Part shown: one piece after another, positions 1-55,982 of the stretch
Layout: each line of letters starts with the position of its first letter
How positions within the stretch are numbered: position 1 is the stretch's first letter
Origin: Phycisphaera mikurensis
GTDB lineage: Bacteria > Planctomycetota > Phycisphaerae > WQYP01
DNA length: 55,982 nt
Direction of reading: 5' to 3'
Assembly: GCA_022730455.1 (NCBI GenBank)
Contig: DZDI01000004.1
Location: 1 to 55,982, forward strand
The notes under the pieces: generated by a model
Seen by the model: only the letters and a program-made list of their open reading frames with translations
What the model was told of the DNA's origin: nothing
Databases searched by the model: none
Position numbers and translations under genes: made by a program

Positions 1-104
1 TCAAAGCGCAACTTTATGAAAAATATGGGGATATGTCTTAACTTAGTGGCATTAATAACGGTATCTGGATAACGGTACCTGACACCTTTTCGCGTGCCTT
101 ATTT

Positions 105-881
105 TCAGCCATGAAGGTCAAAGGGCTGGTAGCGCTGTTTCCCCGACAATACGACCGCCCAACCACACCGACCGCTCTGGTCCGGCCAGACGGTGACTGT
201 ATAGGGGCGGGAGATATTATGGCTACCGGGCAAGCGGGCCAACAGGTGAATGACAGTGCCCGAAGGACCGGTGCCGCGCGGGATTAAGCGCTGTGAAAAC
301 TGTAGCATCAGGCACGTTACAGGCCCCCGCTGCCACTGGGTTAACGCCGCGGGTTGGCCGGCAACAGTTACCGCCGCGAAGCCTATGAGTTTGAAGCCGC
401 CATAATTATAAAGCTCTACCGGGAACGGCATGGCAGGCAAGGCCTTCTGGAGGGAGGCCATCGTGACGTTACCCGGCGCTAACATGGGTTTATTAAGATA
501 TAATCCCAAGCTTTGCCATGCTAGGGATGTCAGCACATTTTGTCGCTGCGATTGTATCCAGAATCTTACACCTGCCAAAGCGGCTATCAGCAAAGCGGCA
601 GCGACCGCCCAAGGTACCAGACGGCGAATCATGAGTTGGAGATTTCCGGATTTATCCTCGGGAATCTTAAGTAGGCGTTCAGTCAAATCGCCCGATGGTT
701 CAGGCTGTGCCGCAGCTAAGTCCAAGCGCAGTTTTTCCTGTTCCGCCAAGGCGGCGAAGTAATAATCGCGGATATCCTCCGGTGCTGCCGCTACCAGGCG
801 ACTTAGTTCGCGGCGGTGCGGATCATCCGGCGGAAGAACGCAGTAATGATCAATAATGTTGCGCAACTCAAGAGAATTCAT
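105..881 (-). CDS. Putative membrane-anchored anti-sigma factor
   Basis: This is a 258-residue protein of unrecognised family. It has a charged N-terminal cytoplasmic part (about 1-87), one clear transmembrane helix (about 88-109, core WAVAAALLIAALAG) and a C-terminal extracytoplasmic part of about 145 residues. Its ATG overlaps the stop of the upstream ECF sigma gene (ATGA overlap at 878-881), so the two are translationally coupled. Genes in this position with this topology usually encode the anti-sigma factor that holds the ECF sigma at the membrane. I see no zinc-finger anti-sigma (HxxxCxxC) motif, so the role rests on context and topology. The C-terminal part could be the signal sensor, but no known domain is visible. 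Confidence 0.6.
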   Translation of the reverse strand: MNSLELRNIIDHYCVLPPDDPHRRELSRLVAAAPEDIRDYYFAALAEQEKLRLDLAAAQPEPSGDLTERLLKIPEDKSGNLQLMIRRLVPWAVAAALLIAALAGVRFWIQSQRQNVLTSLAWQSLGLYLNKPMLAPGNVTMASLQKALPAMPFPVELYNYGGFKLIGFAAVTVAGQPAALTQWQRGPVTCLMLQFSQRLIPRGTGPSGTVIHLLARLPGSHNISRPYTVTVWPDQSGRCGWAVVLSGKQRYQPFDLHG

Positions 882-1456
882 GATCCGTCTCCAGTATTTT
901 TGGCTTTCCTGGTCGCTGCGTCCTGACCGGCATGTAGGTGATCGGCAGCAATGGATGCCCGCAGCGATTGCTTGGCGCGGAAAAGGCGCGACAGCAGCGT
1001 GCCCAGAGGAACGTTCAATTCCCGTGCGGCCGCTTCACAACTCAGCCCCTCTGAATAAACCATAAGAAACGGCTGCTTGAAACGTATATCCAACCGGTCC
1101 AACCCCACTTGGAGGACTTCGCGCTTTGCAATATCGGATGACGTATACATTTTGTCGGCCAGTTCGGCGGCTTCTTCCAGCGGAACAGTCCGTACCATGC
1201 GGCGCTTGTTCAAGGTGCGGAAATGCCGCCGTCTTAAAATCTGAAATAGCCAGCCTCGCAGTGCGTTCTCATCCCGCAGGGTGTGAATGGAACGCCACGC
1301 GTGCAAAAAAGTCTCTTGGACGAGATCTTCCGCACCGCCATCCCGCCCACAAAGCCGAACTGCATAATGAAACAGCTCCTGCGCATGCTGTTCGACAGCT
1401 CGTTCATAAAAGGTGCGGCCAAGGGCGGGATCAGTCATACATCCACGTTCATCCAT
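878..1456 (-). CDS. ECF-family RNA polymerase sigma factor
   Basis: This sigma-70 family ECF factor directs RNA polymerase to a dedicated promoter set. Region 2 lies at about residues 27-90 (core AEDLVQETFLHAWR, then GWLFQILRR) and region 4 at about 120-175 (SCEAAARELNVPLGTLLSRL, the -35-binding helix-turn-helix). No region 3 is present, as expected for ECF factors. The ORF track starts at a TTG (1477) that lies inside a MITE-like inverted repeat. I prefer the ATG at 1456, or an ATG at 1438 just before the conserved part; neither has a strong Shine-Dalgarno sequence. The gene overlaps the putative anti-sigma gene by 4 bp. The PEP-CTERM gene upstream on the same strand may be a target, which is only inference. 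Confidence 0.88.
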   Translation of the reverse strand: MDERGCMTDPALGRTFYERAVEQHAQELFHYAVRLCGRDGGAEDLVQETFLHAWRSIHTLRDENALRGWLFQILRRRHFRTLNKRRMVRTVPLEEAAELADKMYTSSDIAKREVLQVGLDRLDIRFKQPFLMVYSEGLSCEAAARELNVPLGTLLSRLFRAKQSLRASIAADHLHAGQDAATRKAKNTGDGS

Positions 1457-1459
1457 CCA

Positions 1460-1601
1460 GTAACCGTTCACGGGCAAAAGTGGCGAAACTTATTAAATAA
1501 CCGGTGTTTTTTGCGATGCAGGCCTATTTTAGGTCTGCTCTTTGCGCATTAGTCCTATATTATCAGTTGAATTCCATTCCTTTTGCCCCGTGAACGGTTA
1601 C
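1460..1601. mobile_element. MITE-like element with long terminal inverted repeats
   Basis: The left end reads GTAACCGTTCACGGG followed by CAAAAG (1460-1480). The right end (1580-1601) is its reverse complement with one extra C. About 99 bp of AT-rich, non-coding DNA lies between them. The flanks ATCCATCCA (1451-1459) and ATCCACCCA (1602-1610) match at 8 of 9 positions in direct orientation, as expected of a target-site duplication. There is no room for a transposase, so this looks like a non-autonomous element. The tip sequence recalls IS66-type ends, which I cannot confirm. It sits at the 5' end of the ECF sigma gene and so has replaced that gene's original upstream sequence. Confidence 0.7.
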
Positions 1602-1656
1602 ATCCACCCATTTGCACCGGCGGAACCCTAGTTCCTGCTATATCGGAAAAACCGCA

Positions 1657-2292
1657 CTAGGCCGATATATTCTTCATCGTTGCTGTCTGCCGACGGCGTA
1701 AGATCAGTAATGCCGCCCCACCCATGGCCCCCAATAGCAAGGCGGGGGTTGGCTCGGGTACCGGCTGCACCTGGAACTTTGCGCCTGCGTCACTAAACGG
1801 CGCACCCGCATATACGAACGCTGTCAGCACCGATGGATGAATACCGTTGAATGAGTACATGGAATTTCCAAATACGGAAGCTGGCGCATCGGGTGTGGTA
1901 AAGGAGAAACCCGACAGGATCTTTCCGGCATCCAGATAGCCGGCTGAGCTGGTGGCTTGCCACTCAATCGAAGCCCCCTGCTCTGCTCCTCCCACCGACT
2001 GGGAATCCGGGCCGTTTTCCCATCCGGTGGGGGCAGAAACGACAGTGGGATTGCTGGCCAGATAACTCTGGCCGGGAACCCAAGAGAACCAAAATGTGCC
2101 GATTGTGCTACCTGATGTGCCCGTATTGGTGAGCGATAAATCATAGGTATAAGAACCGGCGCTATGGGAACCCAAGGTGATTGTTGCACTGGCGGTTTCG
2201 GCAGCGTCGACGTTGGCCGGTCCAACAAACGCCACTGTGGCTGCCAAGGCAACCCCCGCGGGAAGGATTGAGTTTTTCAATGTGCTGAACAT
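1657..2292 (-). CDS. PEP-CTERM sorting-domain secreted protein
   Basis: This is a 211-residue exported protein. It has an N-terminal signal peptide (about 1-30, ending near VDAAE), a Thr/Ser/Gly-rich beta-type middle, and a classical C-terminal PEP-CTERM signal: VPEP, then a hydrophobic stretch (LLLGAMGGAALLIL) and RRRQ. PEP-CTERM proteins are processed by an exosortase and typically go to the surface or an extracellular matrix; no exosortase gene is in this window. The ATG at 2292 follows AAAGG at a suitable distance. It lies upstream of the ECF sigma pair on the same strand, separated by the MITE. The specific function is unknown. Confidence 0.85.
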   Translation of the reverse strand: MFSTLKNSILPAGVALAATVAFVGPANVDAAETASATITLGSHSAGSYTYDLSLTNTGTSGSTIGTFWFSWVPGQSYLASNPTVVSAPTGWENGPDSQSVGGAEQGASIEWQATSSAGYLDAGKILSGFSFTTPDAPASVFGNSMYSFNGIHPSVLTAFVYAGAPFSDAGAKFQVQPVPEPTPALLLGAMGGAALLILRRRQTATMKNISA

Positions 2293-2555
2293 AGGAGACC
2301 TTTCTACTTAAAAAACATGACTCAGTCGCAATCAGACAAAATTGCGTTGTACCACCTTAGTAGTGCCGACCAGCAGTTGATTTATTCCCGTCGATTATAA
2401 ACTTTTCACCGTAACGCGGACATGGCGGTGCCGGCCACGTTACACGCCCGGGTGCATGACGCTTGACGCCTGGCTTTTTAGCAACTTGGCTTATACCGGC
2501 GTGCCGGGAATAGGAAAAAAGATGCCAATGATTTGAGGATCCACCATTTAAATTC

Positions 2556-2942
2556 TTAGGCGGTCATTTGCTTAGGGACAAGAATTTTCAGGCGGATTTG
2601 CGGCTCGTATTGGCGCTGCCGGATGATACGTTTTTCGCTTGGCAGCCGCGCTGGAAGAGGCCGATACATTCGTTTGAACACCGCCACCGCGGACACTTGC
2701 CCCCATCCTGCCAGTGTAATGCGGGTCGCGGATTCCTGCAGAGAGCAGCCATCGGCAAGGTGCAAAAGCAGCATCCGGAGCAACGCCGACGGGTTCTTCA
2801 CGCTCCGCGTTCGACGCAAGGCTCCGAGCTCTCTGGCCTTGGATTCCCAGCCACCGGGCATCAGTTTGACCAAGAATCTCCACTGTTCGTCCGCTCGTGC
2901 CATCCATTGCTGCATGTTTTTCATGCAAACCGATATACACAC
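2556..2942 (-). pseudogene. Truncated IS4-type transposase (N-terminal remnant)
   Basis: The fragment is 128 residues long. Its segment ALLRMLLLHLADGCSLQE, followed by a stretch ending AVFKRM, resembles the N-terminal helical domain of IS4-superfamily transposases common in Planctomycetes. The DDE catalytic domain that should follow is missing: after about residue 95 the reading turns into a short Arg/Lys-rich tail and stops at 2556. Intact members are normally 350-450 residues, so this is a relic, probably an internal deletion or an end-to-end fusion. An IS-end-like repeat lies just upstream of it (3021-3047). The family call is from pattern recognition only. Confidence 0.6.
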
Positions 2943-3020
2943 ATTCAGTGCAAGACGTAGAATTAAGTTAGCGCCTCTGGGGGCATCCCCTTGGTTACTG
3001 CGCCGAGGGCACCAGACATT

Positions 3021-3047
3021 AGTGCTCTGTCACGCCGACAAATTAGG
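3021..3047 (-). repeat. IS-end-like repeat, copy 1
   Basis: This 27-bp segment (core CTGTCACGCCGACAAATTAG) matches 33953-33979 at 24 of 27 positions in the same plus-strand orientation. It lies 80-105 bp upstream of the decayed transposase start, where the element's outer end would be expected. It is read here as the upstream terminus of the same degraded element. Confidence 0.5.
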
Positions 3048-3110
3048 GGCCCACCCTGAGTTTCTAGCCGCGGTTGATCGTCGAATCTTTTAGTTATATT
3101 ATCCGCAGAT

Positions 3111-6100
3111 ATGACGAAGAGCACCCAATTGCCACAAATTGTTGATACTTCAAGCCTTGTGCCGCCTGCAGTGAGCGATAGCGGTGAGTACTCGGACGCG
3201 ATTAAAGCCTTATTGGAAGTGGATGTGGGCGAAGTGCGACTTAACGCACTCGACCGGCGGCTGTACGCTACAGACGCTTCGAACTACCAGGTGGAGCCTC
3301 TGGCGGTGGTCATCTGTAAAACGCCGGAGCAGGTTTCTCGACTGGCGGCATTCTGCCAGAAATACCATCTACCGCTGCTGCCGCGGGGTGGAGGCACGAG
3401 CCTCGCCGGCCAATGCACCAACCGTGCAGTGGTGGCGGACCTGTCCGGACCCTTTCGGCAGATATTTGGTGTTGACCGCGACGGGCGGACTTGCCGAGTC
3501 CAGGCCGGCACCACCATTGACGACGTGAACAATTATCTCAAATCGCAAGGCGAGGATCTATTTTTCGCACCCGACCCGGCCACCTTAAGCCAAGCCACCA
3601 TTGGGGGTTGCATTGGCAACAATGCCGCTGGAGCCCGATCGTTGCGCTATGGCCGAACGAGTGAAAATATTACGACACTTGAGGCCGTGCTGGCCGATGG
3701 CACAATGGTTCAATTTGCACCGGGGGCGGGAAGAAGCAATCAGCGAGTTGCAGATCTGGCAACGGCTGTGGCAGCCGTGGTGCTTAAGCATCGGGAGACC
3801 ATACGCAGCAGGTTTCCACGTTTGAATCGGCGCAATGCGGGCTATGCGCTCGATATGATCCTCGATCAACTGGACGCGGGATGCCAACCCATTGATCTGA
3901 ATCTGGCACCTCTCATATGCGGCAGCGAAGGTACTTTGGCTATCGTCCTGGCGGCAACGCTTAAACTTTGGCCGACACCCAAAAGTCGCTCCCTGTATCT
4001 CCTGCGTTTTGCGTCCTTGGATGGCGCTATTGCCGCCGTGTCTCCTCTGTTGAAATTACATCCAACAGCCATTGAGCTCATGGACAATATGGTATTGCAG
4101 GCAGCCGCATTAAACACTGCAGCGACAGCCATCATGCATGAACTTGGCATAGTGAACCCCGCAGGCCAGAGTGCGGGGGCCGCAATAGCCGCCGTGTTAT
4201 TGGTGGAATTTCAGCATGATCGCGATGCCTCCGCCGACGCGGAACCGGGCGAACTGGAATCGCGAATGCGAGCCGTGGCTGGTGTTACAGACATGGAAAT
4301 ACTCGATGCACAAAAACAGTCGAGCGCATGGCAATTGCGGCGCAGCGCCGAGGCCCTGCTCCACGCATTTTCCGCCGATACCAAGCCTGTCACGTTCGTC
4401 GAGGACAACGCCATCCCCGTTGCGCAATTATCGCATTTTGTTCATGGTGTTGAAGAGATTGTTTCCCGGCACAACACATCGGCGGCATACTACGCGCACG
4501 CATCAGTAGGCGTTTTGCATATTCGCCCCCTGCTGAATTTGCATTCAGCCGACGGGCGCGAGGCCATGGTAAATATCGCTGTTGAAGTTGCGCGTCTGGC
4601 ACGCGATTGCGGCGGCGTGATGTCGGGTGAGCATGGTGACGGGCGTGTTCGAGGGCCTCTGCTGGAAGAGTTTTTCGGCTCCGAAATCATGGAAGCATTT
4701 GTCAAGATCAAACAGATTTTTGATCCGGCAGGAATATTAAATCCCGGGATGATCGTGGGCGCCGGCAAACCGGCTTCCATCGCGCAGCAGTTGCGATTCG
4801 ATCAGATAAGTCCGACGGCGGTATCGAAACTGCAGCCCATTTTCGATTACGCCGAACAAGGCACCTGGGTAGGGGCCGTGGAGATGTGCAACGGCGCGGG
4901 TTTTTGCCGCAAACTGGGCCCGGGAACCATGTGCCCATCCTATCGTGCCACACTTGATGAAAAACATTCTCCGCGCGGCCGGGCCAATGCCCTGAACTTT
5001 GCAATGCTCTCGCCGGTAGGCGAACCGAAACTCAATGACCCCGACACTCTTGCCACACTCGATTTGTGTCTGTCGTGCAAGGCATGCAAGACTGAATGCC
5101 CCAGCAATGTGGATATCGGGAAATTGAAGGCGGAGTATTACGCCGCGACGTACCGGGCGGTTGGGCATATTCCGCTGGCTGCGCAGTTTGTCGGCCGAAT
5201 CCGATTGCTGAATCAGCTCGCCAGCTACATGCCGCTGATTGCCAATGGCGTAACACAGGCCGGATGGTTTCGGCGGTGGATACTCCCTCGCCTAGGTATT
5301 ACGCCCGAGCATCCGCTGCCGCTGTTTCAAAAACACCTGCAACGGCGATTGCGACAAGCTGGGATTCCGAGCCGAAGACCGGGCCGTCCGTGCGTTGTAC
5401 TTTTTTTAGACTGCTTCACGGGTTATACCGATTCACCTGTTGGTGTGGCGGCAGTGAATCTGCTGCAGCGGATGGATTATGATATTGTCGTTGCCAATGC
5501 TGGCTGCTGCGGTAGAAGTATGATGTCCGTGGGCATGCTGGAAATGGCACGTGACACGGCAACCAGGACGCTGCGGCGATTGCATTCCTACGCCCGAGAG
5601 TTAGCACCGGAGGCGATTTTATTTTTAGAACCGTCCTGCCAAAGTGCGGCCATCGACGACTGGAAAGTTTTATTGTCCGCAGTTGATAGAGAGAAGCTCA
5701 CCTCCTTGCCACCCCTGCTTTCAGTTGAAGAATTTGTTGCCCGGAGAACGGATCTGCTGAAACACAATAAGCGCACGTCCGCGTTGATGACGCCGGTTAT
5801 CTTCCACGGCCACTGTCACCAGAAAGCACTTTGGGGCACGCAGGCGATGCAACAACTCCTGTCGCAATTCGCCGACGGTCACGGGCAGATTTTACCGACA
5901 GGCTGTTGCGGATTGGCCGGGGCTTTCGGATACGGGCTCAAGCGGTACGAAGTCAGCAAGGCAATATTTGCCGCACCGGAATTTGATCCCATACGCCGTT
6001 CCAATGAGACCGACATGATTCTGGCCAGTGGTACATCGTGCCGTGCACAGATTCGTCATCTATCCGGACGCAACGCGATGCATCCCGTTGAATGGCTCGA

Positions 6101-6128
6101 CGAAATCTCACGCCCCGACAACGGCTGA
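3111..6128 (+). CDS. FAD/Fe-S D-2-hydroxyacid dehydrogenase, YdiJ (D-2-hydroxyglutarate dehydrogenase) type
   Basis: This fused flavin and iron-sulfur oxidoreductase is 1005 residues long, close to E. coli YdiJ. The order is: a VAO-type FAD-binding domain (about 60-250, with PRGGGTSLAGQ and IGGCIGNNAAGARS), the FAD-oxidase C-terminal domain (about 290-545, with SGEHGDGRVRGP), a Cys-rich iron-sulfur segment (CNGAGFC near 595; CLSCKACKTECP near 652), and two C-terminal cysteine-rich CCG modules (NAGCCGRS near 797; HGHCHQKALWG near 899; TGCCGLAG near 930). The family oxidises D-2-hydroxyglutarate or D-lactate-like acids and passes electrons to a carrier. It ends in HPVEWLDEI, a typical YdiJ-like C-terminus. 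Substrate choice between D-2-hydroxyglutarate and D-lactate cannot be decided from sequence. Confidence 0.88.
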   Translation: MTKSTQLPQIVDTSSLVPPAVSDSGEYSDAIKALLEVDVGEVRLNALDRRLYATDASNYQVEPLAVVICKTPEQVSRLAAFCQKYHLPLLPRGGGTSLAGQCTNRAVVADLSGPFRQIFGVDRDGRTCRVQAGTTIDDVNNYLKSQGEDLFFAPDPATLSQATIGGCIGNNAAGARSLRYGRTSENITTLEAVLADGTMVQFAPGAGRSNQRVADLATAVAAVVLKHRETIRSRFPRLNRRNAGYALDMILDQLDAGCQPIDLNLAPLICGSEGTLAIVLAATLKLWPTPKSRSLYLLRFASLDGAIAAVSPLLKLHPTAIELMDNMVLQAAALNTAATAIMHELGIVNPAGQSAGAAIAAVLLVEFQHDRDASADAEPGELESRMRAVAGVTDMEILDAQKQSSAWQLRRSAEALLHAFSADTKPVTFVEDNAIPVAQLSHFVHGVEEIVSRHNTSAAYYAHASVGVLHIRPLLNLHSADGREAMVNIAVEVARLARDCGGVMSGEHGDGRVRGPLLEEFFGSEIMEAFVKIKQIFDPAGILNPGMIVGAGKPASIAQQLRFDQISPTAVSKLQPIFDYAEQGTWVGAVEMCNGAGFCRKLGPGTMCPSYRATLDEKHSPRGRANALNFAMLSPVGEPKLNDPDTLATLDLCLSCKACKTECPSNVDIGKLKAEYYAATYRAVGHIPLAAQFVGRIRLLNQLASYMPLIANGVTQAGWFRRWILPRLGITPEHPLPLFQKHLQRRLRQAGIPSRRPGRPCVVLFLDCFTGYTDSPVGVAAVNLLQRMDYDIVVANAGCCGRSMMSVGMLEMARDTATRTLRRLHSYARELAPEAILFLEPSCQSAAIDDWKVLLSAVDREKLTSLPPLLSVEEFVARRTDLLKHNKRTSALMTPVIFHGHCHQKALWGTQAMQQLLSQFADGHGQILPTGCCGLAGAFGYGLKRYEVSKAIFAAPEFDPIRRSNETDMILASGTSCRAQIRHLSGRNAMHPVEWLDEISRPDNG

Positions 6129-6304
6129 AACGTGTCGCGTGAGGCAGCCGCTACGAACCGCATTTCATCGCCCAAAGACATCGGGTACCCCCTGTTGGGA
6201 TGGCGCTGGTTGATTCTCGTCGATAGCGAATCGATTCTGGGCGCTTTCCCTGCATCGGGTTTAAGGGTGTATACTTAAGGGGAGTATTGGCAGGAGAATA
6301 CCCC

Positions 6305-6574
6305 ATGCACAAGATCACGCTGATGATTAAACCGGGCGACACTGCATGCCTGGCGGCCCGACGGGTGATTGATTTAATCGTCACACCCCACGTGGCGGCT
6401 CTGATAGAAGAAGTCGATGTCACACAGGATGCGGAGCTACAGGCTGAGTATGGCACGGATGTACCCGTGGTGCTGGTGGACGATGTTGTGGAATTTCGGC
6501 GGAGTATAGATCCGGAACGGCTTGCCCGGCTTTTTTATGATGACCTCGGTGAGCGGTTTGCGGGCATCAGTTAG
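6305..6574 (+). CDS. Glutaredoxin-like (DUF836-type) thioredoxin-fold protein
   Basis: This small protein of about 89 residues has a thioredoxin/glutaredoxin-like pattern: beta1 ITLMIKP, then GDTACLAARRVI, later the cis-Pro segment DVPVVLVDD. Family members normally carry CxxC in the first loop (KPGCHLC). Here the first cysteine is replaced by Asp and only the second remains (DTAC), so a classical dithiol disulfide reductase reaction is unlikely. A monothiol or non-redox role is possible. The track begins at a TTG (6287). I choose the ATG at 6305 because CAGGAG lies 8 nt upstream. A TATACT at 6270-6275 could be its -10 box, but no good -35 is seen. Confidence 0.75.
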   Translation: MHKITLMIKPGDTACLAARRVIDLIVTPHVAALIEEVDVTQDAELQAEYGTDVPVVLVDDVVEFRRSIDPERLARLFYDDLGERFAGIS

Positions 6575-6638
6575 CGTTTACCGGTCTATTTGATGGCTTA
6601 ATGACCGCTCATATATGGGAAATGTGGGACGACCAGCG

Positions 6639-7046
6639 ATGGAATGTAGAATCAATTTGCGCGTTCGATATGTCGAATGTGATCCCATGGGGTATCTGCA
6701 CCACTCCAACTATCTGCCGTATCTGGAGATGGGCCGCACCGAACTGTTTCGTCAAAGTGGCGGCGATTACCGCACATTGGAATCGGAGGGATTCTTTTTT
6801 GTCGTTACCAAATTAAGCATTCAATTTAAGCGCCCAGCCCGGTTTGATGATGAGTTGGAGGTTATCACCCGGGTTGTCCGCAGGACACATGTGCGCATTG
6901 ACCATGACTATGACATATTTAATACAACATCCCGTATTTTAATTTCCACAGCATCGAGCACCATTGCCTGCGTAGACCGCAGCGGACAACTGATACCGAT
7001 ACCTGATAAAGTCAGCTTTCAGCCGATTGATGGCGCGGCAGGCTGA
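6639..7046 (+). CDS. Hotdog-fold acyl-CoA thioesterase (YbgC / 4-hydroxybenzoyl-CoA thioesterase type)
   Basis: This hotdog-fold protein has about 135 residues. The N-terminal signature VRYVECDPMGYLHHSNY carries the Asp used by 4HBT/YbgC-type thioesterases, followed by the long helix YLEMGRTELFRQSG and sheet segments such as KLSIQFKRPARFDDELEV. It should hydrolyse acyl-CoA thioesters in the cytoplasm; the acyl group is not predictable. The track's ATG is at 6615, but family members start shortly before the C-x-I-x-L-R-V-R-Y strand, which fits the ATG at 6639. Neither start has a strong ribosome-binding site. It ends 5 bp before the next gene and is probably co-transcribed with it. Confidence 0.85.
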   Translation: MECRINLRVRYVECDPMGYLHHSNYLPYLEMGRTELFRQSGGDYRTLESEGFFFVVTKLSIQFKRPARFDDELEVITRVVRRTHVRIDHDYDIFNTTSRILISTASSTIACVDRSGQLIPIPDKVSFQPIDGAAG

Positions 7047-7051
7047 CCGCC

Positions 7052-8401
7052 ATGGCTCCGGCAAGCGGCATACCCAATGGGTCCACGGACACCCAGTTTG
7101 ATCTGCTCATCATCGGCTCCGGGGCAGCCGGCATGATGGCTGCGGTCACCGCAGCGAGCACACTGGATTCATCAGGGATTGCAAACGTCCGGATTGCTAT
7201 TCTCGAAAAAAATACCCGACCTGGAATTAAGGTTCTCGTCTGCGGTGGCGGGCGATGCAATTTGACCAATGCTGGCGACGTGAATTTTCTCATCGCACAA
7301 TTCGGACGTAACGGACGGTTTCTTACTCCGGCACTCAGGCACATGGACAACGACGGCCTGCGTCAATGGTTTGCCGACCGGGGCGTGGCCACGCATGAAG
7401 AGCATGATGGAAAGATCTACCCCGACTCCAATAAGGCAAGTTCCATTGTCGATACACTGGTTGACACCATGCGTACCGCAGGAGTGCATATACTCTCGCA
7501 GTGTGCGGCCGTTGAGGTAGAAGTTTTGCCGTGCGGTGCCTTTTCGATCCGAACATCCACTTCGCAATCGCTGACGACCCGCCATTTGCTGATCTGTTGC
7601 GGCGGACAGAGTTACACCCGCATGGGTACTACGGGAGATGGCTACCGCCTCGCTACGGCGTTAGGTCACCATATTGTGACGCCCCGGCCGGCGATTGTGC
7701 CGTTACTGGTTAAAGAAGCATGGGTCGCTGATTTGCAGGGGCTCGCCGTGTGCGATGTCAAGGTCAACATCGAGGCCCCCGGCCCCCTGCCGGTACTGGC
7801 CACGGAAAAACCCACACCAAGTATTAACGATTTGCTGTTTACGCATTTTGGTCTTTCCGGCCCGGCGGTTTTAAACCTGTCAGAAGTGGCCGCCGAACTC
7901 TTGGAAGGCTTCTCCGCGATAGCTCTGAGGGTGGATTTTTCGCATCGCGTAAGCCATGAACAATGGCGGACTTTCTTTGCCAACTGGCGACGACAACATG
8001 GTGCACGGCTGGTCAAAACTCAATTGGCTGCAACTATTCCGGCTCGACTGGCCAGCATGTTTCTACATCTCACCGGCACACCGGAAAGTACACTCTGCAG
8101 TGCCGTTACGAACGCTCAGACGCACCAGATAATAGAATGTATTAAAAACACCAAGTTTACAGTGTACGCCACCCGCGGCTTCAAGGAAGCGATGGTAACG
8201 GCGGGCGGTGTGAGGCTGCGGGAAGTGAATCCCGACACCATGGAATCGCGCATCTGCAGCAATCTGTTTCTGGCCGGAGAGGTGCTGGACCTCACAGGCC
8301 CCAGCGGCGGTTATAATTTACAATTGGCGTTTTCGACAGGATGTCTGGCGGGGGAATCCGTCGCCGGAAAAATTATTCATAGCAGACAGGAGCACCATTG
8401 A
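7052..8401 (+). CDS. BaiN/HI0933-family FAD-binding oxidoreductase
   Basis: This is a 449-residue flavoprotein of the HI0933/BaiN (aminoacetone oxidase-like) family. Visible marks are the N-terminal FAD dinucleotide-binding motif IIGSGAAGMMAA, the family signature VCGGGRCNLTNA, the middle segment GGQSYTRMGTTGDGYRLA, and the C-terminal FAD-contact GEVLDLTGPSGGYNLQLAF. Biochemical roles in this family are mostly unknown; one member reduces bile-acid intermediates. It is slightly longer than the usual ~400 residues because of an N-terminal leader and inserts. Its stop codon overlaps the TTG start of murQ, which implies translational coupling. Confidence 0.88.
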   Translation: MAPASGIPNGSTDTQFDLLIIGSGAAGMMAAVTAASTLDSSGIANVRIAILEKNTRPGIKVLVCGGGRCNLTNAGDVNFLIAQFGRNGRFLTPALRHMDNDGLRQWFADRGVATHEEHDGKIYPDSNKASSIVDTLVDTMRTAGVHILSQCAAVEVEVLPCGAFSIRTSTSQSLTTRHLLICCGGQSYTRMGTTGDGYRLATALGHHIVTPRPAIVPLLVKEAWVADLQGLAVCDVKVNIEAPGPLPVLATEKPTPSINDLLFTHFGLSGPAVLNLSEVAAELLEGFSAIALRVDFSHRVSHEQWRTFFANWRRQHGARLVKTQLAATIPARLASMFLHLTGTPESTLCSAVTNAQTHQIIECIKNTKFTVYATRGFKEAMVTAGGVRLREVNPDTMESRICSNLFLAGEVLDLTGPSGGYNLQLAFSTGCLAGESVAGKIIHSRQEHH

Positions 8402-9318
8402 TCCCTGACCGCCGCGACCTTCAAACGGAACAGCCCAACCCGTATTCCGCCAATTTGGATGAGCTGAGTGTCACCGATGCTCTGCGTTTAATGGATGCTG
8501 AAAATATCCATGCGGTGGAGGCGGTGAAGGCTGCGCACAGGTCGATTGAAACCGCAGTGATGTGGGCAACGGAGACGCTGCGTCATGGCGGTCAAATCAT
8601 TTATTCGGGTGCGGGAACCAGTGGTCGACTGGCAGTATTGGATGCCGCTGAATGCCCCCCAACTTTTTCCAGCGATCCCCAGCAAGTTGTGGCCATTATT
8701 GCCGGAGAGGATGCGGCTCTGCGACAATCGATTGAGGGGGTGGAAGATGATTTTGATGCCGGCGTACGGGCTGCCGATGACCTGCAGCTTGATAAAGATG
8801 ATTTGCTCATTGGTATCGCCGCGGGCGGCACAACGCCGTACGTTCACGGATCGCTTTCGGCTGCACGCTCGGCCGGCGCCAAGACTGTTTTTATGGTATG
8901 CACGGATCCATCCCCGTTGTCATCCGCAGCGGATCTGATCATCTATCTTGCGACTGGTCCGGAAATAATCACCGGCTCCACCCGTCTGAAGGCGGGTACC
9001 GCCACCAAACTTGCCTTGAACGCCATCAGTACTTTGGCGATGGTGCAAATGGGCAAAGTCTTTGGCAACATGATGATCGATGTGGATGCCGGGAAAAATG
9101 CCAAATTATGGGATCGTGCGGCACGCATGATTGAAGCCATCACCCGGCTAACCCGGTCTGATTCGCTGCAGTTGTTGCAAAGCGCGGATGGCCGGGTTAA
9201 GCGGGCGTTGGTGATGTATCACCGCGGTGTTTCTTCGGAAGCGGCGGATCACCTGCTGACGGATAATCAAGGGCGACTGAGAGATTTGCTCACCCCGCCG
9301 CCCACACGCAATATCTGA
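8398..9318 (+). CDS. murQ: N-acetylmuramic acid 6-phosphate etherase
   Basis: MurQ cleaves the lactyl ether of MurNAc-6-phosphate to give GlcNAc-6-phosphate and D-lactate, a step in peptidoglycan recycling or use of muropeptide sugars. The 306-residue length fits the family. The SIS-fold signature GAGTSGRLAVLDAAECPPTF is intact, with GIAAGGTTPYV and GSTRLKAGTATK further on. It starts with TTG at 8398, overlapping the stop of the preceding flavoprotein gene by 4 bp. No PTS MurNAc transporter or kinase lies next to it. The released D-lactate could feed the YdiJ-like dehydrogenase 2 kb upstream, which is inference. Confidence 0.95.
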   Translation: MIPDRRDLQTEQPNPYSANLDELSVTDALRLMDAENIHAVEAVKAAHRSIETAVMWATETLRHGGQIIYSGAGTSGRLAVLDAAECPPTFSSDPQQVVAIIAGEDAALRQSIEGVEDDFDAGVRAADDLQLDKDDLLIGIAAGGTTPYVHGSLSAARSAGAKTVFMVCTDPSPLSSAADLIIYLATGPEIITGSTRLKAGTATKLALNAISTLAMVQMGKVFGNMMIDVDAGKNAKLWDRAARMIEAITRLTRSDSLQLLQSADGRVKRALVMYHRGVSSEAADHLLTDNQGRLRDLLTPPPTRNI

Positions 9319-9337
9319 TATCGGATAAAATCATTGC

Positions 9338-10906
9338 ATGAATAACGCGAAGCCGACAGTGGAAGAGACCCTCCCCATTCTGGATTTTGGATCACAGTAT
9401 GTTCAGCTTATCGCCCGGCGTGTGCGCGAGGCGGGCGTACGGGCACTTCTGGTAGACCCCGCTACCCACGCCGAAGAACTTAAAAAACTCAATCCCGTGG
9501 GGATTATTCTTTCCGGTGGCCCATCGAGCGTTTATCAGGCCGATGCCCCCCGCTGCGATGAAAACATATTCAATTTGGGTGTGCCCATTTTAGGCATTTG
9601 TTATGGCATGCAGATCGCCGCTGAGTTGCTGGGGGGCAAAGTAAAAAAGGGAAATGCAGGCGAATATGGCGCGGCGCGGCTTACGGTAGCGGCCACACCT
9701 GAAGCTGACGATTTATTTACCGGTGTGCCACCATCCACCAACGTCTGGATGAGCCACGGAGACCAGGTCAATGCACTAGGTAATGAGTTTATTTCACTGG
9801 CTGCCACGCAAACTTGTTCATTGGCGGCCATTCGACACCGCAGCCGCCCTTTTTTTGGTGTGCAATTTCATCCGGAAGTTACCCATACACCCCATGGGGG
9901 CAAGGTATTGGAAAATTTTCTCTACCGCATCTGTAAAGCTACGGGGACGTGGCGGATGAACAACTTTATGGAAACAAGCATTGAGGCCATACGTCGTCAA
10001 GTTGGCACTGGAAGAGTGATTTGCGGCCTGTCCGGCGGCGTGGATTCTGCCGTGGCTGCGGCATTGATTCATCGTGCCATCGGGCACCAACTGACATGCA
10101 TTTTTGTCGACAATGGACTGCTGCGCAAAAACGAACGGCAAAGCGTCGAATCTACTTTCCGGGATCATTTTCACATTGACCTGCGCGTGGTCGATGCCGA
10201 GGACGAATTCCTGTCTGCTCTCAAGGGCGTGACCGAACCTCAGGAAAAGCGGAAACTTATCGGCAAGGCTTTTGTGGATGTTTTCAAACGCGAGGCCCAA
10301 ACCATCCACGACGCACGCTTTTTAGCCCAAGGTACCCTGTATCCGGATGTTATTGAAAGCGGCCAGGGGTACTGGCGTACGGCGGCCAATATTAAATTGC
10401 ACCACAATGTCGGTGGACTGCCGGCCGAGCTCGGCTTTGAACTCGTTGAACCGCTGCGCGAACTCTTCAAGGATGAAGTGCGGCGGCTTGGTGAGGTGCT
10501 TGGTTTGCCCGAACCGATGGTGTGGCGCCATCCATTTCCCGGGCCGGGATTAGCCGTGCGGTGCATTGGCGAAATCACCAGAGAACGGCTTGACCTGCTC
10601 CGCGACGCAGACGAAATTTTTCTGGAAGAAGTGGTCGCGGCAGGCCTGTATCGATCCACCGCGCAGACATTTGCGGTGCTGTTGCCGGTACAGAGTGTGG
10701 CGGTTATGGGAGATGACCGCAGTTATAATCCGGTGATTGCATTGCGAAGCGTTGATTCCAGCGATTTTATGACCGCCGATTGGAGCCGCCTGCCCTATGA
10801 TCTTCTGGCGCGGGTGTCTAGCCGGATTGTAAATGAGTTGCGAACGGTCAGCCGCGTGGTTTACGACGTGACCAGCAAGCCGCCCGGCACCATTGAATGG
10901 GAATAA
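9338..10906 (+). CDS. guaA: GMP synthase (glutamine-hydrolysing)
   Basis: GuaA converts XMP, glutamine and ATP to GMP. The 522-residue protein has an N-terminal class I glutamine amidotransferase (nucleophile Cys in GICYGMQIA near residue 89; His/Glu in FHPEVTHT), the ATP-pyrophosphatase P-loop GLSGGVDSA near 230, and the C-terminal dimerisation domain ending [10 protein letters not shown], as in all GMP synthases. It begins 19 bp after murQ and is followed 3 bp later by a small membrane-protein gene, so it is probably part of the same transcript. All catalytic motifs are intact. Confidence 0.97.
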
Positions 10907-10909
10907 TAT

Positions 10910-11368
10910 TTGACCAGCGATTCGCCCATCCATCCTCATGACCGCCATTTACCAACTGCGGTAATTCGCAAGCGGCGGCGATTCCGGCGTATCGCCTACA
11001 TCATGCTTGCCGTGGCTCTGCTCACAGCCGCCCCCGGCTGGATTCTATACGGGGTGGCCATATGGAACGTCTTTACCCTGCGGCATTTTACTTTTCTGCA
11101 GGCTATTGCCGCCTACGGGTTATTAATTATTTCCAGTGTTGCGCTGGTGCTCGGTCTCCTGTACCTGCTGCTCGCTCAGGCCCGGCGTATGTCTCTAACC
11201 GTCGATGGCGGTGCGGATGGTGTCGACGGTCAGACCAACCCGCGCTGCGGCAACTGCGGTTGGCCTCACGACTACCCCGACCGCTTCTGCCGCCATTGCG
11301 GCAAGGCATTGGCAGGTGTTTCGAATGCAGACGGGGAAGCGACTCCGACGGGACCGCAGCGTCCATGA
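10910..11368 (+). CDS. Two-helix membrane protein with C-terminal zinc ribbon
   Basis: This is a 152-residue protein of unrecognised family. A basic N-terminus (KRRRFRR) precedes two hydrophobic helices (about 28-50 and 62-86). The C-terminal tail carries a zinc-ribbon-like pattern: CGNC, then a 12-residue interval and CRHCGKAL. A soluble metal-binding tail on a two-helix anchor is consistent with a small regulatory or assembly factor, but nothing shows what it does. It starts with TTG 3 bp after the guaA stop, so expression probably depends on read-through from guaA. The next in-frame Met would remove part of the first helix. Confidence 0.6.
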   Translation: MTSDSPIHPHDRHLPTAVIRKRRRFRRIAYIMLAVALLTAAPGWILYGVAIWNVFTLRHFTFLQAIAAYGLLIISSVALVLGLLYLLLAQARRMSLTVDGGADGVDGQTNPRCGNCGWPHDYPDRFCRHCGKALAGVSNADGEATPTGPQRP

Positions 11369-11560
11369 AATGACAATGATGGAGATGTCGGCATCGGGTC
11401 CGCATTTGAAACCCACTGATTATCGAGATGGTCGTATGGCTTATACGCCCGATACATAAGAGAGGAAACACTTACGTCGCTATCTTCTGAATCCGCAGCA
11501 AACACCAGCCGTAAGGCTGGAACCCCTGAACAACAACTGCATCCGTTTCGTCTTGTTGGC

Positions 11561-12670
11561 ATGTCGTGGTCGCACTTCCTCAATGATGGAGGAGCTTTTT
11601 TCTTGCCAGGCATCCTGCCAGCCGTCATAAGGCACCTGCATCAGCCACTCTTTATGGTGGGCCCCATTGTGGCATCGATATATATTGGCCAGATACTCCA
11701 GCCACTGTTTGGAATTCTGGCCGATCATTTTGGCGGCAAACTCTTCGTGATATCGGGTTTAGTACTCTGCGTGGGAACCGCGTCGCTGATTGGTCTGTCT
11801 CCGAATGTCTGGATTCTCATTGGATTGGTGCTGCTTTCAGGACTTGGCAGTACAGCCTATCATCCCCAGGCTCTGGCGGCGGCGCGTTCAATCTCCGGGC
11901 GACGGCACGCACAGGGAATGGCGGTGTTCCTGGTAGGTGGGGAATTGGGGAGGGGATGCTGGCCTTTGCTGGCGAGCCTGATCGTGGTACATCTTGGACT
12001 GGCTCGCCTGTGGCTTATTGCCATTCCAACAGCGATGACGATTCCGTGGTTGCTGCGTATTGTTCCCACGCAGCCCGCCAGACCACTCAGCCGAGGCTCC
12101 ATATCCATTCGTGCTCATCTCAAGCCATTTCTGATCCTCGTTGGTTTTTCCGCGTTTCGTAATTTTGCGGTCTTCGGCGCAATCGCATTTATACCCATTA
12201 TGTGGCACCTGCGCGGCGGCAGCCTGATCCAGGGCGCCGGCATCCTAACCACACTGCTGGTCACCGGAATTATTGGTCAAATGGCGGGTGGCACGGCAGC
12301 CGATAAGTGGGGACGACGGCATGTGCTAATGGCATCAAGCGCAGCCATGCTGGTGCTTCTACCGGTATTACCGCATCTGGGCGGCGCGTGGCTTTATATT
12401 GTCGCCGGACTGCTCGGAATCGCCTGTTTCAGTACATACTCCAGCACACTGATCATCGGCCAGGACATCTTTCCGGAAAATCGAGCCATGGGATCGGGCA
12501 TTGCCCTGGGTTTTTCCAATGCCATTGGCGCCATAGGGCTTTTTCCACTTGGATATGTGGCGGCCACCATGGGAATCGATACCGTATTTAATTTCCTCAC
12601 CATCGCCTGCGTAGGCATGCTGCTTATGAGCCTTACCTTCACACGTAGAGCCCATCCGGCGATGCATTAA
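11561..12670 (+). CDS. MFS transporter, fosmidomycin-resistance (Fsr)-like
   Basis: This major-facilitator permease of at least 369 residues has about 11-12 hydrophobic helices. The N-terminal segment SWSHFLNDGGAFFLPGILPA matches the first helix of Fsr-type exporters (xHFLND motif), and ILADHFGGK fits the loop 2-3 motif A. The ATG at 11561 lies within the start of helix 1 and has no ribosome-binding site. The frame is open upstream to a TGA near 11417, and an AGAGAGG sits at 11459-11465, but no ATG, GTG or TTG occurs between. The real start may be non-canonical or a sequence difference may hide it. Substrate is unknown. Confidence 0.82.
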   Translation: MSWSHFLNDGGAFFLPGILPAVIRHLHQPLFMVGPIVASIYIGQILQPLFGILADHFGGKLFVISGLVLCVGTASLIGLSPNVWILIGLVLLSGLGSTAYHPQALAAARSISGRRHAQGMAVFLVGGELGRGCWPLLASLIVVHLGLARLWLIAIPTAMTIPWLLRIVPTQPARPLSRGSISIRAHLKPFLILVGFSAFRNFAVFGAIAFIPIMWHLRGGSLIQGAGILTTLLVTGIIGQMAGGTAADKWGRRHVLMASSAAMLVLLPVLPHLGGAWLYIVAGLLGIACFSTYSSTLIIGQDIFPENRAMGSGIALGFSNAIGAIGLFPLGYVAATMGIDTVFNFLTIACVGMLLMSLTFTRRAHPAMH

Positions 12671-12949
12671 ATTTTACATATATTATCAACTCTATTTCAA
12701 TGACTGTGATTGCCGGAGCGTGATTTTTCAGCGCCAGTCGCTAACTTACTCCAAACATCGTATGTCCAATCGGTTTATAAATCGTTACGAAACCGTTAGG
12801 GACAAGAATAAAGCCCACTGCTATCACAGACTGCACCATTACCTAGCGCAGTTCTAACAATTGGAAACATAATCCCGTCTGACGCAAAGAGATATTCGTC
12901 AGGCGAACCTGTCGAAGTCTAAATGGATAGCTTTTTAGGAGAACAAGCT

Positions 12950-14467
12950 ATGATCCCAGAGAACCGCAAGTTTCCACATCGTGCTGCCATATTTACAGCG
13001 GCGATGTCCATGAGCGTGTCGGCAGCATGTTTTGCCGCCGCTCCAATCCCGCAGGCTGCCACCCGGCCAACGGCCGCTCAGCTTGAGACCGAAATTCAGG
13101 CTTTACAGAATCAAGTAAAGGCCTTGCAAAGCGGTCAGAATCATGTACGGCAATCGGAGGAATCAGCCGCCCAGGTGCGACAAATCGTCAAACGGGTGCT
13201 TTCCGACGCCAAAACACGGTCCCATTCCATGGGCAACGCCTTGGAAGCGGGATACAACAACGGCTTTTTTATCCAGAGTGCAAATAAAGAATTCAATCTG
13301 ACGATCAATGGTTACCTGCAATACCGCTACACTTGGTCGCAGGCTCAGGCTGGCAACAATGTTACGGCCACCGGCAGTCCGATTCCGTCATCTGACACCG
13401 GTAATTCCAATGGTTTCGACGCCCGCCGGGCCCGGTTAATTCTTTCCGGCTATGCTTTCAAGAATATTATTTATTCAATCTCGGGTGATTTCGCCAGCGG
13501 CAGCGGGCTGGGCAACAGTTTTCAAATCCTGGATACCTGGATTGGTTACGAATTCAATCCGGGACTGATGATTCGCACCGGGTCCATGCTGGTGCCATTT
13601 ACACACGTTGAATATTACAGCTCCGGCACGGAATTTCCGGAATTTGCCGCCTGTGAAGCGCCATTTGATCCGGTCCGCTCATTGGCCCTGGACGTTTCAG
13701 GCAACCTGGACCAGAACAAGCTCTTTTATGACGCCCAGATCAACAACGGATCCAAAGCCAATAACCTCGACGGCAGCAGCAACGTGAGCGCTTCGACCAA
13801 CCTTGATAACCGCCTGGGTTTTTATGCACGCGTGCAGTATGCGGGCGCCGGTACGAATGCCGATTTCACCGATTCACCCGATGTGTCATGGCACAAGCAT
13901 CTGGTATGGGCGATCGGTGCCGCCATGGGCTATGAAACCCAGAATTCATCGTCTGGTGTATACCCAGCCCCTCAGAGTTCCCTCGCGCTTGCTGGCTTGG
14001 CCACACCCAACAACGGGTATCTCGGCGGAGTTGTAGCCAGCGGATCGCTGTATCGTGCCACCGTGGACGCCCATATGAAGTATCGTGGCTTAGCGTTAAA
14101 TGGGGCCGTCTTTTATCAGAATTATAATGCGGCCACACCCGGTGCAGGTGGCAGCACCGCTTTGCTGTACAAAACCTATGGCACCGGCAGCGTTTGGCAG
14201 TTGGGCGCCTACGGCGAAGCTGGCTATTTCATCGTACCGCACAAATGGGAATTGGCCGCCCGCATTGGCGATCTGACGACTGACGGTCAAGGCAAACAGT
14301 CGATGGAATACACGGCTGGCGTAAACTACTACATCTTCGGTGAAAATGCCAAGATACAAGCTGCCTTTACCTACTTGCCCAATGCGGCGTACACCAGCCC
14401 GAATATTGGCTCAAACGCCAACACCCAGGACTTTATTTCGCAGGTGCAGTTGCAGGTGAAGTTCTAG
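12950..14467 (+). CDS. Outer-membrane porin, phosphate-selective porin O/P (OprP) type
   Basis: The mature protein should form a 16-strand-like barrel in the outer membrane. The 505-residue product has a Sec signal peptide (about 1-28, ending near SAACFAAA), a short coiled coil (about 45-85, LETEIQALQNQVKALQ), and a long beta-rich region with alternating aromatic residues ending in VQLQVKF, the C-terminal Phe recognised by the BAM machinery. The tract NGYLQYRYTW and the later LDTWIGYEFNPGLMIRTGSM resemble OprO/OprP porins. The ATG at 12950 is preferred because AGGAG lies 8 nt upstream; the track start (12923) has none. A strong terminator follows. Phosphate selectivity is a family label, not shown here. 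Confidence 0.87.
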   Translation: MIPENRKFPHRAAIFTAAMSMSVSAACFAAAPIPQAATRPTAAQLETEIQALQNQVKALQSGQNHVRQSEESAAQVRQIVKRVLSDAKTRSHSMGNALEAGYNNGFFIQSANKEFNLTINGYLQYRYTWSQAQAGNNVTATGSPIPSSDTGNSNGFDARRARLILSGYAFKNIIYSISGDFASGSGLGNSFQILDTWIGYEFNPGLMIRTGSMLVPFTHVEYYSSGTEFPEFAACEAPFDPVRSLALDVSGNLDQNKLFYDAQINNGSKANNLDGSSNVSASTNLDNRLGFYARVQYAGAGTNADFTDSPDVSWHKHLVWAIGAAMGYETQNSSSGVYPAPQSSLALAGLATPNNGYLGGVVASGSLYRATVDAHMKYRGLALNGAVFYQNYNAATPGAGGSTALLYKTYGTGSVWQLGAYGEAGYFIVPHKWELAARIGDLTTDGQGKQSMEYTAGVNYYIFGENAKIQAAFTYLPNAAYTSPNIGSNANTQDFISQVQLQVKF

Positions 14468-14518
14468 GTAGACATGCCTCCGGCTGGCATCGCCGCAAAC
14501 AAGCTGAAAACTCTCCCC

Positions 14519-14551
14519 GGGCGGGCCAAAATGGCCCGCCCTCTTTTATTT
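14519..14551 (+). terminator. Rho-independent terminator after the porin gene
   Basis: A perfect 10-bp GC-rich stem (GGGCGGGCCA / TGGCCCGCCC) with an AAA loop is followed by TCTTTTATTTT. It lies about 50 bp after the porin stop. Confidence 0.9.
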
Positions 14552-15094
14552 TGTACGTCATAACACCGGCCGCTCATTATCGGTGTCATCAATTTCCGGA
14601 ACCAATGAAAAAAGCTGGTGATCGATAGCGATCACCAGCCTTCGTGGGGGAGAAGGAAGGAACTTACGTCTCGCAAGGCCGTGGGAAACCTCGCAAGACA
14701 CCCTCTACTACGCCGCGCGGGAAAGGAAGGTTCATACAACTTCTAAAATTATCGGTCTGTAACCATGAAGGCCCAGCATCCATGCTTTTGACACGCCCGG
14801 ACCAGCCGTGAATGTCAGATAACAAAGGCTTGCCAGACTAAACTGGCCCTTTAGGAGTCTGTCCCAGCTTCCAAATTCAGCTTATCAGACGGTACCGGAG
14901 TAAAATCCGCCCAATTTTTTCTGAATGAACTCCCACTGCATTCCGATAGATAAGGCGGGAGATGGAGAAACAATTTGGGTTACTCATCGCAGCGACGCCT
15001 ATCTGCTCGCCGATGACCCTTGGTGAAAAAAATCAGATTACCCTCCGAGACGGACAGCCCATTTGTTTCAAGCCCGATCTGGGAGGTTTTTTGA
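14552..15094. other. Intergenic region between porin and pseudopilin genes
   Basis: About 540 bp without a convincing gene. It contains a perfect hairpin with an A-tract on its left side (14608-14639), two GGAAGGA tracts (near 14655 and 14725), and a direct repeat CTCGCAAG separated by 12 nt (near 14672-14697). A 64-codon ORF at 14962 overlaps the pilin gene out of frame, has no usable ribosome-binding site and is probably not real. Confidence 0.5.
14608..14639 (-). terminator. Minus-strand terminator-like hairpin with no obvious gene
   Basis: GCTGGTGATCG / CGATCACCAGC forms a perfect 11-bp stem with a 4-nt loop. Read on the minus strand it is followed by TTTTTT, the layout of an intrinsic terminator. 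No minus-strand gene lies upstream of it (14640-16002), so it may end an unannotated small RNA. Confidence 0.55.
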
Positions 15095-15862
15095 ATGAGA
15101 AAGGCGCCTATGCGTTCCAAAATCCAGAAATTGAATCGTGGCTTCACCCTGATTGAACTTCTCGTGGTCATTGCAATCGTGGCTATAATGGTATCGCTGC
15201 TGCTGCCCGCTCTGGCCGCCAGCCGCAATCTGGCCCAGCGCGCCAGTTGTGCCGCCCAGTTGCATTCTCTGGGCCAAGCCTTCGCCATCTATGCGGATAC
15301 GTATAACAACCAATACCCGGTCAATTCAGAATATGGACTTCCGTTTGAGTATATGGTCAACGGCTACAACAATGTCACTCAAAATTGGAACCCGGCAGGA
15401 TTCAGTCTGTTATACACCTCTGGGACGCTGACGGTTCCACAGATGTTCTACTGCCCGCAATCCGGCTACTACGGCCCAGCCAGTGCGGTCAACGGAACGT
15501 ATCTGCCAACTTTGGTAGACAAAGGGTATACCATCGATTGGATGAATATTGCCTATAGCTATTGCTACTACTACACGCCCAAGACGCAGAATAACTTGTG
15601 GGGTCGAGACACCGACACGCCGCAAATTCAATTCAGCAGCGGCCCAGATGCTTCAAACAACACTATATTGGCGGGTGATACGACCTTGGCTGTCTTCAAC
15701 TCTTTTGACTGGCCCAGCAGCCCCGCTTCTAACCATATGGATATCGGTAAGACTCCTGCGGGTGGTAACGAGCTTTACAACGATGGCTCGGTACGCTGGC
15801 ATAACTTCAGCCAAATGCATGTTGGTTATAGCTGGCTCGGCATATTGAATTTTTATCAATGA
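15095..15862 (+). CDS. Type II/IV pseudopilin-like protein with prepilin cleavage motif and H-X9-DG-like end
   Basis: This 255-residue protein belongs to the large planctomycete pseudopilin-like family. The short basic leader ends in [18 protein letters not shown], a canonical prepilin peptidase site (cleavage after Gly, Glu at +5) followed by the hydrophobic pilin helix. The C-terminal region contains NHMDIG through [14 protein letters not shown], which resembles the H-X9-DG motif of this family (DUF1559-like). The ATG at 15095 is backed by GGGAGG 9 nt upstream. It stands alone with its own terminator and no secretion genes nearby. The function of such paralogues is not established; they are thought to be surface or periplasmic fibre-like proteins. 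Confidence 0.85.
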
Positions 15863-15895
15863 TGACGCTAATCTTTTAACAGTGGCAGGCATGGA

Positions 15896-15931
15896 CACCG
15901 GTCGCCAATTCAGCGCGGCCGGTGCTTTTTT
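15896..15931 (+). terminator. Rho-independent terminator after the pseudopilin gene
   Basis: A 10-bp stem CACCGGTCGC / GCGGCCGGTG (one G-U pair) with a 9-nt loop is followed by CTTTTTT. It sits about 35 bp after the stop codon. Confidence 0.85.
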
Positions 15932-16002
15932 CATCCGGGTAAAAACACCATGCACAGTCGATGTTCACCTGCGGGATGAACAACCATCAGCCGAAACCAT
16001 TC

Positions 16003-16860
16003 TCATGGCTGATATTCGTGACACGGTGCAGGATAAGTACGCCCCTTGACGGCGTCGCGGTATTGTGCGGCTGCAGTCGCGACATGCGACGGCACGTTAC
16101 CCATGACGGGTGCAAACCGTGGCGGTTTAGCATTAAATCCAAGCAGGTCGGTCACCACTACGACGTGCCCATGGCAGCTTATACCGGCACCGCAGCCGAT
16201 CACCGGGCAATCAACCTTTGCCACGACACGCGCTCCCAGTGTGGCTGGAACCGCCTCAAGCAAAATCAGCGAGGCCCCGGCCTTTCGGGCATCCTGGGCT
16301 AAAGCGATAATCTCGGCCGCCTCCGACTCGGCTCGACCGTGGACACGATACCCTTTGGGATGCGATACATGCTGTGGCAACAATCCCAGATGGGCGCACA
16401 CAGGGACGCCGGCCTCCGTCAGGGCTGAAATAATATTTAATTGCTCCGGTAAAATTTCACACTTCACCGCGCTGGCACCAGCATTGATTAAACGGCGTGC
16501 ATTAACAACGGCGGCGGACGGAGTATCATAACTGCCGTCGGGCATGTCCCCCATCACCATGGCGCGGACGGTGCCACGTCCGACGGCCGCTGTCACTTCG
16601 ACCATGAAATCCATTGGAACACCGCGGGTGGTAGGTAACCCCAGCAGTGTGGTGGCAACTGAATCACCAACCAGGAGGATATCGATGCCGACCTCGTCGA
16701 GCACCCGGGCGGTCAGATAGTCGTAGCAGGTGAGCATGGAGATCGGCTCATCTTGGCGTACCATTTCGCATAGTGATTCCACACTGATGCGCAGTGGGCG
16801 GCCCATTTTGCTTTCGTCCGATGGGCGTACCGAAGAAGATTCGTTTGCGTCAGACATCAT
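16003..16860 (-). CDS. panB: 3-methyl-2-oxobutanoate hydroxymethyltransferase
   Basis: PanB adds a hydroxymethyl group from 5,10-methylene-THF to alpha-ketoisovalerate, the first committed step of pantothenate and CoA synthesis. Family motifs are present: [13 protein letters not shown] (metal-binding Asp), [30 protein letters not shown] and [12 protein letters not shown]. The track's start (16983) overlaps uppS and adds a non-family leader. I use the ATG at 16860, giving 285 residues, 25 bp after the uppS stop. A further Met (MGRPLRISV) would give the usual ~265-residue core. No panC lies nearby. Confidence 0.94.
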
Positions 16861-16885
16861 GATAGAGTCGCAGGCTCCAAGTGGA

Positions 16886-17674
16886 TTACACGGATTCCAG
16901 TCCGCCAAATCGGCGCTGCCGTTTTCCGTATGCCTCGATGGCCAAATCCAGATCCGCGGAGCGAAATTCCGGCCAGCAGACATCGGTCACGTAAAGTTCC
17001 GCATAGCTGATCTGCCAAAGAAGATAATTGCTGACGCGCATTTCGCCAGCCGTACGAATGAGCAAATCCGGGTCGGGCATGCCAGCGGTATATAAATGCG
17101 CCGCGATAGTTTCGGGGCCAATATCCTCCGGGTGCAATCGGCCCGCCTGCACTTCGCCTGCAATCTCACGCACCGCATCGGTGATTTCCGTACGCGCCCC
17201 ATAATTAACAGCCAGACATAGCGTCATACCCGTATTGTGATCCAGTAACGCCGTAGTTTGGTCAATCTCACGCAGCACTGCGTCCGGCAGGCCGTTCCGC
17301 CGTCCGATTTGACGGAAGCGAATGTTATTTTTATTCATTAATTCCCGCTCACTCACCAGGTATTGGGCGTACAGATGCATTAGTTCATTGACTTCCGTCG
17401 TCGGGCGGCTCCAATTTTCAATGGAGAAACTGTATAGCGTGAGCTGTTTGAGGTGCAGTCGGGCACAATGCTCAATAATTTCACGGGCCGTTTTGGCACC
17501 GGCCCGGTGCCCGAAGGTGCGCTGCTTTCCCTGGCGTTTCGCCCATCGTCCATTGCCGTCCATAATGATGGCGATGTGCTTGGGTGAGACGTTTTCCACC
17601 ACTGATGCCGTCGTGCTGGGTTGCAAACTGGCGGCAGACGGCGGAATCGTTATGGGCGGGTCCGGACTCATCAT
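16886..17674 (-). CDS. uppS: Isoprenyl transferase (undecaprenyl diphosphate synthase type)
   Basis: This cis-prenyltransferase condenses isopentenyl diphosphate onto farnesyl diphosphate to make undecaprenyl diphosphate, the lipid carrier for cell-wall and surface glycans. It has 262 residues with the signature [17 protein letters not shown] (catalytic Asp near 39), [22 protein letters not shown], and the C-terminal substrate motif [21 protein letters not shown] with [13 protein letters not shown] non-conserved 25-residue leader precedes the core. It lies between purA and panB on the same strand with short gaps (37 and 25 bp), probably one operon. Confidence 0.96.
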
Positions 17675-17711
17675 CTCCTGATTATACGGCTTTTGCGCCG
17701 TACCGGCACAG

Positions 17712-19010
17712 TTACCCCAACATCAAGGTTTGATCGCGACCGGGACCAACGCTCACCATTTGTACCGGTACACCCACATGTTCTTCAATAAAGCCGATAT
17801 ATGCCCTGGCCTCTTTCGGTAACGCGTCGGCACTGTGAACCAGATTCAATTCATCATGCCAGCCCGGCAAGGTGTGATAAATCGGTTGAACATGTGAGAG
17901 TTCAATGGCATCAGCCGGGAATTCATCGGTATTGCCATCGGGTGTGGCGTACTGAACACAAACGTTTATCTCATCAAACGAAGACAGAACGTCCAGCAAC
18001 ATGATGCACAAGCCCGTAGCACCGGTGACTGAGGCCGCATAGCGGACCGCAACCAAATCAAGCCATCCGCACCGACGTGGCCGCCCGGTTGTTGTACCAA
18101 ATTCCCGGCCGCGTTGGCGAATTTTTTCGCCATTGATGTTTACCTGTTCGGTCGGGAATGGTCCCCCCCCCACGCGTGAACTGTACGCCTTCACCACTCC
18201 CAATACCCGGCCAATTGCCTGGGGAGGCACGCCGGTGCCCACACACACACCCGTGCCGCAATTGCTGCTGGTGACAAATGGAAAAGTGCCGTGATCTAAA
18301 TCGAGTAATGTTGCATTAGCCCCTTCAAAGAGAACCCTTTTTGCACTGGCCATGGCCTGATGCAACAAGGTTGTCGTGTTGCATACCAGAGGTTTGAGTC
18401 GCTGGCCAAGCGGAACGTACTCTTCAAAGATCGGTCGCCAATCCATTGGTGCACTTCCAAAAAGGGCTTGAAAGATGGAATTTTTTTCTGGCACGATGTG
18501 CGCTAGGCGACTGCGCAGACGCTCGGGATCAATGAGGTCCGCCATCCGAACGGCAAAATGCCGCGAGGCTTTATCCGCATAGCATGGTCCAATGCCGCGG
18601 GCGGTGGTACCAATTTTTTTATCACCGAGCTTTTCTTCCGCAAGTCTATCCTGCAGACTGTGATAGGGCATTACCACATGGGCCTGAGATGAAATTTTTA
18701 AGTTGTTTTCAAACGTGATACCTCGCTGCTGGAGGCTATCGATTTCGCAGATCAATTGTACGGGATCGATCACAACACCGTTGGCCAGAACTGATATGCA
18801 TTGCGGGCGGAGAATCGCACTGGGAATAAGATGAAACGCATATTTTTGATCCCCAACCTGCACACTGTGACCGGCATTGCTGCCACCATTCCAGCGGACG
18901 GCCAGATCGAAATGTTCGCTGAGAATATCGACGATCTTACCTTTACCCTCATCTCCCCACTGCAAGCCGACCACCGAGGTATGCTGATCACAAAGTTTTG
19001 TTATATCCAT
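17712..19010 (-). CDS. purA: Adenylosuccinate synthetase
   Basis: PurA joins IMP and aspartate with GTP to give adenylosuccinate, the first step from IMP to AMP. The 432-residue length is normal. The GTP-binding start GLQWGDEGKGKIVD is at about 15-28, followed by WNGGSNAGHS, the IMP-site segment GTTARGIGPCYADK, and later TTTGRPRRCGWLD. The ATG at 19010 is followed directly by conserved sequence. A 9-bp inverted repeat in the 5' leader (19030-19085) may fold just before the ribosome-binding region. With guaA in the same window, both IMP branches are represented, though on opposite strands and not linked. Confidence 0.97.
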   Translation of the reverse strand: MDITKLCDQHTSVVGLQWGDEGKGKIVDILSEHFDLAVRWNGGSNAGHSVQVGDQKYAFHLIPSAILRPQCISVLANGVVIDPVQLICEIDSLQQRGITFENNLKISSQAHVVMPYHSLQDRLAEEKLGDKKIGTTARGIGPCYADKASRHFAVRMADLIDPERLRSRLAHIVPEKNSIFQALFGSAPMDWRPIFEEYVPLGQRLKPLVCNTTTLLHQAMASAKRVLFEGANATLLDLDHGTFPFVTSSNCGTGVCVGTGVPPQAIGRVLGVVKAYSSRVGGGPFPTEQVNINGEKIRQRGREFGTTTGRPRRCGWLDLVAVRYAASVTGATGLCIMLLDVLSSFDEINVCVQYATPDGNTDEFPADAIELSHVQPIYHTLPGWHDELNLVHSADALPKEARAYIGFIEEHVGVPVQMVSVGPGRDQTLMLG

Positions 19011-19029
19011 GCGTGCTGCATTCCTGCCT

Positions 19030-19085
19030 TACCAGACCTAATACCCGCGCTTGGGCAAGCCATTGAACATAACCTTGGTCTGGTA
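19030..19085 (-). promoter_or_regulatory. Inverted repeat in the purA 5' leader
   Basis: TACCAGACC and GGTCTGGTA form a perfect 9-bp dyad separated by 38 nt, with a smaller GC-rich stem possible inside. On the purA strand the downstream arm runs into AAGGCAGGA, the likely ribosome-binding region, so folding could modulate translation. It does not match the purine riboswitch core. Confidence 0.35.
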
Positions 19086-19254
19086 ACAATTCAATGCGGT
19101 TCGAAAGCGGCAAAGACATAGCGTGCACGAGCGGTTGCCAACCACCCGCAGATCAGCGGCGGCTACCGGCTCCGACGAGCCGCCCCGCACATACCGATAC
19201 ACATAACGGACCGATATCAATCGCGTTTTGCTTGATTCGTATGCGCGATTCTCG

Positions 19255-19839
19255 TCAGATATTAAAGTTGACCAATTGCTCCATAGGATGCAACCCATCG
19301 TTGGCAGGTTCGCCGTGTCCTATCCCGCCGCTGGCGCCGATGTCAACGTCAGGAATATTTCCGGCTCTGGAGGCAAGCATGCGATCTGCCACGGTGCGGA
19401 CTTCGATTTCCATCGGGCAATTTTCATTGCCGTAGTCAAGACACTGTTCAAAATATTTCCTCAGGAAAGCCTGTACGCCCCCACTGCGTTCAATCTGCAG
19501 CGCGTGCGCCAATTTATGCAAAATAATTTTCGCCTGGTCCGGCGCATGCGTTTTGATCAAAATCGTCCGGCCACAGATAAAAGACTCTGTTCTGGAGGTG
19601 AGGATACGCAACTGTTCGGCCAAGTGTTTGAGTTCCGCCGGCGGTTCGGGCAGTCTTTCGACTATCGCAACCCGAATTTTATCGGGCTGGGAGATGCCCA
19701 TGGCAATGGCGTCGGCTGTTTCATCCTGCGTCAATGGGCGGCTGAAATTCCATAAATCCTTCTCCACCGAAGTGACCCAATGCGATGCCAATGGTACGAT
19801 GGTGGGCAACATTTTGTGCAATACCGCCGGATTTATCAT
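19255..19839 (-). CDS. Zinc-peptidase-like protein with degenerate active-site motif
   Basis: This 194-residue protein is not firmly recognised. Its C-terminal half resembles a family of small putative zinc peptidases: a helix that should read HExxH, then ERxGGxxxFLRxY...C.....N.CPMEIEVR. Here the motif is HKLAH (about residues 108-112), so the catalytic Glu is replaced by Lys, while the downstream GGVQAFLRKYFEQC and PMEIEVRTVADR are kept. It is therefore probably inactive as a protease. The TTG at 19854 is the track start; the ATG at 19839 has GAGGG 8 nt upstream and is preferred. It faces away from cbiX and lies upstream of purA on the same strand. Confidence 0.6.
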   Translation of the reverse strand: MINPAVLHKMLPTIVPLASHWVTSVEKDLWNFSRPLTQDETADAIAMGISQPDKIRVAIVERLPEPPAELKHLAEQLRILTSRTESFICGRTILIKTHAPDQAKIILHKLAHALQIERSGGVQAFLRKYFEQCLDYGNENCPMEIEVRTVADRMLASRAGNIPDVDIGASGGIGHGEPANDGLHPMEQLVNFNI

Positions 19840-19971
19840 TTTTATATCCCTCAACTTTTAACCCGCCAGATTTGGATACGTATGGGATATCGGCACGTGA
19901 TAAGGCAGTTGATGACGCAATTCGAATCAAACGGGCTTATAGGAGCCTGTCTCGGTGAACTGGGACCGAAT

Positions 19972-20000
19972 AGAAAAGGGCCATTAGAATCGCCTATAAT
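19972..20000 (+). promoter_or_regulatory. Sigma-70-type promoter for cbiX
   Basis: TAGAAA (19972-19977), a 17-nt spacer and a perfect TATAAT (19995-20000), about 39 bp before the cbiX ATG. Confidence 0.55.
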
Positions 20001-20038
20001 GGCGTGCGGAATAGCTCGGATGTTTTGGAGTATGGAAT

Positions 20039-20524
20039 ATGTCAACGACCGGCCAAAGTTTGGACAACGTCGAGCAAACGGGCATCATACTGGTGGACCA
20101 TGGCAGCCGATTGGCAGCCGCCAATGACATGCTCAGCGAGGTGGCGGAGAGATTTCGCCGCCGGTCGGGTTACAAAATTGTTGAGCCCGCACATATGGAG
20201 TTAGCTCAGCCGAGCATCCCGCAGGCATTTGAGGCGTGCGTTCGACAAGGTGCAAGGCGGGTCATCGTACACCCCTATTTTCTGTCGCCCGGTCGGCATA
20301 GCACTACAGACATCCCGCGGATGGTGTCAGAGGCGGCGGCAGCATACCCGGCGGTAGTCTGTAATGTTACCCAGCCGCTGGGTTTAGATGACGAAATTTC
20401 CCGTATTATTCTCAATCGCATCCACGGGTGCGAACGTAATGACTACACTTGTGATCTGTGTGCACCCCGAGGCGGCTGTTTGGTAAAACCCTTGGCAGCG
20501 GCCAATGTATCGACTGGTGCGTAG
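20039..20524 (+). CDS. cbiX: Sirohydrochlorin chelatase, CbiX family (small form)
   Basis: This is a small type II chelatase of 161 residues that inserts Co2+ or Fe2+ into sirohydrochlorin, for cobalamin or siroheme. The N-terminal strand ILVDHGSR carries the metal-binding His (near 21), followed by helix AANDMLSEVAERF and the second metal-site segment VIVHPYFLSPGRHSTTDIP. The C-terminal tail has cysteines in the pattern CDLCAPRGGC, an extension seen in some CbiX proteins and possibly a metal site. ATG 20039 has GGAG 8 nt upstream. No other tetrapyrrole genes are nearby, so cobalt versus iron is open. Confidence 0.86.
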   Translation: MSTTGQSLDNVEQTGIILVDHGSRLAAANDMLSEVAERFRRRSGYKIVEPAHMELAQPSIPQAFEACVRQGARRVIVHPYFLSPGRHSTTDIPRMVSEAAAAYPAVVCNVTQPLGLDDEISRIILNRIHGCERNDYTCDLCAPRGGCLVKPLAAANVSTGA

Positions 20525-20663
20525 TCATCGGGCTATGAGCTTGAGCGACACGAGGTTAAGACATCCCCTTTAGATTTGCGCACCAATCACTGTTGACGCA
20601 CAGCAACTTCGATTTTGCGGTAATATAAGCGCCTGAAGGGTATTGTATAAGCGATGAACAGCG

Positions 20664-21161
20664 GTGCGATGTCCATATTGTCATAGCGAAAACGATGACC
20701 GCGTGATTGATTCACGACCGGCGGAGGGAGGCGAAGCCATCCGGCGACGGAGGGCCTGCCAGCAGTGCGGACGCCGATATACCACCTATGAACGTGTGGA
20801 GGAAGCCGTCCGCATTACAGTGGTGAAAAAAGACGGAACCCGAGTTCCATACGATCGCAATAAGGTTCTGGATGGCATCCAGCGGGCTTGTTATAAGCGT
20901 CCCGTGCCGGCACCAGCCATTTCCAGCATGGTAGACTCGGTGGAGGAGCAGATTCAGCGCCTTTTTGACCGCGAGGTACCAAGTTCAGCCATTGGGGAGT
21001 TGGTGATGAAAGCGCTGCGGGCTACGGACGCGATCGCATTTGTGCGCTTTGCATCGGTGTACCGGGAATTTCGTGATCTGGGGGAGCTGGCTCTGGAGGT
21101 GCAAAGCGTGATGGAAGATGATAAAAAAGATACAAGGCAGCCGGAACTTTTCCAGCCGTGA
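20664..21161 (+). CDS. nrdR: Transcriptional repressor NrdR
   Basis: NrdR is a zinc-finger and ATP-cone repressor that senses ATP/dATP and controls ribonucleotide reductase genes. The 165-residue protein has the Zn ribbon cysteines at 3, 6, 32 and 35 (MRCPYC...CQQCGRRYTTYERVEE), the conserved VIDSRPAEGG, and an ATP-cone at about 48-138 (VVKKDGTRVPYDRNKVLDGI). It starts with GTG at 20664, required because the Zn ribbon begins at codon 2. No ribonucleotide reductase is in the window. It overlaps the next gene's longest ORF by 4 bp, but that gene more likely starts further on. Confidence 0.95.
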   Translation: MRCPYCHSENDDRVIDSRPAEGGEAIRRRRACQQCGRRYTTYERVEEAVRITVVKKDGTRVPYDRNKVLDGIQRACYKRPVPAPAISSMVDSVEEQIQRLFDREVPSSAIGELVMKALRATDAIAFVRFASVYREFRDLGELALEVQSVMEDDKKDTRQPELFQP

Positions 21162-21262
21162 TCAATAGACGCGCGGCGAAGATTTTGTGGTCAATGACCA
21201 ATAATGAGGTTATGCTCGGCGGCAATGGAACAGTTGGATCGCCAGATGGGGTGTGCAAGCGG

Positions 21263-23158
21263 ATGAGATCAACAGAGTTAAGACGCTGCGGAAAAATATT
21301 GAGCGCCGCGGCTGGATTATTGTGTTTAAGCATTTTGGCTGGTTGTTCACAGGGGCCAAGCTCTTCCAATCCTCCCATTGCTGCCCAGGATCGGGTACCG
21401 CTGCCATCGGTTTATCCCGCATTGCGCGGAACGGTGGGTCAGTACGCGGGATTGGGATACACCGGTCCGATTGTGGTACGTGGATGGGGTTTGGTCGCAG
21501 GCTTGCCGAATACGGGCAGCGGTCAGATGCCGCCTCCAATCCGCAAGCTGATGCTGAACCGACTCTTAAGGGCGGGCATTGGTTTTTACACCCGTGGCAC
21601 GGGCGATATAGACCCTAACCAGATATTGAATAGTAAACAGGTGGCAGCCGTCGCCGTTGAGGGAGCAATTCCTCCATTGGCGACACAGGGCACTTCATTC
21701 GACGTGTACCTCAAAGCGCTGCCGAATACCGGCACAACCAATCTTGAAAATGGATTGCTGTGGCCGGTTGGTCTCCGGGTGCATATCCGACTGGCGGATC
21801 AAAGCGACGTTGTGGCGCGGGCGCGAGGCCCGGTTTTTTGTAATCCGTTCACATCCAAAGGCACACTCAAACCGGCCAATGCCATTGTGCGTAACGGACG
21901 GGTCATCGGCGGGGCCATGGTATTACACAGCGTTCCTGCCGTACTGGAGCTGTATACTCCGTCATACCGCATCACTGATTTAATTCAACGGGTGATCAAT
22001 CAGCATTATGGCAATTATCCGGCGGTGGCCACCGCCGAAAATGACCAGGTGGTCAAAGTGCGGATCCTTCACCGCTATCGCCATTATCCTATGCGGTTTA
22101 TTCGCCGCATAATGGAGTTATATCTTGCCGGTAATGTGCCAGGATTTAACGCCCATCAGGCACAGGTGATTATCCGATCTCTGCGCGATCCAGCCGCGCC
22201 ACATGCCGCGTTGGGTGTAGCACTGGAGCAGTTGGGCGAGCCGATTATTCCAATATTAAATAAACACTACAACTCGTCCAATCCGGCCGTCGCCTATTAC
22301 TGCCTGCAAGCCGGGGCCAGACTTGGCGACAGTGACGCCATCACCGACATAAGTAAAATTGCACTCGATACGACCAGTCCGTTTGAACGCAAAGCCATCT
22401 ACACGCTGAGCCATTGCCATGACCGCTTTCTGGCGGGTGTCACGTTCCGAAAACTGCTGCGATCAGCATCGCGCAAGGTGCAGATCATGGCATACAAGGC
22501 CCTTTTGACAATCCACTCGTCGATTGTCTATTCACAGGAAATAAGCCAGAAATTTATCATGGATATTGTGCCCGGCCATCAGAGGTGCACCATTTATGTC
22601 ACCACCCATCGAATCCCGCGCATTGCCTTTTTGGGGCGTATACCGTCGCTTGCGCCCGGAGCGCTTTACATCAGCCCGCGCGACGCTTTAACGGTTAATT
22701 ATCTGCCGGCCAAAACGAAGACGGCGAACGACAAAAAAACCGCCCCGCCGAAAGAACCCGTGACCTTGTATTACCGCAGTCCACTAACCGGCCAGACGGT
22801 TTCCATGAAATGTGGAGCTGCACTGCCATCGATTTTGGCGACGCTCGCGGGAGCGCCCAATCCATTTGCGAAACACTTCAATCCACATCAGCCCTTCATC
22901 GGGGCATCTTACCAACGCGTGGTGGAGATGCTCTACACGTTGTGCCATTCCGGCCAGGTCGATGCTGACTTTCATATGGAAACCATCTCGGGCAAGAATC
23001 GATTGCTGATGGCGACCCTGAATCGGCCACGGCCCAGCCGCAGTACAATGACCCCATCGGCGAAGAAAGGACTGGCAACGCAGCCGTCCTCAACACCGTT
23101 TAGCACCCGACTGCCGGGTGAATTGCCCGCCGGAGCACAAAATTCGCCGAGCCACTGA
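21263..23158 (+). CDS. Lipoprotein with FlgI (flagellar P-ring)-like domain and HEAT-like repeats
   Basis: This protein of about 631 residues starts with a lipoprotein signal (SILAGC, Cys near 28). The first third resembles flagellar P-ring FlgI: IVVRGWGLVAGLPNTGSG, then NSKQVAAVAVEGAIPPLATQG and a domain rich in short strands. The middle (about 310-430) is helical and repetitive (VIIRSLRDPAAPHAALGVAL, GARLGDSDAITDISKIAL), suggesting HEAT/Armadillo-type repeats. The C-terminal part is Pro/Thr/Ser-rich. The ATG at 21263 places the signal peptide correctly; the track start adds 35 extra residues. No flagellar genes are nearby and a lipid anchor is not normal for FlgI, so a flagellar role is doubtful; a periplasmic or outer-membrane scaffold is more likely. 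Confidence 0.75.
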   Translation: MRSTELRRCGKILSAAAGLLCLSILAGCSQGPSSSNPPIAAQDRVPLPSVYPALRGTVGQYAGLGYTGPIVVRGWGLVAGLPNTGSGQMPPPIRKLMLNRLLRAGIGFYTRGTGDIDPNQILNSKQVAAVAVEGAIPPLATQGTSFDVYLKALPNTGTTNLENGLLWPVGLRVHIRLADQSDVVARARGPVFCNPFTSKGTLKPANAIVRNGRVIGGAMVLHSVPAVLELYTPSYRITDLIQRVINQHYGNYPAVATAENDQVVKVRILHRYRHYPMRFIRRIMELYLAGNVPGFNAHQAQVIIRSLRDPAAPHAALGVALEQLGEPIIPILNKHYNSSNPAVAYYCLQAGARLGDSDAITDISKIALDTTSPFERKAIYTLSHCHDRFLAGVTFRKLLRSASRKVQIMAYKALLTIHSSIVYSQEISQKFIMDIVPGHQRCTIYVTTHRIPRIAFLGRIPSLAPGALYISPRDALTVNYLPAKTKTANDKKTAPPKEPVTLYYRSPLTGQTVSMKCGAALPSILATLAGAPNPFAKHFNPHQPFIGASYQRVVEMLYTLCHSGQVDADFHMETISGKNRLLMATLNRPRPSRSTMTPSAKKGLATQPSSTPFSTRLPGELPAGAQNSPSH

Positions 23159-23257
23159 GCCATGCTGGCGGCTGGGAGAAATAAGCGCCCGGAGTCCGTC
23201 CCAATAACAGCAGGGCTACGATTATCTGGACAGCGTCCTGCGACAGCGCCCGGCCAA

Positions 23258-24673
23258 TTAGACGTTGGCACGTTGTTTGCGAAGATCGGCCAAGCGTTGG
23301 CGGGCGTCGCGAAAATTGAAATCCCACTGGGTGATCCTGCTGTATATTTTTTCTGCTTCCGGTCCTTGGCCGGTCAATTCGTAAGCCCTCGCCAACCAAT
23401 AGTGCATTTCTTTACTGCGGCTGTCACCGGTAGATGCCGATTCATAACTTTCAATCGCTCGTTGCAGGGTTTCAACGGCTTCCAAGTGCATGCCTTGGTC
23501 TAAAAAGGCCCGGCCCAGCAGTTGAAGCGCATCAGCGCGATGTTTGGGACTTGCCTGGGCCTGTTGTAGCACACCAATCGCCTCTTCCGAGCGGTGAGCA
23601 CGGTAGAGGCGCAGGCCATATTCATAGGCAATATTGGCATCGGAAGGAAAATTTTTCATTCTTTCAGCAAATTCATCAACTTCAAATGCGAGTTTTTGCG
23701 CATCGAACTCAACAACTCTTTTTGCGAGATCTTTGTCATCTGGATGGGCTTTTAGTTGGTCATTCAGGTCGCGTAAATCGCGCCGAAACTTGCGAATGCG
23801 TACATCCCCTTGCAGCAGCTTGTATCGGTAGGTGCGAGTCTCTTTATGTGCCCGCTCCAACACGTCTATGGCTTCCTGATCGCTTTCGTCAGACTCCACA
23901 TCCAGCAGGGCCTTGATCAACTTAGCAATGTTTTGGGCGTCGAGTGGATTTTCCTCCCATTCTTCGCGAGCATCCTCCACCATTTTGATCCGAAATTCTT
24001 CGGTTTTGTTGAGCGCATCTTTCTGCAATAATTCCTTGGTCTCGTCCTTGTTGGCCAGCGACTCCTTGAAGTCGGGCACTGCTTCGTAGCCACCACGTTT
24101 GAGGGTTTCACGCGTACCCAGATCTTTAATGCGCTGATCCAGCGATGGATCGTTGGGGGTTAATGCATAGGCCAACTGGACGGCTTCGCCCGCTTTGGCA
24201 AAGTTCTCCATCTGCTCAAAATAGTCTGCCATCTCCAAGAACTGTCTGGGGTTCGGTGTTTTGCCGGTACCGATGCCTTGGAGCACAACGGGACCAAACC
24301 ACATGACCACTTCCCGATAACCGGCGAGAGCGGCATGTTTCATCATGTTAAGCATGTGGCTGATGTTGCCGGGGTCTTTAGCGAGAAGATATTCCGCATT
24401 AAGCATTTGTTCTTTTGGAGACTTACCCGAGAAGTAAGGCTTGGCGCCCAGAAATCCTCCGGCAGGCTTGCCACCACTTACTTTACGGCGTAATGATACA
24501 TCGCGGAGTGCCTTATGTTCGTCGATGTTTTCCGGTTCCCGCAGGAGACCCTGCACGTACATATCCAAGGCATAGTCGTAATTACCAGTGTCCGCAACGG
24601 TTTTGGCGCGGTCAAAAAAAGACTTTCCCTTACCCGGGCCTTCTGTAACAACAGTCTCTTGTGATTTGACCAT
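23258..24673 (-). CDS. Cytoplasmic tetratricopeptide-repeat protein
   Basis: This is a protein of about 471 residues with no signal peptide or membrane segment. TPR-like helical pairs are visible at the N-terminus (FFDRAKTVADTGNYDYALDMYVQGL), in the middle (YFEQMENFAKAGEAVQLAYALTPNDP) and at the C-terminus (EYGLRLYRAHRSEEAIGVLQQA; LLGRAFLDQGMHLEAVETLQRAI; YWLARAYELTGQGPEAEKIY). A charged, probably coiled segment lies between (about 215-340, DAREEWEENP...RKFRRDLRDLNDQL). It likely acts as a protein-interaction scaffold; no partner is indicated. The track start is TTG (24697); I prefer the ATG at 24673 (MVKSQE). Confidence 0.78.
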   Translation of the reverse strand: MVKSQETVVTEGPGKGKSFFDRAKTVADTGNYDYALDMYVQGLLREPENIDEHKALRDVSLRRKVSGGKPAGGFLGAKPYFSGKSPKEQMLNAEYLLAKDPGNISHMLNMMKHAALAGYREVVMWFGPVVLQGIGTGKTPNPRQFLEMADYFEQMENFAKAGEAVQLAYALTPNDPSLDQRIKDLGTRETLKRGGYEAVPDFKESLANKDETKELLQKDALNKTEEFRIKMVEDAREEWEENPLDAQNIAKLIKALLDVESDESDQEAIDVLERAHKETRTYRYKLLQGDVRIRKFRRDLRDLNDQLKAHPDDKDLAKRVVEFDAQKLAFEVDEFAERMKNFPSDANIAYEYGLRLYRAHRSEEAIGVLQQAQASPKHRADALQLLGRAFLDQGMHLEAVETLQRAIESYESASTGDSRSKEMHYWLARAYELTGQGPEAEKIYSRITQWDFNFRDARQRLADLRKQRANV

Positions 24674-25063
24674 CTCAATTTCCGAAACGCCTAACAACCG
24701 CCAGCCAAAATTATACTGGCCCCGCCGCCGAATATTGCTGCCGCGCCTCGTGAGTATACACGCTCCAACTCACTAAAGACGCCCAAGCCCCACGCCAATT
24801 CGCCATCTATTAACAAACTTAACCGACTACGGGTGATAGTCAACTCCGTATGGTCTTAGTCGCAGATAGACGAGTAGCCGGCATCACCAGCTACCCGCGA
24901 CCCCACGCCATATTCGCCCAGCCATCCGGGATGCCGTCGGAATGCTCGCCCCTCGGACCACTGTCACGAATGGGATGAGTCAAACGACCAGCGGCACGAC
25001 CGCGCTATTCAAGCCTCTGATCTCGATCTGAACCATGGGTCACCGTACGATGCCTACCGATTC
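24674..25063. other. Intergenic region with no recognised feature
   Basis: About 390 bp between the GH27 stop and the TPR gene start. I see no ORF with a ribosome-binding site, no strong hairpin-plus-T-tract and no repeat. It should contain the promoter of the TPR gene on the minus strand, but I could not pick one confidently. Confidence 0.4.
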
Positions 25064-27100
25064 TTAATCAATGTCTGGGTGCGGTTCTCCAACTTTAAGC
25101 ATCAGAGCGCTGTGCGGCTTAAGTGATGCAGAAAACTGGGCGTGCCGCCCCAAGTCTTTCCGCCGCCATAAATCCCGTACCGTGACTCGACCCATGGGTG
25201 GTTTAACGCCCGGCATAACGACCGGCTGTACCATGCTCCACGACGGTATCTTGATTTCCTGATTCATCAAACCTAAGTTATAAATGGACACTGCCACGGT
25301 GCCGTCAAACAATGGCCTCGCCCAAACTTCCATCGATCCCTTCCGATAGACACGCTGGGCCTGCTTGCCAAGTTCATCCTGATTGACCGCCAATACCTCG
25401 GTGTTGGTCATCAGGTCGGTGGTGAATTTATCTAATATCGTCAGGTCACAACCGAGCAGCAATGGGGCTGCCAGCATGCACCAATGCGTGATGTGGGTAA
25501 CCTGCTCATTAGGTGTGAGATGCGTAGGATGTGGCGGTCCATCTTCAAATGATCCCACGCCAACCACCAGCATATCAGGATCATTCCACCGCCCCGGCGC
25601 CGAAAATGGAAACAGTGGCCCATCGGCCAGGAAGCCGTTGTTCATGACGGCCTCCCACGAATCATTTATGTCGCCACTGATACGGTAACTGTTGCCGTAA
25701 ACCGGGTATAGCCCACCCCACGTCCAAACGTGTCCCATCCCATACTGGCATAGGCTAAAAAATATATCTCGATCGGAGGACCGCAAAGCCCGCCCCATCT
25801 CGCGGTAGGGCTTGATGTACTGCTCCAGATCCGGGTGGGGCGGAACCTTTGCTCCATAGCTGCACCAATCATACTTGAGGTAATCCACGCCCCATTTGGC
25901 ATAGGTGTCGGCATCCTGCTGAACATGGCCGAAGCTACCGGTATGGCCTCCGCAGGTCGTCGGGCCAGGAGATGAATAAACCCCAAACCGCAGACCCCGC
26001 GAATGAATATGGTCTGCCAATTTACTCATGCTGGGGAACTTGCTGGTTGTTCGAATCGTGCCGTCTGCGCGGCGTCCATTCTGCCAACCGTCATCCATAT
26101 TGACATACATAAACCCCTTCGCAGCCAGGCCGCTGGAAACCATCGCGTCTGCTGCGGCCATGGTGAGTTTTTCAGAATTATCCATCCCATAGGCGTTCCA
26201 CGAATTCCATCCCATTGCAGGGGTGCGAGCCAGCATATGCTTACCGGCTATGATCTTCAGCGTCCGCTTCGCCGAACCATGCGAATTGACCGCCGTCAGC
26301 TTTACTCGGTATTCCCCCGCCTGTTTCACCTGGCCGGAAATAAAACCGCGATCATCCAGCGACAACCCATCCGGCAAACCAACCGCCTTAATTTGCACCG
26401 GCTCGACTCCCGTGTGGGGGACGGCAAAAAGAAAATCTTTACCCGGACTGCAACCCACCACACGCGGCCCATGGAATTCCGGATAGTCAGGGTTACCGCT
26501 GGCGATATCAGGAATCGAGCGGTCGATCAGATCGTCTGACGCAACGGGTAGCTTTTTCGCGTTGGGCTCCATGTAAATGACCGGTTCGATCCAATCGGCA
26601 TGGTCATAATTTATGGTCGGACCGGCGGGTTCGACCACCAACGTCATATTTTTAGCACCTCGAAGATCAGCGGTGAGTTTGTGGGCGGCGGTGTTACCTT
26701 TCATCACCGGAGATTCGGCGACTTTTTTGCCATCAACATAGACGGAAAAACGCACGGCACCGGTTTGTGAGGCCTCATTGATACCGCAAAGTGATGAAAA
26801 ACGCCGGGCACCGCCAAAAAGCTTAATCTGGAAGTAACTGGCCGCATGGGTGCCAATTCCGCGGCGGTAGGTAACCCCGGCGACCCGCAAAGGATGCCCG
26901 CCGACGCTTTCATTCTTGTGTGGAGAACCCCATCCTTGCGTGATGAATGAAATTTGCAGGTCCTCCAAATGGACGACAGCCGCACGGCGCGGCGCCGCCG
27001 TAGCCGAATTCGCAGCCGCCGCAGCGCTGGCGATCGATGCCCCCAGCGCCAGATGCATAACGTCTCGCCTCGTCAAGGGATGAGATGGTTTTCTCGCCAT
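25064..27100 (-). CDS. Alpha-galactosidase-like GH27 glycoside hydrolase with NPCBM domain, Tat-exported
   Basis: This is a 678-residue exported glycosidase. It begins with a twin-arginine-type signal (LTRRDVMHLALGASIASAA), then an NPCBM carbohydrate-binding domain (about 45-185: RRGIGTHAASYFQIKL), a putative Ig-like domain (about 205-290: GLPDGLSLDDRGFISG), and a GH27 clan-D barrel (about 295-660: TPAMGWNSWNAYG, VNMDDGWQ). The nucleophile is the Asp of YLKYDWC (about 411) and the acid/base the Asp of RWNDPDML (about 508). It should release terminal alpha-galactose or a related alpha-sugar in the periplasm. ATG 27100 has AAGGAG upstream. A 9-bp dyad lies upstream (27203-27234), a possible operator for a XylR-type regulator. 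Confidence 0.92.
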   Translation of the reverse strand: MARKPSHPLTRRDVMHLALGASIASAAAAANSATAAPRRAAVVHLEDLQISFITQGWGSPHKNESVGGHPLRVAGVTYRRGIGTHAASYFQIKLFGGARRFSSLCGINEASQTGAVRFSVYVDGKKVAESPVMKGNTAAHKLTADLRGAKNMTLVVEPAGPTINYDHADWIEPVIYMEPNAKKLPVASDDLIDRSIPDIASGNPDYPEFHGPRVVGCSPGKDFLFAVPHTGVEPVQIKAVGLPDGLSLDDRGFISGQVKQAGEYRVKLTAVNSHGSAKRTLKIIAGKHMLARTPAMGWNSWNAYGMDNSEKLTMAAADAMVSSGLAAKGFMYVNMDDGWQNGRRADGTIRTTSKFPSMSKLADHIHSRGLRFGVYSSPGPTTCGGHTGSFGHVQQDADTYAKWGVDYLKYDWCSYGAKVPPHPDLEQYIKPYREMGRALRSSDRDIFFSLCQYGMGHVWTWGGLYPVYGNSYRISGDINDSWEAVMNNGFLADGPLFPFSAPGRWNDPDMLVVGVGSFEDGPPHPTHLTPNEQVTHITHWCMLAAPLLLGCDLTILDKFTTDLMTNTEVLAVNQDELGKQAQRVYRKGSMEVWARPLFDGTVAVSIYNLGLMNQEIKIPSWSMVQPVVMPGVKPPMGRVTVRDLWRRKDLGRHAQFSASLKPHSALMLKVGEPHPDID

Positions 27101-27202
27101 GGTGACCTGTCTCCTTAAAAGGTTGTGCGAAATACGTAAATTTTCAATACCTCTCATCTTCCCTTACAATTGTACCGCATGCGAGAATAGCTCACGTCGA
27201 GA

Positions 27203-27234
27203 GATATTGTCAAATGACGTAGATCGACAATATC
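27203..27234. promoter_or_regulatory. Perfect 9-bp dyad upstream of GH27 gene
   Basis: GATATTGTC and GACAATATC are separated by 14 nt, 103-134 bp upstream of the GH27 ATG and downstream of the 27296 gene. There is no T-tract, so it is more like an operator than a terminator. Confidence 0.4.
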
Positions 27235-27295
27235 AGGCGGTCCGTTTTCAATGCCACGTTTGGTGATCGCGCCACCCCATTCGCCTGACACCATT

Positions 27296-28054
27296 CTAAG
27301 GGGATGTCGTTAGTTTGGGATGGTCCGCCGATGCCTGTCGAAGGAGATGAGCGATAAGCCCCGAATGCCCTGGTTCGGCGACAAATTCCAAACCTCCATC
27401 GTTTTGTAAATAAATGGTGTAAAGGATTCCGGGGCGGACGGGCTTGGCTACATACTGGCGCTGCACCACTTGGAGGCCAAGCGTTTTGGCGGCATGCCGC
27501 GATCGTATTAGCTTTTTGATCCTGTCCCAAAGCATAAGGGCAAACGGGTTGGGGGCACCTTGGCGTGGTTCAAGCACGCGCGGGACACCATCCTGGCTCA
27601 GCAGCGAAACGCCGTGGTCGGGAGCTTCTGTTTTGGAAAAGATATTGGTGAAGAACCCAATCGATTTGCCGCGCAGCACATCGCCGTCCTCTACAAATGA
27701 GTCAGCAAATTTAAGTACGTAACCTCCGATGTACGGTTCATCCCCGGGGATGATAATTTTTTTCAACGGCAGCGGAATCGGCTGCCCACTTTTAGAAAAG
27801 GTAAATTCACGCCATAAAATAGTGGTTTGCCCCACTCGACCGCGTCCGTTGACGGTCTGCCCATCCACCACCAGTTGGGCCTCGCGGGTTCGACCGGTAA
27901 GGCGCTTGATGACCGCTTTTAGTTCAGATTGTTCCTTTTTCAATGCGGCAATCTGCGCATCACGTGAGAAATAACGCTGGCTGAAATTGACGGCCAACGT
28001 GACAAATGTCGCTAGCACCACGATCCAGAAAATTCCGCGCCCCAATTTCATCAA
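27296..28054 (-). CDS. Unrecognised membrane-anchored protein
   Basis: This is a 252-residue protein of unknown family. A single N-terminal transmembrane helix (about 6-24, GIFWIVVLATFVTLAVNF) is followed by a short coiled coil (about 30-58, AQIAALKKEQSELKAVIKRL), as in MreC- or FtsB-like topology. The rest is a globular, probably periplasmic, beta-rich domain (REFTFSKSGQPIPLPLKKIIIPGDEPYIGGYVLKF and a C-terminal GILYTIYLQNDGGLEFV). No catalytic motif stands out. It is the fourth gene of a compact minus-strand series starting at ptsI, 29 bp after the previous stop, and is likely co-transcribed. Confidence 0.65.
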   Translation of the reverse strand: MMKLGRGIFWIVVLATFVTLAVNFSQRYFSRDAQIAALKKEQSELKAVIKRLTGRTREAQLVVDGQTVNGRGRVGQTTILWREFTFSKSGQPIPLPLKKIIIPGDEPYIGGYVLKFADSFVEDGDVLRGKSIGFFTNIFSKTEAPDHGVSLLSQDGVPRVLEPRQGAPNPFALMLWDRIKKLIRSRHAAKTLGLQVVQRQYVAKPVRPGILYTIYLQNDGGLEFVAEPGHSGLIAHLLRQASADHPKLTTSP

Positions 28055-28083
28055 ACCACCTTATGCCCATGGCCGCTGAATAA

Positions 28084-29664
28084 CTAACGAATCAGTGGTG
28101 CCGTTAATGCTTTAAGTCGATCGTGCCAGAGACGGGTCATTTTGACGAAGGTCGTAGGTACCCATTGAGAGCCGTCGCCTGCAATGTATTTCAACAGGCG
28201 ACCATGACTGGTAACCCACATTTTTGATTCGTACGGGTCCATAAGATCAGTCACCAGAAATGCGCGTTCCATCCGGCCGCCGACCGGTACGGTGGCATGC
28301 GATTGCACCGATAATATGCGTAAGGCAGGTCGCTGCCCTCTGCGATTGTACGACACCATCGCAAGCGGCTTACATTTACGCAGGTTCACCAGATGTGGCC
28401 AGAATAGTTTGAGAATCGGCGGCATAAATGCGGGCATCGCAGGCCGAAGGACAAAACGCACAGGCCGATTGGGCACTCCGGCCACAATGTGACTGATAGT
28501 CCGTACCACATGCACGTGCGTGCGGTAGATGTACCCGTCGGTTGGGTTACCGTGTGAATCAAGAATGGGAAAATAACCTGTGGTACTCTGCCCCACTTCC
28601 GTCACCCAGTGAGTATCGTAATTGGGATAAAGGGGGTGCAGTTTGACGAGGTGAGGCTTGCGCGTTTTGGGGTTGACGACAATGCGTTGCGCGTGAAGCT
28701 CGGCCACGATCGGATTGTTAAACGGGAGCATGGTCTCGACCGAATCCGTCCACAGTGAAACGTGGGTGGGTGGGCTTTGGGCTCCGGGCTGGTGCGTAAA
28801 CGCCCAAAAATATGTTTCCTTGTGAAAAATGTCGGTACCATTTTTCAGAAATACCCGACTGTTGACTGAGCAGAATACGCCATAAAGTCCATCACGTTTA
28901 CCGCGATAATTTTGGATGGCAACATAACCAAGCGGGTGGCCGTAGGCTTTAATTTGAAACAGGCGCGTGCCGAGATGAATCTTCTTGAGCAATTTTCCGG
29001 CGGATATGGTTTTGAGCCACAGTTTGGCCCGATGGACGGCCGCCAGACGTAATTTGGCCTCCTCCCGGATGTGAATGAATCGGAACGATTTAAGGACACG
29101 TGCGAACATGGTTTTTGCGCCGGTCTGCAAATCGCCGGGGCTGAAGAATGTGATTAGGAATATTTCCTTCGGGTTTTTTTCGATGAGCGCCTGTTGTCTC
29201 AAGATGGACACCGGATGTTTGTTGGAAACGGCCTGAAATCGGATGGTAAAGAGCACCGCTTTGTGACCGGAAATGACAGCGGGCTTCCGCACCAGAACCC
29301 GGACTTTTTTGTACGTCTGACGGTCGGCAGCCAGCGACTCTTTAACGATCTGTTTCAACTTGACCGGACTGGCAAAAAAGCTCTGGTGCACGATAAGCCC
29401 CCATCGCAATGGGGCGTAGGTGAAGCTGACAATATCGTTACCTTTGCGTGCGTAAACAACAGAATCGCGCGGTGAGCGAAGAATAAATCCATCGGCGTCA
29501 TCGCGCCAGGCAGGTGCCAGTTTGGTATCCAATCCCGCACAACGCGCTACCGGCGAAAAACAGAATGGCCCTGCGAGTATAAAAAGAATCAGACCGAACA
29601 ATAATTTATTTTTACTAAGACATTGGGAGGGACTGCGGTAGGTGGGATGGCTTTGTTTTAACAC
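28084..29664 (-). CDS. Unrecognised secreted protein
   Basis: This is a 526-residue protein of unknown family. An N-terminal hydrophobic segment (about 20-40, LLFGLILFILAGPFCFSP, then CAG) looks like a Sec signal peptide. The first part of the mature protein (about 50-190) resembles PsbP/Mog1-like stress-type domains in its strand pattern (ADGFILRSPRDSVVYARKGNDI, HKAVLFTIRFQ, FARVLKSFRFI), a weak impression. The C-terminal half has aromatic and basic residues and no motif I know. It lies between two membrane proteins in the ptsI series, so a role at the cell envelope is plausible. Confidence 0.62.
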   Translation of the reverse strand: MLKQSHPTYRSPSQCLSKNKLLFGLILFILAGPFCFSPVARCAGLDTKLAPAWRDDADGFILRSPRDSVVYARKGNDIVSFTYAPLRWGLIVHQSFFASPVKLKQIVKESLAADRQTYKKVRVLVRKPAVISGHKAVLFTIRFQAVSNKHPVSILRQQALIEKNPKEIFLITFFSPGDLQTGAKTMFARVLKSFRFIHIREEAKLRLAAVHRAKLWLKTISAGKLLKKIHLGTRLFQIKAYGHPLGYVAIQNYRGKRDGLYGVFCSVNSRVFLKNGTDIFHKETYFWAFTHQPGAQSPPTHVSLWTDSVETMLPFNNPIVAELHAQRIVVNPKTRKPHLVKLHPLYPNYDTHWVTEVGQSTTGYFPILDSHGNPTDGYIYRTHVHVVRTISHIVAGVPNRPVRFVLRPAMPAFMPPILKLFWPHLVNLRKCKPLAMVSYNRRGQRPALRILSVQSHATVPVGGRMERAFLVTDLMDPYESKMWVTSHGRLLKYIAGDGSQWVPTTFVKMTRLWHDRLKALTAPLIR

Positions 29665-29741
29665 GCCTGGTATATCTCCGTGCTGAACATGGCGGGGCGA
29701 TCCGAGTCGCTGCCAATAACTCTTGGGTTTTATCTTTTACG

Positions 29742-30353
29742 CTATGGGTTCTGGTGCGCCAAGCGAGCGGCAACGCTCAAAAATATCTCCTTGTCGTAAA
29801 CCGACAGGCTATGCCCATATCCGAACACTACCACATGAAACCGTCCCCCACCGATAGATCGCGCCATAAGGAAGCGGATGCCATCAATCGGCGGCTTACC
29901 CGGTGCTGCGGCTGGAGTATGGGTCGCGACGCGATGACTTCGCCATATCAGCAGCGGTATACCCATAAAGCTCTCAATGGCTGGCTTGGGTGTTGCCCAT
30001 CCATGAGAATGGGGGAAGAGTTGGCGGATAAACGGGCTGGCGTGGACCGTGGTGGAACCAGAACCGACGATCGACTCTCTCGTCGCGTTGAAGAAAGCCA
30101 GCATAATGTGATGGTGCCCTGGTTGATGCCATATATAAGTGGCAGCATCCGACGGGAGGGCATTTGCAACGGGCAACCGAGTTGCCATCGCCCCGCTCGG
30201 CAGCAGAGTCTTATACCACGGCCCGCGCAGCGCACGCCGGTAAGCCATGGATCCTCTGGCGGCAAGTAAAGCGACCCCCAGCAATATAAGCATCAGTATG
30301 GCCAGTGCCTGGTTTCGGAAGGTCGGATTGGCTACATCAAAATAACGGGCCAC
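29742..30353 (-). CDS. Unrecognised membrane-anchored protein following ptsI
   Basis: This is a 203-residue protein of unknown family with one N-terminal transmembrane helix (about 13-33, NQALAILMLILLGVALLAA). The outer part has a His-rich patch (WHQPGHHHIML) and a C-terminal hydrophobic strand pair (FHVVVFGYGHSLSVY). The ATG is only 2 bp from the ptsI stop, which implies translational coupling. The next two genes downstream are also envelope proteins, so the set may work together. No link to sugar transport is visible in the sequence itself. Confidence 0.62.
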   Translation of the reverse strand: MARYFDVANPTFRNQALAILMLILLGVALLAARGSMAYRRALRGPWYKTLLPSGAMATRLPVANALPSDAATYIWHQPGHHHIMLAFFNATRESIVGSGSTTVHASPFIRQLFPHSHGWATPKPAIESFMGIPLLIWRSHRVATHTPAAAPGKPPIDGIRFLMARSIGGGRFHVVVFGYGHSLSVYDKEIFLSVAARLAHQNP

Positions 30354-30355
30354 AG

Positions 30356-32137
30356 TCAGGCTTCCTGCGAATAATGGGCCAATTTAGATACATCATCGCG
30401 ATAGTAATCCGGATGATAACGACGCATCTCGTCATGCAGCAGGTTGAGAATATGATGTGCATGCTCAAGCTTTAGCGTTTTGTTGGCAACTTTTTCCGCC
30501 TGCTTTACCGTGATTTGGCGAATGAGTTGTTTGATTTCCGGGATATTGTTGGGCGTGATGGAGAGCGTGCGCAACCCTAAGCCCACCAACAGCATAGTGT
30601 AGTCCGGATCGCCCCCCATTTCGCCACAGAGCGATACATTTTTCGCTTCTGCTTTTCCAGCCCGCTGTACCCGCCGAATTAAGCGGATCACAGCCGGATG
30701 GGCGCCCGTAAAGAGCGAAGCCACGTGCTGATTGCCACGATCCACCGCCAAGGTGTATTGAATGAGGTCGTTGGACCCGATGGATACAAAATCAGAATCC
30801 CGTATATAGGGTTTGGGCATCAGGGCAGTGGATGGAACCTCAATCATCATGCCGACGCGAATGTAACGGTTGTAGGCAATCCCCTCTTCATCCAAATCTT
30901 CCATGGTGTCCTTAAGCACCATCTTGGCTTGGCGCAATTCCATCATATTGCAGATCATGGGAAACATAATCCGAACATCTCCATGCACACTGGCGCGGAG
31001 AATGGCACGCAACTGAACCTTGAACATGTCCTGATTTGCAAGGCAAAGGCGAATCGAGCGACGCCCGAGAAAAGGATTCGATTCCGCCGGCAAATCCAAA
31101 TGAGGGGTAGATTTATCGGCGCCCAAATCCAGTGTGCGGATAACCACGGGTTTACCTGCCAAACGCCGCACTACTTCCGTGTACGCGGCGTAGTGATCGT
31201 CCTCAGTGGGGGATTTTTCATGCCCCAGATAAAGAAATTCCGTTCGATAAAGCCCAATACCCAGGGCACCTTTCTGCAGCGCCTGGTCCACCTCGTGTGG
31301 AAATTCAATATTGGCCATCAGTGTGATATCGGCACCGTCCTTGGTGCGAGCTGGTTGATCACGCAATTGCTCCAGTTCGCTGGCATGCCGCATCTGGCGT
31401 TCTGCGAGAATGCGAGCTTCATCAATGGTCAGCGGATCGGGATCAACGGTCACCTTACCTTCGTGACCATTGATTATGATGATGTCGCCGGTACGCACTT
31501 CATGGACGATGCCATCGACACCTACAACGGCGGGAATGCCGAGCGAACTCGCGATGATCGCCGTGTGGCTGGTCTTGCCGCCGGATTCAATGGCGATACC
31601 GCGAACCATGGTTTTGTCGAGGGATGCGGTTTGCGATGGGGTCAGATCGCTGGCGATCAGAATAACCGGCTCTGTGAGTTCTCCAATCCGCAATCGCTCA
31701 GCCCCGGTCAATTTTGACAGCAGCCGCCGCTCAATGTCGTAAATATCCTTCACGCGGTCCCGAAAGTACGCGTCGGAATGGTCGGTGAATATTTTGGCAT
31801 AATCCCGTAAGGCGCGGTAAACCGCGTACTCTGCGGAGTAATTTTGGCTGTTAATCAAATTGATGAAGGTGCGGATGAGCTCCGGGTCATTGAGCAGGCC
31901 GAGATGAAAGTCAAAAATCGCCCCGGTCTCTTTGCCCAAGTGGCGTGAAGTTTGGTCCCGAAGTTCTCGGACTTCCTCACTGCTTGCGGCGATAGCGACT
32001 TGAAGCTTTTGCTTTTCAGCTTCGACAGCAGTGCCGGCAACGGTATGAGAACCGATCTTCAGTTGGTCATCGGAAATGACGAGCGCCTTGGCAACCGCTA
32101 CGCCACTTGAGACCCCTATACCCTGAAGAACGTCCAT
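30356..32137 (-). CDS. ptsI: Phosphoenolpyruvate-protein phosphotransferase (PTS enzyme I)
   Basis: Enzyme I takes phosphate from phosphoenolpyruvate and passes it to HPr, starting the sugar phosphotransfer or a regulatory PTS chain. The 593-residue protein is near the usual ~575. The phospho-His is in GGKTSHTAIIA (His191), followed by the swivel domain (IIINGHEGKVTVDP) and the PEP-binding barrel (LYRTEFLYLG, VIRTLDLGADK, GSNDLIQYTLAVDRGN, LCGEMGGD). All are intact. No HPr or EII gene is in the window. Planctomycetes often have few PTS permeases, so a regulatory role is possible, which is inference. Confidence 0.95.
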   Translation of the reverse strand: MDVLQGIGVSSGVAVAKALVISDDQLKIGSHTVAGTAVEAEKQKLQVAIAASSEEVRELRDQTSRHLGKETGAIFDFHLGLLNDPELIRTFINLINSQNYSAEYAVYRALRDYAKIFTDHSDAYFRDRVKDIYDIERRLLSKLTGAERLRIGELTEPVILIASDLTPSQTASLDKTMVRGIAIESGGKTSHTAIIASSLGIPAVVGVDGIVHEVRTGDIIIINGHEGKVTVDPDPLTIDEARILAERQMRHASELEQLRDQPARTKDGADITLMANIEFPHEVDQALQKGALGIGLYRTEFLYLGHEKSPTEDDHYAAYTEVVRRLAGKPVVIRTLDLGADKSTPHLDLPAESNPFLGRRSIRLCLANQDMFKVQLRAILRASVHGDVRIMFPMICNMMELRQAKMVLKDTMEDLDEEGIAYNRYIRVGMMIEVPSTALMPKPYIRDSDFVSIGSNDLIQYTLAVDRGNQHVASLFTGAHPAVIRLIRRVQRAGKAEAKNVSLCGEMGGDPDYTMLLVGLGLRTLSITPNNIPEIKQLIRQITVKQAEKVANKTLKLEHAHHILNLLHDEMRRYHPDYYRDDVSKLAHYSQEA

Positions 32138-32574
32138 GAAGGCCTCATTCCAAAAAGAGAGTCAGGACACCGCAAGAGTCTAACGACATCGGCGCCTGAT
32201 CGATTGCATCCGACCGATTGCTCAAACTGGCCGGAAGTATATCTGCTATCATCGTTTGAATCCAGCGAAACGCTGCAGGCGAGGGTCTAAATCACCATGG
32301 GGATGACGACGGGGCTATGGGCCGTCCCGTATGCGCCGCAAAGCCATCTGTGCGATGTCACAGCGGAACAAATGTGCATGAAAAATAAAGCGCCGCACCG
32401 GCACGGAGGCCCGCAACCGCACCACGACGGCACCACGATCTGGACGGTCTCCCAAGCGCTTCGCAACCCGGCTGGACAACCTGAACAAACCACGTTAGCC
32501 AAGAGCCTGTCCAAGCCATAGCAGGGCTGCGATGTGCCGGAAACGCCTCGGATGAAAGGCGTCCGCAAAACCCT
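32138..32574. other. Intergenic region between ptsI and sigma gene
   Basis: About 437 bp. It holds an IS-end-like repeat (32503-32529) and otherwise only short unsupported ORFs on both strands. In the frame leading into the repeat on the minus strand, a short reading ...RHIAALL precedes it, similar to the reading before the related repeat at 39455-39481, so a transposase remnant may lie at 32503-32580. The promoter of ptsI should be here. Confidence 0.4.
32503..32529 (-). repeat. IS-end-like repeat family 2, copy 1
   Basis: This 27-bp segment (starting GAGCCTGTCC, ending CAGGGCTG) matches 39455-39481 at 22 of 27 positions in the same orientation. GAGxCTGTCC is a common tip of IS5-like elements. 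Confidence 0.45.
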
Positions 32575-33540
32575 TTAACGCCGTAGAATTTCCCCATCCA
32601 ATACCAATCGGAGTTTTTCAAGGGCGCGATTTTGAATCTGGCGGACGCGCTCCTTCGTAACACCGATCACTTGGCCGACCTCTTCGAGGGTAAGAGATTC
32701 AGTATTCATGGGCCTATTGACCGCAAAGCGAGCTTCAATGACTCGCTGCTCGACGTCGGTCAAATCCGCCCGATTACTGGAGATAATGCGATGCAACTCC
32801 TCAATCGCATCTTTGGCAACGGCTTGGCGGCGAAGTTCCATCTCGTTGGATCTTTCCATGGATGGATCAAATTCCGCCGGGAATAGGTTGTTGTAGCGAT
32901 TTGATTTCACCGCGACGCGGCTAAAGGCCTTGAGGATCGCCCGGCAAGCGTAGGTACTGAATTTAAAGCCGCGTGCCGCATCAAATTTTTCAACGGCCCG
33001 CAACAAGGCCATGTTTCCCTCGGAAACAAGCTCGCTGAAATCGACGTCCGACATGCGGGTGCGCTTGGCCATGGCTAAAACCAACGCCAAGTTGGCATTC
33101 GTGAGAATTTCGCGCGTTGCACGGCTGCGACGATGCCAAAGAACCACTTCACTGGCGACCTTGCGCCCCGGTGCCGCTTTGAGGCGTGCAACTGCCTGTT
33201 TGGTACGCATGCGAGCGTAATTGTAACGGAGAAACAAATGCTGCTCTTCTTTAGTGCTCAAAAGTGCCGAAGACGGCGCGGACGACCCATTGAGATCATC
33301 ATCCAGCATGGGGTGATACCACGAGGTGCTCGCCGCCGTGATGTCCATTCCTTCGTCATAAAGTGTTGCCTCGGCAGAGCGCTTCTTGAACAACGGGTTA
33401 TCCATATAGTCGATAGGAAGTGATATGGCCTCCAGGGCGACTTTCAATGAATCACCCTTCAGGTGCGAGAGAGCACGACGAAGTTTAGAGGGCAATTCTC
33501 GCAAGGTTAAAATGACGGGCGGGGGCGTTGCAACTGGCAT
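32575..33540 (-). CDS. Alternative sigma-70 family RNA polymerase sigma factor
   Basis: This 321-residue sigma factor of the RpoD/RpoH lineage is not ECF. Regions 1.2/2 are present (LFLRYNYARMR; ANLALVLAMAKR; DFSELVSEGNMALLRAVEKFD; GFKFSTYACRAILKAFSR), region 3 is reduced and diverged, and region 4 is intact (TDVEQRVIEARF; LTLEEVGQVIGVTKERVRQIQNRALEKLR). The N-terminal ~100 residues are not conserved and it lacks the long region 1.1 of the housekeeping factor. It probably serves a stress or developmental regulon. ATG 33540 has a strong GGAAGGAG upstream. IS-end-like repeats from two different families flank the gene. Confidence 0.9.
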   Translation of the reverse strand: MPVATPPPVILTLRELPSKLRRALSHLKGDSLKVALEAISLPIDYMDNPLFKKRSAEATLYDEGMDITAASTSWYHPMLDDDLNGSSAPSSALLSTKEEQHLFLRYNYARMRTKQAVARLKAAPGRKVASEVVLWHRRSRATREILTNANLALVLAMAKRTRMSDVDFSELVSEGNMALLRAVEKFDAARGFKFSTYACRAILKAFSRVAVKSNRYNNLFPAEFDPSMERSNEMELRRQAVAKDAIEELHRIISSNRADLTDVEQRVIEARFAVNRPMNTESLTLEEVGQVIGVTKERVRQIQNRALEKLRLVLDGEILRR

Positions 33541-34209
33541 ACGATACTCCTTCCAGTTTACTGTGCGGCCGTTAACTAATAACGCCGCATCAACTCAATA
33601 TACGGAGCAAATTCGGGACCCGATTGGCCAAAATGCAAACTTTTCCCCATCGCATAGCCATAACTATTTTATAATCATATGGTTGCAATTAAAATGCTTA
33701 TTTGAAATTTAAATTTGACTAACTGGACACATGCGAACTTTGCCGCGTGCTTAACGCCAAGTTGTCAGCCATCAAAGCCTCACAATCTGCCACGACGCCA
33801 CGATCGCAGCAGGAATGCCGCAGGGTGAATGCATACTCGGCACAGTTGGCGAAACGATGCAAAACATTCTGACGCATGCGAGCCACGAGTTATCCGCGTG
33901 ATGAACCGGCGTTTTCACGTCCGCATCATGCGCCAAACCACGGGCAACGGCCAGTGCCCTGTCACGTCTACAAATTAGGATTGATTGGCCTGACGCTGAA
34001 CCAGTACACCTTCCGAAACCCTTGACGGCGGCACCTCATTGGAGGAGTATAGTTGGCGGGATTGGAAGTTTTTAATAGCGTGGTTGAGGTGTTATGGGTT
34101 TTTCCCCCGCACGACTTGTTCCCAATACTAAATGCATGACCGAGCCGCCAGTTACCGGGAGAACAGATTCTTGAACAGTCGTTTATTTGTGCAGAGGAGT
34201 ATTAACCCT
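33541..34209. other. Intergenic region upstream of sigma and esterase genes
   Basis: About 670 bp between divergent genes. Around 33650-33720 it is very AT-rich and contains several TATAAT-like and TTGCAA-like hexamers on the minus strand, a likely promoter zone for the sigma gene, although no single pair is clearly best. An IS-end-like repeat is at 33953-33979. No convincing ORF. The esterase promoter should lie in the last 150 bp. Confidence 0.4.
33953..33979 (-). repeat. IS-end-like repeat, copy 2
   Basis: It is 24/27 identical to 3021-3047 (core CTGTCACGTCTACAAATTAG). No transposase fragment is recognisable beside this copy, so it looks like a solo terminus. Confidence 0.5.
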
Positions 34210-36084
34210 ATGGTTCACCGCGTATTAATATGTTTGATCGCCGTGCTGGCAGGCGCGGCCATGACCTGTCACACAGCACTTGCCAAAGCGTTACCCACCT
34301 CAAAACCAAAGCCGATGATCGGCCGCTATCCGTTGACATGGGCGTCGCTGCCGCATAAGAATGTGCCCAAGGGTCAGGTATTTTCATTTAAATTAAAAGC
34401 TAATACCATATTTCCTGATACGCGGCGGATCATCACCGTATATGTCCCTGCGGAATATAAGGCTCGAAAACCTGCCGCCGTCATGGTCTCGCTGGATGGC
34501 TGGGGGCCGTCTACCGTTTGTGATAACCTGATTTATAAAAAGCAGATGCCTGTGGTCATCGGCATAGGCGTTTCCGCCGGCGTCGCGCCGCCCGTCGGCG
34601 TTAAAATTACCACTGCCCAGTACAGCCAAATGGTGGTGTGGGGGCCCATTCCGACGACCAATGGTGTACCTGTCGACCCGCGCTGGAATCGCAGTTTTGA
34701 ATTTGACGGCGTCAGTGATCGTTTGGCACGGTTTCTCATGCAAGTGGTACTGCCCGCCGTGGAAAAACACCGCACACCAAGCGGTCTTCCCATTATTCTG
34801 ACCCGCAATCCCAACGAGCGTGCCATCATGGGTGGAAGCTCAGGTGGCATTGGGGCGTTCACTGCTGCATGGATGGATCCTGACGCCTTCCGCAGGGTAA
34901 ATACCGCGGTCGGCACTTTTGTCGATATGCGGGGTGGAAATTGGTATCCGCCGATCATTCGCAAAATGGATCCCAAGCCGCTACGGGTTTTTATGCAGTC
35001 TGGCTCACACGATGACTGGCCGGCCGGGCCGGAAATGGGTTCATGGCCATTGGGCAACCTTGCCTTGGAGCATGCGCTGAAATTTGCCGGATACGCCGTC
35101 GAGCATGCATGGGGTACCGGTGGCCATAATGGCAATCAGGAAACGTCCGTGCTCCCTCATGCGTTGCGGTGGTTATGGAAGGACTGGAAGCACCCAATTA
35201 AAACCGGCTGGTCCCACAACCCTGTGCTCCAAGCCATGTTGATTCCCGGGCAACACTGGCATTTGGTCACAAAGCGTTCGTTTTCTCCAGGGTATATGGC
35301 AGCGAACCAAAAAGGACAGGTATTTTTTCAGGATACCGTGAATGGGAACATTTATCGCCTTGCGCACCACGGCGATCCTCGGCTCTTTGTACATGCCAGT
35401 CCAGGGCTTAACGGCATGGCCTTTGGCCCCAACGGACGGCTGTACGTGGCAGACTCGGCAACCCATCAGATTGTGGCATATGCCGAGAACGGAAGCTCCA
35501 CCGTTGTAGCCAATGGCATCCGAGGTGCACAGTTGGTGGTGACGCATCGGCGGGTTGTCTATGTGGCGGGTAACACCAGTCGATTACGGCACACCGGAAT
35601 CATATGGCGGATTAACCCCGGCAAGAAACCCGTCGTTGTAGCGCATGGATTAAGATCCCTCAGCGGCATTATTTTGCGTCCCGATGATGGCTGGCTCTGC
35701 GCAGCTCAGGCGTACAATCACATGGGATACAGCTTCCAAGTTCGCTCCCAAGGCAACCTGAAATACCGCGAACCATACTATTGGTTTGAACAGGCGCCAT
35801 GGGCAGAGAACAGTGGCACACACCAATTGACGGTGGATCGCAATGGCTGGATTTATGCGGCCACCGTTTTGGGGGTACAAGTGCTGGACCACAGCGGTCG
35901 AGTCTCGGCGATTCTATCCGTACCGAGCGGCCGACCGGTGCTGGGCGTTTGCTTCGGAGGAACACATTTTCGATATCTCTTCGCAACCAATGGGAAACAC
36001 ATCTATGAGCGGCGGTTAAAGGCGCAGGGCATGCCTTCATGGCACAGACCGATCAGCCTGCCAGTGGGACTTGGAGAATCGTAA
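34210..36084 (+). CDS. Secreted esterase fused to SMP-30/gluconolactonase-like beta-propeller
   Basis: This is an exported two-domain protein of about 624 residues. The signal peptide is at about 1-26 (VLICLIAVLAGAAM). An alpha/beta hydrolase of the enterochelin-esterase/CE1 type follows (about 50-340), with nucleophile elbow GGSSGGIGAF (Ser near 208), acid region SGSHDDWPAGP and catalytic His in TGGHNGNQE. The second half (about 360-620) has propeller-like repeats (GLNGMAFGPNGRLYVADSATHQIVAY; QLTVDRNGWIYAATVLGVQVLD) of the SMP-30/gluconolactonase family. It probably de-esterifies plant or algal polysaccharides in the periplasm or outside the cell. ATG 34210 has AGAGGAG upstream. GH116 follows 86 bp later, probably in one operon. 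Confidence 0.85.
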   Translation: MVHRVLICLIAVLAGAAMTCHTALAKALPTSKPKPMIGRYPLTWASLPHKNVPKGQVFSFKLKANTIFPDTRRIITVYVPAEYKARKPAAVMVSLDGWGPSTVCDNLIYKKQMPVVIGIGVSAGVAPPVGVKITTAQYSQMVVWGPIPTTNGVPVDPRWNRSFEFDGVSDRLARFLMQVVLPAVEKHRTPSGLPIILTRNPNERAIMGGSSGGIGAFTAAWMDPDAFRRVNTAVGTFVDMRGGNWYPPIIRKMDPKPLRVFMQSGSHDDWPAGPEMGSWPLGNLALEHALKFAGYAVEHAWGTGGHNGNQETSVLPHALRWLWKDWKHPIKTGWSHNPVLQAMLIPGQHWHLVTKRSFSPGYMAANQKGQVFFQDTVNGNIYRLAHHGDPRLFVHASPGLNGMAFGPNGRLYVADSATHQIVAYAENGSSTVVANGIRGAQLVVTHRRVVYVAGNTSRLRHTGIIWRINPGKKPVVVAHGLRSLSGIILRPDDGWLCAAQAYNHMGYSFQVRSQGNLKYREPYYWFEQAPWAENSGTHQLTVDRNGWIYAATVLGVQVLDHSGRVSAILSVPSGRPVLGVCFGGTHFRYLFATNGKHIYERRLKAQGMPSWHRPISLPVGLGES

Positions 36085-36170
36085 TTAACTGCAATATTGC
36101 CTGAAACGGTCCCAGCGCCGTGGTGATCGTACCTCAGACTATGTCCCCCTTAAGAAAGGAAAACAACGTC

Positions 36171-39100
36171 ATGTCTGACACACAAGAGCACCGAGACAAC
36201 AGTGACATTTCGCGTCGAGGATTTCTCAAGGTCTTGACCGCCGCATCCGCGGCTTTGGCCATCACCCCAGCACCCAGCGCAACCGAGTTGGCGTATGCCG
36301 AGGAAATTGGCGTTCCTCTACGGGGACCGGATGGAAGAATTATTGTGTTTCATCCGCCCATGGCATCCGGCATCCCGCTGGGTGGAATGGGTGCCGGCAC
36401 GTTTGAGATACGCGCCGATGGCGGCATGTACCAATGGCAGATTTTTAATAATTGGGCACAGCGCTTGGTTTTACCAGATACCTTTTTTGCGGTCCGGGCG
36501 AAGGAAGAGGGAAAGTCCGCCGTAACCCGTCGCCTGGAAACCATTCGCCATACGTCCAATCCCGGCAAGCCGGTCAAAAATATTACCTACGAAGGTCGTG
36601 CGCCGATTGCCCGCCTGCGATACGAAGAACCGGCCCTGCCTGTCGATGTATCACTTACGGCCTGGTCAGCCCTGATACCGCATCAGCCACGCGATTCTGG
36701 CCTTCCAGCCGCCGTTTTTACCTTTGATGTCACCAACCGCTCCACCGCCAGGGTACAAACGACGCTGCTGGGCACCTTGCGCAATGGCGTGGCATTGAGC
36801 AACGGCTGGACTGGCACGGAAAACCGTCTGGAACGAGATGCCGCCATGACAGCCATTCACATGCAAGGGCGTATCGATTCGCGGCCATCGGTTATGAGCA
36901 AACCCGTGCGTGTGCTGGTGCTGCTGGAATCCATGCCGAACCGCGTGCAGGAGGTTTTAAAAAATACGACCAATCTTTCACTTGATACGAGTATCAACGT
37001 CAACAAGGCCCCCGTGACGCTTCCATATTCAACAGGCGATGATCTGGCAAAACACTTTGACGTAATCTGGCTGGGTGAAATTCCGCACGCCAGCGCCACA
37101 CTTGGCCACGCCAACATGGCCTTGATCCGTGACGCCGTGCATAAGGGCGTTGGCCTTTTTGTCAGCGGCGGCTGGGACGCATTCTACGGAGAAAGCGCCA
37201 CACGCTGGGCTCATCTGAACGGTACACCCATTGAACAGGCCTTGCCAGTCAAGTTCCCCGATTCAGTGGATGCTGTCAACCAGCAAACCAGCATCCATGT
37301 CGCTGAAAAGGCAGATTTTGTCCTAGGTATGCCGCAACTCCAAATGATCGAGGGATACAGCCGTATCGCCTCGCTGAGGCCCGATGCGAAAGTCTTGCTT
37401 AAAGCTGATGACGGCACGCCATTATTAATTACAGGCCGTTATGGTCAGGGTCGAACCATCGTGTGGGCCTGCTCCATCGCCGGTGGATGGCCGCCAATGC
37501 ACTGGACGCAAGCTCCGCTGTTTTACGCCAGTTTACTGGCGCATCTTGCCCACGCCGATTTTTCACCCGGGTACGGCGTGGATTCTTTTGACGGCTCCAG
37601 CGGCGATATGACCCTTGCCGCCCTTTCCACCGATGCGCTGGCCGCCACCCAATGGCGGAATAGCAATGCATTTTGGTCGGAATTCGAGAACCATGGAAAG
37701 CTACAGGATCAGGAAGTACCGCCCGAAGACGCACGCAATACCGCCTTGGCCTTCGCATTTGATTTGGCCCCGGGTGAAACCCAAAAGGCAACATTTTTGC
37801 TGACTTGGTATTTTCCTAATCAATACGATTATTCACACAATGCCAACTTCCTTGGGCACATCTATAACCGTTGGTTCCCTAATTCCATGGAAGTTGCCCG
37901 GGAAATGGCACATCGCCACACGGAGTTGTTCCGCCGAACGGCAGCATTCCAAAACGCGCTTTATGCCGGCAGCATGCCACCCAAAGTAAAAGATGCCATC
38001 AACGCCCAGCTTACCACGCTCACTAAAGAAAGCTGGTGGGTCAAAGACGGGACGTTTGCCGTGTGGGAAGGCATGGGCTGCTGCGGATTGCAGACGCTTG
38101 ATGTGGCCTTTTACGGCTCCAGCACCATTTCGCTCCTCTTCCCGCACCAGCAGAAAACGTCTATGCGGCTTAGCGCCCGCCACCAGAAACCCGATGGCGA
38201 GATGCCCCATTTTTTCCCCGGCACATTTGAACACCCAGATTCCTGGTTCAAAATCGATCTTATGCCTGCATTCGCGCTGATGGTGTACCGCGACTACATC
38301 TGGTCTGGCGACCACGGCTACCTGCGCGAAATGTGGCCCGTCATTACCAAGGCCATGGCGTACGACCAGAGAACCGACAAAAACAAAGATTTTCTCCCGG
38401 ATGATCACGGAGCGGACAATACATTTGACGGCTGGCCCATGAACGGTACCACCGCCTACGTGTCCAGCATTTTTCTGGCCGGATTGGCTGCGGGCATACG
38501 CATGGCACGGGTGCTGGGTGATACCCAGACAGAAGCCAATTACACCTTGTGGCTGGAAAAAGGGAAGAAAAGTTTTGAATCTCAGCTATGGAATGGCCAC
38601 TACTACCAGATGGCGCGGGATATAGGAAATGGAACAGAAAACACCGGCATTCTCCTGGCCGGTACCGTCGGACAATGGTTCGCCGATGTTTGTGATCTTG
38701 GAGAAATTCTGCCGCGCGATCATGTCTTGGCGCATAACTTGGCGGCCTTTCATTACTGCCGCAAAAAAACGTGCCCCGGTATGCCGTATGTGAATCCCAC
38801 TGATGGCATCGCGTACATCAATGGAGACTGGCCGTACGGCGGTACCCCACAGGGTGAGGGCCAATGGAGCGGGCCGTGGACCGGCATCGAGTACATGTTT
38901 GCATCCTCGCTGGCGTATCTGAACCAAACGGAGCTTTCCGCCACCGTGACAACGGACGTATACAACCGATACGTCCATCGTCGGGCACCATGGGATCATA
39001 TTGAATGTGGCGAGCATTATTTTCGCCCACTGAGTGTGTGGACGGTGTTGCTTGGTCTCCAAGGGTTCCGCTGGGACGCCATACGCCGATCGCTGGGCTT

Positions 39101-39419
39101 CACGCCGCGTATATCCGAAACCAATCACAGGTCGCTGTTTTGCACCGCCGCCGGTTGGGGTGAATATTACGCCCAGACCGTTGCCGGGCGACGCGTTCAC
39201 CGTGTGGTACACCAGGCGGGACGATTGGCCTTGTCTGAATTTACCATCGGGCTAACGCCCGTCGAAGGTACGCCGCCGCTGACGGATTTGAAGGTTGCAG
39301 TAGACAATCAGCCGCTGGATGTGGCAAGTACGGTGACCGATAATCGTGCCGTGATTACTTTTAAGCGGCCGCTGCGGATGCGAGAATCGTCGAGTTTGGA
39401 TGTCTCTTGGAAATTGTGA
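36171..39419 (+). CDS. GH116-family glycoside hydrolase (GBA2-like), Tat-exported, with inserted amidotransferase-like domain
   Basis: This is a secreted enzyme of about 1082 residues. A twin-arginine signal (ISRRGFLKVLTAASAALAI) leads into the GH116 N-terminal beta domain (GIPLGGMGAGTFEIRADGG). At about 243-460 there is an extra domain like class I glutamine amidotransferase/ThuA folds (VRVLVLLES; FDVIWLGEIPH; GVGLFVSGGWDAFYG; GRYGQGRTIVWACSI). Then the beta domain resumes (GSSGDMTLAALS) and the (alpha/alpha)6 catalytic domain follows, with nucleophile Glu in VWEGMGCCG (about 633) and acid/base Asp in NTFDGWPMNG (about 751). GH116 enzymes act on beta-glucosides, beta-xylosides or glucosylceramide; the substrate here is unknown. 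ATG 36171 has AAAGGA upstream. Confidence 0.9.
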   Translation: MSDTQEHRDNSDISRRGFLKVLTAASAALAITPAPSATELAYAEEIGVPLRGPDGRIIVFHPPMASGIPLGGMGAGTFEIRADGGMYQWQIFNNWAQRLVLPDTFFAVRAKEEGKSAVTRRLETIRHTSNPGKPVKNITYEGRAPIARLRYEEPALPVDVSLTAWSALIPHQPRDSGLPAAVFTFDVTNRSTARVQTTLLGTLRNGVALSNGWTGTENRLERDAAMTAIHMQGRIDSRPSVMSKPVRVLVLLESMPNRVQEVLKNTTNLSLDTSINVNKAPVTLPYSTGDDLAKHFDVIWLGEIPHASATLGHANMALIRDAVHKGVGLFVSGGWDAFYGESATRWAHLNGTPIEQALPVKFPDSVDAVNQQTSIHVAEKADFVLGMPQLQMIEGYSRIASLRPDAKVLLKADDGTPLLITGRYGQGRTIVWACSIAGGWPPMHWTQAPLFYASLLAHLAHADFSPGYGVDSFDGSSGDMTLAALSTDALAATQWRNSNAFWSEFENHGKLQDQEVPPEDARNTALAFAFDLAPGETQKATFLLTWYFPNQYDYSHNANFLGHIYNRWFPNSMEVAREMAHRHTELFRRTAAFQNALYAGSMPPKVKDAINAQLTTLTKESWWVKDGTFAVWEGMGCCGLQTLDVAFYGSSTISLLFPHQQKTSMRLSARHQKPDGEMPHFFPGTFEHPDSWFKIDLMPAFALMVYRDYIWSGDHGYLREMWPVITKAMAYDQRTDKNKDFLPDDHGADNTFDGWPMNGTTAYVSSIFLAGLAAGIRMARVLGDTQTEANYTLWLEKGKKSFESQLWNGHYYQMARDIGNGTENTGILLAGTVGQWFADVCDLGEILPRDHVLAHNLAAFHYCRKKTCPGMPYVNPTDGIAYINGDWPYGGTPQGEGQWSGPWTGIEYMFASSLAYLNQTELSATVTTDVYNRYVHRRAPWDHIECGEHYFRPLSVWTVLLGLQGFRWDAIRRSLGFTPRISETNHRSLFCTAAGWGEYYAQTVAGRRVHRVVHQAGRLALSEFTIGLTPVEGTPPLTDLKVAVDNQPLDVASTVTDNRAVITFKRPLRMRESSSLDVSWKL

Positions 39420-39813
39420 GTGACAGATCATATGGCGTCACAAAACATACTTGGGAGTCTGTCCACGTCATAACAGGGCGGTGAAGATATTGACGGCGAG
39501 GTATTGACGCATCTGGCCCATGATGGGGATATCCCGTAAATAGGCATAATCCTTGTGCGCCATGGGGTATCCCCGTGGATGCTCCCTCGGGTTTGTACCG
39601 CCGTGCTTGCCAACCACGATTCATCGCGGCGGCCAGCAAAAGTTTGCCAGACATGGCCGATGGCCTTGAAACCTCATCACGAAGTCGCCTTTTATGAAAA
39701 TTCATTTGCCTTTCTTCTAAGTTGGCGTAAACTTCACGCATAGTTGTATTCGTCGTGAGATTAACTGGCCGAAAGGCCGTGCACGGTTTCGGATTACGGC
39801 ACTCTCATTGAAC
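39420..39813. other. Intergenic region with transposase C-terminal relic
   Basis: About 394 bp. On the minus strand one frame reads YAYLRDIPIMGQMRQYLAVN, then IFTALL and a stop, ending next to the GAGTCTGTCC repeat, which suggests the last residues of a decayed IS transposase with its terminal repeat. A 126-codon minus-strand ORF (39361-39741) crosses it in another frame and is not convincing as a gene. No strong terminator for GH116 was found. Confidence 0.4.
39455..39481 (-). repeat. IS-end-like repeat family 2, copy 2
   Basis: This 27-bp segment (starting GAGTCTGTCC, ending CAGGGCGG) matches 32503-32529 at 22 of 27 positions. On the minus strand both copies follow a reading that ends in ...ALL, as the 3' end of a transposase gene might. 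Confidence 0.45.
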
Positions 39814-41031
39814 ATGCAGAAACAAAACCGAATGAGGTCAACCACCCCCACCAAGCCGATTGGATCGAGATTGACATCGGCGAGGTTGCCCCTTCCCCCG
39901 CCAAACATGCATATTCCATCACGGGTGCTGTTGTCCTTGCCTTGGTATGCGCCCAACATTCATCACGGCATCGCACGCTATGCGGAACAGGCCGGATGGA
40001 ATCTCGACCTGAGTTGGGTCCACGATGCGCTTCTGCCCGCCAAATGGGACGGCGATGGCATCATCTGCATCGCCGGCGTCAATGCTGCCATTGACCGCAA
40101 GGTTCTGCGTTACCACAAACCCATTGTGAACATCGGCAACCATGAGCAGTTCCCCGCTCCAAGAGTGGCAGCCGATATGGAAAAGGTTGTAAAATTAGCC
40201 ATTGAACATTTTACCCAACGCGGATTCAAGCATCTGGCTTATTACATACGCCTTGGCACAAGACCGGAACTGGCCAAACTTAAAATATTCGAGACCGGTG
40301 CGGCGGCGACGGGAGCCACCTTCCACCCGATCAACTGTTCGGCCACACCGGATCGTGATCGTCTGCGGCAACTGAGCCGTCAAATTGGCAAATTGCCCAA
40401 ACCACTGGCAGCTACTGCGCAAATGGATGAATTCGCGGTTGAATTGATCCATGCCAGCCGTTCCGCCGGGTTGCGTGTGCCGGAAGATGTAGCGGTTCTG
40501 GGCTGCAACGATGACCGGCTGATCTGCCCCTTTGCGACAGTTCCGTTGTCCAGTGTTGACAATAATCAGGAAGGAATCGGCTATAAGGCGGCGGAGTTAC
40601 TCGACCGTCTCATGCATAGCGAACCTCCACCGGCTCAGGCCGTACTGGTTGCACCATGCGGCGTTACCACCCGACAGTCCACCGACATTCTGGCCGTCAG
40701 CAATGAAAATGTTCTGGCCGCGCTGGCGATAATTAAAAAACATTATGTCGATACGCTTTCCGCCAAGCGGGTGGCAGCGGAAATACACATTTCTGAAAGA
40801 CAATTATTTGAATCCTTCAAGCGTCATCTGGGCCACAGTGTCAAGCATGAAATACTGCAGCGGCGGATAGAACGGGCCAGTTACTTACTTACGCAGTCCG
40901 GGCGGAAGATGCAGAATATCGCATGGGAATCAGGCTTTTCAACGCTAAGCCAGATGGTGAAGGTATTCCGCCGTGTTAAGAGCACCACACCCGGGGCATA
41001 CCGTCGTGAATTTGGACGGACTTTCAGATAG
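39814..41031 (+). CDS. XylR-type transcriptional regulator (sugar-binding domain plus AraC HTH)
   Basis: This is a regulator of about 405 residues with the LacI/periplasmic-binding-like ligand domain first (about 35-290: VLLSLPWYAPNIHHGIARYAEQ; GIICIAGV; VAVLGCNDDRLICPFA...PLSSVDNN) and an AraC-family helix-turn-helix at the C-terminus (about 300-400: LSAKRVAAEIHISERQLFESFKR; MQNIAWESGFSTLSQMVKVFRR). This order is typical of XylR, which binds a sugar and activates catabolic genes. It directly follows the esterase and GH116 genes on the same strand, so those are likely targets. The start could be ATG 39814 or, better matching the family N-terminus, ATG 39907 (MHIPSR). Confidence 0.88.
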   Translation: MQKQNRMRSTTPTKPIGSRLTSARLPLPPPNMHIPSRVLLSLPWYAPNIHHGIARYAEQAGWNLDLSWVHDALLPAKWDGDGIICIAGVNAAIDRKVLRYHKPIVNIGNHEQFPAPRVAADMEKVVKLAIEHFTQRGFKHLAYYIRLGTRPELAKLKIFETGAAATGATFHPINCSATPDRDRLRQLSRQIGKLPKPLAATAQMDEFAVELIHASRSAGLRVPEDVAVLGCNDDRLICPFATVPLSSVDNNQEGIGYKAAELLDRLMHSEPPPAQAVLVAPCGVTTRQSTDILAVSNENVLAALAIIKKHYVDTLSAKRVAAEIHISERQLFESFKRHLGHSVKHEILQRRIERASYLLTQSGRKMQNIAWESGFSTLSQMVKVFRRVKSTTPGAYRREFGRTFR

Positions 41032-41392
41032 TGAAATCGTCGGAGACAACTTTTCGCTTCGCGGCGCCGAGGGTGGCTGTTTCCTCAGCACAAGGCCATT
41101 TGCCATGCGTACCACATTGCCTGGAAACGCCCCATTCCAATCCATGAGAACGTGAATTCGGAATAATGGGCCAATCAATTCGGGCATTGCCGACAAATCT
41201 TCCCCGGCAGTTGGGTAGACGCCACTTGCGAACGCGCCAGTTCAAGCCCGGCAGCTAAACAAACCACACACGGGAATGCAGCTACCTGGTCCAATAAAAT
41301 TTACCAACGCCTTATTCCCAAATGATATAAAAAAAAGGATCCGATGATATCGACATCATCGGACCCTGATACTTACCAACTAATTTATCCTG
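41032..41392. other. Convergent intergenic region between XylR-type gene and rpoC
   Basis: About 360 bp. It contains the rpoC terminator (41329-41366) at its right side and nothing else I can recognise. No IS or repeat was seen here. Confidence 0.5.
41329..41366 (-). terminator. Rho-independent terminator of rpoBC
   Basis: On the minus strand a 12-bp stem (GGGTCCGATGAT / ATCATCGGATCC, one G-U pair) with a 6-nt loop is followed by a run of eight T. It lies 27 bp after the rpoC stop. Confidence 0.88.
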
Positions 41393-44300
41393 TTACGCAT
41401 TGGCGGTTTCACCGGCTACGGGCTCTAACCCGATTGGCGTTTCTCCTGGCAGGGTGGGAACTGCGATATTGGGTTCGATTTCGGCAACAGGGGTGCCAAT
41501 GTGGGCGATTTTCAATTGCTGATAAGGACGGAACCCGGTACCCGCCGGAATGAGGTGCCCCAAGATCACGTTTTCCTTTAAACCTTGCAGTGTATCTTCC
41601 CGGCTCGCAAGTGCCGCCTCAGTCAGCACCTTGGTGGTTTCCTGGAAACTAGCGGCCGACACAAACGATTCACTCTGCAAACTGGCCTTGGTGATACCCA
41701 AGAGCAGGGTCTTGGCTTTGGCCGGCTTAGCACGCCGCGTCTTGGGCGGCGTACCCCCCTTGGATTCGATTTCAGCGGCGACTTCCTTGGCCTGTTCGCG
41801 CGTCAACAGCTTGCCGATCGGCAGGCCACTGTCACCCGGCTCATCGATGCGAAGCATCTTGGCCGTTTCTTCATTAAGTGTCTGGAAGCGAAAGCGATCG
41901 ACCACTTCGGTCGGCAGACACGCCGTGTCGCCAGGATCTTCAATCCGCACCTTCCGCACCATCTGAGCGATGATGATCTCAATATGCTTGTCAGCAATAC
42001 GCTGATTTTGCGTACGATAGACATTTTGAATTTCCGAAAGCAGGTATTCCTGCAGTGCGTCCTCACCTTTGATCCGCAGAATATCCTGCGGCACAAGCGG
42101 CCCGTCAATAAGCGGATCGCCCGCTTCAACGGTATCTCCGGCGTGTACGCGCAACTGGCGATCCTGCGATACGTGGTGTTCGTGAGCGACATCGCCAGGC
42201 CCTTTAATAGTAATCGTCATTTTGCCGCGACGTTTGTCGGATCGCAGCTCAATGACACCTGAAATTTCCGCCATGATGGCTGTATCCTTGGGCTTGCGGG
42301 CCTCAAGAATTTCAGTGACGCGCGGCAGACCTGAGGTAATGTCAGACGTACCCTTGATTTCCCGAGGTTGGCGGGCAAGCAACGTGCCAGGCAAAACCAT
42401 CTGACCGGGTTCCACATCGATACGTGTCTTGGCCGGTACATAATGGAAATCCAATGTTTTGCCGTCCGCCGGATCAACAATATTAATACGGGGATGACGT
42501 TCGCCCCGGTGTTCGACGACCACGAGACGCCGGGTACCGCCCTTGCCTTCGCTTTCGGCCCGGACCGTTTCGCCTTCTTCGATGTCATCGAACTTCACCA
42601 TACCGGCTTTTTCAGCCAAGATGGGCGTGCGATGCTGATCCCAGGCGCAAAGTTGCTGGCCGGCCCGCACCGTGTCGCCGTTCTTGACATGCACATAAGC
42701 ACCGTACGGTACGCGATGTTTTTCAAGTTCGCGTCCTTTGGCGTCCTTAATGACCACATCGCCATTTTTCTTGAGGACGACCGTGTGCCGAACGCCTTCA
42801 CTGTCGGTGACATCAACGGCGTTAAGATCACCAAGATGCACAACACCGGCCACCGAGGCGCGCAATTCGTTTTTCTCGAGGATACGGGTTGCCGATCCAC
42901 CGGTATGGAATGTACGCATGGTAAGCTGCGTACCAGGCTCGCCGATGGACTGGGCGGCAATGATTCCCACAGCAAGGCCCTCTTCAACAAGGGTATTGCT
43001 GGAATGGTCAATTCCATAACAGCGGGCGCAAATGCCGCTCGGACTTTCGCATGTCAGCGGGCTGCGGACGCGCACAGTCTCAATATTAAGGGCTTCAATC
43101 TTGCGGGAAATCTCGGTGGTAATGATCTGCCCTTCAAGCACGATACTTTCGTCGGTGATGGGGTTCATCAAAGTATCAGCCGCACAACGTCCCACGATAA
43201 TATCGCGGAGAGGTACATCCACCTGGTCACCCTTGAAGACTGCTTGTTTGCGGATACCGCTTTGCGTACCGCAATCGTGCTCAGAGATAATGACATTCTG
43301 CGCCACATCCGCCAGCTTACGGGTGAGATAACCGGAATCTGCCGTCTTGAGAGCGGTATCCGCCAAACCCTTACGGGCACCGTGCGTTGAGGTGAAATAT
43401 TCCAACACCGACAACCCCTCACGGAAGTTGGTCTTGATGGGCGTTTCCATGATTTCACCAGAGGGACGGCTCATCAAGCCACGCATACCAGCAAGCTGTC
43501 GGAAATTATCGACATTACCGCGGGCCCCCGAGTCGGCCATAAGGAAGACGGGGTTAAGGTAAGGCGCACCGGACGGATCCTTCGGCGGAAGCGGTGCCAA
43601 GCTGCCAGCCTGACGAGTGTCATGCTCAAGTTCATTCATCATTTCCTTGGTGACTTCCTCGCGGGCATGAGCCCAGATATCCAGCAACTGGTTGTATCTT
43701 TCACGTTCAGTGATGGCGCCCAAATTGAGATTTTTCTCAACGCGGTCGGCCTTTTTCTGGGCTTCTTCAATAATCTGTCGTTTTCTGGCGGGGATGCGCA
43801 GATCCGTTATACCGAAACTCAAACCAGCCAGAGTGGACATCTTGAAGCCGAGTTCCTTCATATCGTCCAGCAGGGAAATCGTCGCGGGTCGACCAAGATG
43901 CTGGTAGCAGTCTGCGATGACGCGGCTACCCCCTTTGCTCGAGAGTGTATAATTGTAAAATGGCATCTGCGGCGGCAGAATGTCGTTGAACATGCACCGC
44001 CCGACGGTCGTCACGATAACGCGCGAAGACGGGGTTGGCTCAGCCCCTTTGCTCTGTCCGGTCACGACCGCTCGACGGTCAATGCGGACTTTGATGCTGG
44101 TATGGATGCCAATAACTTTACGATGGTACGCCAGCAGGGCCTCGGCATAATCACGAAAGGCCATTTCCTGACCGGCCGGGCGTTGGCCGGCCTCTCCGCC
44201 GAGTAAGGCGGTAATGTAATAAATACCCAATACAATATCCTGCGACGGCCCGATGATCGGCGAACCATTGGCAGGCGAGAAGATATTGTTGGTGGAAAGC

Positions 44301-45736
44301 ATCAGCAGATGCGCTTCGGCCTGGGCCTCGATGGAAAGCGGCAGATGCACCGCCATCTGGTCGCCGTCAAAGTCGGCATTAAAGCCTTTGCATACCAGCG
44401 GGTGTACCTTAATGGCATTGCCTTCAATCAGCACCGGTTCAAAAGCTTGAATGCCGATGCGGTGCAGGGTCGGAGCACGGTTAAGCAGAACCGGGTGACC
44501 TTTGATAACCTCTTCCAGAATATCCCAGATTTCCTGGTCGCGGCGTTCAATCATTTTTTTCGCTGCTTTGATGGTGTCCGCCAGTCCGTGCTCTTTAAGT
44601 TTACGGATAATGAACGGCTGGAAGAGTTCGAGTGCAATTTTCTTGGGCATGCCGCACTGATGCAGTTTAAGTTCAGGTCCGACGACGATAACCGAACGGG
44701 CCGAATAATCCACGCGCTTACCGAGAAGATTTTCGCGGAACCGGCCCTGTTTGCCCTTGATCATGTCCGTCAACGACTTCAATGGTCGATTGGATGAACC
44801 AATCACGGGACGACGGCATCGGCCGTTATCGAAAAGCGCATCAATGGACTGTTGAAGCATGCGTTTTTCATTGCGGACAATGACTTCCGGGGCGTTGAGG
44901 TCCTGGAGCTTCTTGAGACGATTGTTACGATTAATAATCCGGCGGTAGAGGTCATTGAGATCGCTGGTGGCAAAATTACCCGATTCCAGCAGAACCAGCG
45001 GGCGCAGATCCGGCGGGATGACGGGGATGACGTCGATAATCAGCCAGTCAGGTTTATTATGCGATTTACGCAGCGCCTCAATGATACGAAGGCGCTTTGA
45101 CAGATCCTTTAATTTCTGTTTGCTGCGTGTCTCACTGATGCCCGTGCGCAGATTGATCGACTCCAGCTCCAAATCCAGCTTACTGAGCAGAATTCGGATC
45201 GCCTCAGCACCCATATGCGCTTTGAACGCGTCGCCAAACTTTTCGCGTGCATCGCGGTATTCTTCTTCCGTTAAAAGTTGGCGTTCCTTCAGCGGGGTTG
45301 AACCGGGATCGGTCACAATGTGGTCTTGATAGTAAATGACCTTTTCCAAGTCGCCAGTTTTCATGTCCAGCAAATTGCCCAAGCGGCTCGGACTGTTTTT
45401 GAAAAACCAGATGTGTACAACCGGGGCCGCAAGACCGATGTGCCCCATGCGTTTACGACGTACGCGGCTGTGCGACACGCGAACACCGCAACGATCGCAA
45501 CTGGTACCCTTGAATTTGGTCCCGCGGTATTTGCCGCAGGCACATTCATAGTCACGTTCTGGACCAAAAATACGTTCGCAGAACAAACCGTCCCGCTCGG
45601 GACGGTAAGTGCGGTAATTGATGGTTTCCGGCTTCTTAACTTCGCCGAAGCTCCAGGACGTAATGTCCTTGGAACTCGCGAGCGATATTTTCACCGACCT
45701 GAAGTCATTTACTTTGTCCCAAATGGGTTCCGCCAT
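41393..45736 (-). CDS. rpoC: DNA-directed RNA polymerase subunit beta'
   Basis: RpoC is the catalytic largest subunit of RNA polymerase. The 1447-residue protein shows the N-terminal zinc motif ([19 protein letters not shown]), the Mg-binding active site [15 protein letters not shown], the bridge helix/trigger-loop region ([10 protein letters not shown]), and the second zinc site ([13 protein letters not shown]). Length is normal and no large lineage insert is obvious. It is followed by a strong terminator and preceded by rpoB with a 93-bp gap. The large plus-strand ORFs overlapping it (for example 42368-43390) are shadows. Confidence 0.98.
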
Positions 45737-45829
45737 GGTACAGGCTCCCGCAAAAGGTAATATTTATTCAATCAATCCAATGATTAACACGATCTCAAAC
45801 ACATTAATGCCGTGCTGGCCGCTGCTCCG

Positions 45830-48800
45830 TTATCTGCCGTCCGCGCCCTTTGCATCGGTCTTAGCATCCAGCGGCAAATCGCCATCACGATCTTTGCTAA
45901 GCACCATATTCAAGCCCAAGCCTCGAATTTCGTTTACAAGCACATCGAAGGAAACCGGTGTGCCGGCTTGAAGGATGTTGGTGCCTTTGACCATGCTTTC
46001 GTAAATCTTGGTACGCCCATCGACATCGTCAGATTTAACGGTGAGCAATTCCTGCAGCACGTGCGCCGCTCCATACGCTTCCAGTGCCCAGACTTCCATC
46101 TCTCCGAAGCGTTGGCCACCGGTACGCGCCTTTCCACCCAACGGCTGCTGTGTGATAAGGCTGTAGGGGCCGGTGGATCGGGCGTGAATCTTTTCATCCA
46201 CCAGATGGTGAAGCTTCAGCATGTACATGTAGCCGACGGTTACACGTTGTTCAAACTGCTCACCGGTGCGTCCGTCAAATAGCGGCACCTTGAGTGATTC
46301 CGGCATTTCGACGAACATTTCGACCGGCGATGGCGCCTCTTTTTTGTCTTTTAACTCTTTGAGCCGATGACGCACATGGGCGTTGGCCTCGGCTACCGCC
46401 TGATGGATTTCCTCCTCGGCGGCGCCGTCAAACACCGGCGTGACGGCCTGGAAACCCAAAATTGCGGCTGCCCAGCCCAAATGCGTCTCTAAAATCTGCC
46501 CGACGTTCATACGCGAGGGGACGCCCAGCGGATTGAGTGCAATATCGACCGGAGTGCCATCTTCCAAAAACGGCATATCCTCTTCAGGCACAATACGGGC
46601 GATGACACCCTTGTTTCCATGCCGTCCAGCCATCTTATCGCCGACCGACAGGGGACGCTTGGTGGCGAGATAAACCTTCACCATTTCCAGCACGCCTGTC
46701 TGTAGATCATCGCCGTTTTTCATGCGATCGCGCTTGCGGTCACGTTCTTCCTTGAGGTTTTCCAAGGTTGGCTTATAGCGGGCCCAGATGGCTTCACCTG
46801 TCTGGCGCCCCTCATCGCTGCCTTTGATCCACTTCGGCGAGAAGGAATCGGCCTGCTCGCATATGACCTCATCATCGTCATTTTTACCCACCTTTTGTTT
46901 GGTGGTCGGGTCGATCATTACCTGCCCGGTCGCGACGTTGATTTCCTCCGCCATCGTGCGGAACAACGCTGCAATGCGGCCGTTCATCTCAGCATCAAAC
47001 TCTTTAATATCTTTTTGAAGTTGCTTTTTCTGATCATCATTCAGTTGTCCGCGACGGGCAAAATGATGCGCTGCGATGACCACGCCTTCCGTGCCGGCCG
47101 GCACTTCCAGCGAGTCATTCTTAACATCTTCACCGGCGCGACCGAAGATGGCATGCAGTAACTTTTCTTCAGGCGAAAGCTCGGTTTTGCTCTTGGGGGA
47201 CACCTTACCTACGAGTATGTCGCCCGCCAACACATGCGTACCAATGCGAACAATGCCGCGGTCATCGAGATTCTTAAGCGCCTTTTCACTGACGTTGGGA
47301 ATGTCGCGGGTAAATTCTTCCCGTCCCAGCTTGGTCTCACGCACTTCCACATCAAATTCTTCGATATGGATGGACGTAAAGGTGTCATTTTTAATAAGCC
47401 GCTCGTTGACCACAATGGCGTCTTCAAAGTTGTAGCCGTCGAAAGTCATGAACGCCACAAGCACATTGCGCCCGAGCGCCAGTTCACCCTGGCGGCAGGC
47501 GGGGCCGTCGCCAATGATCTGTCCCTTTTTGACTTTTTGCCCAATCGAGACAATGGGCTTTTGCGTGAGACACGTTTTATCGTTAAGGCCCGCGTTTTTA
47601 CGCAGCCGATACTCATCCGAATTGTCAATGACAATCCGCGTACTGTCTACATAAGTAACGGTTCCGGCACGCTCTGCACAAATGACCATACCACTGTTGG
47701 CTGGCACATGTTTTTCCAAACCGGTGCCGACGACCGGTGGCTCGGTAATGAGCAGCGGCACGGCCTGGCGTTGCATGTTGGAACCCATCAAAGCACGGTT
47801 GGCGTCATCGTGTTCAAGGAAGGGGATCAGGGCAGCGGAAACGGCAACCAACTGCTTCGGCGAGATATCCACATAATTTACGTCGCTGCCGCGCACCTGC
47901 TGAAGGTCGCCGTTCTGGCGGGCGAGTATTAAATCTGTGCGTACCTCATGCGTTTTGGGATTGACGACTTCCGGCGGAGCCAGAATCGCCTTCATTTCCT
48001 CATCGGCACGCAGGTACCGGGTATGGCCGTTAACCTTGCCATCTTCCACCACGCGATACGGGGTAATGAGAAAGCCATACTCATCAACGCTGGCGTAGAT
48101 GGACAGCGATGCAATAAGCCCGATGTTGGTACCTTCAGGGGTTTCAATAGGGCAGATGCGGCCGTAGTGGGAAATATGCACATCGCGTACTTCATACCCG
48201 GCTCGTTTACGGTTGAGACCGCCAGGCCCCAGAGCCGAGAGTCGGCGTTCGTGCGTAAGCTGGGCAAGCGGATTGGTCTGATCCACCACCTGCGAGAGCT
48301 CACTGCGACCGAAAAAATATTCAATCGAACTGCTGACACTTTTGGTGTTGACCAATTCCACAATCTTGGTGATTTCCTCAAGCGCCTTCGAGGAGAGCCG
48401 ATCGGTCACCGTCCGCCGCAATTTCAAAAATCCCTTGCGGAGCTCTTCCTGAGCCAATTCATCAATCGTACGCAGACGACGATTGCCGAGATGGTCAATG
48501 TCGTCTATGTATCCATTGCCGGCCCGCAGGTCCAGCATGTATTTGATCGATCCCACCACGTCTTCAGACCGCAGCGTCATCACGTCTTCGGGCACATTTT
48601 GTTCAAACTTGCGGTTGATACGAAAACGCCCCACGCGTCCCAGCCGATAGCGGTTGGTATCAAAAAATCTTTCAGTGAAAAGTGACTTGGCCTTGTCATC
48701 ATTGGGCGGATTGCCGGGCCTCAGCCGGAGATAAATCTTCTTCAACGCGTCTTTGTGGTTGATGGAATCATCTTTGGCCAGCGTGTTAAGGATCAGCGGA

Positions 48801-49624
48801 TCATTGACTTTTTCAATGACTTCGATCTTTTTAAGATTGCCCGACTGTATCTTGGCGATTTTCTCACCAATCTGAGATCCGGACTTCAGCAATTCCTCGC
48901 CGGTTTCGGGGTCTACAATGGCACCGACGGTGTAGTAGTCCGCTTTAAGCTGCCCGACGGAAACCTGCCGCGTTTCGTAAAAAGCGCGGATGATGGCCTC
49001 GTTTTCAGAATATTTTTCATCCAGCGCCCGTAGAAAACTGGTAGCCGCAATTTTACAGGTCTTATCGATACGGACTTCCAACGTGTCCTTTTTAGTGACC
49101 ACGATTTCAATCCAACTGCCGCGTTCCGGTATGACCCGGCAGGCATGCAGCGGGCGATCACTTTCATCGGTTGCGACCAAAAAGTCCACACCCGGTGATC
49201 GGTGCAACTGGGAGACAATAACGCGCTCGGCACCATTGATGATAAATTCACCGCCGCCAGTCATAATCGGCACGTCACCGAGGTAAATACTCTCGTCATG
49301 TATATCGGGTTTGTCTTTTCGCACCAGCCGCACGCGTACCCGAAACTGCATGCCGTAGGTCAGACGAAGCGCCCGACATTCATCCATGGAATATCGGGGG
49401 CGGCCAAGTTCATAGCTGACATATTCGAGGCGCATGGCGTGGTCATTGGATTCAATCGGAAACACTTCGCGGAGTAAGGCCTCAATACCTTCGTTTTTGC
49501 GCGATTCCGGATCCACATCCAGTTGCAGGAATCGCTTGTATGCCGCCGTCTGCACCTCAATGAGATTTGGAATTGGAGCGGCATCGCCACGCTTTGAATA
49601 ATTACGCACCTGCGTGATACGCAT
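45830..49624 (-). CDS. rpoB: DNA-directed RNA polymerase subunit beta
   Basis: RpoB, 1264 residues, is the second-largest RNA polymerase subunit. Recognisable parts are the rifampicin region ([22 protein letters not shown], then [12 protein letters not shown]), the [17 protein letters not shown] block, [19 protein letters not shown], and the C-terminal [25 protein letters not shown] and [26 protein letters not shown]. The ATG at 49624 has GAGGTGA just upstream. A leader of about 236 nt separates it from the promoter at 49867-49895. Unusually it is not downstream of rplL, which lies on the opposite strand. Confidence 0.98.
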
Positions 49625-49866
49625 CAGTCACCTCAGCCATCGTGTCAAGAAAAAAATCGTCTTTAAGGTCAAAATCGCGAATTCAAAAAACGCCACCCGG
49701 TTGCAATGTTCTTCACCCTCATGAAGATGCGAGCTAAACACTGCCCGTTGATACATCCAGCATCACCCCCGGGCATTCGCGGGGAACACAGCCTCCGTCG
49801 GCAGCGAGCGAGTTAAAATTAAATGTTGATCGTCAATGCTTCCTGTCGGGTTAGTCATAGCTTGGT

Positions 49867-49895
49867 ATATTAGGCGTTCGGATATGAAAACGCAA
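49867..49895 (-). promoter_or_regulatory. Candidate promoter of rpoBC
   Basis: On the minus strand, TTGCGT, a 17-nt spacer and TAATAT. The -35 lies about 20 bp from the -35 of the divergent rplA promoter. Confidence 0.55.
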
Positions 49896-49914
49896 GTCCC
49901 CAAATAAACGACCA

Positions 49915-49944
49915 TTGACACCCCCGGTTCGTTCGGGTTATATT
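49915..49944 (+). promoter_or_regulatory. Strong sigma-70 promoter of rplAJL
   Basis: A perfect TTGACA (49915-49920), an 18-nt spacer and TATATT (49939-49944). Predicted start near 49951, about 490 nt before rplA. Confidence 0.75.
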
Positions 49945-49950
49945 ACCGGG

Positions 49951-50437
49951 CTGCACTGCACCCAACCACTGGTCAGTGACCACGATTGTAACGTGGTGGA
50001 GCGCATATCCAAAATCACCTGCGAGGGTGAGGATGTGCACCCCGCGGCGTTGGATGGTTTCAGGGGCCTTTGCCCCTCTCAACCATCAGATTGCCCGGGA
50101 GCTGTGGAAGCCACTGTTGCCGGTTTACCGGCGGCGGGATGTGTAACCGAGCGGCTGCAGGTATCCATGTGCCCTATGGCAGCGGGATCACCGGGGTCGC
50201 ACCAGACGACAGCCGTTAAGGCAGTTGAATTGCGGTTCACAGGCGGCCTGTGAAATTTTCCGCGTTGCGACGGGACGGCGATTATGTTCCGTCAGATGTT
50301 CAGCGGATTCATCGGCCAAGCCATCCAGCCGTTGATAACAGGCCCTGTTGCAGGGCCTGTGTCGTCCAGCGATAAAGTGGTGGAATTTTTCAGTGCCTCT
50401 GACTTGCACGCACTTGAGGTTCAGGAGTTTTTCATTT
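49951..50437 (+). ncRNA. Long structured 5' leader of rplA (candidate regulatory RNA)
   Basis: About 490 nt between a strong promoter and rplA with no recognisable protein. At least six stem-loops are visible: ACCACG/CGTGGT (49979-49997), GGGTG/CACCC (50025-50042), a two-part hairpin GATGGTT/AACCATC with inner AGGGGC/GCCCCT (50053-50087), GTGG/CCAC (50104-50114) beside GCCGG/CCGGC (50119-50132), TTCACAGG/CCTGTGAA followed by ATTTT (50236-50259, attenuator-like), and a perfect 10-bp ACAGGCCCTG/CAGGGCCTGT (50338-50360) about 78 nt before the start codon. Ribosomal-protein operons often carry leaders bound by their own product (L1 here), so autoregulation is a reasonable guess. It does not match a family I can name. 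Confidence 0.5.
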
Positions 50438-51151
50438 ATGGCCATCAAAATCCACGGAAAGCGCTATCAAGCCGCTGCCAAGCTGGTACCCAGCGCACCA
50501 GTGAGTATCGAGCAAGCTGTGCCGATACTCAAACAGCTCAAGGCCGCCAAGTTTGACGAATCAGTCAATCTCGTGGTGCTTTTGGGTATAGACGCCAAGC
50601 AGGCCGATCAGGCGGTTCGTGGGTCAGTGAGTTTACCCAAGGGCATCGGCAAAACCAAAAAAGTAATTGCGTTCGTCCAAGGTGCCAACGTGGAAGTTGC
50701 CAAGGCGGCAGGCGCAGCAGAGGCGGGAGCGGACGAACTTGTCAAGCGGGTTAGCGACGGGTGGCTGGACTTTGACGTGGCCATCGCCACGCCGGACATG
50801 ATGCCCAAAATAACGCGATTGGGTAAGGTGCTTGGGCCACAGGGCAAAATGCCAAGCCCAAAGGCCGGCACCGTGACCGCTGATGTAGCAACGGCGGTAC
50901 GTGAATACGTGGCTGGAAAAATCGAATTTCGCAATGACGCGGGCGGTAATATCCACGCTGCCATCGGCAAGTTAAGTTTTCCGGAAGGTGACTTGGTTGC
51001 GAATATTCACTCATTTATCGATCATATTCGACGCCTTAAACCCGCCACCTCCAAGGGTGTTTATATCCGGAAGATCACGGTGCACAGCACCATGAGCCCC
51101 GGAGTGCAAATTGATATTGGCCATCTGTCGGCACCGGCCGAAGCGAGTTAA
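50438..51151 (+). CDS. rplA: 50S ribosomal protein L1
   Basis: L1 binds the mobile stalk of 23S rRNA and often represses its own operon. The 237-residue protein starts HGKRYQAAAKL after a short leader and has the conserved L1 blocks VVLLGIDAKQADQAVRGSV, LPKGIGKTKKV, DMMPKITRLGKVLGPQGKMPSPKAGTV and VNI-like ANIHSFIDHI. The track start (50348) is in the leader; the ATG at 50438 has AGGAG 10 nt upstream. Normally rplK precedes rplA; here a long non-coding leader and divergent rpoB lie upstream. Confidence 0.97.
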   Translation: MAIKIHGKRYQAAAKLVPSAPVSIEQAVPILKQLKAAKFDESVNLVVLLGIDAKQADQAVRGSVSLPKGIGKTKKVIAFVQGANVEVAKAAGAAEAGADELVKRVSDGWLDFDVAIATPDMMPKITRLGKVLGPQGKMPSPKAGTVTADVATAVREYVAGKIEFRNDAGGNIHAAIGKLSFPEGDLVANIHSFIDHIRRLKPATSKGVYIRKITVHSTMSPGVQIDIGHLSAPAEAS

Positions 51152-51226
51152 GCGCGGCAGTCGGATGGCTCCTGCCAAGCTTAAATTGGTGATTGCTTTA
51201 GCCAGCTTTACTTTTAAGGATATACA

Positions 51227-51766
51227 ATGAGTAAGCGAATTAAAAACTTAGTCGCAAAAGAACTCGAAAAACGCCTCGATGGAACGGAAAGTCTGGTCGT
51301 AATTGATTACATCGGCATCAGTGCCAATGACGTCAATAAACTGCGTACTGGACTGCGACAGAAAAAAGTCCGCTTGACCGTCGTACCCAACAGTCAAGCC
51401 AAACGAGCGTTTAAGACGGTTGGGCTAGGCGCGGCAGGCTCATTGCTCGCTGGCACCAACGCGCTGGTGTACGGTGGCGAGTCCATCGTGGATCTGGTCA
51501 AAGAATTGGTCAGCTCCAAAAAAGACATTCAAAAGCTTGTGATCAAAGGATCTTTGGTTGAAGGCCAGTTTCTGGATGCTTCCGCTACGGAAGCTCTGGC
51601 CAAGATGCCCAACAAACGGGAACTCAAAGGGCAAATTGTCGGCCAAGTGCTTGGGCCCGGCCGAAAATTGGCTGGCCAGGTTATTGGCCCCGGATCAAAT
51701 ATCGCGGGCATTGTCAAAGCGGTTATTGAAAAACGAGAGAAGGAGACTCCGGCGGCCGCCGCCTGA
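51227..51766 (+). CDS. rplJ: 50S ribosomal protein L10
   Basis: L10 anchors the L7/L12 dimers to the ribosomal stalk base. The 179-residue protein has the usual N-terminal domain (LVVIDYIGISANDVNKLRTGLRQKKVRLTVVPNS) and a helical C-terminal tail (GIVKAVIEKREKE) for L12 binding. The ATG follows AAGGA at a good distance. It lies 75 bp after rplA. In this short gap I see no room for the typical L10 leader structure, so control of the operon may instead sit in the long leader before rplA. Confidence 0.97.
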   Translation: MSKRIKNLVAKELEKRLDGTESLVVIDYIGISANDVNKLRTGLRQKKVRLTVVPNSQAKRAFKTVGLGAAGSLLAGTNALVYGGESIVDLVKELVSSKKDIQKLVIKGSLVEGQFLDASATEALAKMPNKRELKGQIVGQVLGPGRKLAGQVIGPGSNIAGIVKAVIEKREKETPAAAA

Positions 51767-51906
51767 ACCAACACGGTGGACACATATACCGCATGAATTT
51801 AATAGATGTTTTGTTTTGATCGATTAGAGCCTGCCTTGAGCAGTTAAAACGAGGCGCGTTGCCTTGGCTGTAACCGGCAAACAGGAAAAAGGAAAGGTGT
51901 ATTACC

Positions 51907-52305
51907 ATGGCAGAATTTGCTGCTGAAATCACGGAACTTGGCGATAAGATCGTCGCCCTCTCGCTGCTGCAAGCTCGTCAACTCAGCGATTATCTCAAAG
52001 AGAAGCACGGCATTGAGGCTGCCGCTGGCGGCGCAGTCATGATGGCTGCCCCGGCAGGCGGAGCCGCGGCCGGTGAGGCCAAGGCTGAAGAGCAGACCAC
52101 GTTTGACGTGGTGCTTAAGGCGGCTGGCGAAAAAACCATTCAGGTCATCAAGGTGGTTCGCGCCGTCACCAATCTGGGTCTGAAGGAAGCCAAGGAATTG
52201 GTTACCGCCGCACCCAAAGTGGTTAAAGCTGGCGTGGACAAGGCCGAAGCTGAAAAGCTCAAAAAGGAGCTTGAGGCCGAAGGCGCAACCGTCGAGCTTA
52301 AATAA
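51907..52305 (+). CDS. rplL: 50S ribosomal protein L7/L12
   Basis: This is the stalk protein that recruits translation GTPases. The 132-residue protein has an N-terminal dimerisation domain (1-35, [20 protein letters not shown]), an Ala/Gly-rich hinge ([21 protein letters not shown]) and the conserved C-terminal domain ([42 protein letters not shown]). A perfect terminator follows 60 bp downstream, so the transcript ends here and rpoBC is not part of it, unlike in most bacteria. Confidence 0.97.
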
Positions 52306-52364
52306 GTCCGGCGCATAGGCGGTATACCGAATCATTCCGCCTGTCGAAATTGGCAGACCACGTA

Positions 52365-52399
52365 GGGGTGAAGTCCATGAGACTTCACCCCTTTTTTTT
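52365..52399 (+). terminator. Rho-independent terminator after rplL
   Basis: A perfect 11-bp stem GGGGTGAAGTC / GACTTCACCCC with a 5-nt loop, followed by eight T. Confidence 0.93.
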
Positions 52400-52507
52400 C
52401 TCAATCGCAATACAATCACACGGAACCGAAGCCGTTTAGAGGAAAAATGGCGGGTTGCCCCGCGATCCGCCATCGAGTGCCGATTCGGATTTTCAACGAT
52501 GGACAAC

Positions 52508-52792
52508 TCACGACTTGACCGCAATCTTGCGGGCTTTGGCCGCGGAGCTACTGTCAAATGTTGTGGATTGGCTCAATCAGGCGGCGATATTTTCCACATC
52601 GACAGGAATGCCGATACGGAAGGTGCGGCGATAGTGCCCCAATTCATATTCCTGCAATAAATATTGCGGTCGAGAGGCCGTCGGTATCACGCTTACTTCC
52701 ACCGACAATGCCCCATTTTCATAGGTCACCGATACACCCTCCTGTGTGGCACCAGTAACAAAGTCCATGCCAAAACGCGATTTTATTAACAT
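52508..52792 (-). pseudogene. Decayed Hsp20 (alpha-crystallin-type) small heat-shock protein gene
   Basis: The first 71 codons contain the middle of an Hsp20 domain: VSVTYENGALSVEV, then RPQYLLQEYELGHYRRTFRIG and VDVENIAA. A TGA then interrupts (52577-52579). In the same frame beyond it, 22 more codons end in SAAKARKIAVKS and a stop, a good match to the usual Hsp20 C-terminal tail, while the expected GVLTLxLPK strand is lost. The N-terminal ~40 residues of a normal Hsp20 are also missing. Intact members are about 140-150 residues. I read this as a pseudogene with deletion and an in-frame stop, not a translated short protein. Confidence 0.7.
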
Positions 52793-52881
52793 AATTCATT
52801 TTGATACAACATGATATATTTTTCACCGCGCAACGGGGCAAGAATGAATTGGCGCTCGATGAGTGCTGCAGCATCTGCCAT
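52786..52881 (-). CDS. Possible small ORF upstream of the Hsp20 remnant
   Basis: A 31-codon ORF (MADAAALIERQFILAPLRGE...) ending just at the Hsp20 remnant's first ATG. The composition looks protein-like (ERQFILAPLRGEKYIMLY), but no ribosome-binding site is clear and no family is recognised. It may be part of the same decayed locus. Confidence 0.25.
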   Translation of the reverse strand: MADAAALIERQFILAPLRGEKYIMLYQNELC

Positions 52882-53243
52882 TGTGACAGGTAAAAGCGCC
52901 CGATTCCGCGCTCATAATACACGTTTCACAGGTAAATAAAATTGCAATTAGCGCAGGATAAACAATCGAATGAGACTTATGCCCGCTGGTTTGATACGAT
53001 AAGGGCAGCGGCGCAGTCGGCCAGATACCGATGGCAAAGTTTTTTGAAGGCTGCTTTTTTGCACGTTGTATTGGAAGTTGAACGCAATTCTTCAAGGCAT
53101 GGACGCCATCACGGCGGGTACTGCTTCAAAATAAATAGGTTCAATGGGCCGTCGAATGGCGGTGCTTATGTTGTTCCGCAGGCAGCTATTGGGTCGATAA
53201 TACCAACAGGCGGCAGCGGGTTTGTGTATGGAGCCACGAATTG
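52882..53243. other. Intergenic region before PIN-PhoH gene
   Basis: About 360 bp. A plus-strand 100-codon ORF (52942-53244, TTG start) reaches the PhoH start but has no recognisable domain or ribosome-binding site, and an overlapping minus-strand ORF of similar length exists, so neither is called. No repeat or terminator seen. Confidence 0.4.
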
Positions 53244-54605
53244 ATGCGCGATTCCTCAAAGCAGAAAAAATATTTTGTTCTGGACACCAGCGTTCTGCTG
53301 CATAATCCGGCGGCGCTGTTTTCGTTTGATGACAACGAAGTGGTCATACCGTTTGATGTACTTGAGGAACTCGATAAATTCAAAAAAGACACCAATGACG
53401 TGGGCCGTAATGCCCGGACGGTGATTCGTCATCTCGACCAATTGCGGCAGAAAGGGCATTTAAGCGAGGGGGTGGAATGGAACGGCCACCACGGGTTGAT
53501 CCGCGTGGCAATGGAGCACACCAGCGTACCGAGCCTGAGCGAAGCGGTGCCGGACAACCGGATCATAGCGGCGGCGTGGCGGCTGAAGCAAGAAAACAAG
53601 CCGGTGATATTCATCAGTAAGGACATTAACGCACGCATTAAATCGGACGCGCTGGGCATTGCGGCGGAAGATTATGAATCGCAAAAGGTGGATTACGAAT
53701 CGCTCTACTCCGGTTTCCGTGAACTGGAGGTGGAAAGTCCAGTCATCGAGCGGCTTTACAACGAAAAGCGGTTACCCCTGGCCAGCACGTTTCTGGGCAA
53801 GCTGGACCCGCCGCTGTCACCCAATGAATATGTATTATTTAAAAATGTGGATGCGCCGGATGACGCCAGCAAGACGGGCTTGGCCCGATATGTACCATCC
53901 ACCGGGTCCGTACTGGCCTTGACGCGGATGAAAAAGGCCTGCTTTGGCATATTGCCGCGGAACGTTCAGCAGATTATGGCGCTTGATCTGCTGCTGGATG
54001 ACGACGTACAGATGGTTACGTTGATGGGCACGGCGGGTACGGGTAAAACCCTGCTGGCCCTGGCCGCCGGCATGACCAAATGCTTCAATGAGCAGCGTTA
54101 CGAGCGGTTGCTGGTGGCGCGGCCGATCATGCCGCTTGGAAAAGATATTGGTTTTTTGCCCGGCAGCAAGGATGAAAAGCTGGCTGCGTGGATGCAACCC
54201 ATATTCGACAACTTGGAGTTTTTGCTTACTGATCGGCGGGTGCATTCCGCGGAATCTGCGAACGTTGAAGCTAAATTAAAACAGTTGGTGGAAACCGGCA
54301 AAGTGGTGCTTGAGGCACTGACGTATATCCGAGGCCGCAGCATTCCGCATCAGTTTATGATTGTGGATGAAGCACAAAACCTGACACCGCATGAGATCAA
54401 GACTATCGCCAGCCGGGTGGGTGAAGGCACAAAAATTGTGCTTACCGGCGACGCCGAGCAGATTGATAACCCCTATCTGGACGCCAATTCCAATGGGCTC
54501 TCGTTTACGATTGAAAAATTAAAAGCGTCGGATTTGGTGGGACACGTCACACTGGAAAGGCCGGAGCGCAGCAGCCTGGCCACGCTGGTGGTCAAAGAGC
54601 TTTAA
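53244..54605 (+). CDS. PIN domain-PhoH family ATPase
   Basis: This is a protein of about 453 residues joining an N-terminal PIN ribonuclease-like domain (about 9-140: KYFVLDTSVLLHNPAAL, FDVLEELDKFK, DNRIIAAAWRLK, FISKDINARIK) to a C-terminal PhoH ATPase (about 230-453: Walker A GTAGTGKTLLALA, Walker B-like FMIVDEAQNLTPHEIKTI, LTGDAEQIDNPYLD). The PIN acidic residues are kept. Proteins of this layout (PhoH2/YlaK type) have been described as RNA helicase-ribonucleases. The track start is TTG; the ATG 3 bp later is taken. It ends tail-to-tail with the XylR-type gene with a 4-bp overlap. Confidence 0.9.
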   Translation: MRDSSKQKKYFVLDTSVLLHNPAALFSFDDNEVVIPFDVLEELDKFKKDTNDVGRNARTVIRHLDQLRQKGHLSEGVEWNGHHGLIRVAMEHTSVPSLSEAVPDNRIIAAAWRLKQENKPVIFISKDINARIKSDALGIAAEDYESQKVDYESLYSGFRELEVESPVIERLYNEKRLPLASTFLGKLDPPLSPNEYVLFKNVDAPDDASKTGLARYVPSTGSVLALTRMKKACFGILPRNVQQIMALDLLLDDDVQMVTLMGTAGTGKTLLALAAGMTKCFNEQRYERLLVARPIMPLGKDIGFLPGSKDEKLAAWMQPIFDNLEFLLTDRRVHSAESANVEAKLKQLVETGKVVLEALTYIRGRSIPHQFMIVDEAQNLTPHEIKTIASRVGEGTKIVLTGDAEQIDNPYLDANSNGLSFTIEKLKASDLVGHVTLERPERSSLATLVVKEL

Positions 54606-55915
54606 TCCTTCGGCGATTTTACCGCGATCCGCCCGTGGCTTTCGCCACGGCTACTGGCCAGCAGGCCGCCGTCCGCCATTTCACGAAACGGCGAATTCGT
54701 ACGGACGCTGTTGCGAAACTCACCGGGCGTATGGCCGGTGCGCCGTCTGAATAAGGTGGAGAGCTGAGGTGCACTTCGCAGCCCGACCTTTTCGGCAATC
54801 TTTTCCAGTGACCAGTTGGTTTCCAGCAATAAATTTGTGATATTAGCCGTAAGCACACTGAGAATCTCATCCTTGGGCGACCTATTAAGCACATCCTTAA
54901 ATCGATGTTCCAACCAACTGCGCGATACAGATTTTGTAGTGGCGGCAAGGTGATCGAGAATGCGTTCCACAGTAATTCGGCACCCGGCATTTTCACGGAT
55001 AAAACGCAGGGCCGCAGCCAAAACTGGATCATCAACCGCCACGATATCCGTACTACGGCGGGTGACAACCCTGATCGGTGAAACCAAAATTTCCTTTTCC
55101 ACTGAACCGGTCCCGGCCATCATAGCGGCCAGCGTCTCCGCTGCCATATAACCGATACGCTCCGTGGCGGGTGCCACGCTGGACAATGGTGGATTGGCGA
55201 GTTCGCACAACACATCGTCGTTATCAAAGCCGACGACGGCAACTTGATCCGGCACCAATAGATGACTGCACCGGCAGGCATTGAGCACTTGCTGCCCGCG
55301 AATATCGTTACACGCCATGACACCGACTGGCTTGGGCAAACTGATCAACCAATCCTCCAGCTCTGCCTCGTGCAGGAGCGATTGGGCTTCAATTGCGGCG
55401 ATCCGCATGCCGGATCGAACCCTGTCGCCCTCATAGACGGCGATTTTTCGATCAGAAATGCCGATGGCTTGGATAAAATAATCTCTTAAATGCTCGGAAT
55501 AATCGGCACCGGCGAATCCACAGAAGGCAAAATGACGCAAGCCTCGTGCCCGCAGGTGTTCCCACGCCAACTCTGCGGTGCGCTGCTCGTTGTTGCAAAT
55601 CCGCGGAATCTTGGAATGAGGGTGGATTCCCCGCAAATCAACGGCCGGTATCTTTCGGCTTCGGATGTAATTCAATTCTTCGCGTGTTTCAATGCGAGCA
55701 ATGATGCCATCACATTTCGCCTTTACCAGCCAAGGCGGAATGGAATCACCAAGCATGCGCTCCTGGTACAGTATGGACCAGTTGTCATGAACGCGTATGA
55801 ACTTGGCAATGCCACGGAGAAGGCCCCGACCGTACACCCGGGAGGATTCAATCAATAGCCCGACGGTTTTTCTGGGAGAACCGGAGTCAAGCGGGGTTAC
55901 GACTGCCTTCGCCAA
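54602..55915 (-). CDS. XylR-type transcriptional regulator (sugar-binding domain plus AraC HTH), second copy
   Basis: This 437-residue regulator has the same layout as the one at 39814: an N-terminal ligand domain (about 15-290: VGLLIESSRVYGRGLLRGIAKF; CDGIIARIE; HLRARGLRHFAFCGF; VAVVGFDNDDVLCELANPPLSSV) and a C-terminal AraC helix-turn-helix (about 310-405: VSRSWLEHRFKDVL; LEKIAEKVGLRSAPQLSTLFRRR...TPGEFR). It starts with TTG at 55915, directly after an in-frame stop, so no longer form is possible. An exact 11-bp tandem repeat lies 26-47 bp upstream, a possible operator. No catabolic genes lie beside it in the window; targets may be further right. Confidence 0.9.
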   Translation of the reverse strand: MAKAVVTPLDSGSPRKTVGLLIESSRVYGRGLLRGIAKFIRVHDNWSILYQERMLGDSIPPWLVKAKCDGIIARIETREELNYIRSRKIPAVDLRGIHPHSKIPRICNNEQRTAELAWEHLRARGLRHFAFCGFAGADYSEHLRDYFIQAIGISDRKIAVYEGDRVRSGMRIAAIEAQSLLHEAELEDWLISLPKPVGVMACNDIRGQQVLNACRCSHLLVPDQVAVVGFDNDDVLCELANPPLSSVAPATERIGYMAAETLAAMMAGTGSVEKEILVSPIRVVTRRSTDIVAVDDPVLAAALRFIRENAGCRITVERILDHLAATTKSVSRSWLEHRFKDVLNRSPKDEILSVLTANITNLLLETNWSLEKIAEKVGLRSAPQLSTLFRRRTGHTPGEFRNSVRTNSPFREMADGGLLASSRGESHGRIAVKSPKD

Positions 55916-55940
55916 TCAGCTTAGGATGCGGTAATAAATA

Positions 55941-55962
55941 AAGGTAGCAAGAAGGTAGCAAG
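55941..55962. repeat. Exact 11-bp tandem repeat upstream of XylR-type gene
   Basis: AAGGTAGCAAG occurs twice in direct tandem. It is one helical turn per copy and sits in the promoter region of the minus-strand regulator gene, as an activator or autoregulatory site might. Confidence 0.45.
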
Positions 55963-55982
55963 TATGTCTTAACGATTGGGGG

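Follow-up and report, generated by a model that had tools for sequence, protein, structure and literature searches.

IS66-family elements with a single transposase ORF form the ISBst12 group, which includes ISBst12 itself and is one of the closest known systems to the element considered here. Among short repeats of other kinds, REPs are linked to Y1 (RAYT) transposases. The active ISBst12-group element ISDge4 has a single ORF, ends given as GTGACTACTCAGCA with a terminal inverted repeat of 5'-GTAACTGCTCAGCA, and an 8-bp direct repeat (PMC12898284). Of the miniature elements described in bacteria, MITEPsy1 is possibly of IS5 type with 4-nt duplications, and the ends of MITEPsy2 resemble those of the Tn3 family (PMC3189936). 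REPs measure 20-40 bp (PMC3733652).

Here, we describe a MITE at positions 1460-1601 of the window (the whole stretch of 55,982 nucleotides analysed), directly upstream of an ECF sigma factor gene. The family to which it belongs resembles the ISBst12 group of IS66 in its GTAAC-starting ends and in its 8-bp target duplications. Relatives carrying the same 14-bp end have a single transposase ORF, whereas the window element has no transposase and is 142 bp long (150-154 bp in the family), and it has only the terminal ~14-15 bp in common with the IS66 elements found here. It is similar to MITEPsy1 and MITEPsy2 in being short and non-coding, in having inverted termini that resemble the ends of a resident IS, and in its several copies, some of them just upstream of genes (PMC3189936), but differs from both in the IS66 ends and 8-bp duplications of its family. 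The REP and GTAG palindromic repeats (PMC3733652) are likewise short, palindromic, intergenic and multi-copy; the window family is unlike REPs in its 8-bp duplications and IS66 ends. No IS66-derived MITE was described in the mostly open-access papers searched, and the literature search for the end sequence found no paper. The insertion at 1460-1601 of a MITE with IS66-type ends is real and well supported; it is of an ordinary kind, and the MITE family is new within the material searched.

Table 1. Features of the insertion locus in window coordinates.
Feature	Position	Strand	Details
Probable anti-sigma factor gene	105..881	-	assigned from its location and a hydrophobic segment; no match in Pfam
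ECF sigma factor gene	878..1456	-	Pfam Sigma70_r2 and r4_2; start ATG 1456 or ATG 1438, not TTG 1477
Target-site duplication, copy adjoining sigma gene	1451..1459	.	ATCCATCCA; contains native ATG 1456-1454 (minus strand)
MITE (non-autonomous miniature element)	1460..1601	.	142 bp, IS66-type ends, aligned with other copies
Left terminal inverted repeat	1460..1480	+	GTAACCGTTCACGGGCAAAAG, 21 nt
Right terminal inverted repeat	1580..1601	-	reverse complement GTAACCGTTCACGGGGCAAAAG, 22 nt, one indel relative to left arm
Target-site duplication, distal copy	1602..1610	.	ATCCACCCA, one substitution
PEP-CTERM-like exported protein gene	1657..2292	-	upstream, on the same strand; tail VPEPTPALLLGAMGGAALLILRRR; no match in Pfam

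Direct reading of the DNA reproduced exactly the coordinates, the 142-bp total, the arms of unequal length with their single indel and the near-identical flanks put forward in the original prediction (Table 1). Both inverted arms start GTAACCGTTCACGGG, and the first 14 bp of the left arm, GTAACCGTTCACGG, constitute the end that is common to IS66-family elements. Relative to the 151-bp copies, 1460-1601 has a 9-bp internal deletion (CATTTTTGG) beside the right arm, and it departs from the copy consensus by this deletion and 10 substitutions. Intact copies are 151-152 bp long and have imperfect arms of ~25 nt, longer than those of 1460-1601. The predicted arm lengths of 21 and 22 nt stand as sequence; their tidiness is in part a by-product of the deletion that adjoins the right arm. 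With lengths of 142-154 bp, arms of 21-26 nt and no ORF of their own, the members of the family have the generic form of a MITE.

The search for other copies established that the element is multi-copy. The genome containing the window, G000, is a draft of 394 contigs and holds at least nine two-ended copies with both ends exact, 1460-1601 included, together with more copies that are cut by contig ends. The eight others align with 1460-1601 from end to end, with 83-86% identity, and are 151-152 bp long. The 14-bp end GTAACCGTTCACGG occurs 48 times in G000 at no more than one mismatch, compared with 2 occurrences of a reversed control pattern. Contigs C136, C98, C141, C17, C352 and others of G000 end within these elements or within IS66 copies. 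Since such repeats break the assembly, the copy numbers are minimum values. A crude ORF check of the other G000 copies showed none clearly interrupting a large reading frame; at one copy (L008) the upstream ORF stops at the left edge of the element. Elsewhere in G000 (L075, contig C359), IS66-type left ends at 6765 and 7471 point the same way and lie near an integrase-like reading frame, which one of them apparently interrupts.

The window element is bracketed by a 9-bp duplication in which 8 of 9 positions are identical. A 9-bp flank match at no more than one mismatch was seen in 3 of 9,900 mismatched flank pairs, which served as the chance control. Exact 8-bp repeats bracket 5 of the 8 other full copies in G000. 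Across 12 genomes from the host family, 21 of 49 copies have them, versus 0 of 2,304 unrelated-flank pairings. We also assembled a set of 100 distinct two-ended elements from the host-family copies and the GTDB copies among the matches listed, with duplicates removed. Exact 8-bp duplications are present in 49 of these versus 1 of 9,900 control pairs, and no excess was seen for 6 or 7 bp. The family norm is an 8-bp duplication, with one exact 9-bp case (G018, L164). For the window flanks, the best reading is that a duplication of 9 bp later acquired one substitution.

Orthologues of the sigma factor are encoded in G020 (90% amino acid identity) and G024 (87%), in both within the same PEP-CTERM/sigma/anti-sigma cassette. 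DNA identity to these two genomes is 86-88% on the sigma side of the site and 81-84% on the other side. In G020, both flanking alignments join at the insertion site, where TGGATGGAT, the sequence of 1451-1459, is present once. The element is absent at the orthologous place from G020 and G024, the two other carriers of the cassette, which provides the empty site that the original prediction had looked to relatives for. A location directly upstream of the sigma gene and an inverted symmetry are also what a native regulatory dyad of that gene, with no insertion, might display. We give that explanation next to no credence, as it is ruled out by the multiple copies at unrelated sites and by two orthologous loci at which the element is missing and the sequence runs on continuously across the site. 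Thus, 1460-1601 is a real insertion. The original prediction had named a repeat that is unique in the genome and conserved at orthologous sigma genes as the finding that would speak for a dyad; both points were checked, and the outcome favours the MITE-like insertion it proposed, with multiple copies, a target duplication, an empty site in relatives and an IS with the same ends.

The sigma factor is 87-90% identical in amino acid sequence to that of another genus (G020, G024) and 39-42% identical to that of its own genus. We considered a misbinned contig as the source of this pattern. This is ruled out by RpoB, which is encoded on the window contig and is 95-97% identical to RpoB from two genomes of the same genus and ~80% identical to that of the other genus. 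Judged by these sequence comparisons, the window contig is native, and the cassette alone looks foreign. The cassette is a 2.35-kb unit (99-2449) of PEP-CTERM-like, ECF sigma and anti-sigma genes with 81-88% DNA identity to G020 and G024. It has the same limits in both, the neighbouring genes differ in each genome, and it looks to have been horizontally transferred as a unit.

To relate the MITE to a transposase, we inspected elements bearing its terminus. IS66-family transposase genes (PF03050) are present in G000, and GTAACCGTTCACGG ends single-ORF, ISBst12-like transposase elements of this family in G000 and in relatives. In G000 contigs C76 and C382, the match to the IS66 DDE domain ends 133 bp before the 14-bp terminus, which is exact in C76 and has one mismatch in C382. 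A complete element of 1,518 bp in G017 (contig C58) has exact 14-bp ends on both sides and one 475-aa ORF with an IS66 DDE domain; its flanks carry no matching 8-bp repeat. The full-length IS with the same ends that the original prediction proposed to look for was therefore found as regards the 14-bp terminus; the whole MITE arm was on none of the elements found. We found no autonomous IS66 element that has more in common with the MITE than the terminal ~14-15 bp, and the arm beyond position ~15 (AAAAGTGGCG) was on no transposase-bearing element found. Descent of the MITE as a deletion derivative of a known IS66 is therefore not supported. Many MITEs share only their ends with an IS, and missing subterminal identity lowers the claim of descent, not that of mobilisation.

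Since the end sequence, the duplication length and the transposase agree, mobilisation in trans by IS66 is the best inference, and the MITE was probably moved by an IS66 transposase acting in trans. The lack of AAAAGTGGCG from the transposase-bearing elements found would also suit a MITE that belongs to another transposon family and has its first 14 bp in common with IS66 elements by coincidence. We regard such a coincidence as highly unlikely, given the 14-bp end identity, the GTAA start and the 8-bp duplications, all of which fit IS66, and given that G000 itself has IS66 transposase genes with that end. Counting against the IS66 account are the window duplication of 9 bp with a mismatch versus the 8-bp norm, the failure to find an autonomous IS66 with more than the terminal ~14-15 bp in common, the complete G017 element with no matching 8-bp repeat, and the many copies at contig ends of a draft genome. 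We nevertheless hold it very probable that 1460-1601 is a decayed copy of an IS66-ended MITE, inserted in trans by a TnpC-type IS66 transposase with a 9-bp duplication before the sigma gene. In this mechanism, the TnpC-type transposase that we infer to be responsible would recognise the GTAACCGTTCACGG ends of the MITE. The insertion would have entered a gap of ~60 bp between the PEP-CTERM-like gene and the ECF sigma gene, at a point between the sigma start codon and the native upstream DNA, with duplication of the 9-bp target. The clean target duplications and the empty site make trans-mobilisation by IS66 testable.

At the sigma gene, ATG 1456 lies inside the duplication, in agreement with the original prediction. 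Just upstream of the equivalent of this ATG, both G020 and G024 have an in-frame stop codon (TAA or TAG), indicating that translation starts at ATG 1456 or ATG 1438 and that the TTG extension of the ORF is foreign, again as proposed. The accompanying proposal that the element replaced the native promoter and leader was not upheld, as the upstream intergenic DNA persists beyond the element, where it can be aligned with that of the relatives. This native DNA has been displaced by 151 bp. The target duplication regenerates ATG 1456, and the last ~21 nt ahead of ATG 1438 survive unbroken, partly within the duplication and partly after it. Since the start region of the sigma gene is otherwise intact, the insertion is probably tolerated.

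From the alignment of the relatives, ~60 bp separated the PEP-CTERM-like gene from the sigma gene before the insertion. Such a gap between co-directional genes suggests an operon, in which the element would be intercistronic. Because the element sits in this former gap, it would most likely affect readthrough or spacing: transcription from upstream would have to pass through 142 nt of hairpin-forming insert, and a promoter located in the gap would lie 151 bp further from the sigma gene. G000 and G020/G024 constitute a natural before/after pair for a 151-bp insert between co-directional genes.

An alternative is that the element has been co-opted and supplies a promoter or an RNA regulatory structure that controls the sigma/anti-sigma pair. 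In favour are its position immediately ahead of the start codon of the pair and the sense transcript over it, which is predicted to form a full-length hairpin (-52.9 kcal/mol, z -6.8) that ends just before the start codon. However, a hairpin is expected from inverted ends, and the interiors of two other subfamilies, with structure z of +1.3 and -1.1, show no excess over shuffles, indicating that the hairpin arises mainly from the ends. These interiors, together with the lack of any Rfam match for the element, led us to reject a structured RNA. A scan of 1380-2500 for promoters of the sigma-70-like type gave 0 sites, and the divergence of this copy from the consensus marks it as decaying. Co-option, promoter donation to the sigma gene included, is on this evidence unlikely.

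To get a broader picture of the family, we scanned GTDB for both ends lying 136-164 bp apart. This revealed at least 81 elements in that length range, with at least ~30 unrelated interiors. Among the matches listed, exact 8-bp duplications are present in 39 of 80 elements, and 58 of 81 are 150-157 bp long within the scan bounds of 136-164 bp. Record titles among the matches listed include Planctomycetota, Desulfobacterales and other Deltaproteobacteria, Spirochaetia, Dehalococcoidia, Kiritimatiellae and Verrucomicrobia. In ten genomes of the family searched with no length limit, a hand count placed 23 of 24 convergent pairs at 142-152 bp, and the remaining pair (279 bp) represents a 152-bp element that has taken up a nested insert. 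Hits in the control samples were sparse: three length windows searched in a 393-genome sample of the phylum yielded one genome apiece, and viral contigs yielded 0, 1, 0, 0 and 1 hits in five length windows. These counts raise the rather doubtful idea that, in several phyla, IS66-type GTAACCGTTCACGG ends mobilise many unrelated interiors with a preference for a total length of ~152 bp, under a size rule that the transposase imposes irrespective of sequence. Since the scan was length-bounded and the control windows were nearly empty, the length rule is only a lead; if true, the clustering would inform how IS66 transposases bring two ends together. The IS66-ended MITE family is widespread, and apparently recently mobile, among uncultured Planctomycetota; its target duplications are clean, and one insertion has an empty site in relatives.

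Several individual elements were also recorded. In G025 (contigs C182 and C280) and G010 (contigs C69 and C178), the same ends enclose interiors unrelated to the window family, at total lengths of 141-153 bp. A 150-bp element like those of the window family occupies positions 684-833 of L210, a 2.7-kb contig (JAJZBP010000297.1) from a MAG titled Bacillota, which reflects either a cross-phylum transfer or misbinning of the contig. Finally, a 152-bp element at L071:1489-1767 (G016, contig C102) holds a nested insert of ~127 bp with the ends GGGTCTGCCAAT...ATTGGCAGACCC; this insert is apparently a further miniature element, distinct from the first.
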